From Sphingomonadaceae bacterium (GTDB lineage: Bacteria; Pseudomonadota; Alphaproteobacteria; Sphingomonadales; Sphingomonadaceae): 42,337 bases of DNA. Location of the stretch: the NCBI GenBank assembly GCA_009920915.1, contig RFZB01000004.1, positions 1-42,337 of the forward strand, given 5' to 3'. This document shows, one piece after another, positions 1-42,337 of this stretch; position 1 is the stretch's first letter; the number at the start of each line of letters is the position of its first letter. A program made the position numbers and the translations under genes. The notes below the pieces were generated by a model. It ran no database searches. It was not told where the DNA came from and saw only the letters and a list, made by a program, of their open reading frames with translations.

Positions 1-338
1 TCAATGCCGACCCCGTCGATGCGCTGTCGATGATTGTCCACCGCAGCGCCGCCGAGGCGCGCGGGCGGCATATGTGTGAGCGGCTGAAAGATTTGATCCC
101 GCGCCATTTGTTTAAGATCCCCATCCAAGCCGCGATTGGCGGCAAGGTGATTGCGCGTGAGACAATCGCGGCGCTGCGCAAGGATGTGACGGCCAAATGC
201 TATGGCGGCGACGCCAGCCGCAAACGCAAGCTGCTGGATAAGCAGAAAGAGGGCAAAAAGCGGATGCGCGAATATGGCTCGGTCAGCATCCCGCAAGAGG
301 CCTTTATTGCGGCGCTGCGCATGGGGGATGAAGGCTAA
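1..338 (+). CDS. lepA: Elongation factor 4 (LepA), C-terminal part, cut by window start
   Basis: LepA is a ribosome-associated translational GTPase that back-translocates or remodels stalled ribosomes. Only the last 111 codons are present; the reading frame is open from base 3. The visible part is the LepA-specific C-terminal domain, recognisable from the DALS-MIVHR segment, the [13 protein letters not shown] stretch, the [20 protein letters not shown] motif and the basic tail [16 protein letters not shown]. The GTPase domain lies outside the window. The gene ends at a TAA, and no clear terminator follows. Identification is firm because this C-terminal domain is unique to LepA/EF4. Confidence 0.95.
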
Positions 339-660
339 GCCCGACCCCTCCACACCGAGTCGCCTCGCCCTGCGCGGCTCATGGGGCGTGCGCGGCTGCG
401 TCGATTCGTAAATTTATCCGATAACCCTGTTGTGCATGGCGCCGGTCGGTCGCATCAGGCTTGCGGGCCTTGGCGCGCGGCAGTTTCAACGCATAGCCTT
501 AGGGCATGGGCGAGCAACTGCCCAAATTGACAGCGGAAAGATGGTTAACATCGCCTTCGGTCTGACGGGGGGCTGTGCGGCCTGTGCAGAATGGCCACTG
601 CGCAAAGGGCATCCGCCCCGGAAATTCAGGGGTTTTGAAAGCGCTATTTGTTAACGCGGC
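339..660. other. Gene-free stretch after lepA
   Basis: About 320 bases with no reading frame that looks like a protein on either strand. Short open frames here have no ribosome binding site and no recognisable domain. I see no strong terminator hairpin for lepA. The next 140 bases hold the small-RNA candidate described separately. Confidence 0.5.
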
Positions 661-690
661 GTCTTGACTCCTTTGTATGAAAACGACATT

Positions 691-696
691 TATAAT
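691..696 (+). promoter_or_regulatory. Candidate -10 box for the small RNA
   Basis: A perfect TATAAT hexamer lies about 10 bases before the start of the structured segment. The nearest good -35 (TTGACT, 664-669) is 21 bases away, too far for ordinary sigma-70. A CTTGAC (663-668) with CATTTA (687-692) at 18-base spacing would instead resemble an RpoH-type promoter. The -10 is clear; the class of promoter is not. Confidence 0.4.
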
Positions 697-699
697 GAG

Positions 700-797
700 C
701 TTGTTGTGAAGACCTGCTTTCAAACGCTCCTGCAACGGGGTTTGATGCAGCAGGAAATTTGGGGAAGGAGGACGATGTTTCTCCTTCCTCCTTTTTT
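700..797 (+). ncRNA. Candidate structured small RNA with intrinsic terminator
   Basis: The segment has the anatomy of a trans-acting small RNA. A TATAAT box lies at 691-696. The first stem pairs CCTGCT (713-718) with AGCAGG (749-754), then TCAAAC (720-725) with GTTTGA (740-745), leaving a loop containing CTCCTGC. A second stem pairs GGAAGGAG (763-770) with CTCCTTCC (781-788) and runs into TCCTTTTTT, an intrinsic terminator. The CUCCUUCCUCC side could pair with Shine-Dalgarno sequences, and anti-SD loops are known in several alphaproteobacterial small RNAs. It could instead be only a terminator with an upstream hairpin. No family was recognised. Confidence 0.5.
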
Positions 798-824
798 GGC
801 CGCGCCCGGCGTTATGTTTGGTGT

Positions 825-838
825 TTGACACAAATCAA
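825..838 (+). promoter_or_regulatory. FNR/FixK-type box upstream of the microprotein gene
   Basis: TTGACACAAATCAA matches the TTGAT-N4-ATCAA consensus of FNR/ANR/FixK regulators at 9 of 10 specified positions. Its last base is 56 bases upstream of the ATG at 895. If bound as a class II activator site centred near -41.5, transcription would start near 873, leaving a leader of about 22 bases that contains the strong AGGAGG at 881-886. No clear -10 hexamer is visible at 860-868. Confidence 0.6.
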
Positions 839-894
839 TGACGATAGGGCGCCGTTTGCGCAGATCATCCTCCATGCAAAAGGAGGAAGCCCCT

Positions 895-1011
895 ATGTCA
901 CCTTATTTGATGCAAGTCCCCGTTCTCGGTGCATTGACGGCAGCCGCACTATTCACCGTCGTTATGCTGTTTTGCTCGATCACCGATGCCCGCCAAGGTA
1001 AGTCTGAATAA
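895..1011 (+). CDS. Unannotated 38-residue membrane microprotein
   Basis: This short gene encodes 38 residues beginning MSPYLMQVPVLGAL. A hydrophobic segment at about residues 9-28 (rich in A, L, V, F, T) is followed by a polar tail ending in DARQGKSE, so it is probably a single-pass inner-membrane protein. The start is well supported by AGGAGG at 881-886 with an 8-base gap. The stop overlaps the start of the DUF465 gene (TAATG), so the two are likely translationally coupled. An FNR-type box precedes the unit, suggesting induction at low oxygen. I recognise no family; similarly sized oxidase accessory subunits such as CydX or CcoQ do not match by sequence. Function unknown. Confidence 0.7.
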   Translation: MSPYLMQVPVLGALTAAALFTVVMLFCSITDARQGKSE

Positions 1012-1259
1012 TGAGCCATACGCCCCATGAGCTGCGGGATGAATTTCCCGATGCACAAGATATTCTCCATCATTTGAAAACCACCAATGCGCATTTTGCC
1101 GCGCTCGCCGAACGCTATCATGTTGTGAATCGCGAAATTCACCGGATTGAAGCCGAAGTAGAGCCAAGTTCTGATGCCCGGACGGAAGATCTGAAAAAGC
1201 AGCGTCTGTTGCTGATCGATGAAATTTCCCAATGGGTTGAAACAGCAAAGGCCGCCTAA
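1011..1259 (+). CDS. DUF465 (YdcH-like) small helical protein
   Basis: 82 residues, predicted almost entirely helical. The pattern HLKTTNAHFAALAERYHVVNREIHRIE, followed by DLKKQRLLLIDEI near the C-terminus, is typical of the DUF465/YdcH family, whose members are small cytoplasmic alpha-hairpin proteins of unknown role, often tied to stress or growth-rate responses. Its ATG overlaps the stop of the preceding microprotein gene and lacks a strong ribosome binding site of its own, so expression probably depends on coupling. The FNR-type box at 825-838 would control both genes. Family assignment is good; function is unknown. Confidence 0.8.
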   Translation: MSHTPHELRDEFPDAQDILHHLKTTNAHFAALAERYHVVNREIHRIEAEVEPSSDARTEDLKKQRLLLIDEISQWVETAKAA

Positions 1260-1279
1260 CCCCGAAACTTTCCTTTCCT

Positions 1280-1325
1280 CCGGTCGCGGACAATCTGATT
1301 GACCTCCCCCCCCAACCGCGACCGG
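1280..1325. repeat. 10-bp inverted repeat between convergent genes
   Basis: CCGGTCGCGG (1280-1289) is exactly complementary to CCGCGACCGG (1316-1325), with a 26-base C-rich loop. It sits between the convergent DUF465 and SpoIIAA-like genes, where a terminator is expected, but no T-run follows on either strand. It may be a factor-dependent terminator or an RNA-stabilising stem. Confidence 0.35.
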
Positions 1326-1351
1326 GGGCCCCTAAATGGCGGGGTGCCGGG

Positions 1352-1750
1352 CTAAGCAAAATCCAAGGGGGGCGTCGTCACATCTTCCCCGTCACGCGCC
1401 TGCGCCCAGCGGCGGGCCTCTTCTAAATTGGCCAGTGGAAAATATTTGATTGTCGCAGGATAGAGGGGCGCAAACAGGTTTGTCAGCGGGGCCACCCAAG
1501 CGGCATCAGACACCAAAGCGGCCCGGCGGAGAAAATGGCGATGCGTGAGGTGAAAGCTCAGGTCTTTCCACCAGACGCTGGGATCAATCCACCCAATGTC
1601 TTGAATGACCTGTACCAGATTGAGTTTCTTGTGACGCACCAACAGCCGATCAATGGCGGTCACCACCTGTGTGTAATCCACATCATGAATAGGGCCTGCG
1701 ACGGTGATTTCCAAAAAGCCGGCTTCTTCGTCTAGCCTGACATCCAGCAT
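1352..1750 (-). CDS. SpoIIAA-like (STAS/CRAL-TRIO fold) protein
   Basis: 132 residues with the layout of SpoIIAA-like proteins (the DUF3478-type family): an N-terminal beta hairpin (LDVRLDEEAGFLEITVAGPI), a helix, a strand NLVQVIQDIGWIDPSVWWKDLSFHL, and a C-terminal PATIKYFPLANLEEARRWAQ segment. Such proteins share the fold of anti-sigma antagonists but usually stand alone, and their role is poorly known. A perfect FNR-type box lies 61 bases upstream of the start codon, with a -10-like TAGTCT at 1785-1790 placed 21 bases downstream of the box, as expected for FNR class II activation. This suggests induction under oxygen limitation. Confidence 0.75.
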   Translation of the reverse strand: MLDVRLDEEAGFLEITVAGPIHDVDYTQVVTAIDRLLVRHKKLNLVQVIQDIGWIDPSVWWKDLSFHLTHRHFLRRAALVSDAAWVAPLTNLFAPLYPATIKYFPLANLEEARRWAQARDGEDVTTPPLDFA

Positions 1751-1811
1751 TTATCTGGCTCCTTCTGCTGCGTGCTGTGGTGCTAGACTATCTTTGGCTG
1801 CAGGGCGCGCA

Positions 1812-1825
1812 TTGATGTGTATCAA
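1812..1825 (-). promoter_or_regulatory. Perfect FNR/FixK-type box in a divergent promoter region
   Basis: TTGATGTGTATCAA fits the TTGAT-N4-ATCAA consensus at all 10 specified positions. It lies between the SpoIIAA-like gene (minus) and marR (plus). On the minus strand a TAGTCT hexamer (1790-1785) follows after 21 bases, which matches class II geometry and makes the SpoIIAA-like gene the likelier target. On the plus strand the box lies just upstream of a separate sigma-70-like promoter for marR. Confidence 0.7.
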
Positions 1826-1828
1826 GCC

Positions 1829-1856
1829 TTGAAAATAATAAGCACTGCTATATTAT
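1829..1856 (+). promoter_or_regulatory. Candidate marR-emrAB promoter
   Basis: TTGAAA (1829-1834) and TATTAT (1851-1856) are separated by 16 bases. Transcription would start near 1863-1865, at or just before the ATG at 1865, so the mRNA may be leaderless. No Shine-Dalgarno sequence is visible before this ATG, which agrees with that idea. Confidence 0.5.
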
Positions 1857-1864
1857 GCGTGGCT

Positions 1865-2317
1865 ATGACCGAAACGGATAATCTTGGCGCGTTAATCGCC
1901 GACGTATCGCATTTGCTGCGCCGCGCCTTTGACGAACGCGCTCGACACATTGGGCTTTCGCGCCCGCAATGGCGGGTGCTGACAATGCTGCGCCGTCATG
2001 AGGGGATTAATCAGGGCGGCCTTGCCGAGCTGGTTGAGGTAGAGCCGATCACCTTGTGCCGCATGGTCGACCGACTGCAAGAGGCAGACCTTGTTGAGCG
2101 CCGCGCGGACCCAACGGATCGTCGGGCTTGGCGGCTGTTTTTAACAGCGCGGGCCAGCGCCTTGTTAGATGAAATGCGGCCGGTCGCGCTTGGCTTGTTT
2201 GATGAGGCAATGCTGGGCCTTTCCGCCACCGAGCGGGAAGGGCTGATTCATGCCCTGGCGCGTGTGCGCACCAATTTGTCGCGCCGGGCGCCGCAGGAGG
2301 TGATGGCGCATGGCTGA
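1865..2317 (+). CDS. MarR-family transcriptional regulator
   Basis: 150 residues with the winged-helix MarR fold: an N-terminal dimerisation helix (LGALIADVSHLLRRAFDERA), the recognition region SRPQWRVLTMLRRHEGINQGGLAELVEVEPITLCRMVDRLQEADLVERR, and the wing DPTDRRAWRLFLT. It likely represses the emrAB pump genes it overlaps (8 bases with emrA), being released by a small ligand. An upstream GTG in frame at 1817 falls inside the FNR-type box and is an unlikely start; ATG 1865 fits the family's N-terminus. The transcript may be leaderless. Confidence 0.9.
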   Translation: MTETDNLGALIADVSHLLRRAFDERARHIGLSRPQWRVLTMLRRHEGINQGGLAELVEVEPITLCRMVDRLQEADLVERRADPTDRRAWRLFLTARASALLDEMRPVALGLFDEAMLGLSATEREGLIHALARVRTNLSRRAPQEVMAHG

Positions 2318-3380
2318 TCGTGATCCGCAAATTTCTCTGGAGCAGAGCAACGTGCATCCTGTTGAACACCAAAATGGCGTCAAGCGCGCATGGCTGCGCC
2401 CTGTGCTGATGATTTCGGTTCCGCTTGCCCTCGTCGCGGCGGGTGGCGCGTATTACCTTGCCAATGACCATTATGTCTCCACTGACAATGCCTATGTCCA
2501 GCAGGATAAGGTGTCGGTGTCTGCAGAAGTCACTGGCAAGATTGTGGAAGTCTTGGTGCGTGAAAACCAGCCGGTAAAGGCGGGGCAAATATTGTTCCGC
2601 ATTGATCCTGCCCCCTATCGTATTGCCGCAGCGCAGGCAGATGCCACGATTGCGCAGGCGCAGGTGCGCGTCACCACGCTGGAAGCCGATTTCCAAAGCC
2701 GCGGCGTGGGGATTGATAAAGCGCGCGAAGCCGTTGCCTTTTATACCAAAGAATATCAGCGCCAGTCGGCTTTGATGCAAACGGGCTTTACCACAAAGGC
2801 CCGGCTGCAAGAGGCTGAACACGCCCTGTCGGAAGCGCGCAGCCAATTGGCCGCGGCTGAGGCGGAGGCGCAAAAGGCACGTGCTGCATTGGCGACGGGG
2901 GCTGCTGCGCCTGGCGTCAATCCTCAAGTGCTGGCCGGCCAAGTGCAAAAGCAAAAGGCCCTGCTTGATTTGTCGCGCACCGTTGTTCGCGCGCCTGTGG
3001 CTGGGGTGGTCAGCCAAGCAGAGCGGTTGCAAGTCGGCCAGACGATGGTGACTGGCTTGCCTGCGCTGACCATTGTTGCGCGGTCTGGATCTTGGGTGGA
3101 AGCCAATTTTAAAGAGACGGATCTTAATCATATGAAAGTTGGCCAATCGGCTGTGCTGACATTTGATGCCTATCCGTCGATGAAGTTGACGGGCCATGTC
3201 GCCAGCATTGGCGCGGGTACAGGGTCTGAATTTTCGGTGCTGCCGGCGCAAAATGCCAATGGCAATTGGGTGAAGGTCACCCAACGTGTGCCGGTGCGGA
3301 TTGCCATTGATGGTGTTCCCGCGCGTCCGCTGATTGCAGGCCTGTCAACGCATGTCCGCATCGACACAGCCAGCAAATAA
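2310..3380 (+). CDS. emrA: EmrA-type membrane fusion protein of a multidrug efflux pump
   Basis: 356 residues. A cytoplasmic N-terminus is followed by one membrane segment at about residues 30-50 (VLMISVPLALVAAGGAYYLA), then the HlyD family core: biotinyl-lipoyl half-motif YVSTDNAYVQQDKVSVSAEVTGKIVEVLV, a long coiled-coil hairpin (about residues 100-210, rich in Ala, Glu and Gln), and the second half-motif VVRAPVAGVVSQ. It would link the inner-membrane transporter EmrB to an outer-membrane channel, which is not encoded here. The start at 2310 is preceded by AGGAGG and overlaps the marR stop. The substrate is unknown. Confidence 0.9.
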   Translation: MADRDPQISLEQSNVHPVEHQNGVKRAWLRPVLMISVPLALVAAGGAYYLANDHYVSTDNAYVQQDKVSVSAEVTGKIVEVLVRENQPVKAGQILFRIDPAPYRIAAAQADATIAQAQVRVTTLEADFQSRGVGIDKAREAVAFYTKEYQRQSALMQTGFTTKARLQEAEHALSEARSQLAAAEAEAQKARAALATGAAAPGVNPQVLAGQVQKQKALLDLSRTVVRAPVAGVVSQAERLQVGQTMVTGLPALTIVARSGSWVEANFKETDLNHMKVGQSAVLTFDAYPSMKLTGHVASIGAGTGSEFSVLPAQNANGNWVKVTQRVPVRIAIDGVPARPLIAGLSTHVRIDTASK

Positions 3381-4935
3381 CCCGGCTGCCTCGGCAGCGC
3401 CTGTCATGGGCAAGCCCTTGCTGGCGGTTCAGCATAAGGGGCTGTTGACGCTTGCCATCATGGGCGCGGCGATGATCCAGATTCTGGATTCAACAATCGC
3501 CAATGTGGCCATCCCGCATATGCAAACCAGCCTTGGGGCCACCCAGGACACAGTGACCTGGGTCTTAACTAGCTATATTGTGGCAGGCGCAGTTGTGATG
3601 CCCATTACGGGCTGGCTGGCCGACCGAATTGGCTCACGCCAATTGTTCATTGGGGCCGTGATTGGCTTTATCATCACCTCTATGCTGTGCGGCATTGCCG
3701 TCAACTTGACTGAGATGGTGATTTTTCGGGTTTTGCAGGGGGTCTGCGCTGCCTTTATTGCCCCTTTGTCGCAATCCATCTTGCTCGATATCAACCCGCC
3801 TGAACGCGCGGCAAAGGCCATGGCGATGTGGGGTATGGGGATTATGGTGGCCCCCATTTTTGGGCCCATGATTGGCGGCTGGCTGACGCAAAGCTATGAT
3901 TGGCGATGGTGTTTTTACATCAATTTGCCCATTGGCATTCCGGCAGTTCTTATCCTGTTGTGGCTGCTTCCGGGCCGACCGATCAACAAACGATATTTTG
4001 ACGGGCTGGGCTTTGCCGCGCTGGCGCTGGGCGTGGCCACGCTGCAATTGCTGCTGGATCGGGGCCAGCATGAAGATTGGCTGCAAAGCTGGGAAATCCG
4101 CATTGAAGCGATCATTGCCCTTTCGGCCATTTGGATCTTTTTTGTCCATCAAGCGACCACCAAAAAGCCCATGTTTGACAAAGATCTGGTTACCGATCGC
4201 AACTTCACCACCGCCTTGCTGTTCATGGTTCTGATTGGCGTGATGATGTTTGGCGTCTTCGCGTTATTGCCCCCCATGCTGCAAAGCCTGTTTGGCTATA
4301 CCGTGGTGGACACGGGCATGCTGCTGGCGCCGCGGGGCATTGGCATTTTGATCTCGATGATGATTGCAACGCGCCTCGCGGGCAAAGTGGACCCGCGCAA
4401 AATTGTTGGCACCGGTTTTGTGCTGACCATCATCTCGCTTTGGCAGATGACCCAATGGGGCCTGATGATGGATTGGACCTATGTGTTCTGGACGGGGCTG
4501 CTCCAAGGCTTTGGCATGGGTTTTGTGTTCATTCCGATGAACCAGCTGGCCTTTGCAACCTTGCCGATGCGGCATCGCACGGATGGATCAAGCCTGCTCT
4601 ATCTGGTGCGCAGCATTGGCAGCAGCGTTGGCATTTCCATTATGTCGACCATGTTTGCCCGCAATTTGCAGACCAGCCATTCCGATTTGTCCAGCCATGT
4701 GACCTCATCCTCCATGGCCGTCATCGATCCGGCCACGGCAGACCGCTATCAAGTGCTGGGGGAATCTGCGCTGCGCATGGTGGATTTAGAAGTTAATCGT
4801 CAGGCGGCAATGATTGCCTATCTTGATGATTTTCAACTGATGATGTGGGGCTTAATTCTGTTCATGCCCCTGATCTTTTTGATGAAGCCACCCAAGGCTG
4901 GCCCGGGCCAAATGGTCCACCCAGTCGGCGAATAG
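3352..4935 (+). CDS. emrB: EmrB/QacA-type MFS drug transporter (DHA2, 14 membrane segments)
   Basis: 527 residues of the DHA2 family of proton-driven drug exporters. Visible marks are the first helix motif IQILDSTIANVAIPHMQ, motif A variant GWLADRIGSRQLFIG, motif C-like GMGIMVAPIFGPMIGGWLT, and WRWCFYINLPIG typical of EmrB. Multiple hydrophobic helices run to the C-terminus. The likely start is ATG 3352, overlapping the emrA 3' end by 29 bases; ATG 3406 is possible but also lacks a good ribosome binding site. With EmrA it should form a drug, fatty-acid or uncoupler exporter under MarR control. Its stop codon directly abuts the convergent mltG stop. Confidence 0.9.
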   Translation: MSASTQPANNPAASAAPVMGKPLLAVQHKGLLTLAIMGAAMIQILDSTIANVAIPHMQTSLGATQDTVTWVLTSYIVAGAVVMPITGWLADRIGSRQLFIGAVIGFIITSMLCGIAVNLTEMVIFRVLQGVCAAFIAPLSQSILLDINPPERAAKAMAMWGMGIMVAPIFGPMIGGWLTQSYDWRWCFYINLPIGIPAVLILLWLLPGRPINKRYFDGLGFAALALGVATLQLLLDRGQHEDWLQSWEIRIEAIIALSAIWIFFVHQATTKKPMFDKDLVTDRNFTTALLFMVLIGVMMFGVFALLPPMLQSLFGYTVVDTGMLLAPRGIGILISMMIATRLAGKVDPRKIVGTGFVLTIISLWQMTQWGLMMDWTYVFWTGLLQGFGMGFVFIPMNQLAFATLPMRHRTDGSSLLYLVRSIGSSVGISIMSTMFARNLQTSHSDLSSHVTSSSMAVIDPATADRYQVLGESALRMVDLEVNRQAAMIAYLDDFQLMMWGLILFMPLIFLMKPPKAGPGQMVHPVGE

Positions 4936-5898
4936 CTACATCTCGCCGCGTTCGCGGCGCAGCTTATACCAGCGCGCGACATTGGCATTATGTTCGGCCA
5001 GTGTTTGGGCAAAGACATGGCCGCCCGTGCCATCAGCGACAAAGAATAAATCCTTTGTCGAGGCGGGGTTTAGAACCGCTTCAATTGAGGCACGGCCCGG
5101 ATTGGTAATTGGCCCAACGGGCAGTCCAGCCATGGCATAGGTGTTATAGCCATTTTTCGCGCGAAGTTCTGACTTTAAAATGCGCCGCCCCAAAGGCTTG
5201 CCCTTGGTGACGGGGTAAATGACTGTTGGGTCGGCTTGCAGCCGCATGCCAATGCGCAGCCGGTTGGTATACAGCCCGGCAATCAGGCGGCGTTCCTCCG
5301 CTTTGCCGGTTTCCTTTTCCACAATAGCAGCAAGAATAACTGCCTCTTGCGGCGTTTTGACAAAAGTGGCGGGCGACCTTTTGGCCCAAAGCTCTTCTAG
5401 CGTGGCATTCATTGCCGCTTGCATCCGGGCGACCACCGCGGCCCGATTTTCGCCAACGCCCACCTCATAGGTGTCGGGCAGGATAGAGCCTTCAGCAGGC
5501 ACGGGGATATCCCCTTCCAGCCCAGGCGTGGCCATTAACCGCTCATAGACAAGAATAGAGGCCATGCCCTCGGGAATGGTGACAAAGCGACGCAGCACCT
5601 TACCGCCCTGCAAAAGATCAAGGAGGGTGCGTTCGCTGGCGCCTTTGGGCAGCACAAAATGCCCCGCCTTTACTGGGGCCGCGCCACCCAAGACTTGTGC
5701 CCTAAGCCGGAACAAAGTCGCACTGCGGATGGCCCCTGCCGTTTCCAACTGGTCAGCAACGCTGCTGAGGCTGGCGCCGCGGGGCACAACAAAGTCCTGA
5801 TCGCGTGGCCCCGGCCCGGGCAAGGACCAGCTGGCAAATAGCCAAAGCAACGCCGCAACGGCGGCAACCAGCACAAACAGGCTGCCGCGCCGACGCAT
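4936..5898 (-). CDS. mltG: Endolytic murein transglycosylase MltG (YceG-like)
   Basis: 320 residues. An N-terminal membrane anchor (LFVLVAAVAALLWLFASW, about residues 7-24) precedes a periplasmic YceG domain. The signature AAIVEKETGKAEERRLIAGLYTNRL, with its catalytic glutamate, is at about residues 190-215, followed by RLQADPTVIYP and the C-terminal PITNPGRASIEAVLNP. MltG cuts nascent glycan strands and limits their length during growth. It is last in the fabD-fabG-acpP-fabF-mltG operon, three bases after fabF; fabF-mltG linkage is widespread in proteobacteria. The 3' end abuts emrB with no space for a terminator. Confidence 0.95.
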   Translation of the reverse strand: MRRRGSLFVLVAAVAALLWLFASWSLPGPGPRDQDFVVPRGASLSSVADQLETAGAIRSATLFRLRAQVLGGAAPVKAGHFVLPKGASERTLLDLLQGGKVLRRFVTIPEGMASILVYERLMATPGLEGDIPVPAEGSILPDTYEVGVGENRAAVVARMQAAMNATLEELWAKRSPATFVKTPQEAVILAAIVEKETGKAEERRLIAGLYTNRLRIGMRLQADPTVIYPVTKGKPLGRRILKSELRAKNGYNTYAMAGLPVGPITNPGRASIEAVLNPASTKDLFFVADGTGGHVFAQTLAEHNANVARWYKLRRERGEM

Positions 5899-5901
5899 GG
5901 C

Positions 5902-7158
5902 TTAAACGGCCTTCATCACCAAGCTGGCATTGGTCCCACCAAAGCCAAAGCTGTTGTTCAGCACGGCCTTTACTGACCGCTTCTTGGCGACATGGGGAAC
6001 CAGATCAACGCCTTCGGTGCCTTCATCCGGAGTGTCGAGATTAAGCGTTGGCGGCACAATCTGATCCCGGATCGCCAGGATGCAGAAAATCGCTTCCACA
6101 GCGCCTGCACCACCCAGCAAATGGCCAATGGCGGATTTGGTGCTGCTCATCGAGGCGCCACCCAGATCATCGCCCAGCACGCGCTTAACCGCGCCCAGTT
6201 CAATCGTGTCCGCCATGGTTGAGGTGCCATGGGCGTTCACATAATCAATATCGCCTGCCGACAGCCCCGCCTTGCGCAGTGCCATGCGCATGGCAAGTTC
6301 CGCGCCCTTGCCTTCGGGGTGCGGGGCAGTCACGTGATAGGCATCGCCTGACAGACCATAGCCGACCACTTCAGCATAAATCTTGGCGCCGCGGGCTTTG
6401 GCGTGCTCATATTCTTCCAGAACAACCACGCCGGCGCCTTCGCCCATCACAAAGCCGTCACGGTCTTTGTCATAAGGGCGGCTGGCCTGTTCAGGCCGAT
6501 CATTAAAGCTGCAATTAAGCGCCCGCGCCTGAGCGAATCCTGCCACGCCCAGCGGATTAATTGTGCTTTCAGCGCCGCCCGCCAGCATGATGTCAGCATC
6601 GCCATCTTTAATCATCCGCGCGGCATCCCCAATGGAGTGCGCGCCCGTGGAGCAAGCCGTGACCACAGCGTGATTGGGGCCCATCAAGCCATATTTGATC
6701 GAAACTTGGCCCGAAATCAGGTTGATCAAGCGGCCATGCACAAAGTGCGGCGAGACGCGGCCCGGCCCTTTTTCATGGAGAACGATCGACTCGCTTTCAA
6801 TTCCGGGCAAGCCGCCAATGCCCGAGCCAATCGAGCAGCCCGTGCGCATCTTCAGATCATCATCCATGTCGGCAAGGCCAGCATCTTCCAGAGCTTGGCC
6901 TGCAGCATCAATGCCATAGACAATGAACGGATCGACCTGACGCTGGATTTTGTGATCCACGCGCTTGTCAGCGTCAAAGCCCCATGGATGATCCTTGGGC
7001 TTTACTTCGCACGCAATGTGGCATTTCTGATCCGTCGCATCAAAGCGCGTGATTTTGCCTGCGCCAGATTTGCTGGCCAGCAAATTGGTCCAAGTCGTCT
7101 CAACATCACCACCCAGCGGGGTCACAAGGCCCAGGCCAGTCACAACTACGCGGCGCAT
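5902..7158 (-). CDS. fabF: 3-oxoacyl-ACP synthase II (FabF)
   Basis: 418 residues. It condenses malonyl-ACP with acyl-ACP in fatty-acid elongation, and is needed for vaccenate formation. The active-site cysteine is in TACSTGAHSIG (Cys at about 169); the two catalytic histidines are in NAHGTSTMADTIE and AIGHLLGGAGAVEA. The C-terminal NNSFGFGGTNAS is the usual thiolase-fold ending. A GGAGA ribosome binding site lies 5 bases before the ATG. Downstream of acpP and directly upstream of mltG, as in many proteobacteria. Confidence 0.97.
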   Translation of the reverse strand: MRRVVVTGLGLVTPLGGDVETTWTNLLASKSGAGKITRFDATDQKCHIACEVKPKDHPWGFDADKRVDHKIQRQVDPFIVYGIDAAGQALEDAGLADMDDDLKMRTGCSIGSGIGGLPGIESESIVLHEKGPGRVSPHFVHGRLINLISGQVSIKYGLMGPNHAVVTACSTGAHSIGDAARMIKDGDADIMLAGGAESTINPLGVAGFAQARALNCSFNDRPEQASRPYDKDRDGFVMGEGAGVVVLEEYEHAKARGAKIYAEVVGYGLSGDAYHVTAPHPEGKGAELAMRMALRKAGLSAGDIDYVNAHGTSTMADTIELGAVKRVLGDDLGGASMSSTKSAIGHLLGGAGAVEAIFCILAIRDQIVPPTLNLDTPDEGTEGVDLVPHVAKKRSVKAVLNNSFGFGGTNASLVMKAV

Positions 7159-7254
7159 ATGCGTCTCCAGTGCTCCAGAATCAAAAACGGCTTCCGACGT
7201 CGCCGGAAACCGTCTTCGATAACTACGATTCGTTCAAGGCAGATTGCCCTGAAA

Positions 7255-7491
7255 TCAGCCCTTGTGGCTGTCGATATAGGAAATCGCGTCCTTGACGGTC
7301 GAAATCTTTTCCGCAGCATCGTCCGGAATTTCGACGCCGAATTCTTCTTCGAACGCCATGACCAGCTCGACGATGTCGAGGCTGTCCGCACCCAGATCGT
7401 CGATGAAGCTGGCATCATTCGTCACCTTGTCGGCCTCGACGCCGAGGTGCTCGACGACGATCTTCTTAACGCGGTCGGCGGTGTCGCTCAT
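7255..7491 (-). CDS. acpP: Acyl carrier protein
   Basis: 78 residues, acidic, carrying growing acyl chains on a phosphopantetheine arm. The attachment serine is Ser37 in [12 protein letters not shown]. The start [12 protein letters not shown] matches alphaproteobacterial ACPs, with AGAAGG just upstream; the frame is open further upstream but has no conserved sequence there. It lies between fabG and fabF in the standard order. The holo-ACP synthase gene that modifies it (acpS) is about 7 kb away in this window. Confidence 0.97.
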
Positions 7492-7629
7492 GGATAACCC
7501 TTCTCGTTCATGTGTGAGCAATATTCGAAGTAAAGCCCTAATAGGCCCTTATGGGCGATGCAAGCCTTATGGTGCAGGCGGGGCGTATTCCCTGTTGATG
7601 AAGCACAGCCCCCGTTGCTGCCAAATGGC

Positions 7630-8370
7630 TCAGATCATGGCCATTCCGCCATTTACGTGCAGCGTCTGCCCGGTCACATAGCCTGCCTCTCGGCTGGCCA
7701 GATAAACGGCGGCTGCCGCAATATCTGCGCCTGCGCCCATATGGCCGGCGGGGATGCGGGCATTTAGGGCTTCTTTTTGCGCCTCAGGCAGAACATCGGT
7801 CATCGCAGACGAGATAAAGCCCGGGGCAATGCAGTTGACGGTGACGCCACGGCTGGCCAGTTCTTGCGCCAAGCTTTTGGACATGCCGATAATGCCTGCC
7901 TTGGAGGCAGCATAATTGGCTTGGCCGGGATTGCCGGTAACGCCCACGACGCTGGTGACGGAAATGATGCGCCCAAAACGCGCTTTCATCATCGGCTTGG
8001 CAGCAGCGCGGCACAGGCGGAAGGCGGCTTCCAAATTAATGCGGATCACGTCCGCCCAATCCTCATCCTTCATCCGCAGGATAAGGCCATCGCGGGTGAC
8101 GCCTGCGTTGTTCACCAAAACATCAATCTGGCCGCCCAACGCGTCTAGCGCCGCCGGGATCAGCGCCTCAACCGCCTCTGCATCGCCCAGATTGCACGGA
8201 AGGATAACGGTATCGCCGCCAATTTCAGCAGCAACAGCCTTCAATGCCTCTTCGCGCGTGCCTGATAGTGCCACTTTTGCGCCTTGCGCTACCAGCGCCT
8301 TGGCAATGGCAGAGCCAATGCCGCCCGAAGCGCCCGTAACCAGCGCAGTCATTCCTGTGAGGTTAAACAT
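7630..8370 (-). CDS. fabG: 3-oxoacyl-ACP reductase (FabG)
   Basis: 246 residues, short-chain dehydrogenase fold. It reduces 3-oxoacyl-ACP with NADPH. The nucleotide motif TGASGGIGSAIA is at residues 12-23, NNAG at 87-90, the catalytic Ser at about 140 and YAASK (Tyr153, Lys157) follow, and the C-terminal GQTLHVNGGMAMI is the usual FabG ending. ATG 8370 has GGGAGA about 6 bases upstream and is the correct start, although the frame is open further upstream into fabD. It is followed after 138 bases by acpP. Confidence 0.96.
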   Translation of the reverse strand: MFNLTGMTALVTGASGGIGSAIAKALVAQGAKVALSGTREEALKAVAAEIGGDTVILPCNLGDAEAVEALIPAALDALGGQIDVLVNNAGVTRDGLILRMKDEDWADVIRINLEAAFRLCRAAAKPMMKARFGRIISVTSVVGVTGNPGQANYAASKAGIIGMSKSLAQELASRGVTVNCIAPGFISSAMTDVLPEAQKEALNARIPAGHMGAGADIAAAAVYLASREAGYVTGQTLHVNGGMAMI

Positions 8371-8393
8371 AAAAATCTCCCATGCGGGCCGTT

Positions 8394-9329
8394 TTACAGG
8401 CTTTTGATCAGCGTTTCGATGTCGTCCATCGTGATGATGCTGTTGGCCGTGGCATCCGGGGCAGAGCGTTTGACCATAGGGGCCATTACCTTGCCGCCAA
8501 ATTCGACATAATCCGTGACGCCAGCTGCAAACATGGCAATCACAGTTTCGCGCCAACGGACGCGTCCGGTGACTTGCTCCACCAGCAGGCGCTTGATGGT
8601 GTCGGCATCGGCAACGGGCGCGGCTGTCACATTCGCGTAGACCGGGACGAGCGGGGCGGTGAGGGCAGCACCCTCCAGCGCCTCAGCCATGGCATCTGCG
8701 GCGGGCTGCATCAGCGGGCAATGGAAGGGCGCAGAAACGGGCAACAAGACGCCGCGTTTAATGCCATGGTCTTTGACCAGCTCTACAGCCCGCTCAATCG
8801 CGGCTTTATGGCCAGAAATGACAACCTGGCTGGGGTCATTATCATTGGCAACAGTGCAGACATCGCCTTGAGCGGCCGCATCGGCCAAGGCTTGTGCTTT
8901 ATCAATATCTGCGCCCAATAACGCCGCCATGGCGCCTGTCCCAACTGGGGTGGCGGCCTGCATGGCTTGGCCACGCAGCTTCAACAGCCTCGCTGTGGTT
9001 GCCAAATCGAGCGCCCCGGCCGCGCACAAAGCGCTGTATTCGCCAAGGCTATGGCCAGCCACAAAATCCGCCTTTTCGGATAGGCGAATACCGCCTTCTT
9101 TTTCGGCAACGCGCAGCGTGGCAATGGCATTGGCCATAATCGCGGGTTGGGCATTTTCAGTCAGCGTGAGCTGATCTTCGGGGCCTTGCGTCATCAGGCG
9201 AAACAAATCTTGGCCCAAAGCCTCGTTCACTTCCTCAAAGACTTCACGGGCAACTGCACTGGCCTCGGCCAATGATTTGCCCATGCCAACCGACTGGCTG
9301 CCCTGACCCGGAAAAATAAATGCGCGCAT
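8394..9329 (-). CDS. fabD: Malonyl-CoA:ACP transacylase (FabD)
   Basis: 311 residues. It transfers malonyl from CoA to ACP. The N-terminal FIFPGQGSQSVGMGK, the nucleophile motif GHSLGEYSALCA (Ser at about 94) and the later SAPFHCPLM, with the catalytic His, are all present. The start MRAFIFPGQG is the family N-terminus; an in-frame extension to 9407 is not conserved. First gene of the fabD-fabG-acpP-fabF-mltG run, 23 bases before fabG. Its promoter should lie in 9330-9537, shared with the divergent tRNA gene. Confidence 0.96.
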   Translation of the reverse strand: MRAFIFPGQGSQSVGMGKSLAEASAVAREVFEEVNEALGQDLFRLMTQGPEDQLTLTENAQPAIMANAIATLRVAEKEGGIRLSEKADFVAGHSLGEYSALCAAGALDLATTARLLKLRGQAMQAATPVGTGAMAALLGADIDKAQALADAAAQGDVCTVANDNDPSQVVISGHKAAIERAVELVKDHGIKRGVLLPVSAPFHCPLMQPAADAMAEALEGAALTAPLVPVYANVTAAPVADADTIKRLLVEQVTGRVRWRETVIAMFAAGVTDYVEFGGKVMAPMVKRSAPDATANSIITMDDIETLIKSL

Positions 9330-9468
9330 CCAACACCCCATTTGCTGCGACTGGTAGGGGGCGGTTAGGGGATGCTGGGCCGCCTGTCGAGATTCCGTAT
9401 GCGTCAACTACGGTTGCGGGCGGACCAGCAATTTGAAACTGAAAACCTGCCTTTTTCGTTTCGCGCCC

Positions 9469-9497
9469 TTGAACCATTGGCATTCGCCAGCTAAGGG
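9469..9497 (+). promoter_or_regulatory. Candidate tRNA-Pro promoter
   Basis: TTGAAC (9469-9474) and TAAGGG (9492-9497) are 17 bases apart, 40 bases before the tRNA 5' end. The -35 is good and the -10 is weak by the usual consensus. It is the best-spaced pair upstream of the gene. Confidence 0.35.
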
Positions 9498-9537
9498 GCG
9501 CGCCTGCCTTCATCGGGAACCGTCCCGAGTCACGCGT

Positions 9538-9614
9538 CGGGGAGTAGCTCAGCCTGGTAGAGCACTGTCTTCGGGAGGCAGGGGCCGGAGGTTCGAATCC
9601 TCTCTCCCCGACCA
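9538..9614 (+). tRNA. tRNA-Pro, anticodon CGG
   Basis: A complete 77-base cloverleaf can be drawn. The acceptor stem is CGGGGAG paired with CTCCCCG. The D arm is GCTC/GAGC. The anticodon stem CTGTC/GGCAG (one T-G pair) encloses loop TTCGGGA with anticodon CGG. The T arm is GGAGG/CCTCT around TTCGAAT. The 3' CCA is encoded. Bases just downstream include a T-run (ATTTTTCTG) that may help end transcription. Confidence 0.96.
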
Positions 9615-10072
9615 TTTTTCTGAAATAACCCTCGTCCTCGCCAGTCAGGCGCGTGCTAGACTGTTGCTGGCTGCCCGCCTATTGACATGTCGTGACGGGT
9701 CTCAATGCCTCGAGACGGGTTGAGCAATCAAACAATGGCCCGTTTTCAATGGCCCGTTTTGCCGAATTGAATGGCAGATCAATTTGGCAGTCGTTTCGAC
9801 GCGGACAGCTTATGAATGCATCAATAAGTCTGCAGAAGGGTCTTGTCGAAAAAGCAAGAAGCGCAAGGAACGGGCGGTCAAAATATGTTAGGCTGTTGCC
9901 TGACTTGATGTGCGAAAAGATTTGCGCCCGCTATTTTTAACGGCAGGCCTATGGGACTTAATTTGCGGCAGATAGACGCTTTGTAATTCGCACCGGCTAA
10001 GTGGATCGGCCTTGCGCTGAGGCGTTGTCGTCCATATCGGCTCAACATTGCATCGGTATATGGGAGCATTTC
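9615..10072. other. Gene-poor stretch between tRNA-Pro and pgl
   Basis: About 460 bases without a convincing gene. Short open frames have no ribosome binding site and no recognisable sequence. It holds a perfect 14-bp tandem duplication (9733-9760) and a short stem GTTAGGC/GCCTGAC (9887-9904). Codon patterns are absent and AT content seems higher than in flanking genes. tRNA 3' ends are common integration sites, but I find no second copy of the tRNA end here and no integrase. Confidence 0.45.
9733..9760. repeat. 14-bp perfect tandem duplication
   Basis: CAATGGCCCGTTTT occurs twice head to tail (9733-9746 and 9747-9760). It lies in non-coding DNA 120 bases past the tRNA-Pro gene. It is probably a replication-slippage duplication. 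Confidence 0.85.
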
Positions 10073-10774
10073 ATGATTGAAGCAGAATGGTGGGATTATG
10101 ACGATATGGATGAGCTGGCCGATGCAGTTGCCGGCGATGTCGGCTTCATCATTGAAAGTGCTTTGGACGCGCGCGGCCAGGCGCTGATCGCGCTGCCGGG
10201 CGGAAAAACCCCGCTGCCCATTTACGAAAAGCTGGCTGCTTTGCCCCTCAAGTGGAAGCATGTGACGATCATTCCAACTGATGATCGTCTGGTGGCCGTT
10301 GATAATCCTTTGTCCAATGCCGCCATGCTGGCCCGCGCGTTTATGCCCAAGGGCGCGCGCGTCCTGCCAATCGCAACCGAGAATACTGACCATAAGGCTG
10401 CGGGTAACGCGGCCGACGCGCGCCTCCAAGATTTGCACTGGCCGCCTGATCTGGTTTGGCTGGGCGTGGGCGGTGACGGCCATACAGCGTCTATCTTCAC
10501 CGGCCCAGATTTTGACGATGCACTAAATGCGCCCAAGGCGCGCCGCGCAGTGGGTGTCCTGCCCAATCCTCTGCCCCCCGAAGCACCTGTCACGCGCGTC
10601 ACTCTGACGCGCCACAGCATTTTATCGGCCCGCACGCTCATGATTGTGCTGACTGGCAACGATAAAAAGGCGCTGCTCGAACAGGCGATTAAAGATGGCC
10701 CACTGTCTCCGTTGCCTGTGGGTCGGGTGCTCGCTGAGGCAGAGCAGCCAATTGATATTCACTGGGCTGCCTAA
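10073..10774 (+). CDS. pgl: 6-phosphogluconolactonase
   Basis: 233 residues of the DevB/Pgl family, hydrolysing 6-phosphogluconolactone in the pentose phosphate or Entner-Doudoroff route. Diagnostic segments are ALPGGKTPLPIYEKL, IIPTDDRLV near residue 70, and VWLGVGGDGHTASIF near residue 137. ATG 10073 has GGGAG 8 bases upstream; an earlier in-frame start adds non-conserved sequence. Unusually it stands alone, without zwf or edd beside it, and faces the mechanosensitive channel gene. Confidence 0.93.
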   Translation: MIEAEWWDYDDMDELADAVAGDVGFIIESALDARGQALIALPGGKTPLPIYEKLAALPLKWKHVTIIPTDDRLVAVDNPLSNAAMLARAFMPKGARVLPIATENTDHKAAGNAADARLQDLHWPPDLVWLGVGGDGHTASIFTGPDFDDALNAPKARRAVGVLPNPLPPEAPVTRVTLTRHSILSARTLMIVLTGNDKKALLEQAIKDGPLSPLPVGRVLAEAEQPIDIHWAA

Positions 10775-10790
10775 CGCCGCCCAGTGACGC

Positions 10791-11930
10791 CTATGTTGTG
10801 CCGCCTGCGCCGAGGCTGGGGTCAAAATATGGCATGACCATCCGGCCATCGGGCGCAGCAGTGAACGTCGTCTGCGTGGGATAGGCAAAGGCAATGCCTT
10901 TTTGGCCAAAGACTTCGAGGATGCGGGTGTTGATCTGGTGTTTACGGTCCAGCGCTTCTCCTGCATCTTCCCCCTCGATTTCATAAATCAGCAGAAAATC
11001 GAGACTGGAGGGGGAGAAATTGTCGAGCCCACAACGTCCAAATTGGCAGCCATCAACGCTTTCGACAATGTCTTTCAGCATGTATGGCAGCGCCCGGCAA
11101 ACATCTGGCGGTGTCTGGTAAACCAGCGCCAAAACTTGGAAATAGCGGCGCGTGTGTTGCTGCGTCAGGTTGCGCAATTCTTTGTTGAGCAAATTGGCAT
11201 TGGAAATAACAATCTCTTCGCCAGAAATCGCTCGGATTCGCGTGGATTTCAGGCCAATCGATTCAACTGTGCCCTGTGTTTGGTCAAAACGAACCATATC
11301 CCCTTTTAAAAAGGGCTTGTCGAACAGGACGGACAAGGCCGCAAATAAATCAGAAAAAATACCTTGAGCCGCAAGGCCAATTGCGATGCCGCCTACGCCC
11401 AAGCCTGCAATCAAAGCGGTAACATTCACGCCCAGATTTGAGAGGATGAGTATGGCTGCCAGCAGAAACAGCCCAGCTGTTACCAGCACGCGGATCAGCC
11501 CAATGGCGCTTTGCAAATTGCCTGTCGAATCTGTTTCTCCAGCCCGGTAATCAACAAGCCCAAGAATCAGCGTACGCGCCCAGATGGCCGCTTGGAGCAC
11601 GGTGGCGACGACAAAGCCGATATGAATGGGGTACGCAATTTCTGCCGGAGCATGGGCAATGGCCGCAATAATGCGGACTGCAATGGCGATCATGAACCAG
11701 AGGCGTGTTTTTCCCAATGCTTGGCCAATGATCCGCGGCCAGTGCGATGCCTCCAAATGCGTCCGGCAGACATAAGTGCCAAAGCTGCGTAAGCCCCAGA
11801 GAACAGCAATGATGACAAGCCCGGCCGCAATGCCCAGCATGATTTGTGTGGTGTGGCTTGCCAGCCAATCCATGCCAATTGTTAGTGTGTCCCGAAGATC
11901 ATTAATCGGCGCGAAGGCTGTGCTATTCAT
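10791..11930 (-). CDS. MscS-family mechanosensitive channel
   Basis: 379 residues. Several membrane segments occupy the first 190 residues, the last being the MscS pore helix with the hallmark GLGVGGIAIGLAAQGIFSDLFAALSVLFDKPFLKGD. The beta domain (VRFDQTQGTVESIGLKSTRIRAISGEEIVISNANLLNKELRNL) and a C-terminal alpha-beta domain follow. It releases solutes under hypo-osmotic stress from the inner membrane. It stands alone and converges on pgl. Small-conductance type rather than the large MscK type, judging from length. Confidence 0.92.
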   Translation of the reverse strand: MNSTAFAPINDLRDTLTIGMDWLASHTTQIMLGIAAGLVIIAVLWGLRSFGTYVCRTHLEASHWPRIIGQALGKTRLWFMIAIAVRIIAAIAHAPAEIAYPIHIGFVVATVLQAAIWARTLILGLVDYRAGETDSTGNLQSAIGLIRVLVTAGLFLLAAILILSNLGVNVTALIAGLGVGGIAIGLAAQGIFSDLFAALSVLFDKPFLKGDMVRFDQTQGTVESIGLKSTRIRAISGEEIVISNANLLNKELRNLTQQHTRRYFQVLALVYQTPPDVCRALPYMLKDIVESVDGCQFGRCGLDNFSPSSLDFLLIYEIEGEDAGEALDRKHQINTRILEVFGQKGIAFAYPTQTTFTAAPDGRMVMPYFDPSLGAGGTT

Positions 11931-12427
11931 CGTCTCAGCCTAGCGCTTCCATCAAATGTTGCAACGCGCGTGTCCGCAAGACGGTTTTCAGCATGGGCAA
12001 AAAGGTCGCGCACGTTGTGCCAATTTGTTTAACTGCGTGGAAATGGGTTTCGCTGATCGACGCATGCAAAAGATGCCGAAAGCTGCTCCAAACTGGCATA
12101 TGCCTCCCTCTTCCCCAATGGCCCGTGCGTGCGGGCGGCCGCATTGAGGCATTGCCCATTCTCGCCATCTGGCAGGCCGTGCGAATCAGTTCTATGGAGC
12201 CGCGCATTGGATGCGGCCGTGGATTAGCTTTCGGACCCGAATCCGCCCGGCCGATGTGACGCAAGCGCCATCTTGCGTGGCAATCAGGCCTTTTCCCTTG
12301 CTTTTTGGGAAATCGGTGGCTAGGGGCGCATCTCTCGTGCACGGCGCTTTGAGCGACGCTGCTTCGTTTTTGGCTTCAGCCCGCCAATTTTGGCGGTGCA
12401 AATTCGACTTTGGAGTGTGGCTTTTTT
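11931..12427. other. Gene-free stretch between mscS and rpsU
   Basis: About 500 bases with overlapping open frames on both strands, none convincing: no ribosome binding sites, no known domain and unlikely composition. It must hold the divergent promoters of the channel gene and rpsU. The best-spaced pair for rpsU is TTGCTT (12298-12303) and TAGGGG (12321-12326), 17 bases apart, but the -10 is poor. A palindrome lies at 12381-12396. Confidence 0.45.
12381..12396 (+). promoter_or_regulatory. Palindromic stem in the rpsU leader
   Basis: CCGCCAATTTTGGCGG is a perfect 16-base palindrome ending 31 bases before the rpsU start codon. As RNA it would form a 7-bp stem or bind a dimeric regulator as DNA. 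A role in S21 control is only a guess. Confidence 0.4.
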
Positions 12428-12634
12428 ATGCAGATTATCGTTCGCGACAATAATGTGGACCAAGCGCTTCGGGCTCTTAAGAAGAAGCTGCAGCGCGAAG
12501 GCGTCTATCGCGAAATGAAGCTGCGTCGCCACTATGAAAAGCCGTCTGAAAAGCGCGCCCGTGAAAAGGCTGCTGCTGTGCGTCGCGCCCGCAAGATGGA
12601 GCGCAAGCGCATGGAGCGTGACGGCATCCGCTAA
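12428..12634 (+). CDS. rpsU: 30S ribosomal protein S21
   Basis: 68 residues, very basic. [43 protein letters not shown] is the conserved alphaproteobacterial S21 sequence, with the C-terminal [14 protein letters not shown] tail. S21 sits on the small-subunit platform near the anti-Shine-Dalgarno region. The start is ATG 12428 with GGAG about 13 bases upstream. A strong intrinsic terminator follows the gene, so it is probably transcribed alone. Confidence 0.97.
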
Positions 12635-12658
12635 GCCACACGGCGATTGCCAAATCAG

Positions 12659-12696
12659 AAAAAAGGCGTTGGGAATTCCCAGCGCCTTTTTCTTTG
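12659..12696 (+). terminator. Intrinsic terminator of rpsU
   Basis: AGGCGTTGGGA pairs with TCCCAGCGCCT through a tight loop, with one G-U pair, followed by TTTTTCTTT. An A-run precedes the stem. This is a textbook intrinsic terminator 25 bases after the rpsU stop. Confidence 0.92.
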
Positions 12697-12763
12697 GTCT
12701 TGGCGCGCGCGCGCGGATGCGCCATAGGCCATCGCCAGATTGATTGACCAATAGGGGCCATCC

Positions 12764-13348
12764 ATGTCGAACACTGCTGTTCCCATTCATCCAATTGCCA
12801 AAGGCTCGCTTGTAAAGCTCTGGGGCGGGGTCGCGCTGGTCGCGGCAATTGCAGGTGGCCTAGCTTGGGCCGGCACTGCCAAGGCCGTTGGCCAAAGCTG
12901 CTCGGCACGACTGATGTTGCCCACGGGCAATGGCGTGGCGGCCGCTGAGACAACGGGCTCTGGGCTGGTGTTCCAGACACGCAAGGCTGGCAACGGCCCC
13001 AGCCCGACGGATCAGGATATTGCGCTGATTAGCTATAAGGGCACCTTGGCCGATGGCACCGAATTTGATGCCAATCAGCAAGTGCCTATGCCAGTTGCGG
13101 GCAGCATTCCCGGTTTTTCAGAGGCTTTGAAAATGATGGCACGGGGCGGGTCGTATCGCCTCTGCATCCCCGCCTCGCTGGGTTATGGTGCGCAAGAGGT
13201 TGGGCCGATCCCGGCAAATTCGGTCCTCGTCTTTGACGTCGACTTGCTGGATTTCCGCAGCCAAGCCGAAGTGCAGATGATGCAACAGATGATGCAGCGT
13301 CAGCAACAAGCAGCGGGCGCAGCCGCAGATGGTGCAGAACCCCGCTGA
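12764..13348 (+). CDS. FKBP-type peptidyl-prolyl isomerase, membrane-anchored
   Basis: 194 residues. A membrane segment or uncleaved signal (about residues 23-45, WGGVALVAAIAGGLAWAGTA) is followed by an FKBP domain: ALISYKGTLADGTEFDA, PGFSEALKMMARGGSYRLCIPASLGYG and GPIPANSVLVFDVDLLDF. The C-terminal tail is rich in Met and Gln (VQMMQQMMQRQQQ). It should help fold envelope proteins by proline isomerisation in the periplasm. AGGGG lies 6 bases before the ATG. It is separated from rpsU by a terminator and ends at a bidirectional terminator shared with lepB. Confidence 0.92.
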   Translation: MSNTAVPIHPIAKGSLVKLWGGVALVAAIAGGLAWAGTAKAVGQSCSARLMLPTGNGVAAAETTGSGLVFQTRKAGNGPSPTDQDIALISYKGTLADGTEFDANQQVPMPVAGSIPGFSEALKMMARGGSYRLCIPASLGYGAQEVGPIPANSVLVFDVDLLDFRSQAEVQMMQQMMQRQQQAAGAAADGAEPR

Positions 13349-13372
13349 TTTGCGCTTTTTCTGCTGATCTTC

Positions 13373-13408
13373 AAAAGGCCCGTGCCAGCTTTTTGGCGCG
13401 GGCTTTTT
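13373..13408. terminator. Bidirectional intrinsic terminator between FKBP and lepB
   Basis: GCCCGTGCCA (13378-13387) pairs with TGGCGCGGGC (13394-13403), with one G-T pair, followed by TTTTT on the plus strand and preceded by AAAA, which reads as a T-run on the minus strand. It ends both convergent genes; the lepB stop overlaps its edge. Confidence 0.9.
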
Positions 13409-14309
13409 ACTGTGCGGCGCTTTTTGGTTTCAGGCTGGTAAAGGCGCGGCCGGGGCGCAGCGCGCGGACCCAGCTAATGGGATTGAGCACGCTGCTTGAG
13501 CCATCGAGCGAGAAGGTAATGAACTCGGCTCGCCCGCCAATTTGCTCCCAAGGCACAGGCCCGCCCAAACCGCGTTGCCATTGTGGAAAGCGGCTATCGG
13601 CACTGTGATCGCGGTTATCACCCATCATAAAATACTGGCCCTCGGGCACAGTGATGGGCCCATAGCTATCCCCCACCGAGTTGCGATCCGTATCTACGGT
13701 TTCATAAGTCCGGCCATTGGGAAGCGTTTCGCGGACAATAGGAAGCGTGCACCACAGGCTGCCATCTGGCTTGGCAATGCGGCGACCCGGATATTCTTCT
13801 GGAGTGCATGGATCGTTCAAATCAACGGGCACCAGCCGATCCCCCAGCCGATCTTGCTTCACGGCTTGGCCATTGATGATGACAAGCCCACCGCGCACTT
13901 CAATCCTGTCTCCGGGCAAGCCAATAACGCGCTTGATGTAATCCGTATTTGTGCCGGGCGGCGTCAGAATGACGACATCTCCCCGTTCCGGCGTGCTGCC
14001 CCAGATCCGGCCCTTCCAGTCTGGCAATTGCACCGCCAGCGACTCGACGGGCTCGCGCAAGACGAGCCAGCGGAACAGCGCAGGGATGGAGGGTATAGTG
14101 GGAGACACATGGCTCCACCCATAAGCAAATTTGTTCACAACCAGCCGATCGCCAACCAGCAATGTTGGCACCATTGATTCGGACGGAATGTAAAATGGCT
14201 TGGCCACAAAGCTATGAAAGCCCAGCACAGCTGCGAGCAAAATCACGGCGCCGCGAATTTCCGCAATCCAATCAATCCGCTCGCTCTTTGGGCGCTTTGC
14301 TTTGGCCAT
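13407..14309 (-). CDS. lepB: Signal peptidase I
   Basis: 300 residues. One N-terminal membrane segment (IRGAVILLAAVLGFHSFVA) precedes the catalytic motifs: SESMVPTLLVGDRL (Ser at about 45), DYIKRVIGLPGDRI (Lys at about 126) and GDNRDHSADSR. It removes signal peptides from exported proteins at the periplasmic face. ATG 14309 is chosen; a TTG at 14360 would add non-conserved residues. It is the last gene of pyrE-pdxJ-acpS-lepB. The rnc-era pair that often follows lepB in proteobacteria is missing here; a terminator follows instead. Confidence 0.95.
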   Translation of the reverse strand: MAKAKRPKSERIDWIAEIRGAVILLAAVLGFHSFVAKPFYIPSESMVPTLLVGDRLVVNKFAYGWSHVSPTIPSIPALFRWLVLREPVESLAVQLPDWKGRIWGSTPERGDVVILTPPGTNTDYIKRVIGLPGDRIEVRGGLVIINGQAVKQDRLGDRLVPVDLNDPCTPEEYPGRRIAKPDGSLWCTLPIVRETLPNGRTYETVDTDRNSVGDSYGPITVPEGQYFMMGDNRDHSADSRFPQWQRGLGGPVPWEQIGGRAEFITFSLDGSSSVLNPISWVRALRPGRAFTSLKPKSAAQ

Positions 14310-14349
14310 GGGGGAAAATCTTTCGTCAGCGGTAGGTGTTTGCCGCGCT

Positions 14350-14766
14350 TTAGGAGCCAAGCGGACTGGTGGGCAAGGCTTCTATGATAACAAAGGCCTG
14401 CGCCCAAGGATGGTCATCGGTAAGTGTTAGGTGGATGCGCGCTTCATACCCTGCGGGGATAAGGGCATCGAGCGCTGCCTTGGCCCCACCATTCAGGGCC
14501 AAAGTGGGCGCACCCGAGGGTGCATTCACCACACCAATGTCTTTCATAAAAACGCCGCGTTTAAAGCCAGTGCCAACGGCCTTAGAAAACGCCTCTTTGG
14601 CGGCGAATCGCTTCGCATAAGTGCCGGCCTTGGTGAAGGGGCGGCGGGCCGCCTTGGCGCGCTCCACTGGCGTAAAGACACGCTCTTCAAAACGGGTGCC
14701 GAACCGGTTGAGCGAATTCTGAATGCGCTCAATATTGCACAAATCAGATCCCATGCCGACAATCAT
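14350..14766 (-). CDS. acpS: Holo-[acyl-carrier-protein] synthase
   Basis: 138 residues. It attaches 4'-phosphopantetheine to the ACP serine. Signature segments are [15 protein letters not shown] at the N-terminus and [17 protein letters not shown], containing the magnesium-binding glutamate. The start overlaps the pdxJ stop by 4 bases, indicating coupling. Its substrate gene acpP lies in this window. Confidence 0.95.
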
Positions 14767-15500
14767 GCAACGTCCCGTGCGGCATCCATACGCGCGCGCA
14801 TCTCTTGGATGCTGGCTGCCAGCCCAATGAAAATGGCCTCGCCAATCAGGAAGTGCCCGATATTGAGTTCGGCAATTTGGGGGATGGCGGCAATTGGCCC
14901 GACATTTTCAAAAGTCAGGCCATGGCCAGCATGAGGCTCAATGCCGTTGCGCGCTGCCAGAGCGGCGGCATCGCTTAGTCGCTTTAACTCGGCCGCCAGT
15001 TCCGGCCCTGTCGAATGCGCATATTTGCCGGTATGTAACTCAACCACAGGCGCTTTGAGGCGCATCGCGGCCTCAATTTGACGCGCATCAGGTTCAATGA
15101 ACAGGCTCACGCGAATCCCTGCATCACTGAGTTGAGCAACAATAGGTGCCAATTCGTTGTGCAGGCCCGCGGCATCCAACCCGCCTTCAGTTGTACGCTC
15201 GGCCCGGCGCTCTGGCACGATGCACGCTGCATGAGGTTTGTGTTTGAGCGCAATCGCCAGCATTTCTTGCGTGGCCGCCATCTCAAGATTGATGGGCAAC
15301 TGCGTGCGCGCCATGAGTGTATCCAGATCGGCATCGCGAATATGCCGCCGGTCCTCTCGTAGATGGACGGTAATGCCATCGCCGCCCGCCTGTTCTACAA
15401 TCTCAACCGCGCGCCAAGGGTCGGGATGGTCACCACCCCGGGCATTTCTGATCGTCGCCACATGGTCAATATTGACCCCAAGGCGCAGATGCTGGTTCAC
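14763..15500 (-). CDS. pdxJ: Pyridoxine 5'-phosphate synthase
   Basis: 245 residues. It condenses 3-amino-2-oxopropyl phosphate with deoxyxylulose phosphate, the last ring-forming step of the DXP-dependent vitamin B6 pathway. [17 protein letters not shown] at the N-terminus, [12 protein letters not shown], and the C-terminal [17 protein letters not shown] are conserved. It overlaps both pyrE (4 bases) and acpS (4 bases). The pdxJ-acpS pair is conserved in many proteobacteria. Confidence 0.96.
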
Positions 15501-16084
15501 TGGGCGTCCTTCCGGCTGCCTGGCTTTATGGCGGGAATAGAAGCCAGCTCAGGCGGCAGCTTGTCCGCCTCGTAAGTGGGCACATCAAGGCGGATAAGTG
15601 GGTGGAAGGGCACGCCCAAATCCACAGTGCCATTCGACCGATCAACAAGAGCTGCCTCTGCAATCACCTCTCCCCCTTCACGGGCGACTGCAGCAATTGC
15701 CTCGCGAGACGATAATCCGGTTGTGACCACATCTTCCACCATCAGGACCTTTTGCCCCGACTCAAGGCGAAAACCGCGGCGCAGGCCAAAAATGCCATCG
15801 GGACGTTCCAGGAAGAGCGCATCCTTGCCCAAAGCACGGCCCATTTCATGGCCAATGATGATGCCGCCCATGGCAGGCGAAATGACAACATCAATCGCGG
15901 TGCGCACGTCGGCTGGCAGGCGGGCGACCAGCGCCTCGGCCAGCCGCGCGGCACGCGCCGGATTCATCAAAACCCGCGCACATTGAAGATAGCGAGGACT
16001 GCGCAGGCCAGACGATAAAATGAAATGGCCTTCAAGCAGCGCTTCTGCGTCACGAAACTCCTGAAGGATGTCGTCGTTGGTCAT
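15497..16084 (-). CDS. pyrE: Orotate phosphoribosyltransferase
   Basis: 195 residues. It makes orotidine monophosphate from orotate and PRPP. The PRPP-binding motif VLMVEDVVTTGLSS is clear, with FILSSGLRSPRYLQCA near the N-terminus. Two adjacent ATGs occur at 16087 and 16084; a GGGGA lies just upstream and fits the second better. First gene of the pyrE-pdxJ-acpS-lepB operon, divergent from the oxidase operon. Confidence 0.94.
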   Translation of the reverse strand: MTNDDILQEFRDAEALLEGHFILSSGLRSPRYLQCARVLMNPARAARLAEALVARLPADVRTAIDVVISPAMGGIIIGHEMGRALGKDALFLERPDGIFGLRRGFRLESGQKVLMVEDVVTTGLSSREAIAAVAREGGEVIAEAALVDRSNGTVDLGVPFHPLIRLDVPTYEADKLPPELASIPAIKPGSRKDAQ

Positions 16085-16178
16085 CATTCCCCCGGCTTGT
16101 GGTGAACTTTGGGAACCCATCCCTTAGGGGGGCTGGACCGCAGCTGCAATCCTAAGCAAAAAATGCGGTGCAACTCCC

Positions 16179-16207
16179 TTGAGCCTCCGGGCTTTGCCGC
16201 GTATAGG
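16179..16207 (+). promoter_or_regulatory. Candidate promoter of the cytochrome oxidase operon
   Basis: TTGAGC (16179-16184) and TATAGG (16202-16207) are separated by exactly 17 bases. Transcription would start near 16214, giving a leader of about 60 bases before coxB. Confidence 0.5.
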
Positions 16208-16253
16208 CCAGCCCGGACTATCCATTAGGGGTAGCTCCAGGGGCCTTATTTTT

Positions 16254-16269
16254 GCCCGGTTTACCGGGC
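16254..16269 (+). promoter_or_regulatory. Stem-loop in the coxB leader
   Basis: GCCCGG-TTTA-CCGGGC forms a perfect 6-bp hairpin ending 6 bases before the coxB start codon. No Shine-Dalgarno sequence is visible between it and the ATG. It may affect translation or mRNA stability; there is no T-run after it, so it is not a terminator. Confidence 0.5.
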
Positions 16270-16275
16270 GTCAAC

Positions 16276-19016
<2,741 letters not shown>

Positions 19017-19060
19017 GGAAACGGTTTATTCCGTTGTCCCAATCTTCAAGGACATGCGTT

Positions 19061-19091
19061 GCCCGGGCCATGATAGTTTCATGGTCCGGGC
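19061..19091 (+). promoter_or_regulatory. Strong intercistronic hairpin between ctaD and ctaB
   Basis: GCCCGGGCCATGA (19061-19073) pairs with TCATGGTCCGGGC (19079-19091), a 13-bp stem with one G-U pair and a 5-base loop. There is no following T-run, so full termination is unlikely. It may protect the 3' end of coxBA mRNA or partly reduce read-through to assembly genes. Confidence 0.7.
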
Positions 19092-19124
19092 CTCGCCTCA
19101 CAAGGGACCCGGGTTTGACACTGT

Positions 19125-20036
19125 ATGACAAGCCTCAGCGTGACTAACTCTGACACTCTTCCAGCGGATTGGCGTGATTTTCTTGCGCTGACCAAGCCTC
19201 GGGTTATGTCGCTTGTCGTCTTTACGGGGCTGTGCGGCCTGTTGGCGGCGCCCCAATCTATTCACCCCGTGCTCGCCTTTACGGCCATTCTCTGCATTGC
19301 GCTGGGCGCTGGCGCGGCAGGCGCGCTCAACCAATGGTATGAATCCGATATTGATGCCCGGATGAAGCGGACGGCAGATCGTCCCTTGCCGGCCGGACGC
19401 ATGGATCGCCAATCCGCTCTGCACTTTGGCGTTGGCCTGTCGTTCTTTTCGGTTCTGACGCTTGGCGTTGCAACCAATTGGTTTGCAGCCGCTATTTTGG
19501 CGGCGTCGATCCTGTTTTATGTTCTGATCTATACTGTCTGGCTAAAGCGCCGGACGCCGCAGAATATTGTGATTGGCGGTGCCGCTGGCGCCTTTCCGCC
19601 CATGATTGGCTGGGCTGCCGCCACTGGGCAGATGAACCTGCTGCCTATCTTGCTTTTTGGCATCATCTTTTTGTGGACGCCGCCCCATTTTTGGGCGCTC
19701 GCGCTGTTCGTAAAGACCGATTATGCCAATGCGGGCGTGCCGATGCTGCCAGTTGTAGCTGGGGAAAAGACCACCCGGCATCATGTACTCCTCTATACAC
19801 TGCCGATGGTGGCGTGCGCGATGGCGCCTTGGGCGCTTGGCCTGCTGGGTGCCATTTATGGTGTCACGGCTGCCGTCTTGAACGTGATCTTCCTGTTGAT
19901 GGCTGTGCGCGTTGCCACACGCCGCCCCGTCGCCGATGATCCTATGCGGGCTGAAAAGGCCTTGTTTGCCTTTTCAATTCTTTATCTTTTCGTCCTCTTC
20001 GCGGCAGTCGCCGCAGACGCTATGGTGACGGCATGA
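19125..20036 (+). CDS. ctaB: Protohaem IX farnesyltransferase (haem o synthase)
   Basis: 303 residues of the UbiA prenyltransferase family. It converts haem b to haem o, the precursor of haem a for the oxidase. The Asp-rich motif [25 protein letters not shown] lies at about residues 65-90, [14 protein letters not shown] near the N-terminus, and [25 protein letters not shown] holds the second conserved region. About nine membrane segments are visible. Its stop overlaps the start of the coxF-like gene (ATGA). Confidence 0.96.
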
Positions 20037-20152
20037 CTGATCCTGAAAATGAATTTAACCGCCGTCGCCGGCAGCGCTCCTTGGTAACAGCTGGGCTGTT
20101 GGTGGCGATGTGCTCGCTTTTCTACTTCATCACGCTGGCGAGGCTTCAATGA
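20033..20152 (+). CDS. coxF: CoxF-like small membrane protein, 39 residues
   Basis: A 39-residue protein beginning [16 protein letters not shown], followed by one membrane segment ([20 protein letters not shown], about residues 17-36). Position and shape match the short CoxF proteins found between ctaB and ctaG in other alphaproteobacterial oxidase operons. The basic run RRRRQR before the helix suggests an N-in orientation. Start and stop both overlap neighbours by ATGA, so translation is coupled on both sides. Its exact role in oxidase assembly is unknown. Very short, so easily missed by gene callers. Confidence 0.8.
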
Positions 20153-20694
20153 TGAATAAGACAACTCGAACTGCAGTTTTGGCCGCAGGCCTTGCCTTTG
20201 GCATGGTCGGCGTGGGCTATGCGAGTGTGCCGCTGTATCGGCTGTTCTGCCAAGTCACGGGCTTTGCCGGGACAACGCAAAAGGCCGTGGGCCAATCAGC
20301 CCCGGGCGCTGTCGCCGGGCAAATGATGTCGGTGCGCTTTGACGCCAATCATGCGTCAGATTTGCCGTGGACGTTCAAGCCGGAAACCACGCGTGAAGTG
20401 GTGACTATTGGGGCGCAAGACATTGTCTTTTACGAGGCGCAGAATCTGTCGGACAAGCCAGTGGTTGGGACGGCAACCTTCAACGTGACGCCGTCTCAGG
20501 CGGGCAAATATTTCACCAAAATCCAGTGCTTCTGCTTTACTGAGCAGACACTGCAGCCGGGCCAAAAGGTCCGTATGCCGGTGATCTTTTATGTGGATCC
20601 TGCCATCCTCAAGGATCCGGATGCAAAGAAAATTGAGGAAATCACGCTCAGTTACACCTTCTATCCGGTGGACGAGCGCAAAAAGCAAAGCTAA
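20149..20694 (+). CDS. ctaG: Cytochrome c oxidase assembly protein CtaG (Cox11 family)
   Basis: 181 residues. It delivers copper to CuB of subunit I. One N-terminal membrane helix (AVLAAGLAFGMVGVGYASVPLY) precedes LFCQVTGFAGTTQ, and the copper-binding IQCFCFTEQTLQPGQ motif lies at about residues 124-138. C-terminal ITLSYTFYPVD is typical of Cox11. The start ATG overlaps the coxF stop; the following codon is also ATG. Confidence 0.95.
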   Translation: MMNKTTRTAVLAAGLAFGMVGVGYASVPLYRLFCQVTGFAGTTQKAVGQSAPGAVAGQMMSVRFDANHASDLPWTFKPETTREVVTIGAQDIVFYEAQNLSDKPVVGTATFNVTPSQAGKYFTKIQCFCFTEQTLQPGQKVRMPVIFYVDPAILKDPDAKKIEEITLSYTFYPVDERKKQS

Positions 20695-20729
20695 GCGAAT
20701 TTTCGAATTTACAGGGAAAGCGATACACC

Positions 20730-21644
20730 ATGGCAGGCGCTAAGAACCACGACTACCATATCCTTCCACCCAGCATTCACCCATTTTTCGGGTCAATGTC
20801 TGCGCTTTTGGCCTTTGGCGGCCTGGTCATGTGGATGCACAAAATGCCTTATGGCGGCCTTGTGTCTGCCATTGGCTGGATCGGCATTCTGTACACCTTC
20901 TATGCATGGTGGGCGGATGTTGTGAAAGAAGCCCAGGGCGGGGAGCACACGCCGGTTGTGCAGCTGCACCTGCGCTATGGGATGATCCTGTTCATTGCCT
21001 CTGAAGTTATGTTCTTCGTGGGCTGGTTCTGGTCTTGGTTTGATTTCTCGCTCTTCCCCGAGCCTGTTCATTTGATTGACGGCGCGGTTGAGCGGATCGC
21101 AGGTGCCACCTCTGTCACTTATGGCGTTGGCATTTGGCCGCCCAAGGGCATTGAAGTCATTGATGCCTTTGGCTTCCCGCTGCTGAATACGCTGATCCTG
21201 CTGTGTTCAGGCACAACCGTCACTTGGGCGCACCACGCGCTGATCAATGGCGAGCGTGGTGGCGAATTGCGCGGTGCTTGGGGCCTGATTGGCGTTGGCG
21301 AAAACGACAATGTGAAAAAGGGCCTCTGGCTGACGATCGCGTTGGGCGTGCTGTTCAGCGCGGTGCAGGTCTATGAATATGTACACGCACCCTTTGCCTT
21401 TAAGGGCCTGAACTACAGCGCCGCCTTTTACATGGCGACCGGCTTCCACGGCTTTCACGTGTTGGTCGGGACGATCTTCCTGATCGTCTGCCTCGCGCGC
21501 GTGTACAAGGGTCACTTTACCAGCCGCCAGCATTTCGGTTTCGAAGCGGCGGCATGGTATTGGCACTTTGTGGACGTTGTCTGGCTGTTCCTCTTTGTCG
21601 TCATCTATGTATGGGGCGGCTGGGGCGCGCCGGTCCACGCCTAA
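20730..21644 (+). CDS. ctaE: Cytochrome c oxidase subunit III
   Basis: 304 residues, seven membrane helices. Conserved marks are KNHDYHILPPSIHPFFGS at the N-terminus, RYGMILFIASEVMFFVGWFWSWFD with the membrane-buried glutamate, FPLLNTLILLCSGTTVTWAHHAL, and ATGFHGFHVLVGTIFL. The C-terminal FEAAAWYWHFVDVVWLFLF is the standard ending. AGGGA lies upstream of the ATG. Together with coxB and ctaD it completes the mitochondrial-type oxidase core. Confidence 0.97.
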   Translation: MAGAKNHDYHILPPSIHPFFGSMSALLAFGGLVMWMHKMPYGGLVSAIGWIGILYTFYAWWADVVKEAQGGEHTPVVQLHLRYGMILFIASEVMFFVGWFWSWFDFSLFPEPVHLIDGAVERIAGATSVTYGVGIWPPKGIEVIDAFGFPLLNTLILLCSGTTVTWAHHALINGERGGELRGAWGLIGVGENDNVKKGLWLTIALGVLFSAVQVYEYVHAPFAFKGLNYSAAFYMATGFHGFHVLVGTIFLIVCLARVYKGHFTSRQHFGFEAAAWYWHFVDVVWLFLFVVIYVWGGWGAPVHA

Positions 21645-21647
21645 CCT

Positions 21648-22016
21648 ATGACCAACTGGCAATCCCCCGACACGACCCAAGCGTCGGTGCGGGGGCTATG
21701 CCCTCGCTGCGGCGCCCCGACATTGTTCGTGGGCGCCGTTCGCTTTTCTGAGCGGTGCAGGACCTGCCAGTTGGATTTCGCCCAGTTTAATGTGGGCGAT
21801 GGGCCAGCCGCCTTTTTGATTCTGATTGTGGGCGCGTTGATCACGATTGGCGCGGTCTGGTTAGAGCTGGCTGTCTCACCGCCCTTTTGGGTTCATATTC
21901 TTATCTGGTTGCCATTAACGCTGGCCTTAGTGCTGGGCCTGTTGCGCTTGGCCAAAGGCACCTTGCTGGTGCTGGAGTTTCGCAACCGCGCCCGGGAAGG
22001 CCGATTGATTTCATGA
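21648..22016 (+). CDS. DUF983 membrane protein
   Basis: 122 residues. An N-terminal zinc-ribbon-like segment with two CxxC pairs (RGLCPRCGAPTLF and ERCRTCQLDFAQ) is followed by two membrane helices (PAAFLILIVGALITIGAVW and HILIWLPLTLALVLGLLRLAKG). DUF983 genes recur in alphaproteobacterial oxidase operons between subunit III and surf1, so a part in assembly or metal handling is likely but unproven. It begins 3 bases after the subunit III stop and overlaps surf1 by ATGA. Confidence 0.9.
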   Translation: MTNWQSPDTTQASVRGLCPRCGAPTLFVGAVRFSERCRTCQLDFAQFNVGDGPAAFLILIVGALITIGAVWLELAVSPPFWVHILIWLPLTLALVLGLLRLAKGTLLVLEFRNRAREGRLIS

Positions 22017-22636
22017 GACGCCTGCACATTTTTGCCTCGCTAACCGTCCTTGCTGCCATTGCAACGATGATTGCCCTTGGACTGTGGCAGCTTGACCGCA
22101 GGGCTGAAAAAGCCGCTCTGCTGGCGCTCTATCGGGCCAACTTAACGCAGCCGGCCCTTGCTTTTCCTGCCCAACCCCCTGTGCCCGATGCCGCTTTATT
22201 TCGGCCTTCATCACTGATGTGTCTTCAGGTGACGGGCTGGCGCACCGAGGCGGGCCGGTCTGCCACAGGCGTGTCCGGCTATCGCTGGATTGCGGATTGC
22301 CGCATAGCCGCCCAAGGCCCGCAGGCGCTGGTGGATATGGGAATTACGCGCAATCCCACGCTGCGGCCAAATTGGGCGGGTGGCCCGGTATCCGGACGCA
22401 TTACCAGTGAGCCAAGCCATATGAGCCTGCTTGACCGGTTTGGCGGTAAGACAGAGGTGTTGCGACCCATGCTGATTGCGGCGACGCCAGCTCCGGGGCT
22501 GGCGCCCAGTGCGCCGCCGTCTCCGGATGATGTGCCGAACAACCATTTGGCCTATGCCGTCCAATGGTTCCTGTTCGCAGGCATTGCCGGGATCATCTAT
22601 CTTATTGCCCTGCGTCGGCGGATGCGGGCTGGGTGA
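22013..22636 (+). CDS. SURF1-family oxidase assembly protein
   Basis: 207 residues with the SURF1 layout: an N-terminal membrane helix (LTVLAAIATMIALGLWQLDRRAEK), a soluble periplasmic domain, and a C-terminal helix (NNHLAYAVQWFLFAGIAGIIYLIALRRR). SURF1 helps insert haem a into subunit I. The conserved GxWQLxR at the end of helix 1 and HLxYAxQW before helix 2 are present. It overlaps DUF983 (ATGA) and the following permease (GTGA). Confidence 0.92.
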   Translation: MRRLHIFASLTVLAAIATMIALGLWQLDRRAEKAALLALYRANLTQPALAFPAQPPVPDAALFRPSSLMCLQVTGWRTEAGRSATGVSGYRWIADCRIAAQGPQALVDMGITRNPTLRPNWAGGPVSGRITSEPSHMSLLDRFGGKTEVLRPMLIAATPAPGLAPSAPPSPDDVPNNHLAYAVQWFLFAGIAGIIYLIALRRRMRAG

Positions 22637-23388
22637 GCCTGCCGACGGACCCAATTTTCTATAGCGTTGCTGCCATTGCCGTTATCTTGGTCGGTGTGGC
22701 AAAGGGCGGCTTTGCGGGGCTTGGCGCTGCCGCCATGCCCATTTTGGTGCTGGTGATGGACCCGGCCCCTGCGGCGGCCATGCTGCTTCCCATCCTAATC
22801 GCGCAAGACATTGTCAGCGTCTGGGCCTTTCGCCGCGATTTTGATGTGGCAACTTTAAAACTGATGTTGCCCGGAGGGTTGGTTGGCGTTTTCCTTGGCT
22901 GGTTGTTCGCAACGGCGGTGCCCGTTGAGGCCGTACGCGGGCTGGTTGGCATGATTGCGATTGTGTTTGGCATATATCGCTTGGCGCTGGGGCGCGGGGT
23001 TCAGATAAAGTTCAAGACCAAAATGCCCAATTGGCTTGGCATTTTCTGGGGCGGTGTATCGGGCTTTACCAGCCAAGTGGCCCATGCTGGCGGCCCACCG
23101 TTTCAAGTTTGGGCGTTAAGCCGCAATTTCCCCCACACAGTTTTTATTGGCACGTCAGCCATTTTCTTTGCCATTCTTAACTGGATGAAGGTGCCCGCCT
23201 ATTTTGCACTGGGCCAGTTTACGGCGGCGAATATGAAGCTGACGCTGATTTTTATGCCGCTGGCCATTGCCAGCACCTTTGCCGGGGTTTGGCTGGTCCG
23301 GCGGTTAAGCGCCGCCCGATTTAACACAGTGATTTCGCTTTTGATGGTCGGCGTGGGCGTGGAATTGCTGCGCCAATCCCTCAGCTAA
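22633..23388 (+). CDS. TauE/SafE-family membrane permease
   Basis: 251 residues, about eight membrane segments. The TauE/SafE (DUF81) family exports sulfite or sulfur-containing organics in known cases. Recognisable parts are VGVAKGGFAGLGAAAMPILVLVM near the N-terminus and GFTSQVAHAGGPPFQVWALSR in the second half. The best start is GTG 22633, overlapping the surf1 stop as GTGA. It is an unexpected member of an oxidase-assembly operon; its substrate is unknown. Confidence 0.88.
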   Translation: MSLPTDPIFYSVAAIAVILVGVAKGGFAGLGAAAMPILVLVMDPAPAAAMLLPILIAQDIVSVWAFRRDFDVATLKLMLPGGLVGVFLGWLFATAVPVEAVRGLVGMIAIVFGIYRLALGRGVQIKFKTKMPNWLGIFWGGVSGFTSQVAHAGGPPFQVWALSRNFPHTVFIGTSAIFFAILNWMKVPAYFALGQFTAANMKLTLIFMPLAIASTFAGVWLVRRLSAARFNTVISLLMVGVGVELLRQSLS

Positions 23389-23428
23389 GCTTGCTCCCGC
23401 CCGTCAACAGGGCTAACGCCCAGCCATC

Positions 23429-24829
23429 ATGCGGTATATCAGCACCAGAGGGAGCGCCCCTGCGCTCGATTTCGAAGGCGCAACGCTCGCAGGGCTTGCG
23501 TCGGACGGCGGGCTTTATGTGCCGGAAAGCTGGCCCAGCTTTTCGCGCGATGAAATTGCCGCGATGCGGGGCCTGTCTTATGTTGAGACTGCCGTTGCCG
23601 TAATGCGCCCCTTTGTGGCGGACAATTTGGACGAGGCCACACTCATCCGGCTCTGCACGGCTGCCTATGGCCGATTTTCGCATGACGCTGTTACGCCGCT
23701 TGTCCAGCTGGATAGCCAGCAGTGGCTGATGGAGTTGTTCCACGGGCCAACATTGGCGTTCAAAGACGTGGCTTTGCAATTGCTGGGCCAATTGTTTGAG
23801 ACTTTTCTGGCCAAACGCGATGCGCATTTGACCATTATTGGGGCAACCTCGGGCGATACGGGGTCTGCGGCTATTGATGGCGTGGCGGGCCGCGCGAAGA
23901 TTGATATCTTCATGCTGCACCCCCATGGCCGGGTGTCAGATGTGCAGCGGCGGCAAATGACGACCGTGCTTGCGCCCAATGTCTACAACATCGCGATTGA
24001 CGGCAGCTTTGATGACGCACAGGCGATTGTGAAGGCGCTGTTCAATGATCGCGACTTTAATGGCCGCTTCACGCTGTCCGCCGTCAATTCGATCAACTGG
24101 GCGCGTTTGATGGCGCAGATCGTCTATTATTTTTATACGGCTGTCCGCTTGGGCGCGCCCGACCGGGCGATTGCCTATTCCGTGCCCACCGGCAATTTTG
24201 GGGACGTGTTTGCAGGCTATGTCGCCGCCAAAATGGGCCTGCCCGTTGCCAAGCTGATTGTGGCGACCAATGTGAATGATATTCTCCACCGCGCGCTGAG
24301 TACGGGGGATTATAGCTGTGGCACGGTGACGCCCACGGCAACGCCCAGCATGGATATTCAAGTCAGCTCTAATTTTGAGCGGTTGTTGTTTGATCTGGCG
24401 GGCCGTGATGGGGCCGCCATTGCAGCGATGATGGCAGGCTTTGAATCCACCCGCGCGATGACCATTCCGGCAGATATGCGGGCTGGCGCGCAAGCCCTGT
24501 TTTCCAGTGCGCGCGTGGATGCCGATGGCATGGCCGATGCCATGCGTTGGGCTGCGGATCGCGCGGGGCAGATTATTGACCCGCACACCGCCATTGGCCT
24601 TGCGGCGGCGCGAACATCTGGCCTGTCCTCTGATATTCCTGTTGTCACGCTTGCCACAGCCCACCCGGCCAAATTTGGCGATGCCGTGGAACGGGCAACG
24701 GGCGTGCGACCGTCTCTGCCCGCACGCGTTGGGAATCTATTTGATCGGGAAGAGCGGTATGATCGCTTGCCCGCCACCAAAGACGCAGTGGCCGCCTATG
24801 TTGCGGAACGGGCAACGCCTGCGGCATGA
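23429..24829 (+). CDS. thrC: Threonine synthase
   Basis: 466 residues, PLP enzyme converting O-phosphohomoserine to threonine. The N-terminal MRYISTRGSAPALDFEGATLAGLASDGGLYVPE is typical of the long (E. coli-like) class. The PLP lysine is in HGPTLAFKDVALQ (about residue 112), followed by IIGATSGDTGSAAI. It starts 40 bases after the permease gene and overlaps the methyltransferase gene by ATGA, so it is probably in the same transcript as the oxidase genes. Confidence 0.96.
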   Translation: MRYISTRGSAPALDFEGATLAGLASDGGLYVPESWPSFSRDEIAAMRGLSYVETAVAVMRPFVADNLDEATLIRLCTAAYGRFSHDAVTPLVQLDSQQWLMELFHGPTLAFKDVALQLLGQLFETFLAKRDAHLTIIGATSGDTGSAAIDGVAGRAKIDIFMLHPHGRVSDVQRRQMTTVLAPNVYNIAIDGSFDDAQAIVKALFNDRDFNGRFTLSAVNSINWARLMAQIVYYFYTAVRLGAPDRAIAYSVPTGNFGDVFAGYVAAKMGLPVAKLIVATNVNDILHRALSTGDYSCGTVTPTATPSMDIQVSSNFERLLFDLAGRDGAAIAAMMAGFESTRAMTIPADMRAGAQALFSSARVDADGMADAMRWAADRAGQIIDPHTAIGLAAARTSGLSSDIPVVTLATAHPAKFGDAVERATGVRPSLPARVGNLFDREERYDRLPATKDAVAAYVAERATPAA

Positions 24830-25695
24830 CGCCCATTACGCTGATTGGGGACGCATGGCCTGATTATGGCCTGATTGATTGTGGCCATGGCCGCAAGTTG
24901 GAACGGTACGGCCCCCATCGTTTCATTCGGCCAGAACCTCAGGCTTTATGGGCGCCAGCCAGTGCTGATTGGCAGGCCGATGGCGAATTTGTGCCTGGAT
25001 CGGACGAGGATGGCGGCGGCCAATGGCATTTCAACACGCGCCTTCCGCGAGATGGCTGGACCGGCCAATGGGAAGAGGTGCGCTTTACGATGCAGCCAAC
25101 GCCGTTCCGGCATCTTGGCTTCTTTCCGGATATGGCGCCTGTATGGACGTGGATGCGTGGCCAATTGGCGAGGATGGACGCGCCCAGCGCGATGAACCTG
25201 TTTGGCTATACGGGCGTGGGCAGTCTGGCGCTTGCAGCGGCAGGGGCTGCTGTCACGCATGTCGATGCCTCGAAGAAATCGGTTGAGGCGGCCCGCGCCA
25301 ATGCGGCGTTGTCGGGCATGAGCGATAAGCCCATCCGCTGGATTATTGACGATGCGCTGAAATTCGCAGCACGTGAAGTGCGGCGGGGCAAGCGCTATGA
25401 TGGCATCATCCTTGATCCCCCCAAATATGGCCGCGGGCCCGATGGCGAAGTGTGGAAGCTGGAAGACGGCCTGCCGCAATTGATTGGCGAATGTCGCAAG
25501 CTATTGGATGAAAACAGCCGGTTCCTATTCCTCACTGTCTATGCCGTGCGCATGTCCGCGCTTTCCATAGGAGAGCTGTTCCGCCAGCATTTTGCCGATT
25601 TGGGCGGCACCGTGGAATGTGGCGAATTGGGCGTGCGCGAGGAAACACGCGGCCTCACCTTACCGACGGCCATTTTCGCACGCTGGTCGCGCTGA
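24826..25695 (+). CDS. RlmI/RlmK-like SAM-dependent methyltransferase
   Basis: 289 residues, class I Rossmann methyltransferase of the rRNA-large-subunit type. The SAM-binding region NLFGYTGVGSLALAAAGAAVTHVDASKKSVEAARANAALSG lies mid-protein and IILDPPKYGRGP provides the catalytic-region motif. The N-terminal PUA domain of full RlmI is absent; the first 100 residues are instead HGRKLERYGPHRFIRPEPQALW-type sequence found in short relatives. The RNA target is likely but not proven. Its ATG overlaps the thrC stop. A palindromic repeat follows. Confidence 0.85.
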   Translation: MTPITLIGDAWPDYGLIDCGHGRKLERYGPHRFIRPEPQALWAPASADWQADGEFVPGSDEDGGGQWHFNTRLPRDGWTGQWEEVRFTMQPTPFRHLGFFPDMAPVWTWMRGQLARMDAPSAMNLFGYTGVGSLALAAAGAAVTHVDASKKSVEAARANAALSGMSDKPIRWIIDDALKFAAREVRRGKRYDGIILDPPKYGRGPDGEVWKLEDGLPQLIGECRKLLDENSRFLFLTVYAVRMSALSIGELFRQHFADLGGTVECGELGVREETRGLTLPTAIFARWSR

Positions 25696-25739
25696 GCCTG
25701 CTTCATCCGGCAGCGCGCCCTAACTTTGTACCGTGCATT

Positions 25740-25820
25740 GTCATTGCGAGCGTAGCGTGGCAATCCAGCGGATGCGGCCCCGTGCCTGGATTGCCGCGTC
25801 GCTCCGCGCCTCGCAATGAC
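25740..25820. repeat. Palindromic intergenic repeat, copy 1
   Basis: GTCATTGCGAG at 25740 and CTCGCAATGAC ending at 25820 frame an 81-base imperfect palindrome with inner arms GGCAATCCAG and CTGGATTGCC. The same element recurs at 30680-30761. Such GTCATTGCGAG...CTCGCAATGAC elements are dispersed in many alphaproteobacterial genomes. It lies between two convergent genes and could form a long hairpin at both mRNA ends. Confidence 0.9.
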
Positions 25821-25841
25821 GGGTGGGGCGGACCGGACGTT

Positions 25842-26489
25842 CTAATCCCGCAAAGCGCGAATGCCCGCGCCCGCTGCAAAAGGCGCAACGGCGACTAAGA
25901 ATAGCGAACTTGCCGCCAAAAAGCGCAAGGCCCCGCCACTAAAATCGCCAATGCTGCCTGCCCCAAAAATGATCAGCGGCACGGCCAAGGGCAGCATCAA
26001 TAGCCCCGCCAAAGCCCCTGACCGGCGTAAGCCGGCGGTGAGGCTGGCGACCATCACGCCCAGCGCCGCAAGGCCCGGCGTGCCCGCCAGCAGGCCCAGT
26101 TCCACCGCGGCAAGCGTTGACCCTTCTAACCGCAGCAAGGCGGCCGCGGGGATGGCCGCCAGCATCAGGGGCGGACCAAAGCTGAGCCAATGGGCCGTGA
26201 TTTTGGCCGCAGCGACCAGTTCTTCCCCCACACCCCGCACAGCATATTGATCCAGCACACCATGCTCGGCATCTGGGGCAATCAGCCGATCAATGGGCAG
26301 AAGTGCTGCCAGCAAAGCGGCAACCCACAAAACGCCGCCGCCAGTGCGCGCAAGCAGTGCGCCATCCGGCCCCACGGCAAAGGGATAGAGCGTTGCGACA
26401 AGTAAGAAAAAGGCAACGGGCAGGCCAAGGCCCCCGGCACTGAGCGATAAGCGCAGATCACGCCGTAAAATCTGGAAGAAGGCGCTCAT
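25842..26489 (-). CDS. ccmB: Haem exporter protein CcmB
   Basis: 215 residues, six membrane segments. It is the permease of the CcmAB transporter, which releases holo-CcmE in cytochrome c maturation system I. FFQILRRDLRLSLSAGG at the N-terminus and LLPIDRLIAPDAEHGVLDQYAV in the first third fit the family. The start overlaps the ccmA stop by 4 bases. Other ccm genes are not in the window. Confidence 0.92.
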   Translation of the reverse strand: MSAFFQILRRDLRLSLSAGGLGLPVAFFLLVATLYPFAVGPDGALLARTGGGVLWVAALLAALLPIDRLIAPDAEHGVLDQYAVRGVGEELVAAAKITAHWLSFGPPLMLAAIPAAALLRLEGSTLAAVELGLLAGTPGLAALGVMVASLTAGLRRSGALAGLLMLPLAVPLIIFGAGSIGDFSGGALRFLAASSLFLVAVAPFAAGAGIRALRD

Positions 26490-27100
26490 TCTGCCGCCTC
26501 CAGCGTCAAGGCAGCGGCCCCGGGCAAATCAAGCGGCTGGTGCGAGGCGGCAATGACAATTCCGCCCGCGGCGCGATGTTGCGCCATGGCGTGGTTCAAC
26601 TGCGCCAGCGCGGCGGTGTCGAGGCCATTGCCCGGCTCATCCAACAGCCAGATATCTGCTTTGGACAGCAAAATGCGCGCCAGTGTCGCCCGCCGCCGCT
26701 GCCCGGTGGACAGCATCCGCACAGGAACATCGGCCAGATGCGAGAGGCCAAAACTGGCAAGGGCCGCGTACACGCCTTGAGCATCGCTGCCATCAAGCTT
26801 TGCCCAATAGGAGAGCGCCTTGGCCAGAGGCAGCCGGGCATCCAGCGCCATATGCTCATCGGCCAGTGCCAGCGTGCCTTTTCGGCTGATTTCCCCTGCA
26901 TAAACTGGCAGCAAACCCGCCATCAGCCGCAACAGGCTGGATTTTCCAACGCCATTTGGGCCTGCCAGAATCAAGGCATCGCCAGAGCCGAGCGTAAAGG
27001 AGACGCCCGTGAACAACATCCGCCCGCCACGCACGCAGGCAATGTTGCGCAGCATCAGCCCCGAAATGGGGGATTGGGCGTGTTGACCTTTACCTGTCAT
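26486..27100 (-). CDS. ccmA: Haem exporter ATPase CcmA
   Basis: 204 residues, ABC ATPase. Walker [10 protein letters not shown] at about residues 47-55, signature [17 protein letters not shown], and Walker [15 protein letters not shown] are intact. ATP hydrolysis releases haem-loaded CcmE during cytochrome c maturation. The start at 27100 is uncertain; ATG 27055 ([11 protein letters not shown]) would remove 15 weakly conserved residues. It is divergent from phhB with under 40 bases between them. Confidence 0.93.
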
Positions 27101-27138
27101 GCCTGCGACATAGAGGCAGATTGGATAAGAGGCAAAAT

Positions 27139-27429
27139 ATGGTCGAACAGCTTACTCCGGATGAACGCGCTCGCGCCCTTGATGCGTTGGGCGATTGGGA
27201 TTTTGATGAGGCCCGCGATGGCATTGTTCGCCAGTTTTTGTTTGAGAACTTTTCGGAAGCTTTTGGCTTTATGACGCGGGTTGCCCTGTTGGCGGAGGTG
27301 CAAGAACATCACCCCGAATGGTCTAATGTCTGGAATCGCGTGGATATTCTTTTGACCACGCATGATGCCGGCGGCCTTTCGGAACGGGATATTCGCATGG
27401 CGCACGCCATTGACGCGCTGCTCGATTAA
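27139..27429 (+). CDS. phhB: Pterin-4a-carbinolamine dehydratase
   Basis: 96 residues. It recycles the pterin cofactor of aromatic amino-acid hydroxylases. The hallmark [33 protein letters not shown], with the catalytic His pair, spans about residues 56-88. ATG 27139 is preferred over an upstream in-frame TTG. It stands alone; phenylalanine hydroxylase is not visible nearby. Proteins of this family may also have other roles in bacteria that lack the hydroxylase. Confidence 0.93.
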
Positions 27430-27514
27430 GCTGGTTTTCTCTTTACGGGAATGACGTAACGGCCGCTGTGCCGGATATGCCCTCTAAGACTGCGCACCAA
27501 CTGACATTGTCCGC

Positions 27515-28285
27515 CTAGAGACGCTCCACGAAAAGAACCATACCGGACGGCGGATCGGCAGGGGGAGACTCGCTCAGTTGACGTGTGGCATCGGCCCGGG
27601 CGCGATCCAATATCGCAGGCGCAACGCGCGCTTGATGGAGAACCAGATCTGCCCGTGCAAGAATCCGTGCTTGCGCCAGTGTCAGATCATCGGGATCGTC
27701 TGAGTGGACCTTGATATGGTGGAAATTGGCTGTCGCACCGTCTTGTCCGGATTGAAGCCATGTGGCCACTGCCTCTGCGGAACCCGCGCCAAAGGGATCC
27801 AGCGGCCCGCCCGGGTCTAGGGCGGCATCAATGGCGCGACGACGGTCTGCGCCATCGGGCCAGCGGGCACGCAGCTTCGCTCGCGCTGTGCCCAAGGCCT
27901 GTGCCAGCCCGCCCAGCGTGGCAGGCATCAGCGCCTCAAGCCGTTGTCGCAGCGCCTTGGCAAGGCCTGCTGATGCACCGCCCGTGCCAATGGCTATGAT
28001 CACGGGATCGCGGTCCACAATAGCGGGCAGAGTGAAGTCGCAGGCGGCAGCACGGTCAACTGCGTTCACCAGCACACCGCGTGCTTTCAATCGGGCAATA
28101 GCTGCTTCTGCCTCGGCATCGTCTTCAATCGCTACAATGGCGAGCGCGGCTTGTGCGTCTTCACCAACGATCATGGCACCCGCCCGTTCGAGCAGGCGAC
28201 GCTTTGCCGATGCCGCGTCGCCATCGCCCAGCAAAATCACGGGGCGGCCAGACAAGCGGATAAAGACGGGCAGGCTGTGCATCAC
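27515..28285 (-). CDS. Siroheme synthase (CysG N-terminal half) with truncated methyltransferase module
   Basis: 256 residues. Residues 1-110 form the NAD-binding precorrin-2 dehydrogenase domain (LPVFIRLSGRPVILLGDGDAA, VNAVDRAAACDFTLPAIVDRDPVIIAIGTGGAS) and about 111-175 the dimerisation/ferrochelatase region. Residues about 188-242 (KVHSDDPDDLTLAQARILARADLVLH) match only the beginning of the uroporphyrinogen III methyltransferase domain, but with the SAM-binding GAGPGDP loop changed. The protein then ends. It likely oxidises precorrin-2 and inserts iron, with methylation done by another enzyme. Two adjacent ATGs (28285, 28282) are possible. It lies 52 bases after the SDR gene. Confidence 0.85.
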   Translation of the reverse strand: MMHSLPVFIRLSGRPVILLGDGDAASAKRRLLERAGAMIVGEDAQAALAIVAIEDDAEAEAAIARLKARGVLVNAVDRAAACDFTLPAIVDRDPVIIAIGTGGASAGLAKALRQRLEALMPATLGGLAQALGTARAKLRARWPDGADRRRAIDAALDPGGPLDPFGAGSAEAVATWLQSGQDGATANFHHIKVHSDDPDDLTLAQARILARADLVLHQARVAPAILDRARADATRQLSESPPADPPSGMVLFVERL

Positions 28286-28337
28286 CGAGGATTAGCAGCG
28301 AAGTGGCGTGCGGCCAAATGCTGATAAGGTTTTAAGC

Positions 28338-29021
28338 TCAGGCGGGGATTTCCACTCCATCCCAGCCAAAGCATTTGCCGCTCTCCGCCGGAGTGAGTTT
28401 TTGAAGAACACCCAAGAGCGCGGCCGCCGATTGTGCGGGGGAGATAACGCCCGCATCGCTGCCCGACCGGAAGGGCGCACTCAGCCCCGTCTCCACAGTG
28501 CCGGGGTGCAGTGTGACGCAAATTGCCTGTGGCCGCGTGCGAGCCAGTTCCAGCGCGACGCCTTTCGCAATCATATTGAGTGCGGCTTTGGAGGCGCGAT
28601 AGCTATGCCACCCGCCCAGTCGATTGTCGCTGATGCTACCGACCCGCGCGGACAGAAAGGCGAGAACAGATCGCCCCTCCTTTGGGAGGTGCGGCGCCAC
28701 ATGTTTCGCAATCAGCGCCGGGCCGATCGTGTTAATTGCAAAATTTTCGGCCATCCACGCCGCGTCAATTTCGCGAATCGCGCGTTCGGGGCGTTTGTCA
28801 TTGCGGGATAAAAGGCCCGTTGCGACAATCACCAGCGCGGGTGGCCCGCCCTCTGCGGCCCGCGCCACGCACGCGGCAATGCTGGCCTCATCTGTCAGGT
28901 CAAAATCCCCCGCTTGGCGAGAGAAACGAAAGACCGGACCATAGCCTGCCGCTTCCGTAGCGTCAGCCAAGGCGGCGCCAATGCCCCCTGATGCGCCGAA
29001 GATAAGAGCGGATCCTGTCAT
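28338..29021 (-). CDS. SDR-family oxidoreductase (C-factor-like)
   Basis: 227 residues. A short-chain dehydrogenase with FGASGGIGAAL at residues 6-16, a catalytic region SARVGSISDNRLGGWHSYRASKAAL (Tyr and Lys in YRASK), and a C-terminal VETGLSAPF typical of classical SDRs. It most resembles C-factor-like members that lack a firmly known substrate. ATG 29021 follows a weak AAGGCGG; ATG 29042 is an alternative. It diverges from the acyl-CoA ligase, suggesting a shared promoter, and precedes the siroheme synthase. Confidence 0.85.
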   Translation of the reverse strand: MTGSALIFGASGGIGAALADATEAAGYGPVFRFSRQAGDFDLTDEASIAACVARAAEGGPPALVIVATGLLSRNDKRPERAIREIDAAWMAENFAINTIGPALIAKHVAPHLPKEGRSVLAFLSARVGSISDNRLGGWHSYRASKAALNMIAKGVALELARTRPQAICVTLHPGTVETGLSAPFRSGSDAGVISPAQSAAALLGVLQKLTPAESGKCFGWDGVEIPA

Positions 29022-29115
29022 GCCGCCTTGGTGGCGGATCATCTGCGTTCTGTCAGCCCGGCCTTTGGGCGGGGGGCTTGACCATTGGTCTGCCATCAGC
29101 GACCAATCAACCTGT

Positions 29116-30651
29116 ATGGAGAGCTCAGAAACCCTGTTGGCGTCGGACTTTGCGACGCTCCCCGCCCTTGTCAAAGCCTTTGCCAAGGAACGCCCCAATG
29201 ATCCCGCCGTTGCCGACCCGGATGGGCGGATTAGCTGGAAACAGCTGGATGATCTGGCCGACCGGATTGCCGCCCGCTTGCAGCAGGAAGGCGTGGGGCC
29301 GGGCCAAGCAACGGCAATTGCGGGGCTGAACTCCGTTCCCCAAGTGGCTGTGCTCATTGGCACCTTGCGCGCGGGCGCCATTGCCGGCCTTATCACCAAC
29401 ACGGCAACGGGCGAACAAATGGCCGCGATGATTGTGGATAGCGGCGCGCGGCATTTGTTTCTGGATGAAAAGGCGGCGGAGTCGCTCTCGGGCCAAAACT
29501 ATGGCACGCTCGATCATATCAGCATGGATGAAGGTGGCTGGGGCACGCTCCTGTCAGCGTGGATGGCGCCAGAAGGGAGCGCGCCAGCGCCCGTCGATAT
29601 CACGCCCGACACCGGGTTTAACATCATCTATTCAAGCGGGACGACAGGCACACCCAAGGGCATCGTCCATAGCCATAAGATGCGCTGGCAGCATATTCAG
29701 CGGGGCATTCCAGCCTATGGACCAAAGGCAGTCACGATCCTATCGACGCCGCTTTATTCCAACACCACCATGGCCAGTTTTCTGCCGACGCTGGGGTCTG
29801 GCGGGCAAGTGGTGTTGATGAAGAAGTTTGACACTTTGGGCTTTTTGCAATTGGCGGAACGCGAACGGGCAACCAACACCATGCTGGTGCCTGTGCAATA
29901 TCGCCGCATCATGGCCCACCCGTATTTTGACAGCTTTGATCTGTCCAGCTTTGTCATGAAATATTGCACCAGCGCGCCTTTTTCAGCGGAGCTGAAGGCC
30001 GATATTCTCAAGCGTTGGCCGGGCGGGTTGGTTGAAATTTATGGCATGACCGAAGGTGGCTGCGCCTTCTTGCTGGAGGCGCATAAATATCCGGACAAGC
30101 TTCATACTGTCGGACAGCCAGCACCGGGCCATGTCGCCAAGGTGATTGACGAAGATGGCAATGAACTTCCCCAAGGTTCGGTTGGTGAGATTGTTGGCCG
30201 ATCCCCTGCTATGATGACGGGCTATAACAACCGGCCCGACGCGACGGATGCCATGAAATGGTGGGATGCGGATGGGAACCTCTATTACCGCCATGGCGAT
30301 ATTGGGCGCATTGATGAGGATGGGTTCCTCACGCTGATGGACCGCGCAAAGGACATGATCATTTCCGGCGGGTTCAATATCTACCCCAGCGATTTGGAAG
30401 CGGTGTTGGCCAAAGACCCTGCCGTTGTCGAATGTGCTGTGATTGGCGCGCCGTCGGAAGATTGGGGTGAAACGCCTGTGGGCTTCGTCGTCCTGCGGTC
30501 TGGCAGCGATGTGGATCAGGTGCTGCAAACCGCCAATGCACAAGTTGGTAAGACGCAACGGCTAAACCGCCTGATCGTGGTGGATGAGCTGCCGCGCAGC
30601 CCCATTGGTAAAGTGCTGAAGCGCGAATTGCGCGATCGGTTGGCGGGCTAG
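29116..30651 (+). CDS. Acyl-CoA ligase (AMP-forming, class I adenylating enzyme)
   Basis: 511 residues. It activates a carboxylic acid to an acyl-adenylate and then to a CoA thioester. The P-loop IIYSSGTTGTPKGIVHSH is near residue 175, the adenine motif EIYGMTEGG near residue 310, YRHGDIGRIDEDGFL near residue 395, and the C-terminal lysine in SPIGKVLKREL. The start is ATG 29116. The substrate cannot be told from sequence; relatives act on fatty or aromatic acids. Divergent from the SDR and followed by a palindromic repeat. Confidence 0.9.
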   Translation: MESSETLLASDFATLPALVKAFAKERPNDPAVADPDGRISWKQLDDLADRIAARLQQEGVGPGQATAIAGLNSVPQVAVLIGTLRAGAIAGLITNTATGEQMAAMIVDSGARHLFLDEKAAESLSGQNYGTLDHISMDEGGWGTLLSAWMAPEGSAPAPVDITPDTGFNIIYSSGTTGTPKGIVHSHKMRWQHIQRGIPAYGPKAVTILSTPLYSNTTMASFLPTLGSGGQVVLMKKFDTLGFLQLAERERATNTMLVPVQYRRIMAHPYFDSFDLSSFVMKYCTSAPFSAELKADILKRWPGGLVEIYGMTEGGCAFLLEAHKYPDKLHTVGQPAPGHVAKVIDEDGNELPQGSVGEIVGRSPAMMTGYNNRPDATDAMKWWDADGNLYYRHGDIGRIDEDGFLTLMDRAKDMIISGGFNIYPSDLEAVLAKDPAVVECAVIGAPSEDWGETPVGFVVLRSGSDVDQVLQTANAQVGKTQRLNRLIVVDELPRSPIGKVLKRELRDRLAG

Positions 30652-30679
30652 GAGCTTTGCCTCGCACAACGGCGCTGGC

Positions 30680-30761
30680 GTCATTGCGAGCGGAGCGCGG
30701 CAATCCAGCAGATGCGATGCCCGGCTCTAGATTGCCGCGCCGCTCCGCGCCTCGCAATGAC
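30680..30761. repeat. Palindromic intergenic repeat, copy 2
   Basis: An 82-base element matching copy 1 at 25740-25820: GTCATTGCGAG at the left end, CTCGCAATGAC at the right, with inner arms GGCAATCCAG and CTAGATTGCC. The arms differ from copy 1 at a few positions and the loop differs more. It again sits between convergent genes. Confidence 0.9.
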
Positions 30762-30793
30762 GGGGTGACGTCTCTGTGGGGCCGGTCACAATC

Positions 30794-31510
30794 TTAGATT
30801 TTCAGCCCGCGAATGATTGGCGCTAGGATGCCAGCCCAGCGTGCCACGCCCTCCGGCGTGGTGATTTGGTCCTGCCGCAGCTCTAGCCCCAGATAGGCAA
30901 TGCCATTGGCTTCGCCATGGCGGTTCATGGTCGCGTTTAAGAGCTTGCCGGAATAGGGAAGCTGATCCCCCACGCACAGGCCCTGTGCTGCGAGCGCCGG
31001 GATGGCCTGCCGCGCTGCGCGTTCATCCTGATTGTAGAGAATGCCAATTTCCCAAGGCCGGGTTTCTTCGGGCTTGCTTTGCAATTGCGGGGTGAAACTG
31101 TGCAGTGAAATTAAGAGGCGCGGGCGCTGGGCCGCAATCTGGTCGGCAATATGCTGATGATAGGGGCGCCAATAGCGGGCAATCCGTGCCGCGCGTGCCG
31201 CCGGGCTGATCGCATTGCCGGGGATGCTATGCCCATCACTCTCATGGGGGATGATATGGGGGGCGTCTTCCTCGCGATTGAGGTCAACCACCAGCCGCGA
31301 GATATTGGCAAAAATGCCGGGGCAATTGAGCGCCGCGCACAGCGCCTGGCCCAGCTCTGCCACCCCGCGATCAATAGCGATATGATCATTGAGCAGATCA
31401 GCCGCGATGCCCAAATCAATATCATCAGGGACACGGTTTGACGCGTGGTCGGCAATCAAAAGAAAAGGGCTGTCCTGCGCCCCCGCAGTGGCGCGCCACG
31501 CTTGATCAAT
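30794..31510 (-). CDS. N-formylglutamate amidohydrolase family protein
   Basis: 238 residues. The family hydrolyses N-formylglutamate in histidine degradation, but stand-alone members may have other N-acyl substrates. FLLIADHASNRVP near residue 20, RLVVDLNREED, ISLHSFTP and IGILYNQDERAA are conserved, including probable metal ligands. ATG 31510 is favoured over an upstream in-frame start. No hut genes are nearby. It diverges from the DUF885 peptidase gene with only about 65 bases between them. Confidence 0.88.
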   Translation of the reverse strand: MDQAWRATAGAQDSPFLLIADHASNRVPDDIDLGIAADLLNDHIAIDRGVAELGQALCAALNCPGIFANISRLVVDLNREEDAPHIIPHESDGHSIPGNAISPAARAARIARYWRPYHQHIADQIAAQRPRLLISLHSFTPQLQSKPEETRPWEIGILYNQDERAARQAIPALAAQGLCVGDQLPYSGKLLNATMNRHGEANGIAYLGLELRQDQITTPEGVARWAGILAPIIRGLKI

Positions 31511-31576
31511 CATGCTGCCCTGTTGCCTCCGTGGACCGGAGATGTCACGCTGCAAAAATCATCTTATGGGGTTTTC

Positions 31577-33406
31577 ATGAAGATAACACGCCGCACTGCC
31601 GTTTCTGCATTTGCCATTACGCCTTTTACCCCTGCTGTTGCGAAGTCCAGCCGCGTTCTGGCCGATGGCTCCAGCCCATTGGATAGCTTGGCCGATGGGT
31701 TGCTGAAGGTGCTGCCCGAAACGGCGACCTATAATGGCGTGCCGGCATCGTTGAATGGCGGCCCGCTTGCCCGCCGCATGGACGATTATACGCCGGCGGG
31801 CGAAGCCGCGGTGCGCGCAGCATATCGGGTGGCGCGGCAGCATTTGGCGGCGCTACAGCCCGCTGCGTCGGATCGCGAGGTGCTCTATCGTAACGTGGTT
31901 GGAGCCACGCTCGACAATGGGTTGCGGTCGGCAAATGTTCCCTATGGGCGGATCAACCCGTTCCATTTCGCAGGCCATGTGCCTTATGTCGTCAACCAAT
32001 TGGCGGGGCCGCATATTGATGGCCTGAATGTGATGATGGAGCAGCAATCGCTGCAAACGCCCCATGCGGTTGATGCCTGGATCGAAAAACTGACCAGCTT
32101 TCCCAAGGCCTTTGCCGGGGTGATTGAGAAAATTCGGGCAGATCGCGCTGCGGGCTGTGTGCCACCACGCATCATGCTGGAAAAGACATTGCCGGTGATT
32201 GACGCCTTTTTGGCGGGGCGCGCCGAAGACCAGCCATTGATCCGCGCGCTGGCGGACAGGATGGCCGCCGCCGGCCTTGCTGGTCAAACGCGCGAGGCGG
32301 CTGTGCGCCGCGCCACGCTGGCGCTCGAACGGCAGGCTCGGCCTGCTTTTGCGGCGCTAAGGGCTGAGGTGGCAGCTCTGCTGCCCATCGGTCGGCCCGA
32401 TGCCGAGGCGGGGCTGTGGGCCCAGCCCGAGGGCAGCGCGCTGTATGCAGCAAATGTCCGTGCGCTGGGCGATACGCGTATGTCGCCAGAAGAGGTGCAT
32501 CGGCTTGGCTTGGAAGAGGTGGCGCGGATCACGGCGCAGATGAATGATCTGCTGGCCAAACAGGGGTTGACGCAAGGGTCCATTGGGGCGCGGATGTCAA
32601 AGCTGGCATATGATCCTGCCAATCAATTTGCAGATAGCGATGCAGGCCGCGCCGAATTGCTGGATTATGTGCGCAGCAAAGTGCGGATGGCGGAAGGGCT
32701 GTATGCACAATTCCTGCCAGAGGCGCTGATCCCGCGACAGGCGCTGGTGGTCAAACGCGTGCCTGTTGCCACGCAAAATGGCGCCCCGGGGGGCTTTTAT
32801 GATGGGCCATCACTCGATGGTACACGCCCGGGAATCTATTGGATTAACTTGCGTGATATGGCCGCTGTCGCGCGCTTCCGCCTGCCAACGCTTAGCTTTC
32901 ATGAAGGTGTGCCGGGCCATCATACGCAAGGTGCCGTCGCGGGGATGCTGGGGGAGGCGCCGTTGCTGGTCCGCATCGCCAGTTTTAATGCGTATCAAGA
33001 AGGCTGGGCACTTTATGCCGAACAGCTGATGGCAGAATTGGGTGCCTATGCGGATGATCCGCTGGGGGATCTGGGCCGTTTGCAGGATGAATTGTTCCGC
33101 GCTGTGCGCCTTGTTGTCGACACGGGGCTGCACCATAAACGCTGGAGCCGTGAACAGGCGATCCAGACGATGCAGGATTTAACGGGCATTGCGGCCACCC
33201 GCGTAACGGCTGAGGTGGAACGCTATATGGCCTGGCCGGGCCAGGCCTTGGGCTATAAGCTGGGCCAGCTGCGCTTGCTGGAACTGCGCCAAGCCTTTTT
33301 GAAAAGAAACGGGCCGCATGCTGATCTCCGCCAATTCCACGCAATTGTTCTTGAGGCCGGACCCATGCCGCTGGATCTCGTAGCCGATCGGCTCCGCACA
33401 TCCTGA
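31577..33406 (+). CDS. DUF885-family metallopeptidase, exported
   Basis: 609 residues. An N-terminal twin-arginine-like signal (TRRTAVSAFAITPFTPAVA) indicates export to the periplasm. The zinc-site motif FHEGVPGHHTQ lies at about residue 442, and AYQEGWALYAEQL with a downstream acidic ligand follows about 35 residues later. Members of this family are thought to be zinc carboxypeptidase-like enzymes. ATG 31577 is the start; it is followed after 70 bases by a ZnuD-like receptor gene, giving a possible zinc theme. Confidence 0.88.
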   Translation: MKITRRTAVSAFAITPFTPAVAKSSRVLADGSSPLDSLADGLLKVLPETATYNGVPASLNGGPLARRMDDYTPAGEAAVRAAYRVARQHLAALQPAASDREVLYRNVVGATLDNGLRSANVPYGRINPFHFAGHVPYVVNQLAGPHIDGLNVMMEQQSLQTPHAVDAWIEKLTSFPKAFAGVIEKIRADRAAGCVPPRIMLEKTLPVIDAFLAGRAEDQPLIRALADRMAAAGLAGQTREAAVRRATLALERQARPAFAALRAEVAALLPIGRPDAEAGLWAQPEGSALYAANVRALGDTRMSPEEVHRLGLEEVARITAQMNDLLAKQGLTQGSIGARMSKLAYDPANQFADSDAGRAELLDYVRSKVRMAEGLYAQFLPEALIPRQALVVKRVPVATQNGAPGGFYDGPSLDGTRPGIYWINLRDMAAVARFRLPTLSFHEGVPGHHTQGAVAGMLGEAPLLVRIASFNAYQEGWALYAEQLMAELGAYADDPLGDLGRLQDELFRAVRLVVDTGLHHKRWSREQAIQTMQDLTGIAATRVTAEVERYMAWPGQALGYKLGQLRLLELRQAFLKRNGPHADLRQFHAIVLEAGPMPLDLVADRLRTS

Positions 33407-33419
33407 CAGCAGGACGTAT

Positions 33420-33434
33420 TGATATATTATATCA
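33420..33434 (+). promoter_or_regulatory. AT-rich palindrome, candidate Zur/Fur-family operator
   Basis: TGATATA-T-TATATCA is a perfect 15-base palindrome 42 bases upstream of the ZnuD-like gene. It resembles AT-rich Zur operators of the TGTTAT-N3-ATAACA kind in alphaproteobacteria, matching at most positions. It overlaps -10-like sequence, as expected for a repressor site. Confidence 0.5.
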
Positions 33435-33476
33435 TTAAGCTTATAGAAGCTCTCAATCGTAAATTGGAGAGCCCCT

Positions 33477-35573
33477 GTGCGTCTTACACTTGCCTCTTTG
33501 CTTGCTTTGACTGCCGCGCCCGTTTTTGCGCAATCGACTGCTGATCCTCATGGTGATCATGGCGGCGATCCTGAGTTGGTGGTGACAGCGATTATCGCCC
33601 GCGCGCAGACCGATCTCTTGTCTGGCACATCCGTTGTTGCCGGGGATGAATTGGCCCGCGATGTGCGGCCAACCATTGGTGAAACGCTGACGCGCCAAGC
33701 GGGTGTTTCTGCCACATCTTTTGGGCCCAATGCCTCACGCCCCGTGCTGCGCGGCTTTCAGGGAGAGCGGGTCCGTATCTTGTCTGACGGGATTGGCAGT
33801 TTTGACGTCTCCAATACCAGTGTTGACCACCCAGTTGTGATCAACCCAATGACAGCTGACCGGATTGAGGTGTTGCGTGGCCCGGCAGCTTTGCTGTTCG
33901 GCTCATCAGCAATTGGCGGCGTCGTGAATGTGATTGATAGCCGCATTCCGCGTGTCGTGCCGTCTGAAGGCGTTCATACCGATGCCGGTCTGACGTATGG
34001 CAGCGCCGCCAATGAACGCTCTGCCAATGCGCGCGTCGATGTGGCCTTGGCTGAGCGGATCGTGGCGCATTTTGATGGCACCTATGCCAAGTCAGGCAAT
34101 TTGCGGACGGGTGGATATCTGCTGAGCGATGATCTGCGCTCGGAAGCCGCGAAAAGCGATGAAGCTGAGGTGCGCGCGCTGGCCAAGTTAAAGGGTGAAT
34201 TGCCCAATAGCGCCGCCCGCACGTGGGAAGTGGCGGGTGGTGCAGCCTTTGTGGCCGATGGGGGCAGCCTTGGCTTTTCCATCAGCCATTATGACTCGCT
34301 CTATGGCATTCCAGTGCGTTACGCGCTCGAACATGATGAAGGTGCCGATGCCACAGGGCATGATAGCCATGGGCATGAAGTGCAGCTGGATGTTGTGCAG
34401 ACGCGTATCGATGTGCGCGGCGAATTAAAGCCGGACAGCGGCTTTGTAGATACGCTGCGTCTGCGTGCAGGCTATGCCGATTATCAGCATGATGAGCTGG
34501 AAGATGGTGGCGAGATTGGCACCAGCTTTTACCACAAGGGCTGGGAAGGCCGGATTGACCTAATCCAGCGAGAGCAAGCCGGGTGGACGGGGGCCATTGG
34601 CGGCCAAGCCTTGGTCCGCAAGCTCCATATTGTTGGGGAAGAGAAATATTTGCCGCGTATCCGCGCGGAGAATTTTGGCCTGTTTACCGTCCAGTCGCTT
34701 GATTTGGGTGCTTGGCGGGCAGAAGCAGGTGGGCGTGTGGAGCGCGCAACGGCCAAGGCAGATGCTGACATCGACTTAGGCACAGCCCAAGCCGAGCGCC
34801 GCTTTACGGCCGTGTCGGGATCGCTGGGGGCGGCCTATGAAGTCACACCCGGCTGGCGGTTGGGCGTAAATAGCTCGTACACACAGCGTGCGCCGTCGGC
34901 TGAAGAGCTGTTCCCCAAGGGCCCCCATGCAGGCACACAGGCCTATGAGATTGGGGATCCCAATCTTGCAAAAGAGACATCTAAGGGGTTGGAATTCACG
35001 CTGCGTGGCAAAGCCCAAGGCTTCAGCCTCTCTGCCTCGCTCTATCATAGCTGGTTCAGCAATTATATTTATGAACTGCCCAATGGCGATGTGGAAGATG
35101 GCCTGCCTGTCTTTGAGTTTCAGCAGAATAAAGCCCGCCATTATGGTGCGGAAGTCGAAGCCTCATTGGGGCTCGGTACGTTCGGCGGCTTTGATTTAAC
35201 GGCTGATCTGGTGGGGGATGTGTCGCGTGCGACGATTGTGGCGCCCACCTCGAAACTGGCGGCGCCGCGTATTCCGGCTCTGCGCCTTTTGGGGGGGCTT
35301 GAGGCCCAATCTGAAAAGCTTGATGCGCGCTTGGAGACCGAATGGGTCGATGGCCAATCGCGCCTTGCCCCATTTGAAACCGCAACCCCGGGCTATACGC
35401 TGGTCAATGCCAGCGTCGCCATCCGGCCTTGGGGAAAAGATCGGCCGATTAGCCTCATTTTGTCTGCGAATAACATCTTCGATGTCGTGGCGCGCCGCCA
35501 TGCGAGTTTCCTGAAGGATTATGCGCCGCTTGCCGGGCGTGATCTGCGCGCCACATTGCGCTTTGGCTTTTAA
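33477..35573 (+). CDS. ZnuD-like TonB-dependent outer-membrane receptor
   Basis: 698 residues from a GTG start, with GGAGA upstream. A signal peptide (LTLASLLALTAAPVFAQ) is followed by an His/Asp-rich segment (DPHGDHGGDPE), a plug domain (RQAGVSATSFGPNASRPVLRGFQGERVRILSDG, IEVLRGPAALLFGSSAIGGVVNV) and a 22-strand-type barrel ending in LRATLRFGF. A second His-rich loop (GHDSHGHE, about residues 290-302) is probably extracellular. Histidine-rich loops of this kind occur in the zinc receptor ZnuD. Zinc uptake is therefore inferred, supported by the nearby palindrome. Confidence 0.85.
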   Translation: MRLTLASLLALTAAPVFAQSTADPHGDHGGDPELVVTAIIARAQTDLLSGTSVVAGDELARDVRPTIGETLTRQAGVSATSFGPNASRPVLRGFQGERVRILSDGIGSFDVSNTSVDHPVVINPMTADRIEVLRGPAALLFGSSAIGGVVNVIDSRIPRVVPSEGVHTDAGLTYGSAANERSANARVDVALAERIVAHFDGTYAKSGNLRTGGYLLSDDLRSEAAKSDEAEVRALAKLKGELPNSAARTWEVAGGAAFVADGGSLGFSISHYDSLYGIPVRYALEHDEGADATGHDSHGHEVQLDVVQTRIDVRGELKPDSGFVDTLRLRAGYADYQHDELEDGGEIGTSFYHKGWEGRIDLIQREQAGWTGAIGGQALVRKLHIVGEEKYLPRIRAENFGLFTVQSLDLGAWRAEAGGRVERATAKADADIDLGTAQAERRFTAVSGSLGAAYEVTPGWRLGVNSSYTQRAPSAEELFPKGPHAGTQAYEIGDPNLAKETSKGLEFTLRGKAQGFSLSASLYHSWFSNYIYELPNGDVEDGLPVFEFQQNKARHYGAEVEASLGLGTFGGFDLTADLVGDVSRATIVAPTSKLAAPRIPALRLLGGLEAQSEKLDARLETEWVDGQSRLAPFETATPGYTLVNASVAIRPWGKDRPISLILSANNIFDVVARRHASFLKDYAPLAGRDLRATLRFGF

Positions 35574-35575
35574 AG

Positions 35576-35604
35576 AAAAAGGCCCCGGACCAAGGTCCGG
35601 GGCC
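35576..35604 (-). terminator. Intrinsic terminator for the 921-residue TonB receptor
   Basis: GGCCCCGGAC (35581-35590) pairs perfectly with GTCCGGGGCC (35595-35604). Read on the minus strand, the stem is followed by TTTTTCTTT, a strong intrinsic terminator. On the plus strand there is no T-run after it, although it lies just beyond the ZnuD-like stop. A second stem GATCTGA/TCAGATC at 35614-35629 sits between it and the receptor stop. Confidence 0.88.
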
Positions 35605-35636
35605 AGAGTTTCTGATCTGAAATCAGATCTTAGCTC

Positions 35637-38402
35637 TTAAAAGTCGATGCTTGCCCGCGCATAGAGATAGCGGCCGTTAAAGCCGAAGGGCGAGAAGATC
35701 GAATACGGGATATATTGCTGGTTGGCCGGATAGACCCCGCCGACAGATGCCGGACGCGGGCCAAAGGGCGAGCGATCCGGATAAATGTCAAACACGTTGT
35801 CTGCACCAACCGCCAAGCTCACGCCCTGTACAGGCTTGAAGCGCAGTTCCAGATCCGTGATCCACTTGGCCCGCAGGAAGATATCATCCGGGCCATATGC
35901 CGTCAGGCTGGTCGGGTTGGTGATGGGCGATGCAGAGCCCGGCGACGTGACCTTGCCATAGCGCGTGGTGCGGGCCGTAATCCCGAAATCACCCACATCG
36001 CCATCCAAGCTCAGCACCACCTTGTCACGCGGTTGGCCTTCGGTGAACCGAAGCCCTTCCACGCGGCCAAAAAGGATGAGGTTCGGAATGGTCGCCAACG
36101 GGCCAAGCTGGTTCTTGCGCTGCAAGATATTCTGCTTGTTGTAGTTATAGGCGGCCGTGGCGGTCCAGGTGCCAATCCCCTCAACAGGCAGACGCCAGTT
36201 CAGCACGGCATCTACGCCCTGTGTCCGGGTATCCAAACCATTGATGAAGAAGCGCGCAGCCCCCACCGAGTTAAAGCCATTGGCATCCAACACGGATTTG
36301 ACGGCTGTGTTGACGGCAGACGTGCCGCTGCCTGCTGCGCCAAGGTTTTCCGTCAGGACGATCCGGTCCTTAATCTTGATGTTATAATAATCGACCGTCA
36401 GCGTCAGCGCCCGCAATGGACGTGCCGTGAAGCCTGCCGACAGGTTGGTTGATTTTTCTGGCTTGAGATCCTTTGATCCCAATGCGCGGGCAACTGGGCT
36501 GTTCACAGCAACCGTCGAGATATCAACAGGCACCCCAGCAATGAAGTTGGTTGATGTGGTGCTGAAATATTGCTGATGCAGCGACGGCGCACGGAAACCA
36601 TTGGACACCGAGCCGCGCAGGGCAAAGCCCGACGCAATCTCATAGCGTGCCGCAAATTTGCCATTCACAGTGTCGCCAAAGTCCGAAAAATGCTCATAAC
36701 GGCCAGCCAAAGTGGTGGTCAGCCCCGTTACAATTTCCGTATCCAGTTCCGCATAGGCAGCCATGGAATTGCGGCTCTTGTCCGTCCGGCTTGCCGTCGG
36801 GATGCCCGGGAAGCCCTGTGCACCAGCCGCGGCGGCACGGCCGGGGAAGCTGCACACGCCCGAGGTCGCGTTAAACACGCCCTGTTGCGTGGTGCAGTCT
36901 GCAGCCGTCGTCACATAAGCGGCTTTGAAGAACGGCCCGATGGCAAAAGACTGGGTATCACCGGGGCGGATTTTAAAGCCCTCATCGCGATATTCAGCAC
37001 CAAAAGCGACGGTCAGGGGCTTGGCAAAGCCGACATCAAATTCGCGGCTGACGTCCACATTCGCGAGATATTGGCGATAGCCCAATCCGCCTGCATCAAA
37101 GCTGCGGGCGCTGGCCGGGCCAAAGCTGGTGTTGAGTGAATTTTCAACGCGATAGTCAAAGTTGTTCGCGCCATAACCCAGCGACGCATCAATCGTCCAA
37201 GTGCCGTTGCTGCGCAGGCCAATGGTGCCAGCACGGTCCGTCAGGTCTGAGGCAATGAACGGCAAAAAGCCATCAGGCGTCAGGCCTACGAAATTGGCAC
37301 TGGTGGGCGCCGTGCCCGGCGTCAGCACCGACCAATCCCGGTTGGCCGCTGCATTTTGCTGGCGATAATTCGCCGCACTCAGCGAGTCACGCTGGTTGTA
37401 GCTGCCAAAAGCGTAAAGCTCTAACGTGTCGTTCAGCTCAACGCCGGCATTGCCGAACAGAATATAGTCATCGGCCTTCGGGTCGCCAAAGCGGAACTGG
37501 AGGCGGTTGAACGTCAGTTCGCGGGGGTCAAAGCCCGTGGCGGGGCGGATATAATTTGGCCGCAGGTCAAAGCCCTGACGGTTCGTATAGCCGCGATGGC
37601 GATATTCCGCCGTAACGTTCATATAGCCTTTGCCGCCAAACAAGGGCAGGCCGATATTGCTGGCAACGGCATAGCTTTCGCCATCCTTGGCCTTGCGTTC
37701 GCCATCGGTGATGGCTTGGAAATAGCGGCTGTCATTGGCATCCAGCACCGGCTGGCCATTTGACGTCACAAGGCCAGTGACATTGGAAACGCCATCAATG
37801 GCCGTGTCGTAACGGCCATAAGACATGGTCGCGCGGCCACCTTCGCTGGCCTTTTTCAGGCGGATGTTAATGACGCCAGCAATGGCGTCTGACCCATATT
37901 GTGAAGAGGCGCCGTCGCGCAGCACTTCAATCCGCTCAATGGCCAGGGCGGGAATGCTGTTCATATCAACAGCGGCAGACCCACGGCCCACCGTGCCGTT
38001 GATGTTCAGCAAGGCTGAAACGTGGCGGCGCTTGCCATTGACCAAAACCAGTGTCTGATCAGGCGACAGGCCACGCAGCGTGGCTGGGCGCAGTGCGTCA
38101 GACCCGTCGGCAATGGCCGGCTGTGGGAAGTTGAAGCTGGGTACCAACTTGTTCAGCACGCGGTTGGTTTCCGTCTGCCCGCCTTGGGTAATGGCATCTG
38201 CAGACAGCACATCGACGGGAACCGGTGAGGATTCCAGCGTGCGCGAGGTGCTGCGCGTGCCAGTGACGATGATGGTGCCAGCATCGTCAGCTTGTGGTTG
38301 GTTGGATCCGCCCGTTTGCGCGCCAGCCGGCGTGGCAAGGGCCAGCGCAGACAACGACGCCAAAAGGCTGGTTCGGATGCTGGTGTGTCGCAGTATAGCC
38401 AT
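35637..38402 (-). CDS. TonB-dependent receptor, substrate unknown
   Basis: 921 residues. A signal peptide (SLLASLSALALATPAGAQ) precedes the TonB box region (GTIIVTGTRS) and a plug domain (LRPATLRGLSPDQTLVLVNGKRRHVSALL, IERIEVLRDGASSQYGSDAIAGVINI). The rest is a large barrel ending in GRYLYARASIDF. A pair of cysteines about 15 residues apart (TTAADCTT...SGVCSFPG) may form a disulfide in an outer loop. GGGAGAC precedes the ATG. It belongs to the large receptor family expanded in sphingomonads; no carbohydrate or iron genes next to it reveal a ligand. Confidence 0.9.
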   Translation of the reverse strand: MAILRHTSIRTSLLASLSALALATPAGAQTGGSNQPQADDAGTIIVTGTRSTSRTLESSPVPVDVLSADAITQGGQTETNRVLNKLVPSFNFPQPAIADGSDALRPATLRGLSPDQTLVLVNGKRRHVSALLNINGTVGRGSAAVDMNSIPALAIERIEVLRDGASSQYGSDAIAGVINIRLKKASEGGRATMSYGRYDTAIDGVSNVTGLVTSNGQPVLDANDSRYFQAITDGERKAKDGESYAVASNIGLPLFGGKGYMNVTAEYRHRGYTNRQGFDLRPNYIRPATGFDPRELTFNRLQFRFGDPKADDYILFGNAGVELNDTLELYAFGSYNQRDSLSAANYRQQNAAANRDWSVLTPGTAPTSANFVGLTPDGFLPFIASDLTDRAGTIGLRSNGTWTIDASLGYGANNFDYRVENSLNTSFGPASARSFDAGGLGYRQYLANVDVSREFDVGFAKPLTVAFGAEYRDEGFKIRPGDTQSFAIGPFFKAAYVTTAADCTTQQGVFNATSGVCSFPGRAAAAGAQGFPGIPTASRTDKSRNSMAAYAELDTEIVTGLTTTLAGRYEHFSDFGDTVNGKFAARYEIASGFALRGSVSNGFRAPSLHQQYFSTTSTNFIAGVPVDISTVAVNSPVARALGSKDLKPEKSTNLSAGFTARPLRALTLTVDYYNIKIKDRIVLTENLGAAGSGTSAVNTAVKSVLDANGFNSVGAARFFINGLDTRTQGVDAVLNWRLPVEGIGTWTATAAYNYNKQNILQRKNQLGPLATIPNLILFGRVEGLRFTEGQPRDKVVLSLDGDVGDFGITARTTRYGKVTSPGSASPITNPTSLTAYGPDDIFLRAKWITDLELRFKPVQGVSLAVGADNVFDIYPDRSPFGPRPASVGGVYPANQQYIPYSIFSPFGFNGRYLYARASIDF

Positions 38403-38553
38403 GGTGAATGTCTCCCTGACATGAATGATGATGGCCCAGCTTGCTCTGGGCGCTTTGCCTGCGTCGGCCAATGGGCCGCTGCAGTCTTTATCTTCAACGT
38501 CCTTTTGGCAGCAATTATGCCACCAGAAATATAACTCTACCGGAAAGCAGCGG

Positions 38554-38607
38554 GCACCAAAAGCCAGATGCTTTCATTTTTGTGATGACTGTGTCTTTTG
38601 GGTGCCA
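38554..38607. repeat. Imperfect inverted repeat upstream of the TonB receptor
   Basis: GGCACCAAAAG (38554-38564) is complementary to CTTTTGGGTGCC (38596-38607) apart from one bulged base, with about 31 bases between arms. It lies between ispE and the TonB receptor start, upstream of an AT-rich TTATAT (minus strand, 38535-38530) that could be a -10. It may end ispE transcription or act in the receptor leader. Confidence 0.4.
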
Positions 38608-38629
38608 GGCTGGGCTGTGGTGTCCACGC

Positions 38630-39460
38630 TCAGCGCAAGCGGCTTGCCATAATCCACCAGTTGGGATGGGCGGCTTGAATGGCCGATGCGGCCCGATGTC
38701 TATCGTCCAGAGACGCCCAAATTCCAAAACACGTCGCGCCTGAGCCGGACATGCGCGCCAGGCAAAGGCCGGGCTGTGCCCGCAATTGCGCCAGAACATC
38801 CCCAATGATCGGCACCAGCGCCTGCGCCGGGGCCTCTAGATCATTACGGCCATTCTGCCAGTCCATTGGAGCTAAGGGGCCATGGTCTACGCCATCCCAT
38901 GCCTTGAACACGGGGCCAGTGGGGCAGGGCTGGCACGGATTGACAAGCAAGATGGGCGTGCCCGCCAACCCTGCGTCTACGGGTGTCAGCTCGGTGCCAG
39001 TGCCAGTGCCAAAGCAGCTTTGGGACAGTAAACAGCTGGGGACATCGGCCCCAATTTTGACGGCAATGTCATGCAGCACCTTGGTTTCTGTGGCCACGCC
39101 CCATAGCTGTGCTGCCAGACGCAAGGCTGCCGCCGCATCTGCCGATCCGCCGCCAATTCCTGCGGCAATGGGCAAGCGCTTTTCCAGCGTGAAGGCAAGG
39201 CCGCCTGACACGCCAATAGAGTGGGCCAAAAGGCGCGCGGCGCGCAGAACCAAATTATCGGCGTCAGGCAAGAGATGCGCGGCAAATGGCCCGGTAATCT
39301 GAAGAGAAAAGTCGGGAGCCAGTTGGGCGGACAGTTGGTCGCCATCTTCTGCAAAGGCAAAGAGCGTTTCAAGCCTATGATACCCATCTGCCCGCCGCGC
39401 CCGGACATGGAGCGCGAGGTTGATTTTTGCATAGCCAGTGTCGTTGATCTGCACAGTCAT
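38630..39460 (-). CDS. ispE: 4-diphosphocytidyl-2-C-methyl-D-erythritol kinase
   Basis: 276 residues, GHMP kinase fold. It phosphorylates CDP-methylerythritol in the MEP route to isoprenoids. YAKINLALHVRARRADGYHRLETLF at the N-terminus and the ATP loop RLPIAAGIGGGSADAAAALRL are diagnostic; the C-terminal MSGSGATCFGIW completes the family pattern. It lies 12 bases after the TPR gene, in an etfD-TPR-ispE run. Confidence 0.95.
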   Translation of the reverse strand: MTVQINDTGYAKINLALHVRARRADGYHRLETLFAFAEDGDQLSAQLAPDFSLQITGPFAAHLLPDADNLVLRAARLLAHSIGVSGGLAFTLEKRLPIAAGIGGGSADAAAALRLAAQLWGVATETKVLHDIAVKIGADVPSCLLSQSCFGTGTGTELTPVDAGLAGTPILLVNPCQPCPTGPVFKAWDGVDHGPLAPMDWQNGRNDLEAPAQALVPIIGDVLAQLRAQPGLCLARMSGSGATCFGIWASLDDRHRAASAIQAAHPNWWIMASRLR

Positions 39461-39472
39461 CTAACAGGCACG

Positions 39473-41125
39473 CTACTTGGCCATATTCGTGTCAGTCAGG
39501 CCAAAATCGGCCTTTTCCGCCAACCGAGCTTGCGCCTCTTCGGGGGCTGTAAGCGCTGCCGCCCGCCAGCTATATCGCGCCTCTAGCTTGCGCCCGACCT
39601 GCCAATAGGCATCGCCCAAATGCTCATTAATTGTCGGCTCAATGGGCTCTGCCAGCGCAGCCTTTTCCAGAATCTCAACAGCCCGGTCAAAATCACCAGA
39701 CAGGAAATGCGCCCAGCCCAGCGAGTCTGTAATGGCTGGATCGTCAGGCTTCAGCGCAGCAGCCTGGGCAATAAGATCCTTGGCTTCGGCAATTTTCATC
39801 CGGCGTTCTAAAAGGGAATAACCCAGAAAATTCAAAAGACTGGGTTCCTTGGGTGCCAGCTCAATCGCTGCTCGCAAACTGGCCTCTGCCGCGGGCCAAT
39901 CGCCCGCCTGCGCCAATGCATTGCCGCGCAGCATCAACAAAGCCCAACGCTCAGGCGCGCCCGATTTTTCGGGGGCGGCAAGCGCTTTTGCATAGCTTGC
40001 TGCGGCTGCACCATGTTTGTCCAAGCGTGTTTGAATGTCGCCAAGGCGCATAAAATCAACACTGCGTTGGCTGAGGTCGGCGGCGTGTGCTGCCATTTGT
40101 TCTGCCTCGGCGCCTCGGCCCAAACGTTGATACAGCGCCAAGCGGCTTTCAAAGGCAACGCCTGCATAAGGGCTATCTGCCTCGACATTGGCCATTGCGG
40201 CTAAGGCTTCGGCATTTAAATCATTTGCGGCAAGCGACTGCGCTTCTGCCATCGCCAGAAACGGGCTGTCAGGATCAAGAAAGCGGGCATAACGGGCGAT
40301 CGTCATGGCAAGGCGCGGGGCATTATCGCGCGCCAAATCGGTCGCTAAGCGGCCATAGAAAAAAGCAAGTCCACGAACGGGCGTGTCAACAGCGCCGCCA
40401 ATAGGCCGATTGGCGGCCAGCCGGCTGCGTGCGGCCACAAAGCTGGCATCAGTGCCCACCAATAGGCTCTGCGCCGTTGCCTTATCGCCCAATTTTTGAA
40501 GTGTGGCTGCAGCGGTAATCCGCGTCACGCCGGCCCGTGCATCCCCGCGGGGGGATGATCGGATCAGTGATATAGCCTCGACAGTGCGACCAGCCAGCAA
40601 ATCGGCCAACGCCCGTTGTTCTAGGATAAGGCCAGTGTCGAGGCCGTCTGGCCCCGCAACGCCAAGCTGGGCTGAGGCATTGGGCGTGCGCGCGGCCAGC
40701 CCAACCCAGCTGCGCAATATGGGGGTTAGGAACAGGAGTTTTTTGTCGGCCTCTAGCCGATCAATCAGCGCTGTCGCACCGGGCAGGTTGCGCGTCTGAA
40801 GGCGCCTGCCAATTAGCAGCAAGCTGGCATCAGGTGGCAAGTCATCCGTCTGTGCCAGCGTTTCTGCGGCGGCAACGGCCAAGTCCCGGTCGCCACTTTC
40901 CACGGCTTGCCGCAAGGCACGTTCTGCAATCAGGCTATTGCCGGGTTCCGCAAGCAGCGCGGCCGCATAAGCGGCGCGTGCCGCCGGGCCATTGTCTTGC
41001 GCCTCGGCCATGCGCGCCTGAACATAGGACTGCAAAGCTGAGGGCGCTGCTGGGCGCGCAGCCAGTAAAGCTGTCGAGCCTAGCAGCAAAAAGCCCAGAT
41101 TACATATTCGGGTAATTGGGGCCAC
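39473..41125 (-). CDS. Tetratricopeptide-repeat protein, exported or membrane-anchored
   Basis: 550 residues from a GTG start ([26 protein letters not shown]), with GGAGG six bases upstream; this start lies inside the etfD 3' end, overlapping it by 26 bases. An N-terminal hydrophobic segment suggests a signal peptide. TPR units fill the protein, the clearest being [38 protein letters not shown] and [33 protein letters not shown] near the C-terminus. TPR proteins at this position between etfD and ispE are seen in related bacteria. No enzymatic role is visible. Confidence 0.88.
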
Positions 41126-42337
41126 CGCCACCCTCCGGGGTGACCCAGTTGATGTTCTGGGTGGGGTCTTTGATATCACACGTCTTACAGTGGACGCAGT
41201 TTTGTGCGTTGATCTGCAAGCGTGGCTCCCCTGTTTCCCGGCCCACGATTTCATACACGCCTGCCGGGCAATAACGCTGTGCCGGCTCATCATAAAGCGG
41301 CAGGTTGATTGTCACGGGGACGTCTGGATTTTTCAGCTGCAAATGGCAGGGCTGGTCTTCCTCATGGTTGGTATTCGACAAGAAGACCGAGGAAAGACGA
41401 TCAAAGCTGATCACGCCATCAGGCTTGGGATAGTCGATTGGCTTGTACAGGTCTTTCCGGCCCAGTTGCGTATGGTCTGCATGGTGCTTCATGGTGATGG
41501 GCAGGCCAATGCCCAAAGTGCGCATCCACATATCAATGCCGGCCAGCACTGTGCCCAAATCATTGCCATATTTGGCAACGGCAGGCTGGGCGTTTTTCAC
41601 CAGCTTCAGTTCCTTGGCAATCCAGCTGTCATTCAGGGCGGCCTGATATTCTGCCACCTCATCATGCGCACGGCCCGCGGCAATGGCTGTTGCAATGCTT
41701 TCCGCGGCTAACATGCCCGATTTCATGGCCGTATGGCTGCCCTTGATGCGCGGCACGTTCACAAAGCCAGCCGAACAGCCAATTAATGCGCCGCCCGGGA
41801 AGGCCAGCTTCGGTACAGCCTGCCAGCCACCTTCGTTAATCGCGCGTGCGCCATAGGAGACGCGCTTGCCGCCTTCCAAGATCTTGCGGATTTCCGGGTG
41901 CTGTTTCCAGCGTTGGAATTCCTCGAACGGGAAGAGGTGCGGGTTTTTATAATCCAGCGCGACCACAAAGCCCAAAGCGACTTGGTTGTTCGCCTGGTGA
42001 TAGAGAAAGCCACCGCCCCAGCTATCGCTTTCGGTCAACGGCCAGCCTTGCGTGTGAATGACGCGGCCGGGCACATGCTTATCCGGGTCAATATCCCACA
42101 GCTCTTTCATGCCAATGCCATAGACTTGCGGCTGGCAATCCCGCTCTAGATCAAATTTGGCCTTGAGCTGCTTTGTCAAATGGCCACGTGCGCCTTCGGC
42201 AAACAGAGTATATTTGGCGTGCAGTTCCATGCCCGGCTGATAATCGGCCTTGTGGCTGCCATCGCGCGCCACGCCCATATCGCCGGTGGCGACGCCTTTG
42301 ACGGAGCCATCGTCATTGTAAAGGATCTCGGCCGCCG
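41100..42337 (-). CDS. Electron transfer flavoprotein-ubiquinone oxidoreductase, cut by window end
   Basis: 412 codons of the C-terminal part are present; the FAD-binding N-terminus lies beyond the window. The enzyme passes electrons from ETF to ubiquinone at the inner membrane. [55 protein letters not shown] and the 4Fe-4S cluster region [10 protein letters not shown]...[37 protein letters not shown] are diagnostic. It is the first visible gene of a co-directional run with the TPR protein and ispE. Confidence 0.96.

Follow-up and report, generated by a model that had tools for sequence, protein, structure and literature searches.

A family of putatively FNR-controlled single-helix microproteins in Sphingomonadaceae

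From the comparison of genomes we conclude that a frame of 38 codons in a Sphingomonadaceae contig is a real gene under purifying selection and that the conserved unit at this locus, as far as its sequence neighbourhood tells, is an FNR-type box together with the microprotein encoded behind it. Control of a real membrane microprotein by FNR is very probable, and the best reading of the alignments is a previously unnamed family of FNR-controlled single-helix microproteins, which would be induced at low oxygen. The microprotein looks like an overlooked part of the sphingomonad adjustment to oxygen shortage. Genes of such shortness are readily missed by annotation, and CcoM-type small oxidase subunits, according to excerpts of a published account (PMC9264385), had no such annotation before their discovery in purified complexes. 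In the present case, genome comparison alone yields a family that combines a fixed regulatory address with a clear residue signature and a link to FNR genes. It would extend the Fnr regulon defined by Sphingopyxis transcriptomics (PMC7713065) and raises the testable question which sphingomonad membrane complex gains an extra helix at low oxygen.

The gene is located near the beginning of the window, i.e. the whole stretch of 42,337 nucleotides that was analysed, together with the following features, whose positions all refer to the window.

761 to 797, plus strand: intrinsic-terminator-like hairpin with a T run, just 5' of the FNR promoter
825 to 838, plus strand: FNR-type box TTGACACAAATCAA, centred at 831.5 and ending 56 nt 5' of the ATG
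863 to 868, plus strand: possible -10 element GATCAT, seen by eye, identical to TATAAT in four of six bases; its distance to the box suits class II
881 to 886, plus strand: Shine-Dalgarno sequence AGGAGG, 8 nt 5' of the ATG
895 to 1011, plus strand: microprotein gene, 38 aa, product MSPYLMQVPVLGALTAAALFTVVMLFCSITDARQGKSE, based on ORF translation, orthologue alignment and profile
1011 to 1259, plus strand: DUF465 (PF04325) gene, 82 aa, 50 bits against a gathering cut-off of 25, start overlapping in TAATG
1352 to 1750, minus strand: SpoIIAA-like (PF11964) gene, 132 aa, assigned by Pfam, convergent with the microprotein unit
1812 to 1825, minus strand: second FNR-type box, reading TTGATGTGTATCAA on the plus strand, 61 nt before the SpoIIAA-like start

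The frame from 895 to 1011, its AGGAGG site, the TAATG overlap and the FNR-type box had all been claimed in a sequence-only reading of this DNA, and each of them was found in the sequence. The final A of the microprotein stop codon TAA (1009-1011) is the first base of the DUF465 ATG. A second in-frame ATG is present at 874; the start at 895 is favoured because of the conserved MSP start and the AGGAGG site, and a purine-rich Shine-Dalgarno site is retained across the eight aligned genomes. The hydropathy of the product, with a maximum of 2.28 in a window of 19 residues, bears out the claimed single hydrophobic helix, which is predicted to span approximately residues 9 to 29 and overlaps with the motif F20-x7-S28-I-x-D31-A32 of the protein. 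Neither Pfam-A nor NCBIfam holds a model that matches the protein, in agreement with the earlier statement that no known family could be recognised.

We searched 12 genomes of the same genus with a match threshold of E ≤ 1 and detected the microprotein in eight of them, with protein identities of 47-62%; start, frame (34-40 aa) and strict box are kept in all eight orthologues. Two further genomes, G002 and G010, encode a family member at a different locus without DUF465, and no family member was found in G007 (76% complete) and G011 (84% complete). Across all pairs of the nine sequences the median pN/pS is 0.47 (largest value 0.68), compared to medians of 1.00 and 1.36 in the shifted frames. 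Pairs among the three closest sequences (G004, G009 and G001) have values of 0.09-0.17, and those of the same three with G008 amount to 0.20, 0.21 and 0.34. Variability is found at 29 of 32 third codon positions versus 18 of 32 second positions (shuffle P 0.001). The sequence-only reading had tied the gene to conservation of the frame in close relatives and to a bias towards synonymous change, and both hold in these 8 of 12 genomes. Weaker matches from the same search (L010-L020, E 0.096-0.94) were dropped, since 9 of the 11 sit in frames of 104-218 aa; the remaining two, L017 and L019, have frames of 26 and 30 aa.

The same reading had proposed a two-gene unit, in which the DUF465 protein, a member of the family with the solved relative HP1242 (PDB 1ZHC), is the small partner of the microprotein. 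Within the genus the linkage stood: DUF465 is located 3' of the microprotein in eight of nine orthologues including the window, the exception being G005, and in seven same-genus relatives the genes are separated by -4 to +9 nt. Beyond the genus it did not, as the genes 3' of the microprotein vary among other genera and no DUF465 gene is adjacent in any of the 35 neighbourhoods from other genera; three of these (G171, G329 and G324) do contain a DUF465 homologue, which is located upstream. A dedicated two-protein module of microprotein and DUF465 could explain why the genes overlap or nearly do so in most orthologues of the genus. However, this explanation is very improbable, because DUF465 is not found beside the copies in G005, G002 and G010 or adjacent to those of other genera, and because the window genome has three more DUF465 genes, none of which shares its contig with a strict FNR box. 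DUF465 was therefore rejected as a dedicated core partner; from its distribution, the DUF465 gene is a lineage-specific second cistron, i.e. a local addition rather than part of the core, which is found directly 3' of the microprotein in the genus of the window only.

The SpoIIAA-like gene on the opposite strand, whose domain PF11964 is described as CRAL-TRIO-like in excerpts of PMC2954212, has an FNR box of its own, and the FNR island at this locus therefore comprises three genes rather than a pair. A box 57-60 nt upstream of this gene is also present in G003, G005 and G012, and in G002 the SpoIIAA-like gene and the microprotein diverge around one common box. No such box was found for the SpoIIAA-like gene of G008, and the stretches examined of G001, G004, G006 and G009 revealed no SpoIIAA-like gene.

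The claim of an FNR-type box could be confirmed well beyond the window. A strict TTGAYN4RTCAA box precedes not only all eight same-genus orthologues but also 47 of the 50 top family places, the exceptions being G269, G177 and G333. The distance from box to ATG is 64-78 nt in 43 of these 47 and 90, 92, 92 and 103 nt in the others, which is compatible with a short leader. Boxes were visible while the members of the enlarged profile A3 were chosen, which is avoided in a subset of 27 places outside profile building; of these, 25 have a strict box, several sharing genera and not all being independent. In a search of the order, all seven new Sphingomonadaceae ORFs have a strict box. Among 14 weak places, both stand-alone ORFs of the family kind are preceded by one; the other 12, which were rejected, have no strict box, three of them having a site with one mismatch. 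As a background, six genomes that lack a family member (about 17.7 Mb in total) contain 50 strict boxes versus 5 control sites. Downstream of those 50 boxes we found a single small hydrophobic frame, which is GTG-started, of low complexity and scores at most 0.8 bits against the profile.

The genome of the window contains 12 strict TTGAYN4RTCAA sites compared to one for the reversed-pattern control. Two of the 12 are in the window, one is located before ccoN, one before a globin gene and one between HemN-like and UspA-like genes (named by eye; Pfam classifies the HemN-like protein as radical SAM), and seven are in or beside other frames. The same genome encodes one full-score regulator of the FNR type, which adjoins ccoN and has the Cys cluster CDSCLVRNRAIC as well as E-x2-S-R. 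In Sphingopyxis granuli TFA, the published Fnr consensus, derived from the transcriptomes of fnr mutants, is TTGAc/t-N4-g/aTCAA, most Fnr promoters there are of class II and centred near -41.5, and the targets include ccoN, hemN2 and uspA (PMC7713065). The box of the present family is identical to this consensus, and the target types ccoN, hemN and uspA are shared as well. In Table 1 of that study, none of the genes is described as a microprotein of this kind, and one monocistronic entry is an 'uncharacterised protein' (3843). With the box at class II spacing, transcription in the window would start near position 873 and give a leader of about 22 nt; the output of a promoter scan of the window did not include the GATCAT element at 863-868.

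The extent of the family was determined by searching 397 genomes of the same taxonomic family with a profile (A2), which yielded ORFs in other genera, and by repeating the search with the enlarged profile A3. At E ≤ 0.05 the latter detected at least 65 places in at least 63 of the 397 genomes; since up to 19 first-pass candidates were scored in many genomes, misses are possible. All 65 places were inspected and 53 were accepted, 51 of them being intact. The accepted members are single-helix proteins of 29-42 aa from many Sphingomonadaceae genera, with one convincing copy in each carrier genome found, and their distribution is patchy, at least 53 of the 397 genomes being carriers. In G333 the copy is decayed and has no proper start, Asp or box. 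In G236 (L032) the strict FNR box is intact, but codon 7 is followed by an in-frame TAG, so that the copy is apparently broken. This stop and the lack of a box in G269, G177 and G333 indicate that some lineages can do without the gene.

A sample of 296 genomes of the order, the same family included, gave 26 matches, of which 25 belong to the same family and one (G456) was judged false. A sample of 289 genomes of the class gave 10 matches besides the window genome's own, and seven of these, which fall within frames of 178-898 aa and have no box, were dropped. We regard the other three as possible relatives only: G792 (67-aa ORF, strict box), G560 (approximately 116 aa, box with one mismatch) and G789 (39 aa, no box). 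Their peptides, cut to 39-44 residues, outscore all 3000 of their own shuffles, a result to be read with their selection from a large search in mind. The ORF of G792 (L178), a genome from another family of the class, has a family-like start with an FNR box upstream and begins 389 nt 5' of a gene of the PAS type, similar to FixL by eye.

Database searches are in line with a previously unnamed family. For 21 members, no Pfam match was better than E 0.027, and NCBIfam gave one isolated match to TrkH for one member (E 0.0025). With profile A3, four PDB chains were retrieved, the best being the start of complex I subunit NuoA at E 0.49, and were taken as chance, and with profile A4 no PDB chain was obtained at E ≤ 10. 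No plasmid copies were found for two query peptides, and a literature search found no description of this microprotein family.

Profile A4, which comprises 40 members, reveals the residue signature: Phe20, in the middle of the helix, is present in 40 of 40, Asp or Glu at position 31, where the helix ends, in 39 of 40 and Ser or Thr at position 28 in 36 of 40 members; two accepted ORFs, G189 and G489, lack the Asp. The first nine columns contain 1 Lys/Arg and 25 Asp/Glu, compared to 65 Lys/Arg and 58 Asp/Glu from column 31 onwards, and in 39 of 40 members Lys/Arg are more numerous C-terminal than N-terminal of the helix. The orientation of a membrane helix can be read from the distribution of Lys/Arg by the positive-inside rule. 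Since these residues are skewed to the C-terminus, an N-out/C-in helix fits, and the microprotein probably adopts this orientation.

Based on these data we propose that, at falling oxygen, FnrN would bind the box and activate a class II promoter, whose transcript would have a leader of about 20 nt. The microprotein would then insert N-out/C-in, and its Phe/Ser/Asp positions would pack against a respiratory-chain complex integral to the membrane, of which it may be an accessory or regulatory subunit. That such an FNR-induced helix docks on a respiratory complex in the membrane that the carriers share has, in our estimation, roughly even chances. The respiratory nature of the partner would follow by elimination, based on the oxidases that the carriers possess, and by analogy.

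ccoN (E ≤ 1e-20) is present in 235 of the 397 genomes and is somewhat enriched among carriers, with 41 of 53 compared to 194 of 344 non-carriers (Fisher P 0.004, kinship ignored). Twelve of the 53 carriers are nevertheless without ccoN, nine of these 12 being 99-100% complete, and none of 40 neighbourhoods of the microprotein contains a ccoN match. cydA was found in 28 of the 46 carriers searched and is absent from 18, including all nine searched in the genus of the window. Eight carriers have cydA without ccoN, and two carriers of 99% completeness, G119 and G378, lack both genes. Because some carriers lack ccoN, cydA or both, the microprotein is no obligate part of either of the two high-affinity oxidases. 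A link to an oxidase in some lineages is possible in view of the ccoN enrichment and of a copy beside cydAB in G355. Since carriers may possess cbb3 or bd alone, the two together or none of them, the partner would have to be one that nearly all carriers keep; candidates include bc1, complex I, ATP synthase and a constitutive oxidase. Tentatively, and at somewhat less than even chances, the microprotein can be regarded as an FNR-induced subunit or modulator of such a core respiratory complex, independent of cbb3 and bd and perhaps reaching other Alphaproteobacteria, as G792 might suggest.

A close analogue in architecture is CcoM, the 36-aa subunit of the cbb3 oxidase of Pseudomonas stutzeri (PDB 5DJQ), for which a role under oxygen limitation is given in excerpts of PMC10433244. 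CcoM resembles the family in size, in its single helix and in the F-x10-D-A spacing (chain 5djq_N), and an FNR box also precedes ccoN in the window genome. The microprotein could accordingly be a CcoM-like extra cbb3 subunit, encoded off the cco operon and co-induced by FNR. We consider this quite unlikely, as the score of CcoM with the family profile is 1.7 bits, a value that is reached by 776 of 2000 shuffles (1126 of 3000 in another run), whereas left-out members of the family score at least 20.2 bits. Homology to CcoM was rejected on these grounds, and CcoM, which is part of the PDB set searched, was not recovered by profile A4 at E ≤ 10. Moreover, a protein of this kind should accompany ccoN, which the microprotein need not do.

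CydX, AppX and CydH (YnhF), the small subunits of the bd oxidases of Escherichia coli, are likewise similar in size and have a single helix. The sequences of CydX and AppX were confirmed in the PDB set. A role as small subunit of a bd oxidase, like CydX or AppX, would fit the member in G355, whose gene is located just behind cydAB, in the opposite direction. CydX and AppX also score slightly above most shuffles, their 3.8 and 2.5 bits being reached by 46 and 68 of 2000. However, none of the three exceeds 3.8 bits, far from the scores of left-out members, and homology to CydX and AppX was rejected. The place in G355 contains the sole cydA among the 40 neighbourhoods and is equally explained by a divergent FNR gene, and many carriers, as described above, have no cydA at all. 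Therefore, we hold this explanation to be most improbable.

The microprotein might also have no fixed partner and act as a general membrane-active protein that tunes the membrane or metabolism at low oxygen, similar to YohP, an orphan single-helix small membrane protein of E. coli. This would be consistent with the lack of a tie to one oxidase, the varying neighbours, the one convincing copy per carrier and the strong association with FNR boxes. An invariant Phe and a near-invariant Asp at fixed spacing rather suggest a specific contact, and YohP scores 2.4 bits against the profile, so that we regard this possibility as unlikely. Overall, the profile scores of CcoM, CydX, AppX, CydH and YohP range from 1.3 to 3.8 bits. 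One family member matches the NCBIfam model of YohP non-significantly (E 0.18).

The gene content around the family members was surveyed for neighbours that would point to the partner. To this end, 40 neighbourhoods, each spanning at most about 10 kb, were clustered, followed by a targeted search for oxygen genes. Clustering yielded no gene common to most of the 40. The widest cluster, nrdB, whose identity is based on Pfam analysis of two neighbourhoods, is found in 9 of 40 by clustering and in 10 of 40 by tblastn at distances of 0.2-5 kb, and was set aside since it provides no functional lead. FNR-type genes, in contrast to the about 0.1-0.2 expected by chance according to our estimate if a genome has one or two such genes, occur in 4 of 40 neighbourhoods. 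In G355, G149 and G119, which represent three genera, the FNR-type gene is arranged head to head with the microprotein, with 86-129 nt between its start and the microprotein ATG, and the box in between could serve either gene. In G023, an FNR-type gene is located 2.9 kb away, together with a HemN-like gene. The cydA gene of G355 (L140) belongs to an island of at most 10 kb with an FNR box, cydA, cydB, the microprotein in reverse direction, fnr, a HemN-like gene and uspA. Globin genes are present in 3 of 40 neighbourhoods, the copy in G285 being 2 kb away; in G085 (L066) and G304 (L097) the globin gene is found directly 3' of the microprotein, at +2 and -4 nt, respectively.

Some observations concern the borders of the locus in the window. 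The hairpin at 761-797 may shield the FNR promoter from transcription coming from upstream; the terminator scan of the window found 1 such structure compared to a shuffle mean of 1.8. The region 664-797, between lepA and the FNR promoter, is possibly a short RNA gene: an element like TTGTATrAAAACGACA is present there in four of eight aligned relatives, and in the eight aligned genomes a hairpin 3' of it is kept in position and changed in sequence, mostly with a T run (by eye). No Rfam family was assigned to this region; across the whole window the single Rfam match is a tRNA, and near the locus one match falls below the gathering score. The 3' arm of the hairpin, CTTCCTCCTTTT (784-795), is a perfect 12-nt complement of the Shine-Dalgarno region AAAAGGAGGAAG (878-889). 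Pairing between the two could silence read-through transcripts, or the complementarity may be due to chance; by eye, it is not retained in G003. On the other side, genes for a MarR-type regulator, an HlyD-type protein and an EmrB-like protein (by eye; window positions 1817-4935) form an efflux-type operon that adjoins the FNR island, and the box at 1812 also stands before the MarR gene.
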